Of a stretch of 64,000 bases of DNA, positions 1 through 64,000 are shown in pieces. Position numbers and translations under genes: made by a program. The notes beneath the pieces are model-generated. The model was not told the DNA's origin and searched no databases. It saw only the letters and a program-made list of their open reading frames with translations. Position 1 is the stretch's first letter. The number at the start of each line of letters is the position of its first letter. Origin of the DNA: an uncultured Erythrobacter sp. (GTDB lineage: Bacteria > Pseudomonadota > Alphaproteobacteria > Sphingomonadales > Sphingomonadaceae); assembly GCA_947501215.1 (NCBI GenBank), contig CANMUS010000002.1, positions 496,001-560,000 of the forward strand, written 5' to 3'.

Positions 1-1140
1 CGCCGAACACGCGGTAGCCTTTCACGGTCCGCGCCTTCTGCTTCCAGCCGGCGAAAAAGCCGGAGCGCGCGCTCTTGGCTTCGAACTGCTCGTCGATATG
101 CGCGAGGAAGACGCCGGTGAGCGAGCCGACCCGCTTCGCGTGCAGGAAATAGAGCTGCATGAACCGCTCGACCGAGCTTTTGCCCGGTCGTTCGGCGAAA
201 TTCATCCGCTCGGCGATCTGGCGCTGCATGTCGAAGGTCAGCCGGTCCTCCGCCCGTCCGGTAAGCACATGCAGGTGGCAGCGCACGGCGAGGAGGAAGT
301 TCTCCGCCCGGCGGAAGCTGCGATATTCGGCCTGCGTGAACAGCCCCACATCGACCAGCTCCGCCGCCGCGCGCACGCGATGGATGAACTTGCCGATCCA
401 GTAGAGCGTATGGAGGTCGCGCAGCCCCCCCTTGCCGTCCTTCACATTGGGTTCGACGACATAGCGGCTGTCGCCCATGCGCTTGTGCCGCGCGTTACGT
501 TCGGCCAGCTTCTCGGTGACGAAAGTGCGCTCGTTGCCACGCACGACCTCCGATGTGTAGCGGCGCGAGCCTTCGTCGTAGAGCGCCTGGTCGCCCCAGA
601 CATAGCGGCCTTCGAGCAGGGCGGTGCGGATGGTGAGGTCGTTCTTCGAGAGGCGCATCGCCTCGTCCAGCGTGCGGGTCGAATGGCCGACTTTGAGGCC
701 GAGATCCCACATCAGGTAAAGCATCGCTTCGACCACCTGCTCGCACCAGGCGGTCTTCTTGCCGCCGACGATAAAGGCGATGTCGACATCGGAATGCGGC
801 GCCATTTCGGAGCGGCCGTAGCCACCGACCGCCATGATCGTCAGCCGCTCTGCCTGCGAGCGATTGGCGCTGGGGTAGAGATGCGTCGTTGCATGATCGT
901 GGATCACGCGCAGCAGCTGGTCGATCAGGAAGGAATGCCCGCCCGCGCATTCGTGCCCGGCCGAATGCTTTTCCTCCAGCCGCCGCGCGAGCTCGGCGTG
1001 CCCCTTCTCCAGCGCACCCTTGAGCAGCTCGACGATGTGCGGTCGTGCCGTTTCGCCATGCTCCTCCACCAGCGCATCGATCCGCGCGGCGATATCGCGC
1101 CGGTCGAAGATCGCGCGCTGGCGGGGGATGCGGAACGTGC

Positions 1141-1144
<4 letters not shown>
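1..1144 (-). CDS. glnD: [Protein-PII] uridylyltransferase GlnD, N-terminal part (runs off the left edge)
   Basis: This is the N-terminal 381 codons of GlnD, which uridylylates and de-uridylylates PII in response to glutamine. The translation carries the nucleotidyltransferase motif GGYGRSE followed by DVD (about residues 107-121) and the GlnD-typical run NVKDGKGGLRDLHTLYWIGK. The C-terminal HD and ACT domains lie outside the window. No ATG opens the frame. The likely start is TTG at 1144, which overlaps the TGA of the upstream acyl-CoA synthetase as TTGA, so translational coupling is probable. Identity is firm; the start codon is inferred from frame and overlap. Confidence 0.9.
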
Positions 1145-2835
<1,691 letters not shown>

Positions 2836-2998
2836 GGTGGTCAGGGTCCTCTCTCAAAACGGCGCACGGCCCCGATTCGAGGCTCGCGCAGAAATTGCGG
2901 CTCGACGCAGGCTTTCCCCAAAACTCCTGCTATGCCAAAAGCCGCCGCCGATGGGTCGTCGGATGCGGCCTTGAACATATCTCTAAGAGGATAAGCCC

Positions 2999-3874
2999 TT
3001 GCTGTCACTACTCGCCGCGAGCGGCGCCACCGACCCGATCTACTGGCAGGATCTGGGGCTGCGGCCCTATCTGTTCGAGATCGGCAGCTTCCAGCTGCGC
3101 TTCTATTCGCTGGCCTATCTGCTCGGCATCCTGCTCGGCTACTGGCACCTGTCGAAGATGATCAAGGCGCCCGGCAGCCCGATGGCCCAGCGCCATGCGG
3201 ACGATCTGTTCTTCTATTGCACGCTCGGCGTGATCCTCGGCGGGCGGCTCGGCTATGTCGCTTTCTACCGGCCCGAACTGTTCGGCACTCTGGACATGTT
3301 CAAGCTATGGGAAGGCGGGATGAGCTTTCATGGCGGGGTGATCGGCGTGCTGGTGGCGATCAGCTGGGTGGCCTGGCGCGGGCATCTCAACTGGCTGCGC
3401 ATCTGCGACTATATCGCGGTGAATGTCCCGCTGGCCTACATGCTGGGGCGGCTAGCGAATTTCGTGAACGGCGAGCTCTACGGCCGTCCGGTGGAAGGCG
3501 ATTTTCCCTTCGCGATGATTTTCCCGAGCGATCCGCTGCAACTGCCGCGCTATCCCAGCCAGCTGTTCCAGGCCGGGCTGGAAGGGCTGCTGCTCGGCGT
3601 GATCCTGATCGCGCTGTTCTGGAAGACCCGCGCGCGATACCGCCCGGGCCTGCTGGTCGGCCTGTTCACCGTCGGCATGGGCGTCGGCCGCTTCGTGAAC
3701 GAGTTCTTCCGCGAGCCGGACGCGCATCTCGCCAATGTGGTGGTCGAGACAGGCCTGTCGCGCGGGCAATGGCTGAGCCTGCCGATGATCGCGGTGGGCC
3801 TCGGCGTGCTGGCCTTTGCGCTGGCGCGCCCGGCCATCGGCGGCGCCAAGGCGGGCAAGCCGGCGACCGCATGA
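2999..3874 (+). CDS. lgt: Prolipoprotein diacylglyceryl transferase
   Basis: Lgt attaches diacylglycerol from phosphatidylglycerol to the lipobox cysteine of prolipoproteins in the inner membrane. The 291-residue protein is polytopic and has the conserved HGGVIG segment and the signature around GRLANFVNGELYGR, which holds essential residues of the family. The start is TTG at 2999, preceded by AGAGGAT at suitable spacing; no better ATG lies nearby. It overlaps the next gene by four bases (ATGA). Several lipoproteins with clear lipoboxes are encoded in this window. Confidence 0.95.
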   Translation: MLSLLAASGATDPIYWQDLGLRPYLFEIGSFQLRFYSLAYLLGILLGYWHLSKMIKAPGSPMAQRHADDLFFYCTLGVILGGRLGYVAFYRPELFGTLDMFKLWEGGMSFHGGVIGVLVAISWVAWRGHLNWLRICDYIAVNVPLAYMLGRLANFVNGELYGRPVEGDFPFAMIFPSDPLQLPRYPSQLFQAGLEGLLLGVILIALFWKTRARYRPGLLVGLFTVGMGVGRFVNEFFREPDAHLANVVVETGLSRGQWLSLPMIAVGLGVLAFALARPAIGGAKAGKPATA

Positions 3875-4956
3875 GCGAAAGCGCGCCCGACGATCTGGCG
3901 ACCAGCTTTCGTCGCCTGATTGAACGGCACGGGCCGATGCCCGTGGCGCGCTACATGGGCGAAAGTAATGCGCGCTATTACGCCAGCCGCGATCCGCTTG
4001 GCGCAGCAGGCGACTTCACGACTGCGCCGGAGATCAGCCAGATGTTCGGCGAGATGGTCGGGCTGTGGCTGGCCGATATCTGGACACGCGCGGGCAAGTC
4101 GGAAAACGCGACCTATGTCGAGCTAGGGCCGGGGCGCGGCACGTTGGCGAGCGATGCGCTACGTGCCATGGCGAGCCAGGGTTTGCGGCCCGAGGTGCAT
4201 CTGGTCGAAGGCTCGCAAGCCTTGCGCGCGGTCCAGTCCGGCGCGCTCGCCGGGGCGCAGTTTCACGACACGATCGACAGCCTGCCCGAAGATCGCCCGA
4301 TCCTGCTGGCGGCGAACGAATTTCTTGACGCGCTCCCGGTGCGCCAACTGGTGATGACGGAGCGGGGTTGGCGCGAGCGGATGGTGGCACTGGACGAGGA
4401 GGGCGGCTTCGTCTTCGCCGCCGGGCGGAGTCCGATGGACGATGCGGTGCCGGCCGAGCAGCGGGCGGCGGAACCTGGCACGATCATCGAGACCAGCGCC
4501 GCCGCGGCGGCGCTGGTCGACGCTCTTGCCGAGCGGCTGGAGCGACAGGGCGGCGCGGCGATTTTCATCGATTACGGGCACCTCATGCCGCGATGCGGCT
4601 CGACGCTGCAGGCCGTGAAGGCGCATGAGAAGGTCGGTGTGTTCGACCATCCCGGCGAAATGGACCTCACCGCGCATGTCGATTTCGCTATGCTGGTGGA
4701 GGTCGCCAAGCGCGCCGGGCTTGCCATTGCCACCGCGACACAGGGCGAATGGCTCGGCGCCATGGGGATCGGCTTGCGGGCGAAGGCGCTTGCAACCGCT
4801 TCGCCCAATCGAGCGAAGGACGTTGCGTCAGCGCATGACCGGCTCGTTCAGCCGGCGGCCATGGGGGACCTGTTCAAGGTGCTGGCCCTGACGCCGCGCG
4901 ACTGGCCGCGCGGTGCCGGATTTGCCGAAGGCGAGAGGCGGAAGGTAAAGGCATGA
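3871..4956 (+). CDS. SAM-dependent methyltransferase, MidA/NDUFAF7 family (COG1565)
   Basis: A 361-residue class I methyltransferase of the DUF185/MidA family. The mitochondrial homologue NDUFAF7 methylates a complex I subunit; the bacterial target is not established. The SAM-binding motif is ELGPGRGTLASDAL, followed by the family segments FLDALPVRQ and IDYGH. The start overlaps the lgt stop as ATGA, and the stop overlaps the next gene the same way, so lgt, this gene and the DUF2147 gene form one operon. This lgt-midA order is, to my memory, common in Alphaproteobacteria. Confidence 0.9.
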   Translation: MSESAPDDLATSFRRLIERHGPMPVARYMGESNARYYASRDPLGAAGDFTTAPEISQMFGEMVGLWLADIWTRAGKSENATYVELGPGRGTLASDALRAMASQGLRPEVHLVEGSQALRAVQSGALAGAQFHDTIDSLPEDRPILLAANEFLDALPVRQLVMTERGWRERMVALDEEGGFVFAAGRSPMDDAVPAEQRAAEPGTIIETSAAAAALVDALAERLERQGGAAIFIDYGHLMPRCGSTLQAVKAHEKVGVFDHPGEMDLTAHVDFAMLVEVAKRAGLAIATATQGEWLGAMGIGLRAKALATASPNRAKDVASAHDRLVQPAAMGDLFKVLALTPRDWPRGAGFAEGERRKVKA

Positions 4957-5366
4957 GAGCATTGGTCGCATCGCTCGCCGCCCTATTGCTGGCATCGCCC
5001 GCGCTGGCTGCCGATCCGGTTCAGGGCCGCTGGATCACCGAAGAGAAAGACGCCGTCATCACCATCGCCCCCTGCAGCGCAAAGCTGTGCGGGCGGATCT
5101 CGAAATTCCTGGTCGCCCCGCCGCCAGGACTCGACCAGCGCGACGTCAACAACAAGGACGCCTCCAAGCGCAGCCGCAAGCTGCTCGGCATGCCGGTGCT
5201 GACCGGCTTCGTCGAAGACGGCGACGAATGGCGCGGGACGATCTACGATCCCAAGAGCGGCAAGACCTATCGCTCGATCCTGCAGCGCAAAGGCTCGAAC
5301 CAGCTGACCGTGAAGGGCTGCCTTGGGCCCTTCTGCCAGACCCAGACATGGCGCAAGGTCGGCTAA
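4953..5366 (+). CDS. DUF2147 periplasmic protein
   Basis: A 137-residue exported protein with an N-terminal signal peptide ending near SPALAAD. The mature part, beginning VQGRWITEEKDAVI and ending with CLGPFCQTQTWRKV, is typical of DUF2147, a lipocalin-like fold of unknown role. Four cysteines may form two disulfides in the periplasm. It is the last gene of the lgt operon (ATGA overlap). Its stop overlaps by four bases the stop of the convergent transporter gene. Confidence 0.85.
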   Translation: MRALVASLAALLLASPALAADPVQGRWITEEKDAVITIAPCSAKLCGRISKFLVAPPPGLDQRDVNNKDASKRSRKLLGMPVLTGFVEDGDEWRGTIYDPKSGKTYRSILQRKGSNQLTVKGCLGPFCQTQTWRKVG

Positions 5367-6898
5367 AGGCCGATCCGGTCCGCGAGCCGCCGGGCCGCTT
5401 CCGCGAACGTCAGCTTGTCCTCCTCGCGGTCGACCGAAAGGTTCGCCTCGCGCATCGCCTCGACATCGATCGCGCCCATTAACGGCGCGATCGCGGCACG
5501 AATCGCGGCGTTACTCCCGGTTCCGGGGGAGAGCAGCACGATCGCGTCGTAATTGGGAAACGCGCCCTGCGGATCCTCCAAGATCGTCAGCCCGTCCGCC
5601 GCGATGCGCCCGTCCGAAGTATAGGCCCCGATCACATCCGCCTCGCCCGATTGCAGCGCGTTGTACATGAAGGTCGGCGAGAAATTGCGCCGCTCGGCAA
5701 AGCGCAGTCCGTAGGTATCGCGCATGGCAATCCATTCGGGCCGCTCGAAGAATTCAGGGTCGCCGCCGACGGTCATGCCACCCGCCGCGCCGGCCAGATC
5801 GGCAATCGATTCGATGCCGAGCGCCGCCGCCCGCTCGTCGCGCATGGCGAGGCCATAGGCGTTTTCGAACCCCAGCCGGCCCAGCACATGGGTGCCGCTG
5901 GTGTCGGTTTCCCACGCGGCGATTTCCTCCAGCATCGCGTCGCGCGGCGGGTTGTCCTCGCGCCTCATCTGGTTGGTCCAGATCGTGCCGGTGTAATCGA
6001 CCAGCACGTCGATCGCGCCGGTGGTGACCGCCCGGTGCGCCACTGCCGAGCCGAGCCCATCGCGATAGTCGACCGAAAAGCCGCTCTCTTCCAATTGCTG
6101 CCCGATCAGCCGGGCGAGAATATACTGCTCGGAAAACCCCTTCGCCCCGATGACGATACGCCGCTCGTCGCTGCCCCCGAAATTCGCCAACAATGCCGCG
6201 CCGACACCCAGCGCGACAGCTGCCAGACCGCCGAATGTAAGCACGCGACGGCGAGTCTTGAGCCCCTTTTCGATAGTGCCGAGCAGCCCATCGGCGATGA
6301 GGGCAAGCCCCGCACTCGCGATGCACCCGGCCAGCACCAGCACCCAGTTCTGCGTCTGCAATCCGGCGAAGATCGGATCGCCGAGGCTCTTCTGGCCGAT
6401 GGTCGTCGCCAGCGTGGCGGCGCCGATTGTCCAGACCGCCGCCGTGCGGATGCCCGCCATTATGTAGGGCGCGCTGAGCGGCGCTTCGACCAGCCGCAGG
6501 CGCTGCCAGAATGTCATGCCCACACCGTCCGCCGCCTCGATCACGCCGGGGTCGAGATTGGCCTGCGCGGTGATCGCATTGCGCAGGATCGGGAGCAGCG
6601 CATAAAGCGACAGCGCCAGAAGGGCAGGCAGGAAGCCGAGCGTCGGCAGGCCTTCGCCGAAGACGGCGCGCAGGCTCAGCAGGATTGGGAAGAACAGGGC
6701 GAGCAAGGCGAGCGCCGGGATAGTCTGGACGAGGCTTGCGAAGCCGAGCGCGGCTCGTGACACCGCAGGCGAGCGGCTCGCCCAGACGGCCAGCGGCAAA
6801 GCCACTGTAATCCCGAGCGCGATGGCCGCTGCCGACAACAATACATGCGCAGCGAGCTGGTCGCCGAGGTTCAGAAGCGCCTGCCAGATTTCGCTCAC
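5363..6898 (-). CDS. Osmoprotectant-type ABC transporter, fused permease and substrate-binding protein (OpuB/ProWX-like)
   Basis: A 511-residue fusion. Residues 1 to about 210 form a binding-protein-dependent permease domain with multiple membrane segments and the EAA-like stretch ADGVGMTFWQRLRLVEAPL. A further hydrophobic segment (about 225-245) tethers an OpuAC-like glycine-betaine/choline/carnitine binding domain (about 250-511), with motifs GAKGFSEQYIL and DYTGTIW. The ATPase gene lies just upstream with a four-base overlap. The likely role is uptake of quaternary-amine compatible solutes; the exact substrate is not resolvable here. Confidence 0.9.
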   Translation of the reverse strand: MSEIWQALLNLGDQLAAHVLLSAAAIALGITVALPLAVWASRSPAVSRAALGFASLVQTIPALALLALFFPILLSLRAVFGEGLPTLGFLPALLALSLYALLPILRNAITAQANLDPGVIEAADGVGMTFWQRLRLVEAPLSAPYIMAGIRTAAVWTIGAATLATTIGQKSLGDPIFAGLQTQNWVLVLAGCIASAGLALIADGLLGTIEKGLKTRRRVLTFGGLAAVALGVGAALLANFGGSDERRIVIGAKGFSEQYILARLIGQQLEESGFSVDYRDGLGSAVAHRAVTTGAIDVLVDYTGTIWTNQMRREDNPPRDAMLEEIAAWETDTSGTHVLGRLGFENAYGLAMRDERAAALGIESIADLAGAAGGMTVGGDPEFFERPEWIAMRDTYGLRFAERRNFSPTFMYNALQSGEADVIGAYTSDGRIAADGLTILEDPQGAFPNYDAIVLLSPGTGSNAAIRAAIAPLMGAIDVEAMREANLSVDREEDKLTFAEAARRLADRIGL

Positions 6899-7662
6899 CT
6901 CGCCAGCTCCGCCAGCCGGTCCGCCTGCGCGCGAGGGACAGCGACCAGCTCCTGCGCGACCGCTCCGCCGCGCCCCTCCAGCAAGGATTGCGGAGTCTCG
7001 TCGGCCACGATCGCGCCTGCATCCATCACCAGCACCCGGTCGGCCAGGAGCAACGCTTCGGCCATATCATGCGTGACCATGATGGTGGTGAGGCCAAGTT
7101 CGTCATGCAGCTTGCGCACCCGGACGCCGAGCGCATCGCGGATGACCGGATCGAGCGCGCCGAACGGCTCGTCCATCAGCAGCAGGTGCGGATCGCCCGC
7201 CAGCGCACGGGCCACACCGACCCGCTGGCGCTGCCCGCCGGACAGGGCATCGGGCATCCGGGTCGCCATTCCGGCATCGAGCTCGACCAGTTCGAGCAGC
7301 TCGGCGATCCGCGCAGGGGACAGCTTCTCCCCAGCAAGCCGCGGGCCGATCGCGATATTCTCGCCCACCGTCATGTGCGGTAACAGGCCGATCGACTGGA
7401 ACACATATCCAACCCGGCGACGGAGGGCTGGCAGCGGCAGGCTGCCGACCGGATCGCCTTCGTAGATCACCTCGCCGCTGTCCGCTTTCGCTAGGCGATT
7501 GATCGTCTTGAGCAGGGTCGACTTACCGGATCCCGACGCACCGACAAGCGCGACGAACTGGCTAGGTGCGATCGTCAGCGAAACCTCGCGGACGGCTTCG
7601 ACCGCTCCGTAACGCTTGCCGACAGCCCGGAATTCCAGAGCAGCTTGGTCCTCGGAAATCAC
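6895..7662 (-). CDS. ABC transporter ATP-binding protein, osmoprotectant type
   Basis: A 255-residue ATPase that energises the fused permease encoded downstream. It has Walker A GASGSGKST, the Q-loop within YVFQSIG, the signature LSGGQRQRVG, Walker B LLLMDEPFGALD and the H-loop at VTHD. The similarity is to the ProV/OpuCA group, but it lacks the long C-terminal CBS pair of full-length OpuCA, so ionic-strength sensing through CBS domains is not expected. Its start overlaps the stop of the upstream lipoprotein gene, so all three genes are probably co-transcribed. Confidence 0.9.
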   Translation of the reverse strand: MISEDQAALEFRAVGKRYGAVEAVREVSLTIAPSQFVALVGASGSGKSTLLKTINRLAKADSGEVIYEGDPVGSLPLPALRRRVGYVFQSIGLLPHMTVGENIAIGPRLAGEKLSPARIAELLELVELDAGMATRMPDALSGGQRQRVGVARALAGDPHLLLMDEPFGALDPVIRDALGVRVRKLHDELGLTTIMVTHDMAEALLLADRVLVMDAGAIVADETPQSLLEGRGGAVAQELVAVPRAQADRLAELAR

Positions 7663-8108
7663 TCGTCCTCGGTGCTCGATTCATCGGGCAGGCGGTAATC
7701 GACGCGCTGCAATTCGATCCGGCGGTCCTGCGGCCCCGTCGCGTCCATCATGTCGTCGGTCATGCTCTCGGGATTCCAGCACCTTTCGACGCCGTTTTCC
7801 TCGTTCGGAGTGAAGCATAAACGCTCGTCACCGGTGGCGTTGAAGGTCCATTGGCCTTCTTGCCACAAGTCCCCGTTGCGAAGGTCGCGATAGCTGCCAT
7901 CGCGGTCGAGATAGGTTGTGTAGCGCGCACCGTCTTCCGATGTGATGCGCCAGGCGGTCTCTGCGAAATCGCCCGGCAGAGAGGTGTCTTCCGCCGCTGC
8001 TACAGGCTCCCCGACCTCGGTGGTTTCGACCACCTCGGATGAGTTTTCGTCCGGATTGCTGCAAGCCGCGACCAGAACCATCGCTCCTGCCAGGACCACC
8101 ATTCGCAT
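7659..8108 (-). CDS. Small lipoprotein of unknown function
   Basis: A 149-residue predicted lipoprotein. I chose the ATG at 8108 because it gives a compact signal peptide with lipobox VAAC and has GGAGAGG upstream; a longer frame to 8156 adds unlikely sequence. The mature part is acidic after the lipid-bearing cysteine and contains tyrosine-rich beta-like segments (RYTTYLDRDGSYRD) and a cysteine pair. I do not recognise the family. It is the first gene of a unit with the osmoprotectant transporter, so an envelope or osmotic-stress role is possible but only inferred. Confidence 0.7.
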   Translation of the reverse strand: MRMVVLAGAMVLVAACSNPDENSSEVVETTEVGEPVAAAEDTSLPGDFAETAWRITSEDGARYTTYLDRDGSYRDLRNGDLWQEGQWTFNATGDERLCFTPNEENGVERCWNPESMTDDMMDATGPQDRRIELQRVDYRLPDESSTEDE

Positions 8109-8189
8109 CTTGGGCCTCTCCTCTGCCGATCCGCGCACCCTAGCAGGTTGCGCCATGGGGGAAAGGCGCGGTCGGACCCAGCAGCGCGG

Positions 8190-9716
8190 CTACGGGACCA
8201 GCTTCTCCACTGGGAACACCAGGTCGACCGTCAGTCCCTCATTTGCAAGCAAGCGCTCGAAACGCCCGCCGAGCTGGCTTTCGACTGCCATCCGCAACAG
8301 GCGCGAACCAAAGCCCTCCCGCTGCGAATCGAGCGGATCGCACACGCCTTCCATGGTTTCATGCCAAGTCACGCGAAGTTCTTCGCAATCGCTTTTCTCA
8401 CGGGCGATCTCGACGCAGATCGTCCCGTCGTCGCAGGCGAGCGCACCGTATTTGGCGGAATTGGTCGCCAGCTCGTGGAAGATCAGCGCCAGCGGCGTCG
8501 CCGCCTGGGGGCCGGTCTCGACGTCATCGCCCTTGACCAGCAGGCGCTCGGGCCGACCGTCGCCATAGGGCTTGAGCAGATCGCGCAGCAGGCCCTGCAG
8601 GCTGTCGCTGGATCTTCCATCGCCGGGACGGACGTAATCATGCGCCGTGCCCAGCGCGCGGATCGCCTCGTTGAGTTCCTTGGCGAATCCCTCGACCTCG
8701 GGCTTGCCTCGCGAACGTATCGCGATGAGGCCGGAGACGACCGCAAAGATATTCTTGATGCGGTGCGACAGTTCGCGCGCCAGCAGGTCGTTGCTTTCCG
8801 AGAGGCGGTGGGTCTCGTCGATATCGATCCCTGCGCCGAACCAGGTTTCGACGTTGCCGGCCGCATCGCGCATCGGCCATGCGCGCAGAACCATCCAGCG
8901 ATACTCGCCATCGGCCCGCTTGAGGCGCGCCTCGGCTTCCCAGCGCTCCTCGGTCTTGCGCGATCTTGCGCGCATATCGGCGACCGCCTCGCTTTGTTCT
9001 TCGTGGACCAGCGATTCGAAGTCGATCGACCCGACGTCCTCGGTGCCGCAATATTCGTAGAAAGCCTCGTTGCCGAACTCGATCGATCCATCGGGCCGCG
9101 CTGCCCATGCGAGCACCGGAATATGTTCCGCCATCCGCCGCAGCCGCATGCTTTCGCGCACGAGCTGTTCCTGCACCGCGAGGTATTCGCGCCGCGCGTT
9201 GAGACGCCGCATCACCGATGCCGCGAGCACTTCGAGGCCCTCGCGCTGCAAATCGGTCAGACCTTCCAGACGGGGTTCGGTATCGATGACGCAGAGCGAA
9301 CCCAACGGCGCTCCTTCCGACGACAGCAGGGGCGCGCCGGCGTAAAACCGGATCTTCGGCTCGCCGGTCACCAATGGGTTGCGCTCGAACCGCGGGTCCA
9401 GCAGCGCGTCGGGCACCACCATCGGCTCGCGCTCCATCATCGCATGGGCGCAGAAGCTGGTCGGGCGGGGTGTTTCGGTCGCATCCAGACCGGCCCGGGC
9501 GAGAAAGCGCTGGCGCTGTTCCTCGACCAGGCTCACCAGCGAGATCGGCGCCCCGCATAGCTTTGCGGCGAATTGCACGATCTGCAGCAGCTCGTCGTCG
9601 TTCTCCAGCTCGTCGAGGCCATAGGACGCCATTACCGTCAGGCGGTCCTGCTCGCCGCAGAATGCCGGGTTCGGCCCTTTGGTGGTCGGCCAGGATGTGG
9701 ACGCGTCGAGAAGCAT
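8190..9716 (-). CDS. GAF-PAS sensor histidine kinase of the HWE/HisKA_2 family
   Basis: A 508-residue soluble kinase with no membrane segment. A GAF domain (about 40-175) is followed by a PAS fold with PAC (about 195-305), an HWE-type phosphoacceptor segment LARELSHRIKN (His about 317) and an ATPase domain with the N-box HELATNSAKYGAL (about 414-426). Such kinases often feed alphaproteobacterial stress or light pathways; some bind flavin in PAS, but no LOV cysteine motif is evident here. No response regulator lies beside it. An alternative start is the ATG at 9632, just before the GAF domain. Confidence 0.9.
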   Translation of the reverse strand: MLLDASTSWPTTKGPNPAFCGEQDRLTVMASYGLDELENDDELLQIVQFAAKLCGAPISLVSLVEEQRQRFLARAGLDATETPRPTSFCAHAMMEREPMVVPDALLDPRFERNPLVTGEPKIRFYAGAPLLSSEGAPLGSLCVIDTEPRLEGLTDLQREGLEVLAASVMRRLNARREYLAVQEQLVRESMRLRRMAEHIPVLAWAARPDGSIEFGNEAFYEYCGTEDVGSIDFESLVHEEQSEAVADMRARSRKTEERWEAEARLKRADGEYRWMVLRAWPMRDAAGNVETWFGAGIDIDETHRLSESNDLLARELSHRIKNIFAVVSGLIAIRSRGKPEVEGFAKELNEAIRALGTAHDYVRPGDGRSSDSLQGLLRDLLKPYGDGRPERLLVKGDDVETGPQAATPLALIFHELATNSAKYGALACDDGTICVEIAREKSDCEELRVTWHETMEGVCDPLDSQREGFGSRLLRMAVESQLGGRFERLLANEGLTVDLVFPVEKLVP

Positions 9717-9854
9717 GACTGGCCAACGCTTTTAGATTCATCGCCTTGTTTTACAAGCCACAGAGGCCCGCAGGATCGCGCGATACTTCGATCACGCAAA
9801 GCGGGTTTGCCCGCCGCGCTTCGTTTCGCTATCGCGCGCGCAACGATATTACGC

Positions 9855-9876
9855 GAGCCCCGAGGTTTTGGGGCTC
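9855..9876 (+). other. Leader hairpin upstream of ivd
   Basis: A 7-bp stem (GAGCCCC/GGGGCTC) with an 8-base loop ends 13 bases before the ivd start. It is followed by the ribosome-binding site GAGGAGAG rather than a T-run. It could affect translation or act as an attenuator, but is not a typical terminator. Confidence 0.4.
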
Positions 9877-9889
9877 TTGAGGAGAGACC

Positions 9890-11059
9890 ATGCGCGCGAC
9901 CCCCGATTTCGACTTCCAGCTGGGCGAAGCCGCCGAGATGATCCGCGAGAGCGTCGGCCGCTTCGCCGACGAACAGATCGCGCCGCTGGCGGAAAAGGTC
10001 GATCGCGAAGACTGGTTCCCGAAGGCCGAGCTCTGGCCCGCGATGGGCGAGCTGGGACTGCATGGCATTACCGTTCCCGAAGCCGACGGCGGGCTGGGCC
10101 TCGGCTATCTCGAACATGTCATCGCAGTGGAAGAGGTCAGCCGGGCGAGCGCCTCTGTCGGCCTCAGCTACGGCGCGCATTCCAATCTTTGCGTCAACCA
10201 GATCGCGCGCTGGGGCAATGACGAGCAGAAGGCGAAATATTTGCCTAAGCTCATCAGCGGCGAACACGTCGGATCGCTCGCCATGAGCGAGGCGAGTGCT
10301 GGATCGGACGTCGTCTCGATGAAGATGAAGGCCGAGAAGGTGGACGGCGGCTACGTGCTCAACGGCACCAAGTTCTGGATTACCAACGCGCCCTATGCCG
10401 ATACGCTGGTCGTCTACGGCAAGACGTCGCCCGAAGCCGGGAGCCGGGGTATCACGACCTTCCTGATCGAGAAGAATTTCGAGGGCTTCTCCATCGGCCA
10501 GAAGATCGAGAAGGTCGGCATGCGCGGTTCGCCCACCAGCGAGCTGGTGTTCGACGATTGCTTCGTGCCCGAAGCTAATGTGATGGGCCCGGAAAACGGC
10601 GGCGTCGGCGTGCTGATGAGTGGCCTCGATTACGAGCGCGTGGTGCTCGCCGGATTGCAGCTGGGCGTGATGCAGGCGTGCCTCGATACGGTCATCCCCT
10701 ACCTGCGCGAGCGCACCCAGTTCGGCAAGCCGCTCGGCAGCTTCCAGCTGATGCAGGCCAAGGTCGCCGACATGTATGTCGCGCTGCAATCGGCGCGCGC
10801 CTATACTTATGCCGTGGCCAAGAGCTGCGACGCGGAAAAGACCACCCGCTTCGATGCGGCGGGCGCGATCCTGCTGGCGAGCGAGAACGCCTTCCGCGTG
10901 GCTGCCGAGAGCGTGCAGGCGCTAGGCGGAGCGGGCTACACGCTCGACTGGCCGGTGGAGCGCTACATGCGTGATGCGAAACTGCTCGACATCGGCGCGG
11001 GGACCAACGAGATCAGGCGAATGCTGATCGGGCGCGAGCTGATCGGGGCTGCGGGATGA
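9890..11059 (+). CDS. ivd: Isovaleryl-CoA dehydrogenase
   Basis: A 389-residue acyl-CoA dehydrogenase that oxidises isovaleryl-CoA to 3-methylcrotonyl-CoA in leucine catabolism, passing electrons to ETF. Family signatures include the FAD-binding [14 protein letters not shown] and the C-terminal QALGGAGYT and [14 protein letters not shown]. Glu at about residue 249 in GLDYERVVL matches the unusual catalytic glutamate position of isovaleryl-CoA dehydrogenases. The ATG at 9890 follows GAGGAGAG. The stop overlaps the mccB-type gene (ATGA), which supports the leucine-pathway assignment. Confidence 0.93.
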
Positions 11060-12666
11060 CAGCACCCGTTCTCACCTCTACCCTCGACCGCGAGGCGCCT
11101 GATGCCAAGGCGCGCTTCGAGCGCAACAAGTCTCTCGCCGCGGATTTGCGCTCCACCGTAGCCGCCGCTGCTTTGGGTGGCTCCGAAGGCAGCCGTGAAC
11201 GCCACGTCGGGCGGGGCAAGCTGTTGCCGCGCGAGCGGGTGGAGCGCTTGCTCGATCCGGGCAGCCCCTTCCTCGAGATCGGCCAGCTTGCCGCCAACGG
11301 CATGTATGGCAAGGACGAGATCAACGGTGCGGGAATGATTGCCGGGATCGGACGGGTTTCGGGTCGGCAGGTGATGATCGTGTGCAACGATGCCACGGTT
11401 AAAGGCGGCACCTATTATCCGATGACGGTCAAGAAGCACCTGCGCGCGCAGGAGATTGCGCAGGAGAATCGTCTCCCGTGCATCTACCTCGTCGACAGCG
11501 GGGGGGCGAATTTGCCGCACCAGGCCGAGGTCTTCCCGGACCGCGACCATTTCGGGCGCATCTTCTTCAACCAGGCGAACATGAGCGCGCTCGGCATTCC
11601 GCAGATCGCCTGCGTCATGGGTAGTTGCACGGCGGGCGGAGCCTATGTGCCTGCCATGTCGGACGAGACAGTGATCGTGCGTAATCAGGGCACGATCTTC
11701 CTTGCCGGACCGCCGCTGGTGAAGGCCGCGACGGGCGAGGAAATCAGCGCCGAGGATCTGGGCGGCGGCGACCTCCACGCGAAGAAATCGGGCGTGGTCG
11801 ATCATCTCGCCGAGAACGACGAGCACGCGCTCACGATCGTGCGCGATATCGTCAGTCATCTCGGCGACAATTATGCCGAGGCTAGGAACGTCGCGCTGAA
11901 AGAACCGCGCCCGCCCAAGTTCGACGCCGACGATCTCTATGCCATCGTGCCAGAGGATGTGCGCGCACCCTATGACGTGCACGAGGTCATCGCGCGGCTG
12001 GTCGATGGCAGCGAATTCCACGAGTTCAAGCAGCATTACGGCAGCACGCTGGTCTGCGGCTTCGCCTACATCTGGGGCATGCCGGTGGCGATCCTCGCCA
12101 ACAATGGCGTGCTCTTCTCCGAAAGCGCGCAGAAGGGAGCGCATTTTATCGAACTGGCGCAGCAGCGCCGCATTCCGCTGCTGTTCCTCCAGAACATCTC
12201 CGGCTTCATGGTCGGCGGGAAATACGAAGCGGAAGGCATCGCCAAGCATGGCGCGAAACTTGTCACCGCCGTTGCCACCGCCACCGTACCCAAGGTCACC
12301 GTAGTCATCGGCGGCAGCTTCGGCGCGGGCAATTACGGCATGTGCGGGCGCGCCTATAGCCCGCGCTTCCTGTTCACCTGGCCAAATGCGCGCATCTCCG
12401 TGATGGGCGGCGAGCAGGCCGCATCGGTGCTGGCCACCGTCCACCGCGACGCCGACAGCTGGACCGAGGAGCAGGCCGAGGAGTTCAAGGCCCCGCTCCG
12501 CCAGAAATACGAGGACGAGGGCAATCCCTACTATGCCACCGCCCGCCTGTGGGATGACGGCGTGATCGATCCGGCACAGACCCGCGATGTGCTGGGCCTA
12601 GCGTTCGCCGCCACGCTCGAAGCGCCGATCCCCGAGCGTCCGCAGTTCGGCGTCTTCCGGATGTAG
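11056..12666 (+). CDS. mccB: Methylcrotonyl-CoA carboxylase, carboxyltransferase (beta) subunit
   Basis: A 536-residue biotin-dependent carboxyltransferase that moves CO2 from biotin to 3-methylcrotonyl-CoA, the step after isovaleryl-CoA dehydrogenase. Typical segments are [35 protein letters not shown] and [16 protein letters not shown]. It overlaps ivd by four bases. The biotin-carboxylase alpha subunit and the hydratase/lyase genes are not in the next positions, so the remainder of the pathway is encoded elsewhere. Propionyl-CoA carboxylase beta is the main alternative; context favours MCC. Confidence 0.92.
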
Positions 12667-12670
12667 TCGC

Positions 12671-12695
12671 GGAACACCAGCCGGTCAGGCGCGTA
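12671..12695 (+). promoter_or_regulatory. Possible EcfG-type promoter (GGAAC-N16-CGTA)
   Basis: GGAAC at 12671-12675 is followed after 16 bases by CGTA. This is one base off the alphaproteobacterial general-stress consensus GGAAC-N16/17-CGTT, and lies about 40 bases before the GTG start at 12737. Confidence 0.35.
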
Positions 12696-12736
12696 AAGAC
12701 GGATGAGGGTCTTGGGCGGAAACGAGGAGAGTTTCC

Positions 12737-13438
12737 GTGAATGAGAACATTCTGCTGGTAATCTTCGCCGTCATCGTGCTGCTGATCGCCGTCGGCATTT
12801 GGATGACGATCCGCAAACGTCGGACCGATCACCTGCGCGACCGCTTCGGCGACGAATACGACCGTACGCTGGACAATGCCGGCGACCGCACCAAGGCCGA
12901 GCGTGATCTGGAGCGGCGCGAAGAACGCGTCGACGCGCTCGAGATTCGCCGGCTGACCGCAGACGAGCACACCCGCTTCGCAACCGAATGGCGCGACGTG
13001 AAATCCGTGTTCGTCGACAGTCCCGTCGAAGCCGTGCTCCATGCCGACCGCATGCTGGCCAACATGATGAAGACGGTCGGCTATCCGATGGCCGATTTCG
13101 ACCGCCGCTACGAAGACCTCACGGTCAACCACGGCGACGTCGCGCGGCATTATCGCGAAGGTCACGCCATCGTCGACCGGCACAATGATGGCAGCGCCTC
13201 GACCGAGGACATGCGTCAGGGAATGAAGCATTACGAGGCGCTGTTCGATCACCTCGTCGCCGATGCCGAGGGCGGCGGTCTCGATGCGGCTACCACCGGC
13301 ACGACGACTACCGGTGCGACGGGGACGGCCTCGACCACGCGCGCGACCGATCTCGATGGTGACGGCGATGTCGATGTCGTGCGGCAGGATAGGGATGGCG
13401 ACGGCCGCGCGGACCGGGTCGCCATCAGGAACGACTGA
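12737..13438 (+). CDS. Membrane-anchored protein with C-terminal DxDGDG loops
   Basis: A 233-residue protein of unknown function. One N-terminal membrane segment (about 4-24) is followed by the basic stretch RKRRTDHLRDR, a charged helical middle (about 35-175), a Thr/Gly/Ala linker, and two acidic loops, DLDGDGDVDV and DRDGDGRADR, resembling calcium-binding EF-hand or thrombospondin-type-3 loops. The GTG start follows GAGGAGAG at good spacing; a nearby ATG is out of frame. By the positive-inside rule the soluble part would face the cytoplasm, which is odd for a calcium module. A weak stress promoter precedes it. Confidence 0.75.
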   Translation: MNENILLVIFAVIVLLIAVGIWMTIRKRRTDHLRDRFGDEYDRTLDNAGDRTKAERDLERREERVDALEIRRLTADEHTRFATEWRDVKSVFVDSPVEAVLHADRMLANMMKTVGYPMADFDRRYEDLTVNHGDVARHYREGHAIVDRHNDGSASTEDMRQGMKHYEALFDHLVADAEGGGLDAATTGTTTTGATGTASTTRATDLDGDGDVDVVRQDRDGDGRADRVAIRND

Positions 13439-13523
13439 TCGGCCTGAACATCGCCGTCGAAATCTCCAGACGGTCTTAGCATTCCCCGCTGCGCCTGCTA
13501 GTCGGAGCGGGGAGAGTGACTGG

Positions 13524-14156
13524 ATGACCGCACGAAATCCGCGCAAGCGATCGATCCTGTCGCGGATCGTGCGGCGCATTATCTGGACGATCTATCGCCT
13601 GCAGGGGTGGAAGGTCGAAACCGGCATGCCCGCGATCCCGAAATTCGTCATCGCGGGCGCACCGCACACCTCGAACTGGGACTTCGTTTTCTTCACCGGC
13701 GCTACCGCCGAAGAGGGCATCGAACCCAGCTTCATGGGCAAACACACGCTGTTCAAGGGCTTCATGCGCAACTTCATGTTCGACATGGGCGGCGTGCCGA
13801 TCGACCGGACAAAGCGCGCGAACTACGTCGAGCAGGTGGCCGATGCCTTTCGCGCAGCGGAGCGGCTGGCGCTGGTTATTGCGGCAGAAGGCACGCGAAG
13901 CTCCGACGGGGAATGGAAATCGGGCTTCTGGCATATCGCACGCGAAGCGAAAGTGCCGATCGTGCTCGCCTGGGTCAGCTGGAAGGATCGCCGGCTCGGC
14001 TTCAGCGAACCCATCGAGCCGAGCGACGACTACGCCAGCGACCTCGCGCGCATTGCCGCGTGGTTCCGCACGAAACGCCCCGATTACGGGCGGTACAAGG
14101 TGCTCGAGGCGCAAGCGCAGCGCCTGCTGGCCGATGGAAAGGACACCGCCGCATGA
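13524..14156 (+). CDS. 1-acylglycerol-3-phosphate acyltransferase-like (PlsC family)
   Basis: A 210-residue PlsC-fold acyltransferase. The catalytic HX4D motif is HTSNWD, and the second block reads AAEGTRS in place of the common PEGTR. Short length and the GMPAIPKFVIAGAPHTSNWD context resemble the bacterial PlsC-like subgroup of unknown substrate. I placed the start at the ATG at 13524 after GGGAGAG; the frame is open further upstream, over the preceding gene. It overlaps the DUF1295 gene by four bases, so a joint role in lipid metabolism is likely. Confidence 0.82.
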   Translation: MTARNPRKRSILSRIVRRIIWTIYRLQGWKVETGMPAIPKFVIAGAPHTSNWDFVFFTGATAEEGIEPSFMGKHTLFKGFMRNFMFDMGGVPIDRTKRANYVEQVADAFRAAERLALVIAAEGTRSSDGEWKSGFWHIAREAKVPIVLAWVSWKDRRLGFSEPIEPSDDYASDLARIAAWFRTKRPDYGRYKVLEAQAQRLLADGKDTAA

Positions 14157-14953
14157 TCCTCGAAGCGCTGATCGCCAATGCCGCCATCCTGCTCGGCTTC
14201 ACACTGATCCTGTGGGTCGTGGCGGTGCAGATCGACGACGCCTCCTTCATCGACAGCTTCTGGGGTTTCGGGATGGCGCTGATGGCCTTCACCAGCTGGA
14301 TGCAACTCGAAGCGCCCGGCCCGCTGGCAACCTTGCTGATGGGCATGGCGGTGGTTTGGGGCCTGCGATTGTCGATCTACCTTTTTCTGCGCTGGCGCCG
14401 CGAGGGGGAGGACAAGCGCTACAAGCGGATGCTGCGCAAGGATCGGGAGAAGGGCCGCTTCGCTGTCGCTGCGCTCATCAAGATCTTCCTCAGTCAGGCA
14501 GTCCTGCTGTTCATCGTTAGCAGTCCGGCGCAATATGGTGTCCTCGAGGCAGCAACTTCGATCCCGATCAGTGGGCTCGCGCTGGTCGGGCTGGCGCTCT
14601 ACCTCCTCGGCATCGTGTTCGAATGGGTCGGCGACTGGCAGCTTTCGCGCTTCAAGGCCGATCCGGCGAACGAGGGCGAAGTGATGGACACCGGCCTGTG
14701 GCGCTACACCCGCCACCCCAATTACTTCGGCGATGCCTGCGTGTGGTGGGGCATCTGGATCGCCGCGGCCTCTGCCGGTTGGTGGGTTGCGGCAACCACC
14801 GTGGTCGGGCCGCTGTTTCTCACCTTCACTCTGGTGAAATGGTCGGGCGCCGCCCTGCTCGAAAAGGGCATGAAGCACTCGCGCCCGGGCTATGAGAATT
14901 ACAAGAAACGCACCTCCGCCTTCATTCCCATGCCGCCGTCGAAATCCGGCTGA
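14153..14953 (+). CDS. DUF1295 membrane protein, steroid 5-alpha-reductase-like fold
   Basis: A 266-residue polytopic membrane protein with about seven hydrophobic segments. The C-terminal signature with WRYTRHPNYFGDACVWWG places it in DUF1295, related to 3-oxo-5-alpha-steroid 4-dehydrogenases and isoprenylcysteine methyltransferases. Bacterial members are mostly uncharacterised and probably act on lipids. It starts inside the stop of the acyltransferase gene (ATGA). Confidence 0.85.
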   Translation: MILEALIANAAILLGFTLILWVVAVQIDDASFIDSFWGFGMALMAFTSWMQLEAPGPLATLLMGMAVVWGLRLSIYLFLRWRREGEDKRYKRMLRKDREKGRFAVAALIKIFLSQAVLLFIVSSPAQYGVLEAATSIPISGLALVGLALYLLGIVFEWVGDWQLSRFKADPANEGEVMDTGLWRYTRHPNYFGDACVWWGIWIAAASAGWWVAATTVVGPLFLTFTLVKWSGAALLEKGMKHSRPGYENYKKRTSAFIPMPPSKSG

Positions 14954-15026
14954 GAGGCGCGTCCCGGGCTTCAATCCGGCGTCGAATCCGCTACATGGTC
15001 CCCATGAGCAACCGGAAGCGTATCGC

Positions 15027-15653
15027 GTGAGCGAGAACGAGATCGAAGAACTGCGCTCGCGCTTCGCGCGCGAGGCGATGGCGATCATGGAGCGGCGTGG
15101 CGAGGAAGTGAACCGCGCGAAGCTGGCTTCCGAACTCAACATCGCACGCACCAGGGTCGAAACGGTGTTCCCCGAAGAGGCCGATCTGCTCGAGGCGGTG
15201 ACCGGCGAGTGGTTCGCGCCCAAGCTGGCGGTGATGGACGAGGTGATGGCGACCGACCTGCCGCCGCGACGCAAGATGTACGAATTCTTCGCTCGCCGCT
15301 TCCTGCTTCTGCGCGACAATTTCAAGAACGATCCGGCGAGCTTCAAGCTCTATGTCGAAATGGGCGAGCGCTATTTTGAATATGCGCAAAGCTATATCGA
15401 CCTGGCCGATCATTACCTGTGTGAACTCATCGCGCAGGCGCAGGCCGAGGGGCATTTCGCCGGGCTGGAGATCAACCAGGCGCTGTCGCTGATCAACCAG
15501 GCGGTGCTCTGTTATATTCAGCCCTATCTGATCGCGATGATCGACGAGCGCCTGGCCGAGGCGAAGCTCGCCGCCCTGATCGATGCGCTGTTTGACGGCC
15601 TGCACGCGCGCGACAGCGATGCCCGCGGGATGCGCAGCATAACGCCGGCGTGA
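15027..15653 (+). CDS. TetR-family transcriptional regulator
   Basis: A 208-residue protein with an N-terminal helix-turn-helix (about 20-50; LASELNIARTRVETVFPEEADL) and an all-helical ligand-binding part, typical of TetR regulators. I prefer the GTG start at 15027 because it begins right at the DNA-binding domain; an ATG at 15004 opens only an eight-codon frame that stops at the same place. The stop overlaps the GTG start of the glycosyltransferase pseudogene (GTGA). Effector and targets are unknown. Confidence 0.78.
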   Translation: MSENEIEELRSRFAREAMAIMERRGEEVNRAKLASELNIARTRVETVFPEEADLLEAVTGEWFAPKLAVMDEVMATDLPPRRKMYEFFARRFLLLRDNFKNDPASFKLYVEMGERYFEYAQSYIDLADHYLCELIAQAQAEGHFAGLEINQALSLINQAVLCYIQPYLIAMIDERLAEAKLAALIDALFDGLHARDSDARGMRSITPA

Positions 15654-16888
15654 GGCAGGGACCCGCCCGGCGGATTCTCTTCATCGGACTGAACTACAGT
15701 CCCGAACCGATCGGCATCGGCCCCTATTCCGCCGGCCTTGCCGAAGCACTGGTTGCGCGCGGGCACGAGGTGCAGGCCGTGGTCGGGCAGCCATACTATC
15801 CCGAGTGGAAGCTCTACGAACGCTACAAGGGGCGCTAGCAGAGCAGCGTCGAGAACGGCCTCGCGATCACGCGCTGCCCGCATTACGTGCCGTCCAATCC
15901 GACGGGGACGCGGCGCATGGCGCATCATATGAGTTTTGCCAGCAGCGCCTATCCGCCTGCCCGCGCGGCGCGACGCGAATTCAGGCCGGACATGGTGTTT
16001 ACCGTCGCCCCATCGATGGTCGCGGTTCCGGTTGCTCGCCGCATGGCGCGCCGCGCCGGTGTGCCCCTGTGGCTGCATATCCAGGATTTCGAAGTCGGCG
16101 CGGCGCTGGCGACCGGGCTCATCGAACAAGGCAGCAAGACGGCGAGGACTGCCGCCCGCTTCGAGGAACGCCTGCTGCGCTCGGCCGATGTCGTGTCAAC
16201 TATCAGCGAACCGATGTGCGCGCTCGCTCAGGCAAAAGGTGTGGACGCCGATCGCATCGTCGAGATCCGCAATTGGGCGAACCACGCCGAGAGGATTGCG
16301 ACCGGCGATGGCCAACGCTTGCGGGCGGATTGGGGCCTGCAGGACAAGGTGGTGGCGCTCTATTCGGGCAATATCGCCAACAAACAGGGGCTCGAAATCG
16401 TGATCGAGGCGGCGCGCAGGCTGGAGCGGCGTGCCGATCTGGCCTTTGTGATTTCGGGCGAGGGGCCGAACCGCGCGCGCCTGGAAACGCTGGCCGCAGG
16501 GCTGGGGAATATTCAGTTCCACGATCTGCAACCGGAGGAGAGAATTGGCGACCTGATGCGGCTGGCCGATATCCATCTCCTGCCCCAGCTCCCCGATGCT
16601 GCCGATCTCGTGCTGCCGTCCAAACTAGGCAACATGCTTGCATCGGGTCGCCCGATCGTGGCGACAGCGGCGCCCGGCACAGGGATAGATCGCGAAATCG
16701 AGGGGGCCGGGGTCGTGGTTCCGCCGCAGGACCCAGCCGCATTCGCCTGGGGCATCGACCAGCTTTTGCGGCATCCCTTGCTACGCGAAGGACTTGGAAA
16801 GGGCGGGCGAGAGCGCGCCCTGCTGCACTGGTCGAAAGAAGCCATCGTCGACCGCTTCGAAGCGCAGATGCAATTGCTGCTCGGCTGA
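15650..16888 (+). pseudogene. WcaI-type glycosyltransferase interrupted by an in-frame amber codon
   Basis: A GT4-like glycosyltransferase of the colanic-acid WcaI type. Codons 1-62 (ending YERYKGR) and codons 64-412 (starting QSSVENGLAITRCPHYVP) are in one frame, separated only by TAG at 15836-15838. Homologues read through here, often with an aromatic residue, so TGG to TAG is the simplest explanation. The downstream part has the Rossmann regions SGNIANKQGLE and SKLGNMLASGRPIV. The enzyme would add a sugar to a lipid-linked glycan at the membrane. It overlaps the TetR gene (GTGA). A sequencing error is possible, but the next operon member is also broken. Confidence 0.85.
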
Positions 16889-16980
16889 CCGGCGAGCCTC
16901 TCGCGCAACGAAAACCATTTTCCTACATACGTTCGCGTGAATAACCGATCTGGTTCCTAATTGATTCGGGGGCCAACCAT

Positions 16981-17415
16981 ATGCCTTCAAAAACCTATCC
17001 AATCGAGGCCCCCGGCGGCTTCGCCCCCGTCTTCGCTCTTGGTAGCGACGATGGTAGCGGCCATCTCGCCGTCGTCTCGCACGGCGCACCCCTCCCCACC
17101 GTCGCGCTCGCACCGGCCGCTCCGGCTCCGCTGACCGGAAGCGCCTCGAACGCCAAGATCGCGGGACCGTTCGAGCCCACTCCGCTCGCTCCGGTATACC
17201 TGACACTGACAGGCGAATGGAGCGGCACTGTTCGCGTCCTGCGATCGATCGACGGAGGGGCGACCAAGCATCCTCTGACCATTGCCGGTTCCGAATGGGC
17301 GGTCTTCCATAGCAATGCTTGCGAGCCGGTCTGGCAGGAGGGGGAAAACGGCGCGCAGCTTTATCTCGATATCGCGCCGACCTCCGGCGCGCTAATCTAC
17401 CGGATCGCACAATGA
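16981..17415 (+). CDS. Hypothetical protein upstream of the pectate-lyase-like gene
   Basis: A 144-residue protein that I do not recognise. It is rich in Ala, Pro and Gly at the N-terminus and has beta-rich segments such as YLTLTGEWSGTVRVLRSIDGG and QLYLDIAP, suggesting a small beta-sandwich of phage-tail or carbohydrate-binding style. No signal peptide is evident. ATGA overlap with the following gene shows they belong together, and the frame is intact although both flanking genes are broken. Confidence 0.6.
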   Translation: MPSKTYPIEAPGGFAPVFALGSDDGSGHLAVVSHGAPLPTVALAPAAPAPLTGSASNAKIAGPFEPTPLAPVYLTLTGEWSGTVRVLRSIDGGATKHPLTIAGSEWAVFHSNACEPVWQEGENGAQLYLDIAPTSGALIYRIAQ

Positions 17416-19359
17416 GCGCGCTGGCTTTGCCCGCACTGGGCCTTGCCCAACGTTCCGCCCAATCGCTTCCAGCCCTGTTCGCCGAACTGGCAACGCGATT
17501 GCCCGCCCCGACATCGCCCGGCTCCACGGCGCAGGCCATGCGGTCTCCGGCAAAGGCGCCGGAACCTATATCGCAGACGAGCTCGCGACGGAGGCCCTCG
17601 CCGATGCGCACCCGCGCTTCGTCTTGCGGACTGCAAATCGTCGGGTCTTCCGCCTGCTGCCGGAGGCGGGCTCTATCTCGGTCGAACAGGGCGGTGCGGC
17701 TGGCGACGTACTCTTCAACGACCAGTCCGCAATCCAGGCGACGATCGACTATGCCGAGGCCCTGGGTGCGCGCGAAATACGGTTCGAAAGCGCGTATTAC
17801 CGCATCGATTGCCCCGAACGAACCTCGCCCGCGCTCGACACGCGCGCGGTCGATGGCCATCCTCTCGTGGTCCGTGAAAGCCTCACCTTGCGCGGCTGCG
17901 CGGCGGATCGCAGCGTGCTCGATTTTCGCGGGCTTGGCGGCGTCGATCCCGACGGCAACTGGCAGACGGTGCCGACCTCCGCGACGGATGCCGCACCGGC
18001 AGTGTGGCGCGGGGGCGGGCTCTATCTAGACGGCGATACCTCCCGTCCCGAACCCGCCGCGCGGCGCATTGCCAGGCTGGAGCTCGACCGGCTGGTGTTC
18101 CGGGGTAACCGCCAGCGGACCAGCCAGACCGCCTATCCCGCCGATCCCGTCACCGGCGACGGGTGGGACATTTCGGACAAGGGTTTCTGGTTGCATGACG
18201 TCTATGTCGGCACGGTCATCTGCCGCGACACGGACTTTATCGGCTGGCGGGGCGAGATCTTCTACGCGGTCGGCGCGGACGACGCGATCGAGCAGCTTTC
18301 GCTGACGCGGTGTAAGCTGCTGACCGGGAATGGCAACGGCCTCAATCTCGGCTGCAATCCGCGCGTCGATGCGGTCGACTGCGAATTCGGCGACTGCAAG
18401 ATCGCGCAGGAGGACAAGGGCAAGAGCTAGGTTCATTTCCGCAATTGCCTGTGGCGCGACTGCGAATACGTCTGGCTCGGCGGCGGATCGACCCACGGCC
18501 GGCTCTACACCTACAAATACCCGACGCGCGACGAAGCTGCGCGGGTGCCCGCGACGATTCTCGACGGATGCCGCTTCGACGATGCGGGGTTGGTTTGGGT
18601 CAACAGCTGGGTATCGGACCGTATCCGCACGGTCGATACGCCGGTCGCGATGAGCAGCACGCATGGCCACGCGCTGCGCGATATCGATCTTGATGTGGAC
18701 GCGCTGCTGGACCGGCGCGGCGGCTTCAATGCCGTAGGCCTTTACGGCCCGACTTCGCTGACGCAGCCGGTCGAAGGGGCTCCCGCTGGCGTCTATCACA
18801 GCGCGCCGCGGCAAATTCGCCTGAAGGTCCGCCATTACCGCAGCGCGCTGGCCCAGCAGGCGGACGTCACTGGCTGGATGTACGCTGGGGCGGCTACATC
18901 GACCGTTCCTGCCGGATCGAAGTAGAGGGGGAATTTCTAGCGGGACGGGTCCCCAACGGCCAGGACGATCCGCTATCCTTTCCCTTGGTCAGCTTCGCCG
19001 GCGGCAATACGACACCCGCGAGCACGGTGCACGGCTATTACAAGCCGGCAAGTATTGCGGCATCCGGCGTGCTGGCTCCGGCGAGTTCGCATATGGCGCT
19101 GGCGCTCAGCGGAGACATTGCAGTCGACCTCGCGCTGCCCGCCAATCCGCGCGGCGGGGCGAACCACGGCTATGCAGATGGCCAGCGCCTGCGGCTCGTC
19201 CAGCAGGAAGATGCCGGAAGCATCGCTTTCGCCAAGGGGGCCTCCACCAGCATGCCGATGGCGGCGACGCGAGTCCTCGACAAAACATTCGACTGGATCG
19301 AATTCACCTACAACCGTTCGGCGTCGCGCTGGGAGGAGGTCGGCTTCGGCGCTTACTAG
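17412..19359 (+). pseudogene. Pectate-lyase/tail-spike-like beta-helix gene, broken by two frameshifts and one amber codon
   Basis: The gene starts at ATG 17412 and would encode about 648 residues. The N-terminal frame (to TRLPAP) continues in another frame (DIARLHGAGHAVSGKGAG) after loss of one base near 17510. The frame then meets TAG at 18428-18430, continues in phase (VHFRNCLWRDCEYVW), and shifts again near 18868 (ADV to HWLDVRWGGYIDRSC), ending TAG at 19359. Repeated short strands, polar turns and DLDVDALL-like rungs suggest a right-handed beta-helix. It may have acted on surface polysaccharide. The stop overlaps the convergent AI-2E-type gene. Confidence 0.8.
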
Positions 19360-20426
19360 TGCGCAGTGGCGGGGCTGGCTTCGCGCTGTTCGCGCAAGAT
19401 CGACCAGCCGGCGATGAACAGCCCCGCCACCAACGGCCCGACGACGATGCCGGATAAGCCAAGCAGCGCGATCCCGCCCAGCGTGGTCACGAGGATCAGC
19501 CAATCGGGAATGCCGGTATCGCGGCCCACCAGGATGGGGCGCAGCACATTGTCGATCATGCCGATCACCGCAACGCCGGAGACGATCACGACCACGCCCT
19601 GCCAGATCGCGCCGGTCGCCAGCAGGTAGACCGCAGCGGGCACCCAGACGATGGCCGGACCGATGGCAGGCAAAAGCGAGGCAATCGCCATGATGACGCC
19701 AAGCAGCAGGACGGAGGGTATCCCGACGATCCAGAAGGTGATCGCCCCCAGCGCGCCTTGCACCAGTCCGACGACGACCGATCCCTTGATCGTTGCGCGC
19801 ACGATGCCAAGGAAACGCTCGGCAAGGCGATCCGCAATGCTGCGCTCGAAGGGCAGCGAGGCGAGCAGCGTCTCGCCGATTGTGCGTCCGTCGCGCAGGA
19901 GGAAATAGCTGACGTAGAGCGCGATACCGAAGGCGAGCACGAAGCCGAACACGCTGCCCCCGATGGCGATCGCCTGCTGCGCGATCAGGCCGAGGCTGGC
20001 TTGCAGAAATTCCTGCGCCCGGCGCTGCAGATCCGACAGATCGCCCCAGCCCGACGCATCGAGCGTTTCCTGGACATTAGGTGGTAGCGCCGCGAACACC
20101 TGCTCGAACCAGTCGGCCACATTGATGCGCCCTTCCTGGAAGGCGACGACAAGGCCGGCCGCTTCGTTCACCACCGCGCTGCCGATGGCGAAGGCCGGCA
20201 CGATCACGGCGACGAAGATCACCAGCAGCGTCGCCAGCGCAGCCTGATTGTCGCGGCTCGGCGCGCGCGCGAGGAACCAGCGGAACAATGGCTGGAACAT
20301 GATCGCTGCCAGTGCCGCCCATAGCAGCGGCTGCGCGAAGGGCAGGACGACGACCAGCAGCGCCAGCGTCACCAGCGCGAGGAACAGCAGGAAGCCGCCG
20401 CGCTCCAGCCCCACGATCTCGCGCAT
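19356..20426 (-). CDS. AI-2E family transporter (PerM/YdiK type)
   Basis: A 356-residue polytopic membrane protein of the AI-2E exporter superfamily, whose members include putative permeases and Na+/H+ antiporters. The family pattern of two N-terminal helices, a periplasmic helical domain (about 55-150) and five to six C-terminal helices is present, with the conserved segments IPSVLLLGVIMAIASLLPAIG and DNVLRPILVG. I chose ATG at 20426, 19 bases after the gyrB stop, because upstream codons belong to gyrB. It is probably co-transcribed with gyrB. Confidence 0.88.
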   Translation of the reverse strand: MREIVGLERGGFLLFLALVTLALLVVVLPFAQPLLWAALAAIMFQPLFRWFLARAPSRDNQAALATLLVIFVAVIVPAFAIGSAVVNEAAGLVVAFQEGRINVADWFEQVFAALPPNVQETLDASGWGDLSDLQRRAQEFLQASLGLIAQQAIAIGGSVFGFVLAFGIALYVSYFLLRDGRTIGETLLASLPFERSIADRLAERFLGIVRATIKGSVVVGLVQGALGAITFWIVGIPSVLLLGVIMAIASLLPAIGPAIVWVPAAVYLLATGAIWQGVVVIVSGVAVIGMIDNVLRPILVGRDTGIPDWLILVTTLGGIALLGLSGIVVGPLVAGLFIAGWSILREQREASPATAH

Positions 20427-20445
20427 CGCCGGCCAGCCCCGCTCG

Positions 20446-23100
<2,655 letters not shown>

Positions 23101-23102
23101 TC

Positions 23103-24481
<1,379 letters not shown>

Positions 24482-24488
<7 letters not shown>

Positions 24489-25186
24489 CCGTCCTGCTCG
24501 TGATCGCCGTGGTGTCGGGCGCGCTCATCGTCGGCGCGCTCTGGGCGCTTTACGGCAAACTGCGCGGGCGGGTCGAGGGTATCGTGGTGGCAGTTGCCGG
24601 CGGGTCGTTGTTGTTGTCCCTCGTGCTCGAACTGGTGCAGCCCGCAATCGAGAAAAGCTCGATGACGACGGCGGTACTCGGCGTGCTGGCAGGTGCCGGC
24701 ATCTTCGCGGCGGTCGATTACCTGATAGACGAAAAGTGGGGCTCCGAAACCGGCGGCGGGATGCTGGCCGCGATCACGCTGGACGGCATTCCGGAAAACC
24801 TTGCGCTGGGTGTCGCGCTAATCGGTGCGGGTGCGCCGGAGGTCGCCGCGCTGGCGGGATCGATCATGCTCTCCAACCTGCCCGAAGCTGCCAGCGGCGC
24901 GCGCGCGATGCGCGACGATCAGGGGTTTTCGAAGGCGAAGATCCTCGGCATCTGGGCGCTGACGGCTGCCGTTCTGTCCGCCTGCGCCCTACTCGGCTAT
25001 ATGTTTTTGGAGCGGCTCACCGACGACCTGCTGGCCTTCATCAGCTGCCTCGCGGCGGGGGCGGTAACCGCCAGCCTGACGACCGAAGTGCTGCCTCAGG
25101 CGCACCGGCAAGCACCGCACTGGGCGGGTTTCGCGACCGCCATCGGGCTGGTGCTCGCGCTGCTGCTGCACAGTCTAGGCGGCTAG
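24482..25186 (+). CDS. ZIP-like membrane transporter
   Basis: A 234-residue protein with about seven or eight membrane segments. The segments [12 protein letters not shown] and [14 protein letters not shown] resemble the metal-site helices IV and V of ZIP zinc/iron transporters (H/N-x-PE-G pattern), but the first histidine is replaced by Asp, so the substrate may differ. It starts inside the end of sdaA. A family of ZIP-like permeases of unknown specificity exists in proteobacteria; this is the best fit. Confidence 0.75.
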
Positions 25187-25218
25187 ACACGCGCAATCGC
25201 TTGGGTCACACAGGCGGC

Positions 25219-26775
25219 ATGGGAGAGACCGACATCGCCGCCAGCCTCGCCGAACCTTTCGGCAGCTTTCCGCAACTTATCGCCGATAATGCCGCCCGTC
25301 TGGGTGACGCCATCGCCATGCGCGATGACGAGGGGGAGCTTAGCTGGGCCGGGCTCGGCGACCGGGTCGAGCGGATTGCCGCGCGGCTGGTCGAAGGCGG
25401 GCTGGAACGCGGCCAGTCGGTCGCCATCCTCGGCTATTCGTCGATCCCTTATGCTCTGGTCTTTCTCGCTGCCGTGCGCGCGGGCGGCGTGGCGGCACCG
25501 CTGACCACCAGCGCCAGCCCCGACCAGCTCGCCGGCATGGCGCGCGATTCGGGGGCGAGACACATCTTCATCGACCGCGCCAAGCTGACCGAGCTGGGCG
25601 AAGATTGCTTCCCCGGCATGACGCGGATCGTGCTGGACGAGGAACTGGACGGCTGGATGGCGGAAGAAGGCGTGACCGCGCCGAAATTCGTTCCGGAGCC
25701 GGGCGACTCGTTCAACATCATCTATTCCTCCGGCACGACCGGCGTGCCCAAGGGCATCGTCCATTCGCACAAGATGCGCTGGCGCCAGTTCGCTGCCACC
25801 GCGTCGAGCTGGATCGAGAACGGCCTGCCGGTGCGCACGCTCGCCTCGACGCCGCTCTATTCCAACACCACCATGGTCGCCTTCCTGCCGCCATTGCTGG
25901 CTGGCGGCACGGTGCGGGTGATGCGCAAGTTCGACGTCCTCCGCTGGCTCGAAAGCGCGCAATCCGACGCGACCACGGTTACCATGCTCGTGCCCGTCCA
26001 GTACCAGCGCCTGATGCGCGAGCCCCGCTTCGACGAGTTCGACCTGTCCGCCTTGCAGCTAAAATACTGCACCTCCGCGCCCTTTCCCGCCGAGCTGAAG
26101 CGCGAGGTGCTGGAGCGTATGCCGGGTGCGCTGATCGAGATCTATTCGATGACCGAAGGCGGCGTCGTCTGCCTGCTGGAAGCGCACAAGTTTCCCGACA
26201 AGTTGCACACCGTCGGCCGCCCCGCTCCGGGCAGCGAGCTGAAGGTGCTCGACGACCAAGACCGGCCCGTGCCGCCCGGTACGCCCGGAAATCTCATCGG
26301 TCGCAGCCAGACGATGATGAGCGGCTACAAGAACCAGCCCGACAAAACGCGCGAGGGTTACTGGACCGATCCGGAAAGCGGCGAGGTGTGGCAGCGGATG
26401 GGCGATATCGGCCGCGTCGATGCCGAAGGCTTCGTCGAACTGGTCGGCCGCGCGAAGGACATGATCATCTCGGGCGGCTTCAATATCTTCCCGGTCGATC
26501 TCGAAGACGAACTGGCGAAGGAGCCGGACGTGGTCGAGGCTGCCGTGATCGGCGTGCCGAGCGAGCGCTGGGGCGAAACGCCGGTCGGCTTCGTTACCCT
26601 GAGCGATGACGCGCGCGAGTGCGAGGCAATAATGGAGGCGGTCAATGCGCGACTTGGCAAGACCCAGCGGCTGGCCCAACTCCACGCGATCGACGACATG
26701 CCGCGCAGCCATATCGGCAAGCTGCTGAAGACCGACCTGCGCGCGGAAGCCGAACGGCGCGGACTGCCGGCCTGA
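25219..26775 (+). CDS. Class I adenylate-forming acyl-CoA ligase
   Basis: A 518-residue AMP-dependent ligase distinct from the one at 1141-2835. Motifs are IIYSSGTTGVPKGIVHSH (about 170-187), EIYSMTEGG, the hinge region GDIGRVDAEGFVELVGRAKD and the C-terminal MPRSHIGKLLKTDLR with the catalytic lysine. The substrate acid is unknown. It lies 32 bases after the ZIP-like gene and probably belongs to the same transcript. A terminator-like hairpin follows. Confidence 0.9.
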   Translation: MGETDIAASLAEPFGSFPQLIADNAARLGDAIAMRDDEGELSWAGLGDRVERIAARLVEGGLERGQSVAILGYSSIPYALVFLAAVRAGGVAAPLTTSASPDQLAGMARDSGARHIFIDRAKLTELGEDCFPGMTRIVLDEELDGWMAEEGVTAPKFVPEPGDSFNIIYSSGTTGVPKGIVHSHKMRWRQFAATASSWIENGLPVRTLASTPLYSNTTMVAFLPPLLAGGTVRVMRKFDVLRWLESAQSDATTVTMLVPVQYQRLMREPRFDEFDLSALQLKYCTSAPFPAELKREVLERMPGALIEIYSMTEGGVVCLLEAHKFPDKLHTVGRPAPGSELKVLDDQDRPVPPGTPGNLIGRSQTMMSGYKNQPDKTREGYWTDPESGEVWQRMGDIGRVDAEGFVELVGRAKDMIISGGFNIFPVDLEDELAKEPDVVEAAVIGVPSERWGETPVGFVTLSDDARECEAIMEAVNARLGKTQRLAQLHAIDDMPRSHIGKLLKTDLRAEAERRGLPA

Positions 26776-26781
26776 ATCGAA

Positions 26782-26808
26782 ACGGGCGGAGCCACCGGCC
26801 CCGCCCGT
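26782..26808 (-). terminator. Intrinsic terminator, mainly minus direction
   Basis: An 8-bp stem (ACGGGCGG/CCGCCCGT) with an 11-base loop lies between two convergent stops. On the minus strand it is followed by TTTCGATTC, so it best serves the UrcA-family gene, but may work both ways. Confidence 0.55.
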
Positions 26809-26829
26809 CGTGGTTACAATGGCTTGCGA

Positions 26830-27105
26830 TTACCGGCTGGCGAGAACCGCCGGAGTGCGCTGCTCCACTTCGGCCATGGCGGCCTTGACCGTCTTGCGCA
26901 CGCAAGCGCGGTCCGATGCAGTCGCGACATTGCAGACTTCGCGAGCGGCCTGGCGGACGCGTTCTTCGAGAACCTCGACATGGGCCGCCTGCGACAGGTC
27001 GAGATCGTTGTAATCGACCGCGACTTCGGCGTTCTGCGAAGCGGCGAGGGCCGGCGAGGTAAGGCTGATGGCCGCAGCGGCGGCGGTAAGGATCATGCGA
27101 CGCAT
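26830..27105 (-). CDS. UrcA family protein
   Basis: A 91-residue exported protein with a signal peptide ending near LTSPALAAS. The mature part, with VDYNDLDLSQAAHVEVLEERV and two cysteines in EVCNVATASDRACV, matches the UrcA family (small secreted proteins common in Sphingomonadales and Caulobacterales; function unknown). The ATG at 27105 is preceded by GGAGATA. The two cysteines probably form a disulfide. Confidence 0.85.
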   Translation of the reverse strand: MRRMILTAAAAAISLTSPALAASQNAEVAVDYNDLDLSQAAHVEVLEERVRQAAREVCNVATASDRACVRKTVKAAMAEVEQRTPAVLASR

Positions 27106-27583
27106 AACTATCTCCACATTCGGTGAAAGGTGTGTCGCCTTTATTGTGAGCACCCTGATTGTGTTATGCGCCGATTGTGCAGCGCAGCGCGGCATGCTGC
27201 AATTGCGAAGTCGGCACGGGCGGCTGCACTTTGCGCAAGAGGCGCTTCGAGACGCGGCGCGGACACGGGGGGGGAGGGGAGAGGTTGTGTCGGCGGCCGC
27301 GTCTCTACTCGCTGCCATATCGCCTTGCCGTAGCGGCGGGCGGAGTTCGCCAGGCCGTATCGACAAGGAAGGCCAGTCCGGGCGGGCGCATAGGGGAGCG
27401 CGGGCCCGGCTGTTCCTGCTCCGGATCGGCGTCTAGGAGGACCGCCTCATCCGAATACAAGGCTGTAATAATATTTCAGTCGCGCGAACGAAAGTGAGAA
27501 AACGGCGATGAGCGTTGCGCTTTCCGCAAGTGCGAACGCCCGCCTCACTGGACTTGCTGAAACACGGCCTCTAACCGCCGCAC
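27106..27583. other. Intergenic region between urcA-type gene and guaA
   Basis: 478 bases without a convincing gene. It must hold the divergent promoters for the UrcA-family gene and guaA. It contains a G-rich run (27268-27285) and a short A+T-rich patch (27460-27480). I found no EcfG-type motif, riboswitch-like pairing or conserved small reading frame. Confidence 0.5.
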
Positions 27584-29158
27584 ATGGACGACGCGCACCT
27601 TCCCGATTCCATCCTCATCGTCGATTTCGGCAGCCAGGTTACCCAGCTGATCGCACGCCGTGTGCGCGAGGCAGGGGTCTATTCCGAAATCGCGCCTTTC
27701 ACTCAGGCGGAAGAAGCATTCCACCGACTCAAGCCGAAGGGTATCATCCTGTCGGGCTCGCCCGCCGGTGTGCCCGACGAAGGCAGCCCGCGCGCGCCGG
27801 AGCTGTTGTTCGAGGCGGGCATTCCCATTCTGGGCATATGTTACGGTCAGCAGGTGATGAGCCATCAGCTCGGCGGCGAGGTCCGACCCGGTCACGAGAC
27901 CGGCGAAGGCGGCGAATTCGGCCGCGCCTTCCTGACCGTTACCAAGCAATGCGCGCTGTTCGACGGTCTCTGGAAGGAAGGCGAGCGCCACCAGGTGTGG
28001 ATGAGCCATGGCGACAAGGTTACAAAATTCGCGCCGGGCTTCGAGATCGTGGCAATTTCCGACGGCGCGCCCTTCGCGGTGATCGCCGATGAAAAGCGCA
28101 AGTTCTACGGCACGCAATTCCACCCGGAGGTCGTCCACACGCCCGACGGCGGCAAGTTGATCGCCAACTTCGTGCGCCACGTCTGCGGCCTCGCCGGCGA
28201 CTGGACGATGGCCGCCTATCGCGAGACGAAAGTGCGCGAAATCCGCGAGCAGGTGGGCGACGGCAAGGTTATCTGCGGCCTATCGGGCGGTGTCGACAGC
28301 TCGGTCGCCGCGATCCTCATCCACGAGGCGATCGGCGAGCAGTTGACCTGCGTCTTCGTCGATCACGGCCTGCTTCGCCTCAACGAGCGCGAGCAGGTCG
28401 AGACGATGTTCCGCGATCATTACAACATCCCGCTGGTGGTGGTCGATGCCGAGGATATGTTCATGGAGGGCCTGTCCGGGACGACAGATCCGGAGGCCAA
28501 ACGCAAGTTCATCGGCAAGACCTTCATCGACGTATTCGAAGCCGAGGCCAAGAAAGTCGGTGGCGCGGATTTCCTCGCCCAGGGCACGCTTTATCCCGAC
28601 GTGATCGAAAGCGTCAGCTTCACCGGCGGGCCGAGCGTCACGATCAAAAGCCACCACAATGTCGGTGGCCTGCCCGAACGCATGAATATGCAGCTGGTCG
28701 AGCCGCTGCGCGAGTTGTTCAAAGACGAGGTCCGCGAACTCGGCCGCGAGCTGGGCCTGCCCGACATGTTCGTCGGCCGCCATCCCTTCCCGGGTCCGGG
28801 CCTTGCCATCCGCATCCCTGGCGAGGTCACGAAGGAACGCTGCGACATCCTGCGCAAGGCCGACGCGATCTATCTCGACGAGATCCGCAAGGCGGGGCTC
28901 TACGATGCGATCTGGCAGGCCTTTGCCGTACTGCTGCCGGTCAAGACCGTCGGCGTGATGGGCGACCACCGCACCTACGACAGCGTCTGCGGCCTGCGCG
29001 CGGTGACCAGCACCGACGGCATGACCGCCGATGTCTACCCCTTCGACGCGAGCTTCCTCACCGGCGTCGCAACGCGCATCGTCAACGAGGTGCAGGGCAT
29101 CAACCGCGTGGTGTACGATTACACCAGCAAACCGCCCGGCACGATCGAGTGGGAGTGA
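27584..29158 (+). CDS. guaA: GMP synthase (glutamine-hydrolysing)
   Basis: A 524-residue GMP synthase converting XMP to GMP. The N-terminal glutaminase has the nucleophile in GICYGQQ (Cys about 86) and the His/Glu pair near [10 protein letters not shown]. The ATP-pyrophosphatase domain has the P-loop [10 protein letters not shown], and the C-terminal dimerisation domain ends PPGTIEWE, the canonical GuaA end. No ribosome-binding site of strong type is visible before the ATG. Confidence 0.97.
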
Positions 29159-29181
29159 GCTGATCAGAGAGGGCTGCATAC

Positions 29182-29206
29182 GGAACGTCGCGAAGATCTC
29201 CCCGTT
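29182..29206 (+). promoter_or_regulatory. EcfG-type general-stress promoter
   Basis: GGAAC (29182-29186), a 16-base spacer and CGTT (29203-29206) match the consensus for the alphaproteobacterial stress sigma factor EcfG exactly. The -10 element lies 31 bases before the start of the CHRD lipoprotein gene. Confidence 0.7.
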
Positions 29207-29237
29207 GCCTAAAAGCACCTTTGCCGGGAGATCAGAT

Positions 29238-29684
29238 ATGAAGTCCGTTGCCGTAACCCTTGCTGCCATCTCCGCGCTCGCCCTGGGTGGATGCGAAACA
29301 GTTCAGCAGACCTACACAGAGGCGATCTCGTCGACCTACGAAGCCGAGCTGCGCGGGGCAAACGAAGTGCACGCCGGCGATCCGGACGGATCGGGTACGG
29401 CGGAAATAAGCTTTGCCGACGAATTGACGCGGGTTTGCTGGGATCTCAACGATCTTAGCGGGCTGGGTCCCATCACCGGCGCCCATATCCACCGAGGTGC
29501 CGCAGGCATCGACGGGCCGGTCGTCCTGCCGCTCAAGCAGGCCACCGAGGGCGGCTGGCGCGGCTGCAGCAGTGACACGTCGTGGGTCCAACGCGCCTTC
29601 GACGAAGGCCTGTCGAACTATTACGTCAATGTCCACACGACGGAATATCCCAAGGGCGCGATCCGCGGACAACTGCGCCAGTAG
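29238..29684 (+). CDS. CHRD-domain lipoprotein
   Basis: A 148-residue predicted lipoprotein with lipobox LGGC near residue 18. The mature part is a CHRD domain: it starts YEAELRGANEVHAGDPDGSG, has CWDLNDLSGLGPITGAHIHRG and ends YPKGAIRGQL, all hallmark CHRD features. CHRD proteins are extracytoplasmic, of unclear role. A consensus EcfG-type promoter lies directly upstream, which places it in the predicted general stress regulon. Confidence 0.85.
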   Translation: MKSVAVTLAAISALALGGCETVQQTYTEAISSTYEAELRGANEVHAGDPDGSGTAEISFADELTRVCWDLNDLSGLGPITGAHIHRGAAGIDGPVVLPLKQATEGGWRGCSSDTSWVQRAFDEGLSNYYVNVHTTEYPKGAIRGQLRQ

Positions 29685-29698
29685 GGCAGCAGTCCCGG

Positions 29699-30415
29699 TT
29701 GAACGGCCAACTTCCCCTCGGCCCAGATCCGCGCACCGAGACGCTGCACCGCCTGCAGGCACTGCTGGTCCAGCGCTTTGGACGGATCGAACGGGCGGCC
29801 GCCGGTTGGCGCGAGCCGGAGTGGGTGCTGGTGCAAGGGGTGATCGGCGCTCGGACCAAGTCGGAAGTGTCCAACGAAGCGACCGACCGAATGCTCGAAC
29901 GATGGGGTAGCTGGGAAGCCGTGGCTGTTGCGCCGCTGGCCGACCTTCAGGCCGAACTCGCCACGCAGACCTATCCCAACATCGCTGCCGAGCGGCTCAA
30001 GGCGAGCCTTTCAGCCTTGATCGAGCGGCGTGGCGCGGTGGACCTCGCGCACCTTGCCGATATGGACACCGCGGCGGCAATGCGTTGGCTCGAGCAGCTT
30101 CCCGGTGTCGGGCGCAAGATCGCGGCAGGCGTGATGAATGCCAGCACGCTGGACCAGCGCGCAATCGTCCTCGACGGGCATCACACCCGTATACTGCAGC
30201 GCATGGGGTTGGTCCCGCCCAAGGCGAGCACCGACCGCGCCTTCGCGGTTATCATGCCGGTCATGCCGGAGGGATGGTCGGCCGCCGATTTCGACGAGCA
30301 TCACCTGCTGATGAAGAAGCTCGGTCAGACCTGGTGCCGCCCGTCATCCCCCGATTGCGCGTCGTGCCCTGCGCAAGCGTTGTGTGAGACCGGCCGGGCG
30401 CGGATAGGCGCGTGA
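29699..30415 (+). CDS. Endonuclease III-like HhH-GPD DNA glycosylase
   Basis: A 238-residue base-excision-repair enzyme related to Nth. The helix-hairpin-helix LPGVGRKIAAGVMN provides the catalytic lysine, and the GPD aspartate is in VLDGHHTRILQRMG. Four C-terminal cysteines (CRPSSPDCASCPAQALC) have the C-X6-C-X2-C-X5-C spacing of the [4Fe-4S] loop. The start is probably TTG at 29699, since no ATG suits. It is diverged from the true Nth encoded 1.3 kb downstream, so substrate preference may differ. Confidence 0.85.
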   Translation: MNGQLPLGPDPRTETLHRLQALLVQRFGRIERAAAGWREPEWVLVQGVIGARTKSEVSNEATDRMLERWGSWEAVAVAPLADLQAELATQTYPNIAAERLKASLSALIERRGAVDLAHLADMDTAAAMRWLEQLPGVGRKIAAGVMNASTLDQRAIVLDGHHTRILQRMGLVPPKASTDRAFAVIMPVMPEGWSAADFDEHHLLMKKLGQTWCRPSSPDCASCPAQALCETGRARIGA

Positions 30416-30461
30416 GCGCGGCCATTGCGCAGGCTGCACCTGCGCGGCACAAGCGGCAGCC

Positions 30462-31766
30462 ATGACAAGGCTCGGATCGATCCTCCTGTGGTCCGCGATC
30501 GCTGCGGCTTTCATCGGGCCGGGGACGGTCACGGCGGCGGCGAGCGCGGGTGCCGGGCCCGGCATGGCAGTGCTGTGGGCGATCGTCTTTTCGGGCGTGG
30601 CGACATTCACGCTGCAGGAATTCGCCGGACGGCTGGCGATCGCGACCGGGGGCGACCTCGCTGCGGTATTGCGACGCCGCTATTCGCATGGCGCTGCCCG
30701 CCTCCTTGTACTGGCATTGGTGGCGGGTGCGGTGCTGCTCGGCTGTGCGGCCTATGAGGCGGGGAATATCCTTGGGGGGGTGGCAGGGGCGATGCTCGCC
30801 ATCGACTTGCCCCGCAGCGTGTTGACGCTGCCGTTGGCGATTGCGGCGGTCGCGCTGCTCCTGCTCGGCTCGCCGCAACGGATCGCGCAAGCGATGGCGG
30901 TGTTCGTAGCGCTAATGGGGGCAGGCTTCCTGTTGGTCGCCGCGAGCCTTGCGCCGAGTCTCTCTGCTTTAGCGAGCGGAATCGTGCCCGATTTCTCGCT
31001 CCTCGAAGAAGAGGCTGCGCTGCTCACCATCCTCGCCCTCGTGGGCACCACGGTCGTGCCCTATAATCTCTTTCTCGGCTCGGCGTTGGCGCGGGGGCAG
31101 ACGGTGGCGCAGATGCGCCTCGGACTCGCCATCGCCGTTGGGTTGGGCGCGCTGATTACGGCGGCGATCCTCGTAGTCGGCACCGCGCTCGATGGCGAAC
31201 TCTCTTTCGATGCGCTGGCCGATACGCTGGAAGGGCAACTGGGCGAATGGGCGCGGACCGGGCTCGCGCTGGGCCTGCTCGCCGCCGGATTGTCCTCCGC
31301 GGTCACGGCTCCGCTCGCTGCTGCGCTGACTGCGCGCGGTTTGTTCGGGAATATCGACGATCCGCACTGGGCGGCGAAGGGCTGGCGCTTCCGCGGCGTG
31401 TGGGCAGCGGTCATCCTGATCGGGGCGGGATTCGGGATGGCCGATGTCAGGCCCGGACCGGCGATCCTCGCGGCGCAGGCGTTCAATGGTGCGCTGCTGC
31501 CGTTGGTCGCGCTGTTCCTGCTGGCAGCGATGAACGATCCGGGACTGCGGCGCGGCGCGGCGAATGGCCCGCTCGCGAATGTAGTGGGGCTGTTCGTGGT
31601 AGGGATCGCCTGCATGCTGGGACTGGTCGCGCTTGCCCGAGTGTTCGCGTCAGTGAGTGGGGCGGAGCTGCCCGACCCGGCGATCCTTCTGTCGGTCACG
31701 GGGATAATCGGTCTGCTGCTCGGTTTCGGCGCGATTGCCCTTCGTCCAACAAGAACTGCGCCGTGA
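30462..31766 (+). CDS. Nramp-related divalent-metal transporter with altered metal site
   Basis: A 434-residue protein with about eleven membrane segments and overall Nramp (SLC11) layout. The TM1 motif, DPGN in canonical Nramps, reads GPGT (residues 19-22), so the metal-binding Asp and Asn are absent. The TM6 motif with the Met/His ligands (MPH) reads VPYN (199-202). This places it in a divergent Nramp-related clade; Mn or Fe transport should not be assumed. Its stop overlaps the nth start (GTGA), so the two genes are coupled. Confidence 0.8.
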   Translation: MTRLGSILLWSAIAAAFIGPGTVTAAASAGAGPGMAVLWAIVFSGVATFTLQEFAGRLAIATGGDLAAVLRRRYSHGAARLLVLALVAGAVLLGCAAYEAGNILGGVAGAMLAIDLPRSVLTLPLAIAAVALLLLGSPQRIAQAMAVFVALMGAGFLLVAASLAPSLSALASGIVPDFSLLEEEAALLTILALVGTTVVPYNLFLGSALARGQTVAQMRLGLAIAVGLGALITAAILVVGTALDGELSFDALADTLEGQLGEWARTGLALGLLAAGLSSAVTAPLAAALTARGLFGNIDDPHWAAKGWRFRGVWAAVILIGAGFGMADVRPGPAILAAQAFNGALLPLVALFLLAAMNDPGLRRGAANGPLANVVGLFVVGIACMLGLVALARVFASVSGAELPDPAILLSVTGIIGLLLGFGAIALRPTRTAP

Positions 31767-32419
31767 GCCTGACGCTCAATCAGTCCGACGTCGAGATAGT
31801 CTACGAGCGGCTGCGCGAGGCCATGCCCGGCCGCACGCCGGGCGCCAAAGGCCCCAAGGGCCAGCCCGATGCCTTCCGCTCCTGCGTGTCCTGCATGCTG
31901 TCCGCGCAATCGCTCGATCGCAACACGGCGAAGGCGGCGCGCCAGCTTTTCGGGCTGGCGCAGACTCCGCAAGAAATGCTCGCGATGGACGAGCGCGACA
32001 TCGCCGAAGCGATCCGGGCTTGCGGTCTCTACAACATGAAGGCGCGCAATATTCGGGCGTTCTGCAGCGCTCTGCTGGAAAAGCATCACGGCCGCGTGCC
32101 CGATACACGCGAAGGGCTGATGGCGCTGCCCGGCATCGGCCGCAAATGCGCCGATATCGTGCTCAGCTTCACCTTCGGGAAAGACGTGATCGCGGTCGAC
32201 ACTCATGTGCACCGCGTGAGCAATCGGATCGGCCTCACCGATGCGAAGACGGCGGACAAGACCGCGGCCCAGCTGGAAGAACGCTCACCCGAATGGGCGC
32301 TGCATGACGGGCATTTCTGGCTGATCCAGTTCGGCAAGCGCATTTGCACCGCCCGCGCGCCGAAGTGCGAGAGTTGCCCGGTATCGGACCTGTGCCTCTA
32401 TTACGCAGCTACCAGCTGA
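31763..32419 (+). CDS. nth: Endonuclease III
   Basis: A 218-residue bifunctional DNA glycosylase/AP lyase removing oxidised pyrimidines. It has the HhH motif LPGIGRKCADIVLSF with the catalytic lysine, the GPD aspartate in VDTHVHRVSNRIGL, and the C-terminal cluster ligands CTARAPKCESCPVSDLC (C-X6-C-X2-C-X5-C). The start is GTG at 31763, overlapping the transporter stop. The stop overlaps the convergent DUF924 gene. Confidence 0.95.
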   Translation: MSLTLNQSDVEIVYERLREAMPGRTPGAKGPKGQPDAFRSCVSCMLSAQSLDRNTAKAARQLFGLAQTPQEMLAMDERDIAEAIRACGLYNMKARNIRAFCSALLEKHHGRVPDTREGLMALPGIGRKCADIVLSFTFGKDVIAVDTHVHRVSNRIGLTDAKTADKTAAQLEERSPEWALHDGHFWLIQFGKRICTARAPKCESCPVSDLCLYYAATS

Positions 32420-32960
32420 AGCCGTCGGCAATCGCCTCTTCCTCGGCCTTGCTGCTTTCGCGCCCGAGTATATCATTGCGGTGCGGGAAACGACCGAAGC
32501 GCGCGATCATCTCGCGATGCGACCGGGCGAACTCGAGTGCGTCCGGCGCGTAGCGGGCAAACAGTTCGACCGATAAGTCCTGGTCGCGGATTTGTTCGCT
32601 GTGCATCAGCGGCATGAGCGCGAATTGGCGCTGGTCCTCGGTATAGTCTGCAAGCCAGCCACGCTCGATCACGTTATGGGTTATTGCCCGGGCTTGCGGG
32701 TCATGCGCAAAGGCCTGCACCGTATCGCGATGGATGTTGCGCGGTATTTGGTCGAATAGAATTATCGCGGCGAGCGCTGTTTGTGGATCGGCGAGAAACT
32801 CACCCGGTGCTCGCGTCGCCTGCCGCTCCAGTTCCTCGCCGAAGCGGTTTTCGAGCATCGCGTCGATGGCATCCGTCGGCGCGAACCAGTCCTCGCTGCC
32901 GAGCGTGTGGAACCACACATGCAATATGTCGCGCGCCCACGACGGCGCAGGTGTTGTCAC
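32409..32960 (-). CDS. DUF924 family protein
   Basis: A 183-residue soluble, helical protein with the family segments LHVWFHTLGSEDWF, ILFDQIPRNIHRDT and LMPLMHSEQIRDQD. DUF924 proteins are TPR-like in fold and of unknown function. The GTG start at 32960 lies 13 bases after the stop of the upstream gene and gives the family-typical N-terminus. The C-terminus overlaps the end of nth. Confidence 0.85.
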   Translation of the reverse strand: MTTPAPSWARDILHVWFHTLGSEDWFAPTDAIDAMLENRFGEELERQATRAPGEFLADPQTALAAIILFDQIPRNIHRDTVQAFAHDPQARAITHNVIERGWLADYTEDQRQFALMPLMHSEQIRDQDLSVELFARYAPDALEFARSHREMIARFGRFPHRNDILGRESSKAEEEAIADGFSW

Positions 32961-32973
32961 GCGCGGGACTGCT

Positions 32974-33393
32974 TCAACCCTCGGCGTCTTCCGGCAGACG
33001 GTAGGGAATGAAATCGTCGAGGAAGATGATGCCCGAGAGGAACCCGCCAAAGCGTTCTACCGTGGTGATCTGATCGGTCCGGCACAGGCTGGAGCCGTCG
33101 AACTTCCTGATGACCATGATGTCGTCCGAATCGATCGATTCCGGCGTGCGCGTGTAATTCACCCAGATCGTACGGCCCTGTTTGTAGACCAGCGCCGTGT
33201 CGTCGATCTGCGTCAGATTGCGGCTGCCGATGGTGCGGATGCAGCGCTCCGGCTCACCGGCGACGCGGTCATCCAGCATCTTGGCAAGCTTGGCTTCGCC
33301 CCTGGTCAGTTCGCGATCGGCATAATCTTGCGCGGATGCCGGCGCAGCCAGCATGGTGAGAGCGGCGGTGGCTGCAAGGATGGGCTTCAACAT
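32974..33393 (-). CDS. Exported protein of unknown function
   Basis: A 139-residue protein with a signal peptide cleaved near APASAQ. The mature part has two cysteines (ERCIRTIG and SSLCRTD) that may pair. I do not assign a family; related small periplasmic proteins occur in Sphingomonadales. ATG at 33393 is preceded by GGAGACTCGCC. A near-consensus EcfG promoter lies upstream. Confidence 0.75.
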   Translation of the reverse strand: MLKPILAATAALTMLAAPASAQDYADRELTRGEAKLAKMLDDRVAGEPERCIRTIGSRNLTQIDDTALVYKQGRTIWVNYTRTPESIDSDDIMVIRKFDGSSLCRTDQITTVERFGGFLSGIIFLDDFIPYRLPEDAEG

Positions 33394-33429
33394 GGCGAGT
33401 CTCCTTCAGAGGCGCGATATATACCGGTC

Positions 33430-33454
33430 AACGCCTGAACGGGCGATGAGTTCT
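33430..33454 (-). promoter_or_regulatory. Near-consensus EcfG-type promoter
   Basis: On the minus strand AGAAC (33454-33450), 16 bases, then CGTT (33433-33430). One mismatch in the -35 (A for the first G). The -10 lies 36 bases before the start of the exported-protein gene at 33393. Confidence 0.4.
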
Positions 33455-33470
33455 GGCCCATGTGCGGACC

Positions 33471-34892
33471 CTATGCCGTTCCGCCCACGGTGAGGCCGTC
33501 GATCAGCAGCGTCGGCTGGCCCACGCCGGCGGGTACGCCCTGGCCGCCCTTGCCGCACATGCCGATGCCTTCGTCCAGGGTCATGTCGTCACCGATGCCG
33601 GTCACGCGGGTCAGCACGCTGGGCCCGTCGCCGATCAGCGTCGCGCCCTTGATCGGCGCGACGATCTTGCCCTTCTCGACCTTGTAGGCTTCGGTGCAGG
33701 CGAAGACGAATTTGCCGGAAACGATATCGACCTGGCCGCCGCCGAAGCTGGTGGCGTAAATCCCGTCGTCGACACGGCTCAGCAGCTCGGCGGGATCGTC
33801 CTCACCGCTCTGCATGAAAGTGTTGGTCATGCGCGGCATGGGGGCGTGCTGGTAGCTTTCGCGGCGGCCGTTGCCGGTCGGCTCCACGCCCATCAGCCGC
33901 GCATTGAGGCGGTCCTGCATGTAGCCCTTGAGAATGCCGTCCTCGATCAGCACGGTCTCGCGCGTCGGCGTGCCTTCGTCGTCGATGGTGAGAGAGCCGC
34001 GCCGTTCCGCGATGCTACCGTCGTCGATCACGGTGACGCCGGGCGCGGCGACACGCTCGCCGATCCGGCCGGAGAAGGCGCTGGTGCCCTTGCGGTTGAA
34101 GTCGCCCTCCAGTCCGTGGCCGACCGCTTCGTGCAGCAGGATGCCGGGCCAGCCGGGGCCGAGCAGGACGGTCGTCTCGCCCGCTGGCGCCTCGACGCTG
34201 TCGAGATTGACCAGCGCCTGGCGCACCGCCTCGTCCACGGCACGCATCCACTGACCTTCATCGAACAGCCGGTCGTAGAGGTAGCGGCCGCCGAAGCCGA
34301 AATTGCCGGTCTCGCGCCGTCCGTTCTGTTCGGTGACGACCGAGACGTTAAGGCGCACCAGCGGACGGATGTCGCGCGCGGTGAAGCCGTCGGCGCGGAT
34401 GATGTCGATCGCGCTCCAGCTCGCCGACATGCCGACGCTGACCTGCGCCACGCGCGGATCCTTGGCCCGGGCGACGGCGTCGATCTTCTCCAGCAGCGCG
34501 ACCTTTTCCGCGAACGGCACGAGGTCGAGCGGGCTGGCATCGGTGTAGAGATGGCGATTGGTGCGTTCGGGAGGGGCGGCATGGGGCGCTTTGGTCGCGT
34601 CGAGCAACTGCAGCGTCTCGCCTGCACGCGAGATCGCCGCGGCGCTGATCTCGTTGGCGTGCGCGAAGCCGGTCGTCTCGCCCGACACGCCGCGCAGGCC
34701 GAAGCCCGAATCGCGCGAATAATCCGCCGTCTTCAGCCTGCCGTCGTCGAAGGCGAAGGTCTCCGACGCCATGAATTGCAGGTAGAGCTCGCCATCGTCG
34801 CAAGGCTTCAGCAGGCGCGCGGTCAGGGCCTGCGCATCTTGCGGATCGATCTGGTTGTAGAGCAGGGCGTGTGGATCGTTGGGGTCGGTCAT
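33471..34892 (-). CDS. tldD: Metalloprotease TldD
   Basis: A 473-residue TldD, which with PmbA/TldE forms a heterodimeric metalloprotease known for microcin B17 leader removal and CcdA degradation. The zinc motif HEAVGHGLEGDF (HExxxH) and the C-terminal GIGMCGKGGQGVPAGVG and TLLIDGLTVGG are characteristic. PmbA is not nearby. TldD/E cleave unstructured leader peptides, which is of interest because two leader-bearing peptides are encoded about 5 kb downstream; a link is speculative. Confidence 0.95.
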   Translation of the reverse strand: MTDPNDPHALLYNQIDPQDAQALTARLLKPCDDGELYLQFMASETFAFDDGRLKTADYSRDSGFGLRGVSGETTGFAHANEISAAAISRAGETLQLLDATKAPHAAPPERTNRHLYTDASPLDLVPFAEKVALLEKIDAVARAKDPRVAQVSVGMSASWSAIDIIRADGFTARDIRPLVRLNVSVVTEQNGRRETGNFGFGGRYLYDRLFDEGQWMRAVDEAVRQALVNLDSVEAPAGETTVLLGPGWPGILLHEAVGHGLEGDFNRKGTSAFSGRIGERVAAPGVTVIDDGSIAERRGSLTIDDEGTPTRETVLIEDGILKGYMQDRLNARLMGVEPTGNGRRESYQHAPMPRMTNTFMQSGEDDPAELLSRVDDGIYATSFGGGQVDIVSGKFVFACTEAYKVEKGKIVAPIKGATLIGDGPSVLTRVTGIGDDMTLDEGIGMCGKGGQGVPAGVGQPTLLIDGLTVGGTA

Positions 34893-34915
34893 TCACCCCA
34901 TGTAGGCACTAGGTC

Positions 34916-34988
34916 GTCCCAGCGAAAGCTGGGATCGCTGTCAATCAGGCGCAATTCCTAAAGCGATCCCAGCTTTCGCTGGGATGAC
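34916..34988. repeat. REP-like inverted pair (BIME-type)
   Basis: Two 22-bp arms (34918-34939 and 34962-34983) are perfect inverted copies. Each arm itself contains the small hairpin CCCAGCGAAAGCTGGG, six pairs closed by a GAAA loop. A second copy lies at 62733-62808. It fits the REP/BIME class of dispersed intergenic palindromes. No REP-associated transposase is in the window. Confidence 0.8.
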
Positions 34989-34994
34989 TATCAT

Positions 34995-35255
34995 CTACCG
35001 ATGCCCCGGATCGGCACCCTCGGAAATGTCCATCAGCGTCGACTGGTCCACCCCGTCGGCCGGGCCGCCTTCGAGGACGAAGCGCCGGTCGCAATAGCCG
35101 CAGTCGACATAGCCGCGCTCGTCGATCTCCAGCCACACTTTCGGATGGCCGAGCGCGATCGGCTTGTACCGCTCGCCGCTGCGAATGTCGGTTGCACCGT
35201 CGCACCACACGCGGCGCGTGGTGACCTTGGACACTTCGGGAGGAGGCAGGCTCAT
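34995..35255 (-). CDS. Zinc-finger protein, NDUFS6-like (zf-CHCC)
   Basis: An 86-residue protein with the CHCC zinc-finger pattern: Cys in RRVWCDG, His in LGHPKVWLE and the pair CGYC followed by DRRFVLEGG. It resembles the mitochondrial complex I subunit NDUFS6 and is found across Alphaproteobacteria, where it is an accessory complex I subunit. ATG at 35255 lies about 55 bases from the divergent ABC ATPase start. Confidence 0.85.
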   Translation of the reverse strand: MSLPPPEVSKVTTRRVWCDGATDIRSGERYKPIALGHPKVWLEIDERGYVDCGYCDRRFVLEGGPADGVDQSTLMDISEGADPGHR

Positions 35256-35310
35256 GGGTCTGGGCCGATAATGGGTTTGACCGAACCGCTCAAGAGCCTA
35301 GGTGACCCGC

Positions 35311-36249
35311 ATGAGCACACCGCCCGCAATCCGCATCGACAATCTCGTCAAGGAATATGCCTCGCCGGGGCCGGGCGAGCCGCCGAAGCTGGCCCTGAAG
35401 GGCGTGAGCTTCGATGTGCCGCAGGGCGGCATCTTCGGACTTCTGGGGCCGAACGGGGCGGGCAAGTCCACGCTGATCAATATCCTCGCAGGCCTCGTCA
35501 CAAAGACCGAAGGCAGCGCCGAAATCTGGGGTTTCGACATCGGCGAGAACCCGCGCAATGCGAAGCGCAGCATCGGGATCGTCCCGCAGGAGATCGTCTT
35601 CGATCCCTTCTTCACGCCGTTCGAAGTGCTGGAGAACCAAGGCGGCTTTTACGGTATCCCCAAGTCAGAACGCCGTAGCGAGGAACTGCTGCGCGCGGTG
35701 CACCTGTGGGACAAGCGCGATGCCTATGCGCGCACGCTGTCGGGCGGGATGAAACGTCGCCTTCTCATCGCCAAGGCCATGGTCCATTCGCCGCCGATCC
35801 TCGTGCTCGACGAGCCGACTGCCGGTGTCGACGTGGAACTGCGCCGCCAGCTGTGGGAGCTGGTGAACGAGCTGAATGCCGAAGGCGTCACGGTGGTGCT
35901 CACCACACACTATCTCGAGGAAGCCGAGCAGCTGTGCGACCGGATCGCGATCATCAACCACGGCGAGCTGATCGCAGAGAAACCGACCCGCGAACTGGTC
36001 GGCATGGCGCGCGAGAAAGTGGTCGCTGTCACGGTCGACAAGGACCTCGGCGGACCGATCATGGAAGAGGCCTTCGTGCGTGCCGAAGTCGTCCAGCCGC
36101 GCAAGCTGGAAATCACCTACGACCGCGACAAGGCGAGCGCGGGGCAGGTGCTATCGATCGTGCAGTCGCACGGCTATGCGATCGAGGACGTGACGACGCG
36201 CGAAGCCGATCTGGAGGACGTCTTCGTCCAGCTGACCGGCTCCGGCTGA
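35311..36249 (+). CDS. ABC-2 type transporter ATP-binding protein
   Basis: A 312-residue ATPase. Walker A is GPNGAGKST, the signature LSGGMKRRL, Walker B ILVLDEPTAGVD, and the H-loop is in LTTHYLEEAEQL. The roughly 90-residue C-terminal extension is typical of the YadG/NodI group that pairs with an ABC-2 permease. No permease lies next to it. I prefer ATG 35311 with AGGTGA upstream over GTG 35302. Confidence 0.88.
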   Translation: MSTPPAIRIDNLVKEYASPGPGEPPKLALKGVSFDVPQGGIFGLLGPNGAGKSTLINILAGLVTKTEGSAEIWGFDIGENPRNAKRSIGIVPQEIVFDPFFTPFEVLENQGGFYGIPKSERRSEELLRAVHLWDKRDAYARTLSGGMKRRLLIAKAMVHSPPILVLDEPTAGVDVELRRQLWELVNELNAEGVTVVLTTHYLEEAEQLCDRIAIINHGELIAEKPTRELVGMAREKVVAVTVDKDLGGPIMEEAFVRAEVVQPRKLEITYDRDKASAGQVLSIVQSHGYAIEDVTTREADLEDVFVQLTGSG

Positions 36250-36267
36250 TCCAATCCGAATGTCGGC

Positions 36268-36456
36268 TTAGTAGATCGCCTGGCGACCCAGGCCTGCATC
36301 CTTGACGCGCATGGCGGCCCAGTGATGCGGTTCGACTTCTTCCATCGGCGTCTTGCAGCAGCGGCAGCGGCCGAACTGTTGGCCTCCAGCGCGCTTGATG
36401 CCCTCGCGATCGACAGAGTGCTTTCCGAACGCGCAAGCGATTTGACCCAGTTTCAT
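36268..36456 (-). CDS. Small Cys/His-rich protein, likely zinc ribbon
   Basis: A 62-residue protein. It begins MKLGQIACAFGKHSVDRE and has CRCCKTPMEEVEPHHW near the middle, which suggests a small zinc-binding fold using Cys and His. It ends VKDAGLGRQAIY. GGAGG lies 11 bases upstream, a rather long spacing. I recall similar unnamed proteins in sphingomonads but cannot name a family. It is divergent from nadB. Confidence 0.55.
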   Translation of the reverse strand: MKLGQIACAFGKHSVDREGIKRAGGQQFGRCRCCKTPMEEVEPHHWAAMRVKDAGLGRQAIY

Positions 36457-36595
36457 ATGTGCGTGACCCTCCAGTCCACTTTTTGTCTTTCCCCTGTCGA
36501 GTCGCGCCTTAACCATAGCGCCTGCCCAGTTCAGCCCTCCTGCGCCGAGTCGTTCCTCGCTTGCCGCGTGGCGAAGCCTTGGGCATGACGCGCGC

Positions 36596-38191
36596 ATGAC
36601 AGAACCCCACGACGTCCTCATCATCGGATCGGGCGCCGCCGGCCTGACGGCTGCATTGGCGCTGGCGGAGCACAAGAAAGTGTTGGTCCTCGCCAAGGGC
36701 ACGCTCGAGAGCGGATCGACCGCCTGGGCGCAGGGCGGCATCGCAGCGGTGCTCGATGCGGGCGACACGTTCGAGGATCACATTCGCGACACGATGGTGG
36801 CAGGCGCGGGGCTCAACGATCTCGAAACGGTCGAATTCGTAATCGAACGTGCACCGGCGGCCATCGACCGATTGTGCGAGCTGGGCGTGCCGTTCAATCG
36901 CGAGGCGATGGACGAAGGTGGCGATCTCCACCTCACCCGCGAGGGCGGCCATTCGCACCGCCGGATCGTCCATGTCGACGATGCCACCGGCTGGGCGGTG
37001 CAGGCCGCCTTGCTGAAAGCGGCGGAGGAGAATCCGAACATCACCCTGCTGCCAGGCCAGAGCTGCATCGACATGATAACCGGACGCAACCAGGTGGAGT
37101 ATTCGGGGTCCGGCCGCGTCTGGGGCGCCTATGCGCTGGACGAGGAAAGCGGCGAAGTCGTCGCCCATGTCGCGCGGGCCACCGTGCTGGCGGCGGGCGG
37201 GGCGGGCCGTGTCTACCTGTTCAGCACGGCCCCTCGCGGCGCGACGGGCGACGGCATCGCCATGGCCTGGCGGGCGGGCGCGCGCGTCTCAAACATGGAG
37301 ATGATGCAGTTCCACCCGACCTGCCTCTACAACCTCGAGGTCAAGAATTTCCTTATCACCGAGGCGGTGCGCGGCGAGGGCGGGCGGCTGGTCAACCCGG
37401 ACACGGGCGAGCGCTACATGGAAAAATACGATGCCGAGCGCATGGAGCTTGCCCCCCGCGACATCGTCGCGCGCGCCAACGACGACCAGATCAAGCGCCA
37501 CGGCCTCGACTATGTCCATCTCGACATCAGCCACGAGCCGCCCGAGTTCGTGAAGGAGCATTTCCCGACGATCCACGAAAAGCTGCTCAGCCTCGGCATC
37601 GATATGACCAAAGGGCCCATCCCGGTGGTGCCGGCACAGCACTATACCTGCGGCGGAGTGAAGATCGGCCTCGATGCGAAGACCGACCTGCCCGGCCTGT
37701 GGGCGGCGGGTGAATGCACCGAGAGTGGCCTCCACGGTGCGAACCGGCTCGCGTCCAATTCGCTGCTCGAATGCTTCGTGTTCGGCGAGGCCGCGGCCAA
37801 GGATATCCTCGCATGCTGGGACAAGCTCGACGATCCGCCGGAAATCCTGCCGTGGGACGAAAGCCGTGTGACCGATTCCGACGAGGAAGTGGTCATCAAG
37901 CAGAACTGGACCGAAATCCGCCGCTTCATGTGGAATTACGTCGGCATCGTGCGGACGACCAAGCGGCTGGAACGCGCCGCCAACCGGATCGAGATGCTGC
38001 GCCAAGAGGTGGAGGACTATTACGGCAGCTTCCGCGTCACGACCGATCTGATCGAACTGCGCAACCTGCTCGAGTGTGCTGCGCTGATCGTGAAAAGCGC
38101 GCTGCGGCGACACGAGAGCCGAGGCCTGCATTTCATCCTCGACTACCCCGAAACGTCGTCCGTCGCCCGCGATACGGTGCTGGTGCCCTGA
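36596..38191 (+). CDS. nadB: L-aspartate oxidase
   Basis: A 531-residue FAD enzyme that oxidises L-aspartate to iminoaspartate, the first step of de novo NAD synthesis. It has the N-terminal FAD motif IIGSGAAGLTAALAL, the conserved STAWAQGGIAAV, the catalytic region HPTCLYN with RGEGG, and AAGECTESGLHGANRLASNSL. nadA and nadC are not adjacent. The first ATG is used. Confidence 0.95.
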   Translation: MTEPHDVLIIGSGAAGLTAALALAEHKKVLVLAKGTLESGSTAWAQGGIAAVLDAGDTFEDHIRDTMVAGAGLNDLETVEFVIERAPAAIDRLCELGVPFNREAMDEGGDLHLTREGGHSHRRIVHVDDATGWAVQAALLKAAEENPNITLLPGQSCIDMITGRNQVEYSGSGRVWGAYALDEESGEVVAHVARATVLAAGGAGRVYLFSTAPRGATGDGIAMAWRAGARVSNMEMMQFHPTCLYNLEVKNFLITEAVRGEGGRLVNPDTGERYMEKYDAERMELAPRDIVARANDDQIKRHGLDYVHLDISHEPPEFVKEHFPTIHEKLLSLGIDMTKGPIPVVPAQHYTCGGVKIGLDAKTDLPGLWAAGECTESGLHGANRLASNSLLECFVFGEAAAKDILACWDKLDDPPEILPWDESRVTDSDEEVVIKQNWTEIRRFMWNYVGIVRTTKRLERAANRIEMLRQEVEDYYGSFRVTTDLIELRNLLECAALIVKSALRRHESRGLHFILDYPETSSVARDTVLVP

Positions 38192-38418
38192 TGTATGCAC
38201 CTCGTCGACTACGAGTGTAATTCGAAGACCCTAGTTTACGCTTTAGCGATGCTCGATGGCATTCCTTTGCGCGAAGTGCTGTTTCTCTGACCGAGGCAGT
38301 CGCATGTGGCGGCTGCCCCGATCGACCATCCAAGCCCATGCACGAGCGTTACGGGACTGTGCTCGGCTTCTGGTCCCACATGGCCGGTCATCCTGGTTCC
38401 CCCAAGGAGGATGATCCG

Positions 38419-38910
38419 ATGAAGACTATTGTACACTTGACTTTCGCCGCAGCCGCTTCGGCTGCCATTCTCGCCGCCCCGGTCGCGGCCGGACAGGACG
38501 ACGGCATCGTCGTGACCTCGCCTGCCGCCATGACCGAATGGATAGCGGATATGAACGCCCAGCTCGACCGCCAGCTGATCCGATCTGACGGGCACCGCAA
38601 TCCGGGCGTGATGAGCGCCATCGTGCAGCTTCGCTTCACGCTCGATGAAGCGGGCAAGCCGACAAACCTTCAGACCCTCCACCATTCAGGGTCACGGCGC
38701 GCTGCTCGCGTTGCAAAAATGGCTGTGCGCAATCTGCGTGGCTTCGACCGGGTTCCGGTGACCGGTGCATCGGACGCGACTTATCAGGCCAACCTCGTAT
38801 TCGCTCGTAATTCGGGCGAAGGCGAGACGCTCAAAGCCGAGCTGGCCGATCTGGAAAGAGTGCGCCTCGCTGCCGGTGACGGCGCGGATGTCATCATGCT
38901 CGGCGGCTGA
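38419..38910 (+). CDS. Exported TonB-C-domain-like protein (paralogue 1)
   Basis: A 163-residue protein with a signal peptide ending near APVAAGQ. The mature part has the TonB C-terminal pattern: VQLRFTLDEAGKPTNLQTLH, then a basic helix ARVAKMAVRNLRGF and a final strand. It lacks the membrane anchor and Pro-rich linker of true TonB, so it is not a classical energy transducer. The ribosome-binding site AAGGAGG is strong. The gene at 41950-42447 is a paralogue with a similar leader (AAGGA-GATCC before ATG). Confidence 0.75.
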   Translation: MKTIVHLTFAAAASAAILAAPVAAGQDDGIVVTSPAAMTEWIADMNAQLDRQLIRSDGHRNPGVMSAIVQLRFTLDEAGKPTNLQTLHHSGSRRAARVAKMAVRNLRGFDRVPVTGASDATYQANLVFARNSGEGETLKAELADLERVRLAAGDGADVIMLGG

Positions 38911-38930
38911 TCGCAGTCGGCCCCGACACC

Positions 38931-38969
38931 AAAAGCCATGGCCGCGCCCTTGATGGGGTGCGGCCATGG
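38931..38969 (-). terminator. Intrinsic terminator of GG-leader peptide gene A
   Basis: A 10-bp perfect stem (CCATGGCCGC/GCGGCCATGG) extended by an inner GC-rich part, followed on the minus strand by CTTTTGG. It lies 20 bases after the stop of the peptide gene. Confidence 0.65.
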
Positions 38970-38988
38970 CATGTGCGCGGACCTGGGA

Positions 38989-39219
38989 TTACAACGAACC
39001 GCGCGAGCCGAGCAGATCCTCGAAAGGATCGGGATACGGCATGATCGCCCCGTCCGTCGTCCAGTCGTCACCACTGTCGCCGAGCGGATCGGTGCCGCCC
39101 GAGACATCGTCGAGCGACGCCGGATCGAGTTGTTCGATCCGCGCCTTGGCCGCGTCCGCGGCATTGGCGATGACCGAAGCGAGCTGTGCCTGGCCGAGCC
39201 GTGCTGCCTTGCTTTTCAT
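38989..39219 (-). CDS. Double-glycine-leader peptide A
   Basis: A 76-residue peptide precursor. Residues 1-42 form a helical, Ala-rich leader ending LDPASLDDVSGG, which fits the double-glycine motif cut by C39-type peptidases. The 34-residue core is acidic, has no cysteine, and ends with TDGAIMPYPDPFEDLLG. The leader is 23/42 identical to that of the gene at 39407-39676, while the cores differ. GGAGAACCATC precedes the ATG. The gene has its own terminator. Function is unknown; a secreted or modified peptide is inferred. Confidence 0.7.
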   Translation of the reverse strand: MKSKAARLGQAQLASVIANAADAAKARIEQLDPASLDDVSGGTDPLGDSGDDWTTDGAIMPYPDPFEDLLGSRGSL

Positions 39220-39346
39220 GATGGTTCTCCTTCCATTGCTGGCCCGGAGATGGATTGAGCACGCACCAGCCGTCCGGACCCACGGCAGGGCGAAAATCTT
39301 GGAGCGCTGCTTTGGCGCAACCCCACTTCGCCGATCCGCAGCCTGC

Positions 39347-39389
39347 AAAGAAAAGGCGGGGACCGCGGCCAAGGGAGGCCGCGATCCCC
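39347..39389 (-). terminator. Intrinsic terminator of GG-leader peptide gene B
   Basis: A 13-bp stem (arms 39358-39370 and 39377-39389, one G-T pair) with a 6-base loop, followed on the minus strand by CCTTTTCTTT. It ends 18 bases after the peptide gene stop. Confidence 0.8.
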
Positions 39390-39406
39390 ATAGGCTCACG
39401 GGTTCG

Positions 39407-39676
39407 TTAGAACTCCGACGAATCGCCCCCGTTGAGGAAGTCGAGCCAGGGATCGGGTTGGGTCGGTGCCATACCGTCGGTAACGACATCGCCGATGTCG
39501 CCCACGCCTGGAAAGATGGAGCCGCCGGTGGGGCTGGATACAGGTTCGACGCCACCTGCGACGGCGTCGAGCGTCGCGCCATCCAGCTGAACGATGCGTG
39601 CTTTCGCGAGATCGCCGGCCTGGCCGAGGGCTGCTGTCAGATCGGCGCTGTCGAGACGCCCTGCCTTCTTCGTCAT
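39407..39676 (-). CDS. Double-glycine-leader peptide B
   Basis: An 89-residue precursor, paralogue of the peptide at 38989-39219. The leader is again exactly 42 residues and ends LDGATLDAVAGG. The 47-residue core is Gly/Pro/Asp-rich, has no cysteine and shares only its C-terminal module with the paralogue: TDGMAPTQPDPWLDFLNGG. AAGGAAACTACC precedes ATG. A strong terminator follows. Conserved leader with a divergent core is the usual pattern in exported or ribosomally made, modified peptides; no modifying enzyme or C39 exporter is adjacent. Confidence 0.72.
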   Translation of the reverse strand: MTKKAGRLDSADLTAALGQAGDLAKARIVQLDGATLDAVAGGVEPVSSPTGGSIFPGVGDIGDVVTDGMAPTQPDPWLDFLNGGDSSEF

Positions 39677-39701
39677 GGTAGTTTCCTTTCTACGACCCGG
39701 A

Positions 39702-40166
39702 TCAAGCGGTGACCCGTTCCCTGCGGTCCGGGGGGCCGACAGGCGAGGGTGTTGCGTGAACATGCGGCGAGACTGCGTCGCTCTTCTTGCGGCGCGTCAC
39801 GATCTGGGGGCAGCGCAGGCAGCTCGCAGTGCCGTTTTCGGCAAACCAGCGGCAGGTTGCGCGCAGGGTGCAGCCAGGTGCGACATCGACGACCGGTTGC
39901 AGGCGCTTGATGATTTCGCGTCCCAACCCGCAGCCGCCCTCTTTCCATTGTCCGCAGCCCTTGTTGGCGCAGGGTGCGGCGAAGCGGAGCGCATGGCCGG
40001 GATCGACGCCGAGCTGTTCGGCGTCGAAATCTTCCGGCAGATCGACGCCCTTCTCGACATAGGAGACGCGGGGCGGGCCTTTTTCCTCGAGCACGACGCC
40101 CAGCAGACGCGCTTCGGGATGCTGGTGTGGCGCGCTGGGGCAATCCAGCTGCTTTTTTTCGGCCAT
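39702..40166 (-). CDS. Conserved cysteine-rich protein next to GG-leader peptides
   Basis: A 154-residue soluble protein. After an N-terminal part with VLEEKGPPRVSYVEKG it carries three Cys clusters: CANKGCGQWKEGGC, CTLRATCRWF and CLRCPQIVTRR. The CRWF-x-ENG-x2-SC-x2-CP region recalls small proteins in cyanobacteria and proteobacteria that are sometimes labelled 'nitrogen fixation protein' without evidence; this is from memory. It probably binds zinc or an iron-sulfur cluster. It lies 25 bases upstream of peptide B on the same strand, so a role with the peptides is plausible but inferred. Confidence 0.7.
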   Translation of the reverse strand: MAEKKQLDCPSAPHQHPEARLLGVVLEEKGPPRVSYVEKGVDLPEDFDAEQLGVDPGHALRFAAPCANKGCGQWKEGGCGLGREIIKRLQPVVDVAPGCTLRATCRWFAENGTASCLRCPQIVTRRKKSDAVSPHVHATPSPVGPPDRRERVTA

Positions 40167-40275
40167 GGCGATTCTCCCCGATGTCAGTTCCAGGGAGCGA
40201 GGCTAGCGAGACGGCAGCCGGCGAAAATACGCCAGCGGGCCTAGTCGATCCGTCCTAGTGCGATTGGGGGAAGGG

Positions 40276-40605
40276 CTATTGCGAGGTCGACGGGCCCGGC
40301 ACGTTCCAGTCCGAACGCAGCGGCCAGTCGTCTAGCGCAAAGCTGCGCACCACCGACAGGGGCATGGGCTGGAGGAAGAAAATCCCCATGCTCTCTCCCA
40401 ATTGCCATGCCACTTCGCCGGAGACGGCAAGGTCGGCCGTCAGTTGGATAGTCACCGGCGCTCCGATGTCGCCGGGCAACGCGCCACCCTCGATCATGCA
40501 ATCGGACTGCGACAAGTTTCGCATCGTGCAAAGAGTGTCGACGCCGGCGATGGTTGCACGAACGGTCTCGCGCGTCTGGCTGCGGTCTTCTTTCCTGCGG
40601 TCCAT
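40276..40605 (-). CDS. PilZ-domain protein
   Basis: A 109-residue single PilZ domain, a cyclic-di-GMP receptor fold. The N-terminal motif RKEDR (RxxxR) is present (residues 4-8), but the second motif, D/N-x-S-x-x-G, reads NLSQSD, so the glycine is missing and binding may be weak. The rest (VAWQLGESMGIFFLQPM) fits. ATG at 40605 gives the normal family N-terminus. A diguanylate cyclase is encoded 4.6 kb away. Confidence 0.8.
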   Translation of the reverse strand: MDRRKEDRSQTRETVRATIAGVDTLCTMRNLSQSDCMIEGGALPGDIGAPVTIQLTADLAVSGEVAWQLGESMGIFFLQPMPLSVVRSFALDDWPLRSDWNVPGPSTSQ

Positions 40606-40754
40606 TGATCGTAAGGTCCTGGATCGAGGCTCACAGCCGCGGAGTGACGCACTTGGCTGGAAAAGGCTTGTATACGTGCGACATTCGCGATGGACTTGGC
40701 GGGACGTTTCGGCTGAAAAGGCTCGGAAAGAATTAGAAATCAGGGGAACGAGGC

Positions 40755-41642
40755 ATGCCCAAGGCACAGGCGAACGGGATCGAAATCCATTACGAGGAAC
40801 ATGGGGATCCGGCCGCGGATCCGATGCTGCTGGTCATGGGCTTCGGCGCGCAGCTGATCTTGTGGCCCGACGAGCTGGTCGAAGCGCTGGCCGGACATGG
40901 CTTCCGCGTGATCCGCTACGACAACCGCGACATCGGACTCAGCGAAAAGTTCGACGGGGTGAAGGCGCCGGGCATCCTCAAGATGACGCTGCTGACCAAG
41001 CTCGGCTTCACACCCAAAGTGCCCTATACGCTGGCGGATATGGCGGACGACGGGGTCGGCCTGCTCGATGCGCTGGAGATCGACCGCGCGCATATCGTGG
41101 GCGCCAGCATGGGTGGAATGATCGCGCAACATGTCGCCGCTCGGCATTCGCAGCGCTGCAAATCGCTAACGTCGATTTTCTCGACCACCGGCAATCCCAA
41201 GCTGCCCGCCGCGAAGCCCGAAGCCTTGAAAGCGCTGGTGACGCGGCCGAAGAGCATGGAGGAAGAGGCGCTGGTCGATCACGGGGTGATGCTCGCCCGC
41301 ACCATCGGTTCGCCCGGATACCCGTCCGACGAGGAGCGCCTGCGGAACCGTGCGCGGGCGAGCGTACAGCGCAGCATCTATCCCGAAGGACCGACCCGCC
41401 ATCTCTCGGCGATCGTCGCAGATGGCGACCGCCGCGAGATGCTCAAGGATGTCTCCGTTCCGACCCTCGTCATGCATGGCGAGGACGATCCGCTGGTGCC
41501 GGTCGAAGGCGGGCGCGATACCGCAGCCGCGATCCCTGGCGCGAAGCTCAAGACGATCCCCGGCTGGGGTCACGACTTGCCGCTGGAGCTGGTCGACGAG
41601 GTGGCGGAGGCCATTGCATCCCACGCCCGTGCCGCCGCTTAG
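40755..41642 (+). CDS. Alpha/beta-hydrolase
   Basis: A 295-residue hydrolase. The nucleophile elbow is GASMGG, the acid is in MHGEDDPLVP and the histidine is in GWGHDLPLEL. The N-terminal MPKAQANGIEIHYEEHGDP resembles the sphingomonad group related to aclacinomycin methylesterase RdmC. Substrate unknown. It is preceded by GGGGAACGAGGC. Confidence 0.85.
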   Translation: MPKAQANGIEIHYEEHGDPAADPMLLVMGFGAQLILWPDELVEALAGHGFRVIRYDNRDIGLSEKFDGVKAPGILKMTLLTKLGFTPKVPYTLADMADDGVGLLDALEIDRAHIVGASMGGMIAQHVAARHSQRCKSLTSIFSTTGNPKLPAAKPEALKALVTRPKSMEEEALVDHGVMLARTIGSPGYPSDEERLRNRARASVQRSIYPEGPTRHLSAIVADGDRREMLKDVSVPTLVMHGEDDPLVPVEGGRDTAAAIPGAKLKTIPGWGHDLPLELVDEVAEAIASHARAAA

Positions 41643-41949
41643 CGAGTCGCTCGCAAGACGCCATTCGAGCCGGTCACTTTGAATGCCGTTGCGGGTTCAA
41701 AATTGTTAACCACAGCGCGGAAAGTGCTTTCGCTCGTTATATAGTTGCAACTTTGTATAGATCCGACATGTTAATATGACCCGATTTTGACATTAGTAGC
41801 GATTCATGTATTCACGAAGACGTCGCGAGCGTCCGCAGAAGCCTCAACGCTGATCGACCAAAGACCGCTATCGCTATAAAACAAGGTTTGTCGCACTTCG
41901 TGTGATACTCTCTTCGGCCGATCATCCTCTATACGTAAAGGATGATCCC
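41643..41949. other. A+T-rich intergenic region with a candidate sigma-70 promoter
   Basis: 307 bases without a gene, clearly poorer in G+C than the surroundings. TTGACA (41787-41792), 16 bases and TATTCA (41809-41814) form the best promoter candidate, giving a leader of about 130 bases before the TonB-C paralogue at 41950. Confidence 0.4.
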
Positions 41950-42447
41950 ATGAATAAGCTTTCCATATTCGCCATGTCCGTTGCCGTCACGGCATCGCTG
42001 CTGGCCACGCCGCTGGCGTCGCAGGAGATCGTCGTGTCACCTACCTCGCCCAGCGAGTTCGCGGATAATGTGCAGAAGGATCTGGACCGGCACCTACGAC
42101 AGATACGCGTTTCACCCCAATCGGCTCCAAGCGGTGCCGCGAGTGTGCGCTTCACCGCCGGTGTCGACGGACGCCCGGAAAACGTGACTATCTATCGCAA
42201 GTCCGGCTCATCCCAGGTAGACCGGGCGAGCCGACGCGCAGTCTCGCGACTTACCAGCCTTTCACCATTGCCGCGGGGCAGTGCGAACGGCCAGGTCATT
42301 CAGGCGAACATCATTTTCGCCAATAACGAGAAGCAAGCCGAGCGGCTCTCGCGCCAATTGGCGCGCGAAGAAAGTCGTCGGCTCGCGTCGTCCCCGGCGG
42401 AGCGCAGCGTCCTCGCGCTGACGGTCGGGGGGCCCCCTGTCTCCTGA
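41950..42447 (+). CDS. Exported TonB-C-domain-like protein (paralogue 2)
   Basis: A 165-residue protein with a signal peptide ending near LATPLASQ. It shares the layout of the protein at 38419-38910: SPTSPSEFADNVQKDLDRHL early, then VRFTAGVDGRPENVTIYRKS and the basic helix VDRASRRAVSRL of TonB C-terminal domains. It also lacks an anchor and Pro-rich linker. AAAGGATGATCCC precedes ATG. Duplication of one ancestor is likely. Confidence 0.72.
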   Translation: MNKLSIFAMSVAVTASLLATPLASQEIVVSPTSPSEFADNVQKDLDRHLRQIRVSPQSAPSGAASVRFTAGVDGRPENVTIYRKSGSSQVDRASRRAVSRLTSLSPLPRGSANGQVIQANIIFANNEKQAERLSRQLAREESRRLASSPAERSVLALTVGGPPVS

Positions 42448-42782
42448 CGACGATGCGATTACCGTCTCGGTACGGGGCGGTGTTCGTCTGCGGGAACGGT
42501 GTCCCGTGCCGGGGTCGCCATTTTGAATCGAACGGTTGCGGGCTCTGCTTCGGCGGGGCCCGCCTTTTGGACAGCTGCGGGGCCGCACGATTCAAAAATT
42601 GCGCCCCCGGATTCGAATGAATCGCAAGGGCGATGCATCCTTTTTGCCCGCAAAATTTTTTTCGCAGATTCATTTTCCGGCTTGCGGGGGTCGCCAGCCC
42701 AGCTTTCTCCACGCGTCGCGGCGTTGCAGCAAGGTAGGACACCCGGCTTCCAGCTGCATCCGCGCCATTAAATCTTCATTCA

Positions 42783-42825
42783 CCCTCTTGCGTGCGAGTC
42801 CCGCCTGATTCAGTATCTAGTAGTC
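42783..42825 (+). promoter_or_regulatory. nrdA copy of the nrd GANTC box
   Basis: CCCTCTTGC is followed by CGAGTCCCGCCTG and ATTC, giving GANTC sites at 42796-42800 and 42807-42811. The same sequence with few changes precedes nrdB (47442-47485). GANTC is the CcrM methylation site used with GcrA in alphaproteobacterial cell-cycle control. Confidence 0.6.
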
Positions 42826-42861
42826 GGGCTACCGGGGGTACCCACAAGACCTAGCATCGAG

Positions 42862-42890
42862 GGCGCCCATCCCCATATGGGATGTGCGCC
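42862..42890 (+). other. Hairpin in nrdA leader
   Basis: Arms 42862-42873 and 42879-42890 pair with one mismatch around a 5-base loop (core CATCCC-CATAT-GGGATG). No T-run follows, so it is more likely a leader structure than a terminator. Confidence 0.5.
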
Positions 42891-43051
42891 GCGTCCGCGC
42901 CGGTCTGTGGGTAAAAAAGGGATAAGTTTCCGCCCTGCGACCGGCGAAAATTGGTAGGCGTGTTTCTGGCTCGCCGACTCGAACACAAGCGGAACACGCG
43001 CCCGAGCATGCGACGACCAGCAGCCGGGCCCAAACGGCGGGGCTGACCACG

Positions 43052-45070
43052 ATGGATTTCAAGAGCGGGGACGATATTGCGATGGAGATGGACCTGGATG
43101 TGCGCGACTCCACCGACGATGCGACCACGGCCGAAGCCGGAAAGGCAGTGAGCATGGATAAGGGCGATACGGGCAGCGATGCGCTGGTCAGCGAAGCCGC
43201 GGGCGAAGCGCTCGCCGGCGCGATGAAGGCTGCCACGCAGAAGGAAGATTCGAAGAAGGTCCTCGATCGCCGCTTCGACGTGCAGATCGACGAGAGCCGC
43301 GACGAACTGCTGACCGAATTCGGCAAGGAAACGCTGACCGATCGCTACCTGCTGCCCGGTGAGAAATACCAGGACCTGTTCGCCCGCGTCGCCGACTATT
43401 TCGCCGACGATGCCGAGCACGCGCAGCGCCTTTACGATTACATCAGCCGCCTGTGGTTCATGCCGGCAACCCCGGTGCTGTCGAATGGCGGCACCACGCG
43501 CGGCCTGCCGATTTCCTGCTATCTCAATTCGGTGTCCGACAGCCTCGACGGCATCGTCAACACTTGGAATGAGAATGTCTGGCTCGCCTCCAAGGGCGGC
43601 GGCATCGGCACCTATTGGGGCAATGTCCGCGGCATCGGGGAGCCGGTCGGCCTCAACGGCAAGACCAGCGGGATCATCCCGTTCGTTCGGGTCATGGACA
43701 GCCTGACGCTCGCGATCAGCCAGGGCTCGCTGCGCCGCGGTTCGGCCGCCTGCTATATCGACATCACCCATCCGGAGATCGAGGAGTTCCTCGAGATCCG
43801 CAAACCCTCGGGCGATTTCAACCGCAAGGCGCTGAACCTGCACCACGGCGTGCTGGTGACCGATGCCTTCATGGAAGCCGTCCGTAACGGCGAGGAATTC
43901 GACCTCGTATCCCCGCGTGACGGATCGGTCCGCAAGACCGTGGATGCGCGCAGCCTGTTCCAGAAGCTCGTCGAAACCCGCCTGGCCACGGGCGAGCCCT
44001 ATATCGTTTTCTCCGACACGGTGAACCGGATGATGCCCAAGCATCACCGCGAATTGGGCCTCAAAGTCTCGACCTCGAACCTGTGCGCCGAGATCACCCT
44101 GCCGACTGGGATCGACCACCTCGGCAACGATCGCACGGCGGTGTGCTGCCTCTCCTCGCTCAACCTCGAGAAATGGGACGAGTGGAACGAGGACAAGACC
44201 TTCATCGAGGACGTCATGCGCTTCCTCGACAATGTCCTGCAGGACTATATCGACCGCGCGCCGGACGAGATGGCCCGCGCGAAATATTCCGCCATGCGCG
44301 AACGCAGCGTCGGCATGGGCGTGATGGGCTTCCACTCCTTCCTCCAGGCCAAGGGCATCGGCTTCGAAAGCCCGATGGCGAAGGTCTGGAACCTCAAGAT
44401 GTTCAAGCACATCAGCGGCAAGGCGGAAGAGGCGTCGCTGGTGCTCGCACAGGAACGCGGCGCCTGCCCCGATGCGGAAGAAATGGGCGCGATGGAGCGC
44501 TTCAGCTGCAAGATGGCGATCGCGCCGACCGCGTCGATCAGCATCATCTGCGGCGGCACCAGCGCCTGTATCGAGCCGATCCCGGCGAACATCTATACCC
44601 ACAAGACGCTGTCCGGCAGCTTCGTGGTCAAGAACCCGTATCTGGAAAAGATCCTCGACAAGAAATCGAAAAACTCGACTGCGGTCTGGAATTCGATCCT
44701 CGAGCGGGGCGGCAGCGTCCAGCATCTCGACTTCCTCAGCGCCGAGGAAAAGGCCGCGTTCAAGACCAGCTTCGAGATCGACCAGCGCTGGCTGCTCGAA
44801 TTCGCTGCCGACCGCGCGCCCTATATCGACCAGGCCCAGTCGCTGAACCTGTTCATCCCCGCCGATGTCGACAAGTGGGACCTGATGATGCTGCACTTCC
44901 AGGCATGGGAGAAGGGCATCAAGTCGCTCTACTACCTGCGTTCCAAGAGCGTGCAGCGCGCCGGTTTCGCCGGCGGCGTCGAGGCGGACAACACCGCCGA
45001 TGCCGCGAAATACGAACTGGCCGCCGGCGGCGAGCAGACCGATTACGAGGAATGCCTCGCCTGTCAGTAG
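43052..45070 (+). CDS. nrdA: Ribonucleoside-diphosphate reductase, alpha subunit (class I)
   Basis: A 672-residue catalytic subunit reducing NDPs to dNDPs. An acidic, probably disordered N-terminus of about 70 residues replaces the usual ATP-cone. The active-site residues are in ISCYLNSVSDS, STSNLCAEITLP (Cys/Glu) and CCLSSLNL; the C-terminal shuttle pair is ECLACQ. Without an ATP-cone the enzyme lacks the standard dATP off-switch. ATG 43052 has only a weak ribosome-binding site (CGGCGGGG). The beta subunit is encoded 2.4 kb downstream. Confidence 0.95.
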   Translation: MDFKSGDDIAMEMDLDVRDSTDDATTAEAGKAVSMDKGDTGSDALVSEAAGEALAGAMKAATQKEDSKKVLDRRFDVQIDESRDELLTEFGKETLTDRYLLPGEKYQDLFARVADYFADDAEHAQRLYDYISRLWFMPATPVLSNGGTTRGLPISCYLNSVSDSLDGIVNTWNENVWLASKGGGIGTYWGNVRGIGEPVGLNGKTSGIIPFVRVMDSLTLAISQGSLRRGSAACYIDITHPEIEEFLEIRKPSGDFNRKALNLHHGVLVTDAFMEAVRNGEEFDLVSPRDGSVRKTVDARSLFQKLVETRLATGEPYIVFSDTVNRMMPKHHRELGLKVSTSNLCAEITLPTGIDHLGNDRTAVCCLSSLNLEKWDEWNEDKTFIEDVMRFLDNVLQDYIDRAPDEMARAKYSAMRERSVGMGVMGFHSFLQAKGIGFESPMAKVWNLKMFKHISGKAEEASLVLAQERGACPDAEEMGAMERFSCKMAIAPTASISIICGGTSACIEPIPANIYTHKTLSGSFVVKNPYLEKILDKKSKNSTAVWNSILERGGSVQHLDFLSAEEKAAFKTSFEIDQRWLLEFAADRAPYIDQAQSLNLFIPADVDKWDLMMLHFQAWEKGIKSLYYLRSKSVQRAGFAGGVEADNTADAAKYELAAGGEQTDYEECLACQ

Positions 45071-45105
45071 GCTTGTCCAGCCATCTGGCTGCAAGATCGA
45101 TGAGG

Positions 45106-45137
45106 GGGCCCGGCGGTTTCGACCGCTGGGCCCTTGT
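45106..45137 (+). terminator. Intrinsic terminator of nrdA
   Basis: A 12-bp stem (GGGCCCGGCGGT with ACCGCTGGGCCC, one G-T pair) closed by a TTCG loop and followed by TTGT. The T-tail is short but the stem is very stable. It starts 36 bases after the nrdA stop. Confidence 0.6.
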
Positions 45138-45169
45138 CGCATGAACGGCCCGGTAGACCGGAAACCCGA

Positions 45170-46384
45170 TTAGCCGACCAGCTCGTCCATCGCGGCATAG
45201 GCCACTTCGACCCGGTTCCGCCCGTTCTGCTTGGCGCGGTAGAGCGCCTCGTCTGCCCGTGCGATCAGTTGGCCCATCGACTGGCCACCCCGCCCCCGGG
45301 CCATGCCGATGCTGATATTTACCGCGCAAGGCTTTCGCTGACCGGTCTCTATGCTCAGGCTGGCGACGGCCTCGCGCATCTCTTCGGCAATGGCTTCCGC
45401 ATCGCGCCCGCCCTGTTCGTGTAGGATGGCGATGAACTCCTCACCCCCGAACCGGGCGATATGTCCGCCGTGGTGTTCGATACAGCGCTCCAGTTCGCGC
45501 GCGACTTCGACCAGGCAGCTATCGCCGATCTGGTGGCCGAAGCGATCGTTGAAGTGCTTGAAGTGATCGACATCAACCATCAGCAAGGCCGTCGACCCTG
45601 CAGACCGGTCGATATACTCGTCCTCGAACACCCGCTCCAGGCTGCGGCGGTTAGGTAGCCCGGTGAGCGGATCGCTCTCGGACAGTTCGCGCAGCATTGC
45701 GTTGCTTTGTTCCAGGTCCTCGCGGTCGAAACGCAATTGCAGGCTGAGCAGGAAGCTGCGCGATTCCATGTGCCAGTTGCGTATCGCCAGGAGCAACCCT
45801 CCGATTCCTGCTATGGCCCCGGCGGCGAAATGATGGATGAGCAGTTCGGGAGGGATCGGTTCGGGAAAGAAAGCTGCGAGGCTGCTTGCGAGGAAGAACA
45901 CCAGAGCCACGCGCAACTTGTGCGCGATCGACATCGGCAGCACGAACAAGGCGGCCAGCATGGTGACCACGATCGCCATGCTGTAGCGCGCGATATCGGC
46001 GGGCGTGCCGTGGGCCGCGACCCACATGGCGACTGCGCCGAAGATCGACAGGGCAACGGTCGTGGCGATATTCGCAATGGCGACCCGGCCGCTCCGCGCG
46101 GCCCACAATCCAACGACCGTCAACGGACCGATCGTACCCACCCTGACGGCAAGCGCCGTCCATGCGAGATCGCGAACGATCAGCCAGTCGGTGAGGAAGG
46201 CCACGATAGCGAGACCGAAGCCGAGCTTGAGGACGAAGGCGAGCTCGACCAGCATCTGCGCCTTGCGATCCGCAAACCATTGCTTGCGCAACGGCTGCGG
46301 CCACTCGCCCAGCAGCACCGGCTGCGCCAGCGCGGCGGTGACCATCGGACGCAGGGCCGGATCGAGGACGGATTTCTCACCCAT
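45170..46384 (-). CDS. Membrane-bound diguanylate cyclase (GGDEF)
   Basis: A 404-residue protein. About six membrane segments (45-215) precede a short coiled coil and a GGDEF domain (about 240-395) with SDPLTGLPNRRSLERVF, the metal site VDVDHFKHFND and the active motif RFGGEEF. The RxxD inhibitory site five residues upstream of GGEEF is absent, so product inhibition of the usual type is not expected. It should make cyclic-di-GMP. It lies between nrdA and nrdB on the opposite strand and is preceded by a 16-bp palindrome. Confidence 0.93.
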   Translation of the reverse strand: MGEKSVLDPALRPMVTAALAQPVLLGEWPQPLRKQWFADRKAQMLVELAFVLKLGFGLAIVAFLTDWLIVRDLAWTALAVRVGTIGPLTVVGLWAARSGRVAIANIATTVALSIFGAVAMWVAAHGTPADIARYSMAIVVTMLAALFVLPMSIAHKLRVALVFFLASSLAAFFPEPIPPELLIHHFAAGAIAGIGGLLLAIRNWHMESRSFLLSLQLRFDREDLEQSNAMLRELSESDPLTGLPNRRSLERVFEDEYIDRSAGSTALLMVDVDHFKHFNDRFGHQIGDSCLVEVARELERCIEHHGGHIARFGGEEFIAILHEQGGRDAEAIAEEMREAVASLSIETGQRKPCAVNISIGMARGRGGQSMGQLIARADEALYRAKQNGRNRVEVAYAAMDELVG

Positions 46385-46403
46385 TGCGCCCGGTCATGCC
46401 AGC

Positions 46404-46419
46404 ACCGAATTAATTCGGT
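46404..46419. promoter_or_regulatory. 16-bp perfect palindrome upstream of the GGDEF gene
   Basis: ACCGAATTAATTCGGT is fully self-complementary and ends 20 bases before the diguanylate cyclase start. It is A+T-rich in its centre and could be an operator for a dimeric regulator. Confidence 0.45.
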
Positions 46420-46470
46420 ACTCGGAAAGCTGGTAATGAATTTCCTAACGCCGCGTTCAGCACAATAGGA

Positions 46471-46501
46471 AACCCCGCCAGCCCAAAGGACCGGCGGGGT
46501 T
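46471..46501 (-). terminator. Intrinsic terminator of the DUF2171 gene
   Basis: A 9-bp stem (AACCCCGCC/GGCGGGGTT) around a 13-base loop, followed on the minus strand by TCCTATTG after TTT. It may also stop plus-strand transcripts. Confidence 0.7.
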
Positions 46502-46537
46502 CTGGCGATCCACGATAGATCGCGGTAAGATTTTGAA

Positions 46538-46780
46538 TCAGGCGTTCATGGTCGCCTTGTTGCCGAGACCTTCGGGAATGCGTGCGCTTTCCTTCAGGTA
46601 GATGCGATTGTCATCGATCTTCTCGACATCTTCGAGCGAGAGGAAGTGGTGCATGCTGTCCGAACTGTCCGACTTGGTCAGCTTGATCTTGTCATCCTGA
46701 ACGCCATCGACAGTGCCGACATGCTGGCCTTCCGAATTGGCGACTTCCATATGTTCCTTGATACGTAGCATCTCAAACAT
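46538..46780 (-). CDS. DUF2171 protein, predicted stress protein
   Basis: An 80-residue protein with the PRC-barrel-like DUF2171 pattern: IKEHMEVANSEGQHVGTVDG, then DKIKLTKSDS and a central HHFLSLEDVEKID. Members are small cytoplasmic proteins of unknown function. AAAGGAATACC precedes the ATG at 46780. A consensus EcfG promoter lies upstream and a strong terminator downstream, so it is a single-gene stress unit. Confidence 0.85.
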   Translation of the reverse strand: MFEMLRIKEHMEVANSEGQHVGTVDGVQDDKIKLTKSDSSDSMHHFLSLEDVEKIDDNRIYLKESARIPEGLGNKATMNA

Positions 46781-46815
46781 GGTATTCCTTTGTTTCGAAT
46801 GGGTTATGCCTAAAT

Positions 46816-46840
46816 AACGGGTATCTAGACGCGCCGTTCC
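46816..46840 (-). promoter_or_regulatory. EcfG-type general-stress promoter
   Basis: On the minus strand GGAAC (46840-46836), 16 bases, CGTT (46819-46816), an exact consensus match. The -10 is 35 bases before the DUF2171 start. Confidence 0.75.
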
Positions 46841-46891
46841 TCGGCTCGTCGGCGCTGCGGCACGGCTCATTGATCAACGTGTTGAGCAGGC

Positions 46892-46929
46892 AAAAAAGTA
46901 GCGCCCCGCCTCTGGTGGAGGCGGAGCGC
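46892..46929 (-). terminator. Intrinsic terminator of the 100-residue hydrophilic protein gene
   Basis: A 12-bp stem (arms 46901-46912 and 46918-46929) with a 5-base loop, followed on the minus strand by TACTTTTTTG. It lies about 70 bases after the gene's stop. Confidence 0.85.
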
Positions 46930-46999
46930 CGGGGGTGCGGAACATGTCCCGCAAAAGGGGAAACCGGGCCATGCCCGCACTTCCCGAAATTGATTACGC

Positions 47000-47302
47000 T
47001 TAACTGCCGTTCAGCGGCCGATTGGCGTCGGCGCGGGCGCGCTCTGCCTCGTTGTCCGAGGTTTCGCCCGGCTGAGCCGCGTCGTAGACGTCGGAGTTCA
47101 GCGAGTTCTCGAGATCGCCTTCGGCTTCCGCCTGTTCGCTCGTGCCGTTTTCGTTGCGCGCATTGCCATAGCCCATCTGGGCCTCGTCATCGTTCGTCGG
47201 CGCTTGATTCTTGCGCGATGCGTCCTTGGCTTCCTTATCCTGCCATTCGCCATCGGCATTGTTATGGACGGTGCGTTGGTCGTCGGGGGCGTACTCACCC
47301 AT
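47000..47302 (-). CDS. Small hydrophilic stress-type protein
   Basis: A 100-residue, strongly hydrophilic protein rich in Asp, Glu, Asn, Gln and Ala, with almost no hydrophobic core (for example MGYGNARNENGTSEQAEAEG). It is probably disordered, as seen in desiccation or osmotic-stress proteins; I cannot name a family. AGGAGATATCCC precedes the ATG. A consensus EcfG promoter lies directly upstream and a T6-tailed terminator downstream. Confidence 0.75.
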   Translation of the reverse strand: MGEYAPDDQRTVHNNADGEWQDKEAKDASRKNQAPTNDDEAQMGYGNARNENGTSEQAEAEGDLENSLNSDVYDAAQPGETSDNEAERARADANRPLNGS

Positions 47303-47324
47303 GGGATATCTCCTTCACCGACCC

Positions 47325-47350
47325 AACGGACGCGGCCCCCGCACCGTTCC
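47325..47350 (-). promoter_or_regulatory. EcfG-type general-stress promoter
   Basis: On the minus strand GGAAC (47350-47346), 17 bases, CGTT (47328-47325), an exact match. The -10 is only 22 bases before the start codon, giving a short leader. Confidence 0.75.
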
Positions 47351-47433
47351 GCCACTCGTCGCACGCCGGCGCGGTTCGTCGCATTCGCCACGGCTCGGGA
47401 CTTATCCCCGCACGCTCCCATCTTATCCCCGCC

Positions 47434-47485
47434 GAATCATCCCCTCTTGCCTTCGAATCCCGCCTGTGATTCCCTATATGAGTCG
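47434..47485 (+). promoter_or_regulatory. nrdB copy of the nrd GANTC box
   Basis: Four GANTC sites lie in 51 bases (47434, 47455, 47468, 47480). The section from CCCTCTTGC (47442) to CCCGCCTG and ATTC repeats the box upstream of nrdA with two extra bases between its GANTC sites. It ends 26 bases before the nrdB start. Confidence 0.6.
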
Positions 47486-47511
47486 TTCACGCGGAACCCG
47501 GAGATCACAAG

Positions 47512-48576
47512 ATGTCGTTGCTCGAAGCCCGAAAGACCTACAAGCCCTTCGAATATCCGTGGGCCTACGACTTCTGGAAACGCCAGCAGCAGATCCACTG
47601 GATGCCCGAGGAAGTGCCCCTGGGCGAGGATTGCCGCGACTGGGCGCAGAAGATCACCGAGCACGAGCGCAATTTGCTCACCCAGATCTTCCGCTTCTTC
47701 ACCCAGGCCGATGTCGAGGTGCAGGATTGCTATCACGACAAGTACGGCCGCGTGTTCAAGCCGACCGAGGTGAAGATGATGCTCACCGCCTTCTCCAACA
47801 TGGAGACGGTGCATATCGCGGCCTACAGCCATTTGCTCGATACGATCGGCATGCCCGAAAGCGAATATTCCGCCTTCCTCGAATATGAGGAAATGAAGGA
47901 CAAGCACGATTACCTGCAGGTCTTCGGCGTCGACACGGACGAGGATATCGCCCGCACGCTGGCGGCGTTCGGCGGCTTTACCGAGGGCATGCAGCTGTTC
48001 GCCAGCTTCGCCATGCTGATGAACTTCCCGCGTTTCAACAAGATGAAGGGCATGGGGCAGATCGTCAGCTGGTCGGTCCGCGACGAGAGCCTGCATTGCG
48101 AAGGCATCATCCGCCTGTTCCACGAATTCGTGCGCGAGCGCGATTGCTACACCAAGGCGGTGAAGGAAGACATCATCGATATCTGCCAGAAGTCGGTGCG
48201 GCTGGAAGACAACTTCATCGACCTCGCCTTCGAAATGGGCCCGGTCAGCGGGATGACGCCGAAGGAAATCAAGAAGTACATCCGCTACATCGCGGACTGG
48301 CGGCTGGGCCAGCTCGGCCTCCAGCCGATCTACATGGTGGACGACCACCCGCTGCCCTGGCTCGCCCCGCTGCTCAACGGCGTGGAGCACGCCAACTTCT
48401 TCGAACAGCGCGCGACCGAATATTCCAAGGGCGCGACCAAGGGCGACTGGAACACCGTGTGGTCCAGCTTCGACAAGCGCAACAAGGCCAAGGCCGCGAA
48501 CGAGGAAGAGGCCGCCGGCGAAGACGGCCCGGGCCTGTTCGGCGACGAGGCCGTCGGGAGCGTGGCGGCGGAGTGA
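47512..48576 (+). CDS. nrdB: Ribonucleoside-diphosphate reductase, beta subunit (class I)
   Basis: A 354-residue radical-generating subunit. The di-metal ligands and radical tyrosine are preserved in NMETVHIAAYSHLL (Glu, His and Tyr in the E. coli 115/118/122 spacing) and in DESLHCEG. The C-terminal tail, needed to dock NrdA, ends DGPGLFGDEAVG followed by a few residues. No ATP-cone is fused at the N-terminus. CCCGGAGATCACAAG precedes ATG. Its stop almost touches that of the convergent Abi-type gene. Confidence 0.95.
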   Translation: MSLLEARKTYKPFEYPWAYDFWKRQQQIHWMPEEVPLGEDCRDWAQKITEHERNLLTQIFRFFTQADVEVQDCYHDKYGRVFKPTEVKMMLTAFSNMETVHIAAYSHLLDTIGMPESEYSAFLEYEEMKDKHDYLQVFGVDTDEDIARTLAAFGGFTEGMQLFASFAMLMNFPRFNKMKGMGQIVSWSVRDESLHCEGIIRLFHEFVRERDCYTKAVKEDIIDICQKSVRLEDNFIDLAFEMGPVSGMTPKEIKKYIRYIADWRLGQLGLQPIYMVDDHPLPWLAPLLNGVEHANFFEQRATEYSKGATKGDWNTVWSSFDKRNKAKAANEEEAAGEDGPGLFGDEAVGSVAAE

Positions 48577-48577
48577 G

Positions 48578-49480
48578 TTAAGCTTGGCCTAGTTTTCTAC
48601 GAAGCACTGTTGGAAGCCACTGCCAAGCTTGCTTCGTTGCTAATTGGGCCTGCCAAATCGGCCGTTCGCGCCAATCATGCGGAAAGCCCATAGCAGCTTG
48701 CTGAGAGGGAGATCGCGTTTCAACCAAAGCGCGGACCCGCTGTGGGAAGGTAGTGTCAGGACTTTGATGCTTAAGCGTGCGAGCGAGGATGACTAGCACG
48801 TTGTAGATAGAATTACGGGGTTGATGCTGGCTACCTGAGCGATCGATATCCATGTCGCTCCGCATCTGGCGTATGTTTGGCGCTCTTTTGACCGTCTTCC
48901 TGTTCCACAACCTACTGTGGTGTGCACAGATGTTACGGACATAGGACAGGAGCTGGAGTGTTCCTTCTAATACTTCCTTATTTGGCAGACCAAGATCTTT
49001 GGCTAGAACATCCTTCATTCGATTGTCTGCGGTGGCTTTGACCCAAAATGATAGCTCACCCAGCGTCATTAATTCAGTGACGTGCCATAATGATGGAACA
49101 AAGGGGTCAGAGTATTTCTTCAGGTAATGTTCGACGAAAACCTCACTGCTATCTTCTGCGGTTTTGGCGATCTTGGCAAACATTCGCGCATGTTCGAAAC
49201 CGTCGTGAAAGTTTCGCGCATTTGCGTGGGCGTGGCTCCCATGGGCAAGCGATAGGAGGTTAGTCCACCGAGCACGGACCGCAATCTCAAAACGGTCAAC
49301 GGCCTCAATGACCAGAAGCCGTAACTTCCGATCGAAAACATAGATGTCAACGATATCTGAGAACGGAGTGTTTGGGGGAAACTGCTTTGACCTCGTTTGG
49401 CCCATCTTGGGGGGAAGTTCGAGGGGCAGCCAGTACGCGCTCAGTCGATAATACCCTACGGTGCGCAGCCATCGCCGCAT
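48578..49480 (-). CDS. Abi_2 (AbiD/AbiF-type) HEPN protein; N-terminus separated by an in-frame TGA
   Basis: A 300-residue Abi_2-family protein linked in other bacteria to abortive phage infection. The hallmark GYYRLSAYWLPLE is near the N-terminus, and RNICAHHSRLW contains the HEPN RNase motif R-X4-H. Base composition is far more A+T-rich than neighbours, a sign of transfer. The family's usual first residues (YNHAPTTIADQISLLRN) are encoded directly upstream in frame (49564-49508) but followed by TGA at 49507-49505, probably from CGA. Translation may restart at ATG 49480, preceded by GAGGA. Otherwise the gene is a fresh pseudogene. Confidence 0.8.
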   Translation of the reverse strand: MRRWLRTVGYYRLSAYWLPLELPPKMGQTRSKQFPPNTPFSDIVDIYVFDRKLRLLVIEAVDRFEIAVRARWTNLLSLAHGSHAHANARNFHDGFEHARMFAKIAKTAEDSSEVFVEHYLKKYSDPFVPSLWHVTELMTLGELSFWVKATADNRMKDVLAKDLGLPNKEVLEGTLQLLSYVRNICAHHSRLWNRKTVKRAPNIRQMRSDMDIDRSGSQHQPRNSIYNVLVILARTLKHQSPDTTFPQRVRALVETRSPSQQAAMGFPHDWRERPIWQAQLATKQAWQWLPTVLRRKLGQA

Positions 49481-49560
49481 TAGATCCTCATCGCCAATTA
49501 TTCCTCAGTTTCGCAACAGGGAAATTTGATCGGCGATGGTTGTAGGTGCGTGATTATATT

Positions 49561-49598
49561 GCAAAAAGAAAAGCCCCCTTAGTTTCCCAAGGAGGCTT
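49561..49598 (-). terminator. Intrinsic terminator of the candidate small RNA
   Basis: A 10-bp stem (AAGCCTCCTT with AAGGGGGCTT on the minus strand, one T-G pair), loop GGGAAACT, then TTCTTTTT. The descending arm carries AAGGGGG, a possible ribosome-binding site for a TTG start of the Abi_2 gene at 49564. Confidence 0.75.
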
Positions 49599-49656
49599 CT
49601 CTTAAGTAACCCCCCGGTTCTGGGCAAGCTTTCGCTCTAGGCCTGGGGGTGTTGTT
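49561..49656 (-). ncRNA. Candidate small RNA upstream of the Abi_2 gene
   Basis: About 96 bases between a promoter (49691-49663) and an intrinsic terminator (49598-49561) hold no reading frame but fold well: arms near 49608-49617 and 49642-49651 pair (CCCCCC with GGGGG), enclosing AGCGAAAGCT, a stem with a GAAA loop. The position fits what I recall of the abiF RNA motif, a structured RNA found upstream of Abi_2 genes. Sequence match to that motif could not be checked. Confidence 0.5.
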
Positions 49657-49662
49657 GCAAGC

Positions 49663-49691
49663 GATGTATGGCGCAGATTCCTACAAGTCAA
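49663..49691 (-). promoter_or_regulatory. Sigma-70-like promoter of the candidate small RNA
   Basis: TTGACT (49691-49686), a 17-base spacer and TACATC (49668-49663) on the minus strand. The -35 is near perfect, the -10 moderate. Confidence 0.5.
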
Positions 49692-49733
49692 CCACATGGT
49701 AAGTTTGCCGATAAGCTATTAGCAACTTTCAGC

Positions 49734-50321
49734 TCAACACCACCCCCCTCTCCATCCGCCCCAATAGCCCCGCGCGCCGCCTTCGGTGCGCATGAAGTCC
49801 GCCAGCCGGTCCTCGCTGCCGTCGGGGCGGATGCGGGTGAGGGTGCGCAGGGCCCGGCCGTAGCGGTCGGTGGGATTGTCCAGCCGGGCGGTCATTTCGA
49901 AGGGGCCGCGATTGAGCCAGCCTTGCAGGGCGACGGTCGAGGCTTCGGCCTGCGCCGCCTCCGCCGGGCACTGGGCATCCCGCTCCGCCGTGTCGATGCC
50001 GACCACGCGCACGCTGGTCTGCCCCATCTTGAACGTGTCGCCGTCGATCACGCAGTAATAGCCGCGGCCCGACCCGCAGCGGGTGAAGCGCCCCTCGATC
50101 ACCTGCGGCTCGCTCGACAGGAAGCCGGGCGCAGGCACCACACCGGGCAGGGCGAATATGTAGGACAGCGTCGCCAGCACGATCAGCAGCACTAACGGCC
50201 GCACCGCCACCCACGCATCCATCCATCCCGACCGCCGCCGCCGCTTGAACCGCGCAGGCCGCACCTCGCGAGCCTTGCGCGGCCTGCGCCGTTTCGGATC
50301 GAAGCGGAGAAGCTTTCCCAT
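49734..50321 (-). CDS. Membrane-anchored thermonuclease (SNase) family protein
   Basis: A 195-residue protein. A very basic N-terminus (RFDPKRRRPRK, RFKRRRR) precedes one membrane segment (about 45-65) and a staphylococcal-nuclease domain. Catalytic residues are visible: DGDT, VRVVGIDTAE (Arg, Asp, Thr, Glu) and DRYGR. It should cleave DNA or RNA outside the cytoplasmic membrane. ATG at 50321 gives the basic start; the divergent DUF1294-Excalibur gene begins 61 bases away. Confidence 0.87.
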   Translation of the reverse strand: MGKLLRFDPKRRRPRKAREVRPARFKRRRRSGWMDAWVAVRPLVLLIVLATLSYIFALPGVVPAPGFLSSEPQVIEGRFTRCGSGRGYYCVIDGDTFKMGQTSVRVVGIDTAERDAQCPAEAAQAEASTVALQGWLNRGPFEMTARLDNPTDRYGRALRTLTRIRPDGSEDRLADFMRTEGGARGYWGGWRGGWC

Positions 50322-50382
50322 GGCGCAAAGCGATAGCGAAGGTAGCACGCTTTGCTAACCACTCGGCATTAGTCTCGCCGCA

Positions 50383-50838
50383 ATGCTCGAATACGCCGTC
50401 TATTACCTGATCGCGATCAACTTCCTCGCCTTTGCCGCCTTCGGCTGGGACAAGGCGCAGGCGGAAAGCGGCGGCTGGCGGGTGCGCGAGTCCACCCTCG
50501 TATCCTTCGCATTCTTCGGCGGCCTGCCCGGTGCGCTGGCCGGGCGCGCGCTGTTCCGCCACAAGACGCGCAAGAAGTCTTTCACCGACAGCCTCTATGG
50601 GGCTGCCTTTGCAAGCTGCGCATTGCTGGAATTGGGTTGGTACGTCGTAAGCAGTGCCCCGGAGCCGCTCACGCCCGAACAGCAGGCCCACCGCGAAGCG
50701 GTCATGGCCAGCGCCTACTACCCCGGCTGCGACCAGGTTCGCGCGGCCTGGAGGGCTCCGCTACGCTATGGCGAACCTGGCTATCGCAGCGACATGGACG
50801 GCGGCGGCGACGGGGTCGCCTGCGAGCCGCATTACTGA
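50383..50838 (+). CDS. DUF1294 membrane protein fused to an Excalibur domain
   Basis: A 151-residue fusion. Residues 1-90 form a DUF1294 membrane domain with FGWDKAQAE, RVRESTL and GGLPGALAGRALFRHKTRK. Residues 112-151 are an Excalibur calcium-binding domain: YYPGCDQVRAA and the loop DMDGGGDGVACEP. Excalibur domains are often joined to SNase-type nucleases; here an SNase gene lies divergently next door. The first ATG is used. Confidence 0.88.
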   Translation: MLEYAVYYLIAINFLAFAAFGWDKAQAESGGWRVRESTLVSFAFFGGLPGALAGRALFRHKTRKKSFTDSLYGAAFASCALLELGWYVVSSAPEPLTPEQQAHREAVMASAYYPGCDQVRAAWRAPLRYGEPGYRSDMDGGGDGVACEPHY

Positions 50839-50922
50839 GCGGGCAGCCGCTTTTCCACATCTGGCCAGTTGATCGCCGGCTTACGACTCCCATCTCGGGA
50901 TCATAAGCAGGAGAGATCACCG

Positions 50923-51216
50923 ATGCGTACCGAAAGCGAAGTCGCTGCCATGCAATGCCCCGTTTGCCGCGTTCCGCTGGCCATGAGCGACCGGCAGGGG
51001 ATCGAGATCGACTATTGCCCGCAATGCCGGGGCGTATGGCTCGACCGGGGCGAACTCGACAAGATCATCGAACGCAGCGTGCCGCAGGCCGCGCCCCAGC
51101 AGCGCCCCGCGCCGAACTATGCCCAGCACGGCGGCCAGCGCCATTCGGGCTATGGTCACGGCTATGGCAAGCCGCACAAGCGTAAGAAGAGCTTCTTCGA
51201 GGAACTGTTCGACTAG
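50923..51216 (+). CDS. TFIIB-type zinc-ribbon protein
   Basis: A 97-residue protein with the zf-TFIIB motif: MQCPVCRVPLAMSDRQGIEI then YCPQCRGVWLDRGELDKI, four zinc-binding cysteines. A Gln/His/Gly-rich linker (HGGQRHSGYGHGYG) and a basic-acidic tail (KRKKSFFEELFD) follow. Function of the family is unknown. ATG 50923 is preceded by AGGAGAG. Confidence 0.88.
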   Translation: MRTESEVAAMQCPVCRVPLAMSDRQGIEIDYCPQCRGVWLDRGELDKIIERSVPQAAPQQRPAPNYAQHGGQRHSGYGHGYGKPHKRKKSFFEELFD

Positions 51217-51239
51217 GTCACCTGACCTTTCCGGAGGCC

Positions 51240-51668
51240 TCACCGCTCTCTGTCAGGCGGGGGCATCCGGCTTTCCAGTTTGCCTTCGGCTTCCTCCATC
51301 TTGCGAAGAGCCACGGCGCAATGCTGCAAGCCCTTTGCCGTAAGGATCAGGTTGATGCGCCGCTTGTCCGATGTGTCGCTAGACCGGTAGACGAAGCCGT
51401 CCGCCTCGAGCCTTGCAATGCTTCTGAGAGCGGTTGTGGTCGAGACGATCGATCCATGTGCTGCGTCGGAGATGCTCAGAACCTTGTTCCGCGCGAAACT
51501 GGTGAACACATCGAGCAGGATTTCCCACGGCCCTTCATCGAAATATCCTCTCGGGAAGACGGACACCCGTGCATCGCGCCGGGCAAGCACCCTCTCAGCC
51601 AGATGCAACAGCGCGAACAGGGCATCGTCCGCAAATTCGTTGGATTCTTCTATTGGCAAATCGACCAT
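51240..51668 (-). CDS. MarR-like winged-helix regulator
   Basis: A 142-residue protein with a winged helix (about 45-120): the segment FDEGPWEILLDVF, the recognition helix VSTTTALRSIARLEADGFVYRS and the wing DKRRINLILTAKG. These fit MarR-type regulators of the sphingomonad clade. I use ATG 51668, which overlaps the upstream stop as TGATG; two GTG codons precede it. Ligand and targets are unknown. Confidence 0.8.
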   Translation of the reverse strand: MVDLPIEESNEFADDALFALLHLAERVLARRDARVSVFPRGYFDEGPWEILLDVFTSFARNKVLSISDAAHGSIVSTTTALRSIARLEADGFVYRSSDTSDKRRINLILTAKGLQHCAVALRKMEEAEGKLESRMPPPDRER

Positions 51669-52327
51669 CACCACCCCCAGGCGGGCGGCGGCGGGGTGAC
51701 CGGCGTGCTCGCGTCGATCTCGACACGGAAAAGACGGGAGGGACCGTTCGCGCGCGTCAGCTGGTAGGCGAAGCGCGCGTCAGGATCGCTCGCCGGGTCG
51801 ACCTCCATCCGCCAGACATTGGTGAGCGAGGCGTCCAGCCCCTCGCGCCGGAACAGCGCGATGCTTTCCGCATCGACCGGAAAGTCCTGCCCGCGCGCAG
51901 TGCCGCTGCCGAGTTCCGTCGTCCCGCCGTAGAAGGTCACCGCATCGGGCTCGCCATCCTCGTGGCGGTGGTCGTGCTTGAGGGTCAAGCGCGTGGTCGT
52001 GGCTTGCGCGGCGTTGGCGATCGTCTCGCGAGTCACGATCCATGTGCGGCTGCGATTCCAGACAGGCTGTTCCATTGCCGTTTCCATATCGCTTTCGACA
52101 TGGAAGGCGATGGCCACGCGGTCTTCGCTGCACTCGGCCCAATGGGCGATCATGCGCTTGCCCGCCCAGTCGGCATCGCGCACATTGTCGCTGGCAAGGC
52201 CGCCCTCATAGGCGTTTCCGCAATGGCTCGACAGTGCCTGCCAGAACCGGCCCTGCGGCGTTTCGCGCGAGCCGGTGGTGGCGCAGGCGGCGAGGAGGAG
52301 GGCGGCGAGGGGAGCGAGATGTCTCAT
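51668..52327 (-). CDS. Lipoprotein of unknown function
   Basis: A 219-residue predicted lipoprotein with lipobox LAAC near residue 15. The mature part starts FWQALSSHCGNAYEGG, has a second Cys in HWAECSEDR and LTLKHDHRHEDG, and ends in a Pro run. I recall related unnamed lipoproteins in Erythrobacteraceae. ATG 52327 was chosen for the compact signal peptide. It is coupled to the MarR-like gene. Confidence 0.75.
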   Translation of the reverse strand: MRHLAPLAALLLAACATTGSRETPQGRFWQALSSHCGNAYEGGLASDNVRDADWAGKRMIAHWAECSEDRVAIAFHVESDMETAMEQPVWNRSRTWIVTRETIANAAQATTTRLTLKHDHRHEDGEPDAVTFYGGTTELGSGTARGQDFPVDAESIALFRREGLDASLTNVWRMEVDPASDPDARFAYQLTRANGPSRLFRVEIDASTPVTPPPPAWGW

Positions 52328-52372
52328 AGCGACGGTTGCTAGCAGACCGCGCGCCGTCCGGCCCATATTTTT

Positions 52373-52818
52373 CTACACGGCTTCTTCGCACCAGTCGCGC
52401 CGCTTGCTGCCCCAGGGCCGGGCGAGCCCGTCGCGCACCAGTATGGCGCCCAGACTCTCGCCATCGCGGGTCACGACGCGCAGCTTGCGGCCGAAGCGAT
52501 CCTCATCGCGCCCGTCTGCTGCGGCTGTCAGCGAGAAGGCACTTCGATTGAGCAGCGCCCGCATCCGCTGCGTGGCGAGCGCGCCAAGCCGGGCTTCGCG
52601 CGGGCAGCGAGGGCGGGAAACTTCGGACGTGTCGATATCGGCGATGCGGATCTTGGTACCGTCGAGCCAGATCGTGTCGCCATCGACTACGCAAGTCACC
52701 CGTGGCGAAGTGCAAAGCGGGAACTGTGCGGCGATCGTGCGGCTTGGTCAGCCGCCAGCGGTGCCGGGGCGGGGTGGGCGAGGCAGGCAAGGGCGAGCGG
52801 CATGACAGGGCGAAGCAT
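52373..52818 (-). pseudogene. Secreted thermonuclease-family gene broken by a -1 frameshift
   Basis: ATG 52818 opens a signal peptide (MLRPVMPLALACLAHPAPAP) whose frame stops after 40 codons. The nuclease frame (TIAAQFPLCTSPRVTCVVDG) starts without a start codon. One base lost near 52739 (CC to C) joins them. The nuclease domain keeps DGDT, IRIADIDTSE and DRFGR. If translated only from GTG 52699, the product is a 108-residue protein without a signal peptide. A related nuclease gene lies at 49734-50321. Confidence 0.75.
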
Positions 52819-52888
52819 CGCTCGCCTGTTCCGCGGATCGCTGCGCTCCCTCTATCCGCAAGACTACGTAATGCGGCGCTGCGCGTGC

Positions 52889-53313
52889 CTAAAACAGCAG
52901 CGTTTCGGGATCGGGCATCGGCTCGCGCCGCTGGGCCTTCAGCAGGCTCATGACGCTGCGGACACCGAACCAGATGGCGATCAGGGGAAACAGCAGAAAG
53001 CCGATCAGCACAACACTGAGCAGGGCTGCCACCAGGCTGGCAACGAAGCCGAACCAGAAGGTACGGATCAGGTAGGTGTAATGGCTCGTCATCCACGGTT
53101 CGTGCGTCTCGCCCTTCCACACATGCGCGAGACGATGCCGACAAGGCCGGTGATACCGGTGAGGAAGCTGGCGAGATAGAGCAGGCTCACGATGGTCGGG
53201 CGATTGGCATCGAAGCCATTGCCGCTCGCCGGTCTCCGCTCGCGCTGGCTGGCCGGCACGCCGTCGCCGAACTTGACACTTCCCCGGTCTTGCTGGGTCT
53301 TCCCTTCGTCCAT
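52889..53313 (-). pseudogene. DUF4870 membrane protein broken by a -1 frameshift
   Basis: The N-terminal frame (start ATG 53313, to TGITGLVGIV) and the C-terminal frame (HVWKGETHEPWMTSHYTYLI to EPMPDPETLLF) together match the DUF4870/Tic20-like family without gap if one C is restored near 53130 (GTCTCG for GTCCTCG). The intact protein would have about three membrane segments. Either recent decay or a base-call error. Confidence 0.85.
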
Positions 53314-53373
53314 CGATCGCCCTCCCTGCTCGGACAGACTACCGCCCCCTTCGGCCATTGCAAGGCTGGCTCC

Positions 53374-53399
53374 GGAACGTCGGCGCGGGTTCGCTCATT
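53374..53399 (+). promoter_or_regulatory. Possible EcfG-type promoter (GGAAC-N17-CATT)
   Basis: GGAAC (53374-53378), 17 bases, CATT (53396-53399), one mismatch to the consensus, 26 bases before the start of the small membrane protein at 53426. Confidence 0.35.
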
Positions 53400-53425
53400 G
53401 GTATGCAAACAGTGGAGACCCGAGA

Positions 53426-53719
53426 ATGACCGATCCCGTTCCCGATACCAAGCCGCACACCCGCTGGATGTGGGTGGGCATCATCGTCCTGCTGGCCGTG
53501 GCGGCGGTCATCATGTTCCTCAATCCCGATGGCGACGAGACGGTCGAGACGATCCCCGACGCGGCGATAACGACGCAGGAAGAGCGGCTGAACCAGCCCA
53601 TTCGCGAGGATGCGGACGTGTCGGGCGTGACGATGGAAGGCGAAGATCCGATGCTGGGTGACGAGGTCATCGTGGCCGAGGGCGACGAGCCTGCTGCAGA
53701 AGCGCCTGCCACCGAGTAA
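53426..53719 (+). CDS. Small single-pass membrane protein
   Basis: A 97-residue protein with a short N-terminal cytoplasmic stretch, one membrane segment (about 15-33; MWVGIIVLLAVAAVIMFL) and an acidic tail rich in Glu, Asp and Ala. No family recognised. GTGGAG precedes ATG. A possible stress promoter lies upstream. Confidence 0.7.
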   Translation: MTDPVPDTKPHTRWMWVGIIVLLAVAAVIMFLNPDGDETVETIPDAAITTQEERLNQPIREDADVSGVTMEGEDPMLGDEVIVAEGDEPAAEAPATE

Positions 53720-53796
53720 CGCGAGCCCACGCAAACGGGCTTCCCCCTGTAGCCGCGCCCCGCTAGGGCACGGCTGCATTCAGGAGGCTCCCCATC

Positions 53797-54702
53797 ATGG
53801 CCGGTGACACTGCGGCAGGCCGCGACATCTACGCAAAAGCGGAAACGCTGATAGAGGCGCTGCCCTATTTCCAGCGCTATGCGGGGCGCAGCTTCGTGGT
53901 GAAATACGGCGGCAACGCCATGGGCGACGAGCGCGCCGCGCGCGAGTTTGCCGAGGACGTCGTGCTGCTGAAGGCCGTCGGGATCAACCCGGTGGTCGTC
54001 CACGGCGGCGGCCCGCAAATCGGCGCGATGCTAGAGAAGCTCGGCGTCGAGACGACCTTCGTCGACGGGCTTCGCGTGACCGACAAGCAGACGGCTGACG
54101 TCGCCGAAATGGTGCTGTCGGGCGCGATCAACAAGGCAATCGTCGGCTCCATCGCGCGCGCCGGCGGTAAGGCGATCGGCATCAGCGGCAAGGATGGCGG
54201 GCTCGTAACTGCGAAGAAGCTGGCGCGGACGGTCAAGGATCCTGACAGCAATATCGAGAAAGCGCTCGACCTCGGCTTCGTCGGCGAACCCGCAAAAGTC
54301 GATACCACGGTGCTGGAAACCGCGACGGCGGCGGGCATGATCCCGGTCGTCGCGCCGATCGGCGTGGGCGAGGACGGACATACCTATAACATCAATGCGG
54401 ACACCATGGCGGGCGCGTTGGCGGCGGCCCTCGGCGCGGCGCGCTTGCTGCTGCTGACCGACGTGACCGGCGTGCTCGACAAGCAAGGCAATCTCCTGAC
54501 CGACCTGACCCCTGCCGATATCGCCCGTCTGCGCGACGACGGCACGATCAGCGGCGGGATGATCCCGAAGCTGGAGACCTGCGTGAGCGCGGTGGAGGCG
54601 GGCTGCGAAGCGGCCGTCGTCCTCGACGGGCGGGTGCCGCATGCCATGCTGCTCGAATTCTTCACCGCGCGCGGTGCAGGTACTCTAGTCAGCGCGGGCT
54701 AG
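53797..54702 (+). CDS. argB: Acetylglutamate kinase
   Basis: A 301-residue amino-acid kinase phosphorylating N-acetylglutamate in arginine synthesis. It has [21 protein letters not shown], the substrate region [19 protein letters not shown] and [11 protein letters not shown], with ISGGMIPKL near the C-terminus. The N-terminal helix ([14 protein letters not shown]) is the type seen in arginine-inhibited hexameric enzymes. CAGGAGG precedes ATG. Confidence 0.96.
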
Positions 54703-54782
54703 ACGCCATACAAGGCTTGGCGCAGGGTGCGTCAGGCGTGTAGGACACCGGCCATTGGCCGCCACAAGGGAAGAAGGGTTCG

Positions 54783-55076
54783 ATGCAGGCTCTGCTCACC
54801 ATTTACAACATCATCTCCATGCTCGCGAGCGCGCTGATAATGCTGGTCATCATCCAGTTCATCATCGGCCTGCTGTTCGCCTTCAACGTGGTCGGGCGTA
54901 ACGAATTCCTCATGAGCTTCTACGACGCCATTAACCGGCTGCTCGACCCGCTCTTCCGGCCGATCCGGCGCTTCATGCCGAACACCGGGACGATCGACTT
55001 CTCGCCGCTGGTGCTGATCCTGCTGGTCAATGTGGTGCTGATCGTGCTCGACGGCATCATCCGGGGCATGGCGTGA
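54783..55076 (+). CDS. YggT family membrane protein
   Basis: A 97-residue protein with two membrane segments and the conserved loop with [26 protein letters not shown], which defines YggT. Proposed roles include osmotic shock and cell division, unsettled. AAGGGTTCG precedes ATG; the stop overlaps the folD start (GTGA). Confidence 0.9.
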
Positions 55077-55972
55077 GCGAAGCGCAGGTCATCGATGGCA
55101 AGGCCTTCGCTGCCAAGCTGCGCGAGCGTGTGGGTGAGCAGGCGGCGAAGTTCGAGGCCGCAAGCGGGCGCAAGGCCGGCCTCGCCGTAGTGCTGGTGGG
55201 GGAGGATCCGGCCAGCCAGGTCTATGTCCGCTCCAAACACAAGGCGACCGTGGCAGCGGGTATGGAAAGCTTCGAGCATCGCTTGCCTGCGGATACCAGC
55301 GAAGCGGACCTGCTGGCGCTGGTCGAGCAGCTTAACGTCGATCCGGCGGTGGACGGCATCCTCGTGCAACTCCCGCTGCCGGACCATCTCGACGAGCAGG
55401 CGGTGATCGCCGCGATCAGTCCGGACAAGGATGTCGACGGCTTCCACGTGACCAATGCGGGCCGGTTGGCGGTTGGCCAGAGCGGCTTCGTGCCCTGCAC
55501 TCCGCTCGGCTGCATGATGCTGTTGACCGACCGGCTCGGCGATCTGTCGGGGCTGGAAGCGGTGGTGATCGGCCGCTCGAACATCGTCGGCAAGCCGATG
55601 GCGCAGCTGCTGCTCGACGCCAATGCCACGGTGACCATCGCGCATAGCCGCACGAAGGACCTGCCGGGCGTGGTCAAGCGCGCCGACATCGTGGTCGCTG
55701 CGGTCGGGCGCGCGGAAATGGTCAAGGCGGAATGGCTCAAGGACGGCGCGACCGTGATCGACGTCGGCATCAATCGCCTCCCGCCTGCCGAGGGCGCGGA
55801 TAAAGGCCGGCTGGTCGGTGATGTCGATTATGCCGGCGCGCAAGGCGTCGCAGGCGCAATCACTCCGGTGCCGGGCGGTGTCGGACCGATGACTATCGCC
55901 GTCCTGCTCCGCAACACGGTGGTCGCGGCGTTTCGCAACGAGGGGCTGGACCTACCCGAGGGCACGATATGA
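55073..55972 (+). CDS. folD: Bifunctional methylenetetrahydrofolate dehydrogenase/cyclohydrolase
   Basis: A 299-residue FolD converting 5,10-methylene-THF to 10-formyl-THF. It has [17 protein letters not shown] with the catalytic lysine, [21 protein letters not shown] and the NADP-binding [17 protein letters not shown]. Start is GTG, overlapping the yggT-type stop. Confidence 0.96.
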
Positions 55973-56709
55973 GACTTGCCGTGCTCGCCATCGCACTGGC
56001 GCTGGCGGGGTGCACCAGTCGATCCTATTCGGACGATGAGTACCAGCGGCTTATGCGCTCGGCGCCGGGGGCCGCCCAGCCGAGTCGGATCGTCGCGCGC
56101 GAAAGCGAGATGCTGCGGGCTGTGCAAGACGAGGGGCGGTTTTCTGCTTCGCTGGAATTTGCCGGATCGGGCGCGAAGGTGCTTTCGGCATCCGGCGAGC
56201 GCTTGGCAGCCGAGTATGTGCCCGGCCTCGACGACAGCGAAAGGGTCGCCGCCTGGTCGCCCGGTTTGGTCTGGATGAGTTGCGATGGTGACTTTGCGGT
56301 CAGCCAGGGCCGCTTTCAAAATGCAGCCGGCGATGTCGGCAGCTATCTGACCGCATGGCAGCGCGCTCGCGACGGAGACTATGAGTGGCTGCACAACGCA
56401 GCGGCGCTCGACGATCCCCAGCCGCCGCGTGAAGCGAACTCCGCCGTGTCCGATCCGAATGCGATCGTGGTCGAAGGGCTGGAGTCCATCGATGGCAATG
56501 TGAGCGATTGCACCGCGCCGACGAGCGCTGCGCCGCCCGTGGCCGAGAATTTGGCAACGACGAACTCGCCGGACGGCACGCTCTCATGGCGATGGGGCTA
56601 TTCCGGCTCTGCGCGCATCTTCCGTCTCTACGCCCTCACCGGAGGCGAATGGTCGCTGGTCCTTGACGAACGCTGGCCCTCCGATTTGCGAGCAACCGCC
56701 ACACAATGA
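55969..56709 (+). CDS. Lipoprotein of unknown function
   Basis: A 246-residue predicted lipoprotein with lipobox LAGC (Cys about 15). The mature part has [21 protein letters not shown] and a C-terminal strand-rich region. Sequence does not match a family I know. It overlaps folD (ATGA) and the marC-type gene (ATGA), so all belong to one operon. Confidence 0.75.
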
Positions 56710-57329
56710 CCGCTCTCTTCCTCTCCGCCTTCATCACGCTGTTCGTGGTGATCGATCCGCCGGGCTGTGCGCCGATCTATGCCGGGCTGACCAAGGGCGC
56801 GACCTCTGCGCAGCGCCGCAACATGGCGATCCGCGCCTGCGTGATTGCGGCGGTCATCCTGCTGGTCTTCGCGCTGTTCGGCGAACAATTGCTCGGCGCG
56901 CTGCATATCGAACTCGACAGCTTCCGCATCGCGGGCGGGTTGATGCTGTTCTGGATCGCTTTCGAGATGGTGTTCGAAAAGCGGACACAGCGGCGCGAGG
57001 ATCGCGCGCAAAAAGTCGCGGCCACGCCCGAGGTCGAGGATGTTTCGGTCTTCCCGATGGCGATTCCGATGCTTGCAGGCCCCGGCGCAATCGCCGCCAT
57101 CATGCTGCTGATGAACGAGGCGCAGGGGCTGGAAGGCACGCTGACCGTGCTCGGTGCACTTGGCGCAGTGCTGATCATAACCATGCTCGCCCTGATCGCC
57201 GCCGGGCCGCTGATGCGCCTGTTCGGCGACAAGGTGGAGGCCGCCGTTACCCGTGTGCTAGGCGTGCTCTTGGCCGCGCTCGCCGCGCAATATGTGATCG
57301 ACGGACTGCGCGGAAGCTTCGGGCTCTAA
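56706..57329 (+). CDS. MarC family membrane protein
   Basis: A 207-residue protein with six predicted membrane segments. Family segments are FVVIDPPGCAPIYAGLTKG, FRIAGGLMLFWIAFEMVFEK and FPMAIPMLAGPGAIAAIMLL. MarC proteins were once linked to antibiotic resistance, without support; one group (NAAT) transports amino acids. It is the last gene of the yggT-folD operon. Confidence 0.9.
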   Translation: MTALFLSAFITLFVVIDPPGCAPIYAGLTKGATSAQRRNMAIRACVIAAVILLVFALFGEQLLGALHIELDSFRIAGGLMLFWIAFEMVFEKRTQRREDRAQKVAATPEVEDVSVFPMAIPMLAGPGAIAAIMLLMNEAQGLEGTLTVLGALGAVLIITMLALIAAGPLMRLFGDKVEAAVTRVLGVLLAALAAQYVIDGLRGSFGL

Positions 57330-57434
57330 ATAAGGCCCCGAGCCGGAAGGCGAGGCAAGGGCGACCGCGCGCCCGCAGCGGGTGCAGCTTGCTGCACGTC
57401 TAGCGAGGACCGACCGGCGGATGCCGGTTGGCAA

Positions 57435-58052
57435 TTATTGCAATGTCACAATCTCGTCGCCGTCGTCGCGCAGCGCGAAAAACTGCATCAGCTGGATCAT
57501 CAGCTCGCACCGCTGCGACAGGTTCGGGGCCTCGAGCAGCGCCTGCTTGCTGGCCGCATCGAAGGGTATGATCTGCGCGACGCCGTTGATCAGCGTCTCG
57601 TCGTCGAGCCGCTGGACCGAATCCCAGTCGACCGAATAGCCCTGCAGATCGGCGAAGCGGCGAGCCTCGAACTCGAAGCTGCCGCGCTCCACGCTGGAGA
57701 GGAATTCGTTCTCCGGGTCGTCGAGGATTTCCGCCTCGACCTGGCGGAAAGAGGTGGTGACCTCTAGCTCTTTCAGCACGCGGAAACGCGCTTCGCCGTC
57801 GAGCACGATGTTGTAGCGCCCGTCCTCGAGCGCCTCGACATCGGCGATCCGGCCGACACACCCGATGTCGTAGAGCGGCGCGCGATCGGCAGAGCGTTGC
57901 GGCTGGATCATGCCGATCAGCCGATCCTTGGCAAGCGCGCTTCCGACCAGATCGCGATAACGCGGCTCGAAGATATGCAGGGGAAGCTGCAGGCCCGGAA
58001 ACAGGATCGCGCCGGGCAGAGGGAAGATGGATAGCCGCTTCGTCATCGTCAT
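57435..58052 (-). CDS. LON substrate-binding-domain protein
   Basis: A 205-residue protein holding only the N-terminal (substrate-binding) domain of Lon, with IFPLPGAILFPGLQLPLHIFEPRYRDL and IGCVGRIADVE. No AAA or protease part. Such proteins are widespread in Alphaproteobacteria; function unknown. It overlaps the thioredoxin-like gene (ATGA), suggesting a joint role in protein quality control. Confidence 0.9.
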   Translation of the reverse strand: MTMTKRLSIFPLPGAILFPGLQLPLHIFEPRYRDLVGSALAKDRLIGMIQPQRSADRAPLYDIGCVGRIADVEALEDGRYNIVLDGEARFRVLKELEVTTSFRQVEAEILDDPENEFLSSVERGSFEFEARRFADLQGYSVDWDSVQRLDDETLINGVAQIIPFDAASKQALLEAPNLSQRCELMIQLMQFFALRDDGDEIVTLQ

Positions 58053-58963
58053 CCGAAAAGCAGCTTCGAGAGCCGCCTGCGCGTTGCGACCACCCACGGG
58101 TCTTCCAGCCCGACCGCTTCGAAGATCTGCAGCAGCTTGGCCTTGGCCGCGCCGTCGGTCCATTCGCGATCGGTCTTGAACATGGCAAGCAGCTCGTTGG
58201 CAGCCGCATCGCGATCACCGGCGGCGAAGGCGGCCTCGGCATAGTCGTAGCGCGCTTGCATGTCGCCGCCTTCGGCCTTGGCTTTCAATTCGGCGAGTTC
58301 ACCATCGTCGACCTTGTTGCCGGCAAGCTCGAGCGCGCTTTTCGCCTGCTCGATCTGCGGGTCCGACGCGACAGCCGGATTGGTCTCGGCGGCCTGCAGC
58401 GCAGCCTGCGCGGTCTCCACTTGTCCGGCCTGCACGAGTGCGCGCACAAGCCCCGCATGCGCTGCCGCATTGTCGGGCGCCATTTGCACGACCTGCCCGA
58501 AAATGCCCGCCGCGCGCTCCGCATCGCCTTCTGCCAGCACCTGCTCGGCCATTTCGACGAATTGCATGACGTCCTGCTGCTGCGGCTGGCCGCCGTCGGC
58601 ATCGCCGGCCTGCACGGGAATCTGCGCAAGGATCTGGTCGAGCGTCTGCTTCAGCTGCGACTCGGTGCGGGCATTGGTCAGGTCGGCGACCGGCTGTCCC
58701 TGGAACATCGCATAGACGGTCGGGATCGACTGGACCTGGAACTGCGCGGCAATGAACTGTTCCTTGTCGACATCGATCTTACGCAGCTCCACGCCCTTGT
58801 CGGCATATTCCGTCGCCACCTTCTCGAGCAGCGGGGCGAGCGCCTTACACGGGCCACACCATTCGGCGAAGAAATCGAGAATGATCAGCTTCGACATCGA
58901 GGGTTCGACGATGTCCTGCTTGAAGCGGTCGACCGCCTTCTGCTCGTCGATGCTCAGACCCAT
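58049..58963 (-). CDS. Thioredoxin-TPR co-chaperone (CnoX/YbbN-like)
   Basis: A 304-residue protein. A thioredoxin domain (about 10-110) has an intact WCGPCK (Cys 36 and 39), unlike E. coli CnoX. It is followed by TPR-like repeats (about 140-300), ending with the family segment DPWVVATRRRLSKLLFG. CnoX holds substrates under oxidative stress and passes them to chaperones. ATG 58963 was chosen as the first Met before SIDEQKAVDRF. Confidence 0.9.
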   Translation of the reverse strand: MGLSIDEQKAVDRFKQDIVEPSMSKLIILDFFAEWCGPCKALAPLLEKVATEYADKGVELRKIDVDKEQFIAAQFQVQSIPTVYAMFQGQPVADLTNARTESQLKQTLDQILAQIPVQAGDADGGQPQQQDVMQFVEMAEQVLAEGDAERAAGIFGQVVQMAPDNAAAHAGLVRALVQAGQVETAQAALQAAETNPAVASDPQIEQAKSALELAGNKVDDGELAELKAKAEGGDMQARYDYAEAAFAAGDRDAAANELLAMFKTDREWTDGAAKAKLLQIFEAVGLEDPWVVATRRRLSKLLFG

Positions 58964-59158
58964 GCTTGCCACGTTATACCACCTGTTTGCGTTATCCGGA
59001 GTGCGCCTTATGTGGGCATTCGCGCGCCAATGTGAAGGAGCAGGGGCCAAGCGACAAGCCTGTCGCAAATTCTGCGTTTTTTGGGCTTGCGGGACTCATG
59101 ACCCGCTGCTAGTTGGCCACCTCCCCACCGGGCCATGCGGTTCGGCGAGCGTCAGTGA

Positions 59159-59233
59159 GCGGGCGTAGCTCAGGGGTAGAGCACAACCTTGCCAAGGTTG
59201 GGGTCGGGCGTTCGAATCGCCTCGCCCGCTCCA
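59159..59233 (+). tRNA. tRNA-Gly (anticodon GCC)
   Basis: A 75-base cloverleaf including the encoded CCA end. Acceptor stem GCGGGCG/CGCCCGC, D-loop GCTCAGGGGTAGAGC, anticodon stem CAACC/GGTTG around TTGCCAA (anticodon GCC), T-arm GGGCG-TTCGAAT-CGCCT (T-stem with one G-T pair). All invariant positions are present. Confidence 0.97.
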
Positions 59234-59355
59234 TTTTGCTCCAGCGACTAAGTTCGATGCGACGACCGATGCGGTTCGTCGTGTGGTGGCGTGCATTCGT
59301 CCAGACCTGCCGGTTTCGGGTTGCAACGTGAAATGCAGACGCTATTGGGCCGGTT

Positions 59356-61536
59356 ATGTTGTATCATCATCACCGCATCGCTCTCCTTCTGTCGTCCGTC
59401 GCATTCGTCGGGACCACGCCCGCAATCGCACAAACGGCGGGCCAGCCTCCCGAGACCGAAGCGGCCGATCCGGACCGGACAGACGACGTGCACGACCGTC
59501 GCCGCGATACGCAGAACGTCATTATCGTCAGCGCGCAGGGGCTGCGCCAGTTCGATCTGCTCGCCGGGACGAGCGTGGTCGAGGACGTTGAACTCCAGCG
59601 CAATCTCGACGGTCAGCTGGGCGAAGTTCTCGCCTATCTTCCCGGCGTGTCCGCAACCGGCTTCTCACCCGGTGCCTCGCGTCCGGTCCTGCGCGGCTTC
59701 TCCGGAGAGCGAGTGAAAGTGCTGGTCGACGGGGTCGGCGCGATCGACGTATCCAATACGTCCGACGACCACGCGGTATCGATCGATCCCTTGAACGCCG
59801 AGAGCATCGAAGTGCTGCGCGGCCCGGCCGTGCTGCTGTTCGGCAGCCAGGCGATCGGCGGCGCAGTCAATGTTATCGACAAGCGCATCCCGCGCCGCGT
59901 TCCCGACGAGCCGGTCCATGTCGATGCGCTCGTTCGTGCGGACACGGCGACCGACTTGCGCGAAGCGGGCGCGTCGGTCGATGTACCCTTCGGTCAGACC
60001 GGCCTCGTCGCACACTTCGGCGGTAGCTGGCGCGAGACCGGCGACCTGGAAATTCCCGGCTTCTCGGTCGCACCGGCCCTTCGCGCCGAATTGCTCGAGG
60101 AAGCTGCCGAGGAAGAAACCGAAGGCGAGTTCGAGGAGGCGGACGAGCTGCGCGAAGCCGCCGATCAGCGCGGGTTCGTGCCCAACACCGCAAGCGAGAC
60201 CTGGTCTGCGAACGTCGGCCTCGCCTTCATCGATGGCGATAGCACGCTGGGCGCATCCTTCGGCATCTACGACACCGCCTATGGCATTCCCGGTCGCCCC
60301 GGCGCCGGTCACCATCATGGCGAGGAAGAGGGCGGCGAAGAAGAGGAAGGCGAGGAAGAGGGCGAAGAACGCGTCAGCATCGGCCTGCGCCAGTATCGCG
60401 CCGACCTGCTGGCAGATCTCGCCCTGGGAGACGGTTTCTTCGAGCGCATGAAGCTGCGCGTCGGCTATTCCGATTACACCCATACCGAATTCGAAGGCGA
60501 CGAGGTCGGCACGGTGTTCGATGTCGGCGGGGTCGAAGCGCGGCTGGAAATCGTCCAGAACACGCAAGGCCGCTGGCGCGGATCGATGGGCGCGCAATAT
60601 TACGCCCGCGATTTCGATGCCGAGGGGGTGGAGGCCTATGTCGCGCCCAACCGGGCCGAGCAATATGCGCTGTTCGCGCTGCAGGAATACGGCAATGGAC
60701 CGCTGCAACTGGAAGGCTCGGCGCGCTTCGAGACGACATCGGTAGACTCGGTCCCGCTCGGCATCGAGCGCAATTTCGATACACTCTCGGGTGCGGTCGG
60801 TCTGGCTTACGACGGCCCCGAAGCGTTCCGCGCGGGCGTCAACGTCTCTCGCGTCGCCCGCGCCCCGAGTGCGGAAGAGCTCTTCTCCAACGGTCCGCAT
60901 ATTGCGACGCAGGCATTCGAAATCGGCGACCCCGACCTCGTCACCGAACGGGCATGGGGCGGCGAAATCTATGCGCGTGGCCGGCTGGGCCGCGCCGAAT
61001 TCAGCGTGGCGGCTTACCGGAGCTGGTTCGACAACTACATCTACCTGTCCGAAACCGGCTTCGAGGAAGACGATCTGCCGGTGTTCGAATATCTCCAGCA
61101 GGATGCGACCTACACCGGCGTCGAGGCCGAGCTGGCCTACACCTTCTTCGACAATGGCGACTGGAGCTTCGGCACCGAGCTGACCGCGGAATATGTCCGT
61201 GCCAAGCTGGACGATGGCAGCAACGTCCCGCGTATCCCGCCGCTCGGCCTGTCGGGCGCGCTGGAAGCGTCGAGCGAAGCCATTGACGTGCGTGCCGAAG
61301 TCGAATGGTACGACGGGCAGGACGATGTCGCAGCCTTCGAGACGCCGACCGACGGCTACACCTTCGTCAACGCCTCGGTCGCCTGGCGTCCGTTGCGGGC
61401 GACCCCGGCGGTGTCGCTGCTTCTGCAGGCAGACAATATCTTCGACGTGACCGGTCGCCGCCACACCAGCTTCACGAAGGACTTCGTGCCGCTGGCGGGG
61501 CGTAACATTACCGCAAGCGTGCGGCTTAGTTTTTAA
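59356..61536 (+). CDS. TonB-dependent receptor, metal type (ZnuD-like)
   Basis: A 726-residue outer-membrane receptor. Signal peptide to about residue 26 (TPAIAQ), plug domain (about 50-175; RPVLRGFSGERVKVLVDGVG, EVLRGPAVLLFGSQAIGG) and a barrel ending with the terminal aromatic (VRLSF). Two acidic external loops stand out: one near 245-268 and one at 319-339 with HHH followed by runs of Glu and Gly. Such His/Glu loops fit capture of zinc or a similar cation, as in ZnuD. The ribosome-binding site is weak. No Zur box could be confirmed. Confidence 0.88.
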   Translation: MLYHHHRIALLLSSVAFVGTTPAIAQTAGQPPETEAADPDRTDDVHDRRRDTQNVIIVSAQGLRQFDLLAGTSVVEDVELQRNLDGQLGEVLAYLPGVSATGFSPGASRPVLRGFSGERVKVLVDGVGAIDVSNTSDDHAVSIDPLNAESIEVLRGPAVLLFGSQAIGGAVNVIDKRIPRRVPDEPVHVDALVRADTATDLREAGASVDVPFGQTGLVAHFGGSWRETGDLEIPGFSVAPALRAELLEEAAEEETEGEFEEADELREAADQRGFVPNTASETWSANVGLAFIDGDSTLGASFGIYDTAYGIPGRPGAGHHHGEEEGGEEEEGEEEGEERVSIGLRQYRADLLADLALGDGFFERMKLRVGYSDYTHTEFEGDEVGTVFDVGGVEARLEIVQNTQGRWRGSMGAQYYARDFDAEGVEAYVAPNRAEQYALFALQEYGNGPLQLEGSARFETTSVDSVPLGIERNFDTLSGAVGLAYDGPEAFRAGVNVSRVARAPSAEELFSNGPHIATQAFEIGDPDLVTERAWGGEIYARGRLGRAEFSVAAYRSWFDNYIYLSETGFEEDDLPVFEYLQQDATYTGVEAELAYTFFDNGDWSFGTELTAEYVRAKLDDGSNVPRIPPLGLSGALEASSEAIDVRAEVEWYDGQDDVAAFETPTDGYTFVNASVAWRPLRATPAVSLLLQADNIFDVTGRRHTSFTKDFVPLAGRNITASVRLSF

Positions 61537-61542
61537 GCGAGG

Positions 61543-62718
61543 TCAGTCCTCGACGGCGAAGGTGAGTTCGGCATGGTCGCGCAGCCGCTCGACCAGTTTC
61601 TCGCCGAGGAAATAGCCCGGGGTGCCCACGCCGCCTTCGCCGTCGATTTCGAGTAAGGCCATGCCGGTTTCGGCCAGCATCCGGCTGGTCGAGCCGTAGC
61701 CGGGGTCGTACTTGCCCTTCACGCCGTAGTGCAGCGTCTGGCCGTCCGGCATCTCGGCCACGAACAGTAGGTCGTAAAAGCCGTTTTCGCGCTCTTCGGG
61801 AGTCGGTCCCTCACCGGGCTTGGGCGGTTTGGCGCCGAAGGGGTTCTTCATCATGTCGGCTGCCGCCTTGGCCGCCGCTTTGCCCGCGTCGCCGGGGCTG
61901 GTGAGGACCATCTCGTCGTAGCGGAAATCGGTGCCCCAGGGATGGCCGAGCAGGAAGTTGGTGCGGTGGACGTTCTTGGTGTTGATCGGGGCCATGACGA
62001 AGGGCGCGGCCCATTTGCCGAGACTCTGTTCGTAACGCGGGATCATGCCGTTGGGCTGGTCGGGCCCTTCGAAACCCGGCGTCAGGCCGAAACTGCTGGT
62101 GAGGATCGGGACGAGCTTGGGGTTCTTCGCCACCGCCTTCATCGTCTCGGTGAGGCTGGCGACAGTCCCGCCCGACGCGCTGCCGGCCATCCCGCGCACG
62201 CGCCCTTTCACGCGCGGTGCGGCGGAGCCGAACCGCTTCTCGGCCTCCTTCTGCGCCATCAGCACGCCGAGATCGAAGGGGATGGAGTCGAAGCCGGACG
62301 AAAAGCAAATGCGCGCGCCGCTGGCCTTGGCGGCCTCCATGTGCTCGTCGATCTTCTGCCGCATCCAGACCGGCTCGCCGCACAGGTCGGCATAGTCGGT
62401 GCCGGCCTTGACGCAGGCCGCGACAAGCTCGTCGCCGTAGAGCTGGTAGGGGCCGACGGTCGTCAGCACGACCTTGGTGCGGTTGCACATCGCCTCGAGT
62501 CTGGCCGGATCGGACGCATCGGCGACGATCATCGGCGTGGTCGAAGGGGCGCCGATCTCGTCGCGCACCGCCGTCAGCTTGTCTTCGCTGCGGCCCGCCA
62601 TCGCCCATTTGGGGCTATCGTCGCGGGTGCCGTATTCGCGAAAGAAATGCTCGGCGACGAGGCGCCCGGTGTAACCGGTTGCGCCATAGACCACGATGTC
62701 GAATTCCCTGTCGGCCAT
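61543..62718 (-). CDS. Saccharopine dehydrogenase-like oxidoreductase
   Basis: A 391-residue protein with an N-terminal NAD(P) Rossmann motif (VVYGATGYTGRLVAEHF) and the family segments TVGPYQLYGDELV and CGEPVWMR. It resembles the trans-acting enoyl reductase/saccharopine dehydrogenase-like group widespread in Actinobacteria and Sphingomonadales; true lysine metabolism is not implied. GGGAGAAAC precedes ATG. A REP-like pair lies just upstream. Confidence 0.88.
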   Translation of the reverse strand: MADREFDIVVYGATGYTGRLVAEHFFREYGTRDDSPKWAMAGRSEDKLTAVRDEIGAPSTTPMIVADASDPARLEAMCNRTKVVLTTVGPYQLYGDELVAACVKAGTDYADLCGEPVWMRQKIDEHMEAAKASGARICFSSGFDSIPFDLGVLMAQKEAEKRFGSAAPRVKGRVRGMAGSASGGTVASLTETMKAVAKNPKLVPILTSSFGLTPGFEGPDQPNGMIPRYEQSLGKWAAPFVMAPINTKNVHRTNFLLGHPWGTDFRYDEMVLTSPGDAGKAAAKAAADMMKNPFGAKPPKPGEGPTPEERENGFYDLLFVAEMPDGQTLHYGVKGKYDPGYGSTSRMLAETGMALLEIDGEGGVGTPGYFLGEKLVERLRDHAELTFAVED

Positions 62719-62732
62719 GTTTCTCTCCCATC

Positions 62733-62808
62733 GTCCCAGCGAAAGCTGGGATCGCTTTCGATTTGGCTGGAGCGGATTGAAGAGCGATGCCAGCTTTCGC
62801 TGGCATGA
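62733..62808. repeat. REP-like inverted pair (BIME-type), second copy
   Basis: Left arm 62733-62755 repeats the arm at 34916. The right arm (62783-62808) is its inverse, but its hairpin reads GCCAGC-TTTC-GCTGGC in place of CCCAGC-TTTC-GCTGGG: both ends changed so that pairing is kept. The spacer differs fully from the first copy. Confidence 0.8.
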
Positions 62809-62817
62809 CGCAAGGGG

Positions 62818-63372
62818 CTAGAGCCGCGGTAGGGTGACTCCGCGCTGGCCCATATATTTGCCGGCCCGGTCGGAATATGTGACTTCGGGCCGCTCATTGC
62901 CCTGCAGGAACAGGAACTGGCACGCGCCTTCATTGGCGTAGATTTTTGCGGGCAGCGGTGTGGTGTTGGAAAATTCCAGCGTCACATGGCCTTCCCAGCC
63001 CGGTTCCAGCGGGGTGACGTTCACGATAATCCCGCACCGCGCATAAGTGCTCTTGCCGAGGCAGATGACCAGCACGTCCTCCGGGATGCGGAAATATTCG
63101 ACAGTGCGCGCCAGCGCGAAGCTGTTGGGCGGGATCACACAGACGTCGGTATCGCGATCGACGAAGCTGTTGCTGGCGAAATCCTTGGGATCGACGACCG
63201 CGCTGTCGACATTGGTGAAGATCTTGAATTCGGGCGCGACCCGCGCGTCGTAGCCGAAGCTCGACAGCCCGTAGGAAATGCACCCCTCGCGTCGCTGCGC
63301 CTCCACGAAGGGCTCGATCATGCCCTCGTTCGTCGCCTTGTCGCGGATCCACTTGTCGGAAAGAATCGCCAT
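62818..63372 (-). CDS. dcd: dCTP deaminase
   Basis: A 184-residue dCTP deaminase supplying dUTP for dTMP synthesis. It begins [11 protein letters not shown] and has [13 protein letters not shown], the active-site region [36 protein letters not shown] and the C-terminal [14 protein letters not shown]. The bifunctional deaminase/dUTPase form cannot be excluded. ATG 63372 gives the standard start. Confidence 0.95.
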
Positions 63373-63431
63373 GCCGCGACGATTCCCGAGCCGCGCCTTC
63401 ACGGCAAGCGGCCCGGGAATTTTATCCGCTT

Positions 63432-64000
63432 CTAGCTGGCCAGCAGCGTCGCGTTTCCGCCTGCCGCGGTTGTGTCGATGCAGACCACGCGCTCGGTCGC
63501 GAAGCGGGCGACATAGTGCGGTCCGCCGGCCTTGGGTCCGGTGCCGGACAGGCCTTCGCCGCCGAAGGGCTGGCTTTCGACCACCGCACCGATCTGGTTG
63601 CGGTTGACGTAGAAATTGCCGACCTTCGCGCGGCTTTCGACGAAGGCGCGCGTGTCGTCGTTGCGGCTGTGGAGGCCAAGCGTCAGGCCGTATCCGGTCG
63701 CATTGATGTCTTCCACCACGCGGCCGAGATCGCTCGCCTTGTAGCGCACGACATGGAGGATCGGGCCGAAGTTCTCGCGCTTCAGGTCGAGGATCGAATC
63801 GAGCTCGATGATGGTCGGCGCGACGAAGCAACCAGCGGCTGCCCCGCGATGGAGGCGGCGGCGCCAGACGTTGCTGCTGCCCTTCTTGCGGCGCGCGACG
63901 TGGCGTTCGAGCGAGCTTTTCGCGTCGGGATCGATGACCGGGCCGATGTCGGTGGCGAGGTGTTCGGGATTGCCGATGTGCAGCGCTTCGAATGCGCCGC
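63432..64000 (-). CDS. putA: Bifunctional proline dehydrogenase/P5C dehydrogenase PutA, C-terminal end (runs off the right edge)
   Basis: The last 189 codons of an aldehyde dehydrogenase domain of PutA type, which oxidises glutamate semialdehyde to glutamate in proline catabolism. Visible are [47 protein letters not shown] and [20 protein letters not shown]. The catalytic cysteine and the proline dehydrogenase part lie beyond the window. A free-standing P5C dehydrogenase is the alternative. dcd follows 59 bases after the stop. Confidence 0.88.

Follow-up and report, generated by a model that had tools for sequence, protein, structure and literature searches.

We find that two small genes for double-glycine peptide precursors, B and A, belong to a conserved three-gene unit headed by a cysteine-rich protein, CysR, and we propose that this is an exported-peptide unit, in which a C39 exporter encoded elsewhere would cleave the peptides in trans and CysR would act on the intracellular precursor. 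Judged from the genes and their relatives, this proposal as a whole stands at roughly even chances; export in trans, taken by itself, appears somewhat more probable, and that CysR and the peptides work together is very probable, the link being well supported. The unit lies in a window of 64,000 nucleotides, the whole stretch of DNA analyzed here (C2:496001-560000 of a 3.04-Mb genome in 13 contigs).

The three genes follow one another on the minus strand in the order CysR, B, A. CysR, the first gene of the unit, is an open reading frame (ORF) of 154 residues at 39702-40166; after a gap of 25 nt comes B (39407-39676, 89 residues), and after a further 187 nt comes A (38989-39219, 76 residues). 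The initial annotation covered 38931-39676, an interval that ends just short of CysR, the third member of the unit. Its description of the two minus-strand genes was reproduced: each encodes a 42-residue leader, in B by codons 39676-39551, ending LDGATLDAVAGG, and in A by codons 39219-39094, ending LDPASLDDVSGG. The 47-residue core of B follows at 39550-39410 (stop 39409-39407) and the 34-residue core of A at 39093-38992 (stop 38991-38989). The leaders are identical at 23 of 42 positions, a value that was not attained when one leader was shuffled 100,000 times (maximum 16).

A ribosome-binding site and a terminator had been assigned to each gene as well, and both assignments hold up. Shine-Dalgarno-like sequences, AGGAG for A and AAGGAAA for B, precede the start codons, and relatives have similar purine-rich stretches. 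An intrinsic terminator hairpin, detected by pattern scan and by folding, follows B at 39357-39390 on the minus strand, and a terminator-like hairpin with a U-run follows A at 38931-38970 on the same strand (stem 38970-38935, U-run 38934-38931). Both fold better than shuffled sequence (z of -4.36 for B and -4.37 for A); the simple terminator scan reported the B hairpin alone. Since separate hairpins follow B and A, A may be transcribed separately. A scan of the region for sigma-70-type promoters found none, which says little in this bacterial group, and Rfam gave a single match, far under its gathering score (E of 0.031). Two similar small proteins with TonB-C-terminus-like domains, encoded at 38338-38910 and 41902-42447 (+), flank the unit; the domain at 38338-38910 scores below the Pfam cut-off.

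On comparative evidence, A and B are real genes whose leaders and cores are both under purifying selection. Among close orthologues (four genomes for A and three for B, with the gaplessly aligned B pair G046-G047 left out), pairwise dN/dS was 0.04-0.25 for leaders and 0.07-0.30 for cores. The double-glycine pattern alone is not rare, occurring in 14 of 361 other small predicted ORFs of the fetched loci, many of them from C39 loci. In the window, it was matched by 1 of 240 ATG-started ORFs of 40-130 residues with the filter used, a count that misses A, whose frame opens at an earlier ATG (197 residues), and B, whose frame starts 29 codons earlier and places the motif beyond the filter limit of 60. 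A chance motif was nevertheless rejected as an explanation, because both genes are conserved, with dN/dS far below 1, and other genera retain the motif.

The claim that the leaders carry a C39-type signal is supported in detail. According to a published study, the determinants of cleavage by C39 peptidases are hydrophobic residues at -12, -7, and -4 together with GG or GA, GA being named as an accepted form of the site (PMC6363468). Both leaders have the canonical double-glycine site, L-12, L-7, V-4, and GG. Homologues with a conserved junction, which the initial annotation had proposed to look for, were found as well: the leader ends across the family are LDPASLDDVSGG, LDGATLDAVAGG, IEDPALDAVAGG, LDGSDVDQVSGA, LDADGIDSVSGG, and LDADGIANVSGG, and every aligned member keeps the hydrophobic positions followed by GG or, in G071, by GA. 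Against the leader models that NCBIfam has for NHLP and Nif11 precursors, neither leader gave a match at an E value of 1 or below.

The peptides have a narrow distribution. In a 60-genome genus set, B has orthologues in four other genomes (G050, G025, G046, and G047; 83-94% identity) and A in three of these, while G009 has a single, more distant copy; a match in G005 (E of 0.003) was discounted because it overlaps a 598-residue frame. One copy each is also present in G071, G385, and G329, which belong to other genera of the family; it occupies the same chromosomal position, flanked by a nadB-like flavoprotein gene and an alpha/beta hydrolase gene (both assigned by domain). Across 396 genomes of the order, the peptides occur in 7 at E below 1e-20, and 13 further genomes gave matches at E of 9e-4 to 0.009 that we take as chance. 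A search of 72,556 plasmid records for signs of a mobile-element origin gave no match for B.

CysR follows the peptides closely, lying 25-60 nt upstream of a peptide gene in 9 of 9 genomes. Within the genus set, it is present in exactly the six peptide genomes, plus a distant copy (28%) in G055, beside which no double-glycine peptide was seen. Across the order set, it is found in nine genomes, namely, the seven with peptides, G055, and G260; in G260 (one contig), CysR is a remnant cut after about 80 residues and is accompanied by neither the peptide nor a C39 domain. The metagenome-assembled genome G047 retains B, has a CysR altered near the C terminus, lacks A beside a run of N, and had no detectable C39 domain, a pattern that assembly faults could explain and that carries little weight either way. 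The initial annotation had reported no adjacent maturase or exporter; the exporter is indeed unlinked, but the conserved adjacent partner had been overlooked.

CysR itself is under purifying selection (pairwise dN/dS of 0.05-0.11 in four genomes) and has eight conserved cysteines, C9, C66, C71, C79, C99, C105, C116, and C119. In a 14-row alignment, R61, C66, C71, C79, C99, C105, W107, G112, C116, and C119 are invariant, and C9 is absent in one row only, which starts later. The eight cysteines suggest that CysR is probably a metal- or Fe-S-binding protein. It had no match to Pfam or NCBIfam at an E value of 1 or below, and no catalytic domain was recognized. AlphaFold models were weak (mean pLDDT of 39 for the first and 59 for the second); with the model, Foldseek gave 0 matches at E of 0.001 or below among 75 at E of 10 or below, and VIA-align gave 0 of 204 chains with Z of 2 or above. 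Comparison with PDB sequences gave one match, which was not significant (E of 0.12). Selenocysteine was considered and rejected, an in-frame TGA having been flagged in three relatives (L162, L163, and L164); in L162 and L164, it comes after the last cysteine and marks the gene end.

As for the machinery that would act in trans, the genome does encode a C39-type peptidase, the existence of which the initial annotation had left as a point to check. Its one C39 domain belongs to a peptidase-ABC exporter paired with an HlyD partner, and a CHASE2 histidine kinase and a NarL-like response regulator are encoded nearby. The distance between peptides and exporter is about 235 kb here (G000), 43 kb in G009, 40 kb in G329, 176 kb in G071, and 644 kb in G385. 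Orthologues of this exporter at 65% identity or more, which we call own-type, occur in at least 13 of the 396 order genomes, including 7 of 7 that bear the peptides and at least 6 of 389 others (G269, G315, G128, G098, G317, and G381 have the exporter without A or B). This co-occurrence, confined to three genera of one family and uncorrected for phylogeny, has P of 6e-12 by genomes and 2e-4 by genera (3 of 3 within 6 of 84). In the genus set, the own-type exporter was found in 5 of 60 genomes, G050 among them, and all five are among the six with peptides, G047 being the one in which it was not detected.

The motif and the co-occurrence together lead us to infer that the C39 exporter uses A and B. 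Double-glycine peptides are, however, also encoded at the exporter loci themselves, and A and B are therefore not necessarily what the exporter handles: the locus of this genome has at least one such peptide, and those of relatives encode one to several short-leader GG or GA peptides by a pattern scan that includes chance matches. The eight own-type exporters listed (L013, L048, L126-L130, and L145) keep the catalytic Cys and His and have Asn at the catalytic Asp position (HNPDG or similar), while the five other C39 domains listed have Asp. In papain-like proteases, Asn at this position is compatible with activity, and we therefore treat it as a reason for caution and not as a sign of loss.

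The exporter loci hold further candidates. At L013 5974-6132 (+), at about 768 kb of C2, lies a short-leader double-glycine peptide (MNKTAGEILIEDEVELVVGG / NDETDTSVVTPPPPGPEDILNWMPPWRSPMQS), and its position near the CHASE2 histidine kinase and the NarL-like regulator makes a peptide signaling circuit possible. About 6 kb upstream of the HlyD gene, L013 641-913 (+) encodes a possible double-glycine peptide (LDEAEMTVICGG) with two adjacent core cysteines. The loci L048, L126, and L128 have several GG or GA peptides, some with glycine-zipper cores like those of class II microcins.

Our proposal can be put as a sequence of steps. The precursors would be made with a 42-residue leader, the last 12 residues of which form the C39 cleavage site. 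CysR would act on the precursor in the cytoplasm, ahead of export, by binding, holding, or maturing it, and would deliver the bound precursor to the exporter. The single C39-ABC/HlyD exporter would then cut after Gly42 and export the acidic, cysteine-free cores of 34 and 47 residues in trans. If we were to guess at how CysR works, it could be a metal-binding holder or a maturase that contacts the precursor through leader residues 1-30.

The cores offer some hints of function. They are acidic and cysteine-free, as previously stated, with 8 D/E and 1 K/R in A and 8 D/E and 0 K/R in B. They had also been described as divergent, and A and B do differ, but they are not freely diverging: a T-x-G-[MA] motif is common to A, B, and homologues in other genera (TDGMAP, TDGAIMP, TDGAVMP, TMGMYP, and TAGM in the aligned cores), as are acidic residues and an L or F at the C terminus. 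This shared motif and the purifying selection suggest a fixed function and not that of a fast-evolving toxin, and conserved cores are easier to reconcile with a signal, or with a role related to structure or metals, than with an arms-race toxin. A C-terminal pattern, T.G[MFYA].{0,2}P, chosen after the sequences had been seen, falls within the final 50 residues in 9 of 393 small ORFs, namely, eight family members and the G901 partner of CysR. Its strict form is missing in two of six family cores (G385 and G329), and by eye the end motif T-x-G-[MFYA]..P is also present in the G445 partner.

These two partners belong to the wider range of CysR relatives, which extend to other alphaproteobacteria, Streptomyces, Nostoc, and Spirosoma and in most cases have a small ORF next to them. 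CysR was found in 2 genomes outside the family of the window among 385 of the class and in 7 of the 149 genomes in the family to which G445 belongs, a count that includes G445. We take this family to be Rhodobacteraceae, since the neighbors and partners are similar to those in Candidatus Rhodobacter lobularis (L065). Distant matches occur on eight plasmid records, and among 50,697 phage records there is one match, MT836289 (L166), an unverified fecal scaffold. This record is filed as Bacteriophage sp., its other ORFs look bacterial, and it is possibly mislabeled. We assembled 19 CysR loci beyond the window-type set: G055, G260, R. lobularis, G445, G673, G901, G935, G835, G873, G879, G893, A. 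vitis (one of three near-identical records), Streptomyces (three places on two plasmids), Spirosoma, Nostoc, Polymorphobacter, and L166.

A double-glycine precursor lies directly upstream of CysR at 2 of the 19 loci. The Spirosoma precursor (LTDDALDAVSGG) adjoins NHLP export genes, and the Nostoc one is annotated as an NHLP precursor and is surrounded by Nif11 precursors and a radical-SAM maturase. None was seen beside CysR in the ORF lists of the other 17 (six with 1.5-kb flanks only), so that CysR must be able to function independently of C39 export. At 16 of 19 loci, CysR has an ORF of 45-165 residues next to it, and small ORFs are common by chance in GC-rich DNA; G055 has a 223-residue ORF in this place, none was recognized in G260, and none could be named in G673. 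Two partner groups are conserved between genomes, a 78-98-residue protein in R. lobularis, G835, G873, and G879 (loci L065 and L160-L163 of R. lobularis and related genomes) and a 105-125-residue protein in G445, G901, and A. vitis. In our reading, CysR would be first of all a partner of small proteins, which some lineages alone couple to export.

An N-terminal helix common to CysR partners is a lead that these loci provide. A 25-column profile of five window-family leaders was scored on 14 partners, with p values uncorrected for the 14 tests. In the expected register, shuffle p was 0.033 for L166, 0.023 for G445, and 0.14 for A. vitis; at another place, it was 0.025 for Polymorphobacter and 0.049 for one Streptomyces; the other nine partners gave p above 0.05. 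Among 369 control ORFs, 11 score as high as L166, 6 as high as G445, and 44 as high as A. vitis. In hhalign, the window leaders align with the N terminus of the group of G445, G901, and A. vitis plus L166 at E of 0.0013 with a probability of just 18%, and the profile-profile test against the other partner group gave nothing. A bolder reading, which we regard as doubtful, is that CysR founds a new cross-phylum family of cysteine-rich precursor-binding proteins that would read an N-terminal helix of the R-x-x-[IL]-S-x-x-x-L type in otherwise unrelated partners, with lineages attaching different fates to them, including C39 export of acidic peptides in Erythrobacter/Qipengyuania. The peptides would then be new exported signals or cofactors and not bacteriocins.

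The same loci raise the most serious alternative to export, a two-protein complex of CysR and peptide that stays inside the cell, perhaps as a metal or redox module; GG would then be a hinge or incidental, and nothing would be exported. Such complexes may exist in other alphaproteobacteria, in which CysR accompanies small proteins that have no GG site. Most CysR loci beyond the window-type set pair CysR with a small ORF that has no GG leader, the hhalign result, at its low probability, would link the window leaders to partners of this kind, and the end motif is found again in the G901 partner and, by eye, in that of G445. However, every window-type member aligned keeps the full C39 recognition pattern, beyond GG, and the own-type exporter accompanies the peptides in 7 of 7 genomes of the order sample, so that we consider an intracellular complex unlikely. 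Still less probable are modified RiPPs, for which CysR would be a new kind of maturase that acts on the T-x-G-[MA] core motif before C39 cleavage. The conservation of this motif across genera would fit, as would the RiPP precursor or maturase genes beside CysR in Nostoc and Polymorphobacter, the latter locus combining an ORF of 83 residues with a cyclophane-type radical-SAM/SPASM gene that scores below family cut-offs. On the other side, CysR has no recognized catalytic domain, no known maturase was recognized next to A and B, and a maturase search confined to SPASM radical-SAM domains found none in any of the 8 peptide genomes. It is improbable that the peptides are ordinary class II microcins or bacteriocins whose export genes are unlinked, for although the leader type, the small size, the C39/HlyD exporter in the genome, and the glycine-zipper and other microcin-like double-glycine peptides at some relatives' exporter loci are all consistent with this, the cores are acidic, common to several genera, and under purifying selection, no immunity gene was recognized near A and B in the ORF lists, and the unit keeps the same chromosomal site in the genomes viewed and a conserved CysR partner.

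If the exported-peptide reading is right, the peptides are a new exported family in the Erythrobacter/Qipengyuania lineage, and CysR represents a family of partner proteins encoded beside small ORFs in Pseudomonadota, Actinomycetota, Cyanobacteriota, and Bacteroidota. CysR could then anchor searches for precursors that precursor-based searches miss, and the natural pattern of presence and absence makes the claim of export in trans directly testable. Literature searches surfaced no description of the A/B family or of CysR, which does not by itself establish their absence from print.

Among known systems, EbfG1-4 and PteB of Synechococcus elongatus are close in kind, the EbfG proteins being small and carrying a GG motif and PteB being a transporter with a peptidase domain, with a role in biofilms (PMC4997328). 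The two systems share GG small proteins and a C39 peptidase-ABC exporter (PCAT/AMS), and a nonkilling role is possible for A and B also; they differ in that A and B have another sequence, a longer leader of 42 residues with the C39 motif in the last 12, a CysR partner, and an unlinked exporter. The NHLP and Nif11 precursors are GG precursors tied by phylogenetic profile to a C39 transporter of the TIGR03794/03796/03797 cassette (PMC2887384), a type of link that A and B share; TIGR03796 is also the best NCBIfam match of the exporter found here, though far below cut-off (463.5 versus 853.3 bits). In contrast, the A and B leaders match neither group, the exporter locus has one C39-ABC gene plus HlyD, and no known maturase was recognized beside A and B. 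The peptides encoded at own-type exporter loci have the same C39 motif and occur in the same genomes as A and B, but their leaders are shorter, they adjoin the exporter, and they lack CysR. C39-exported peptides are thus a known kind, while the A/B family and its CysR partner, which have no Pfam or NCBIfam model, appear to be new.
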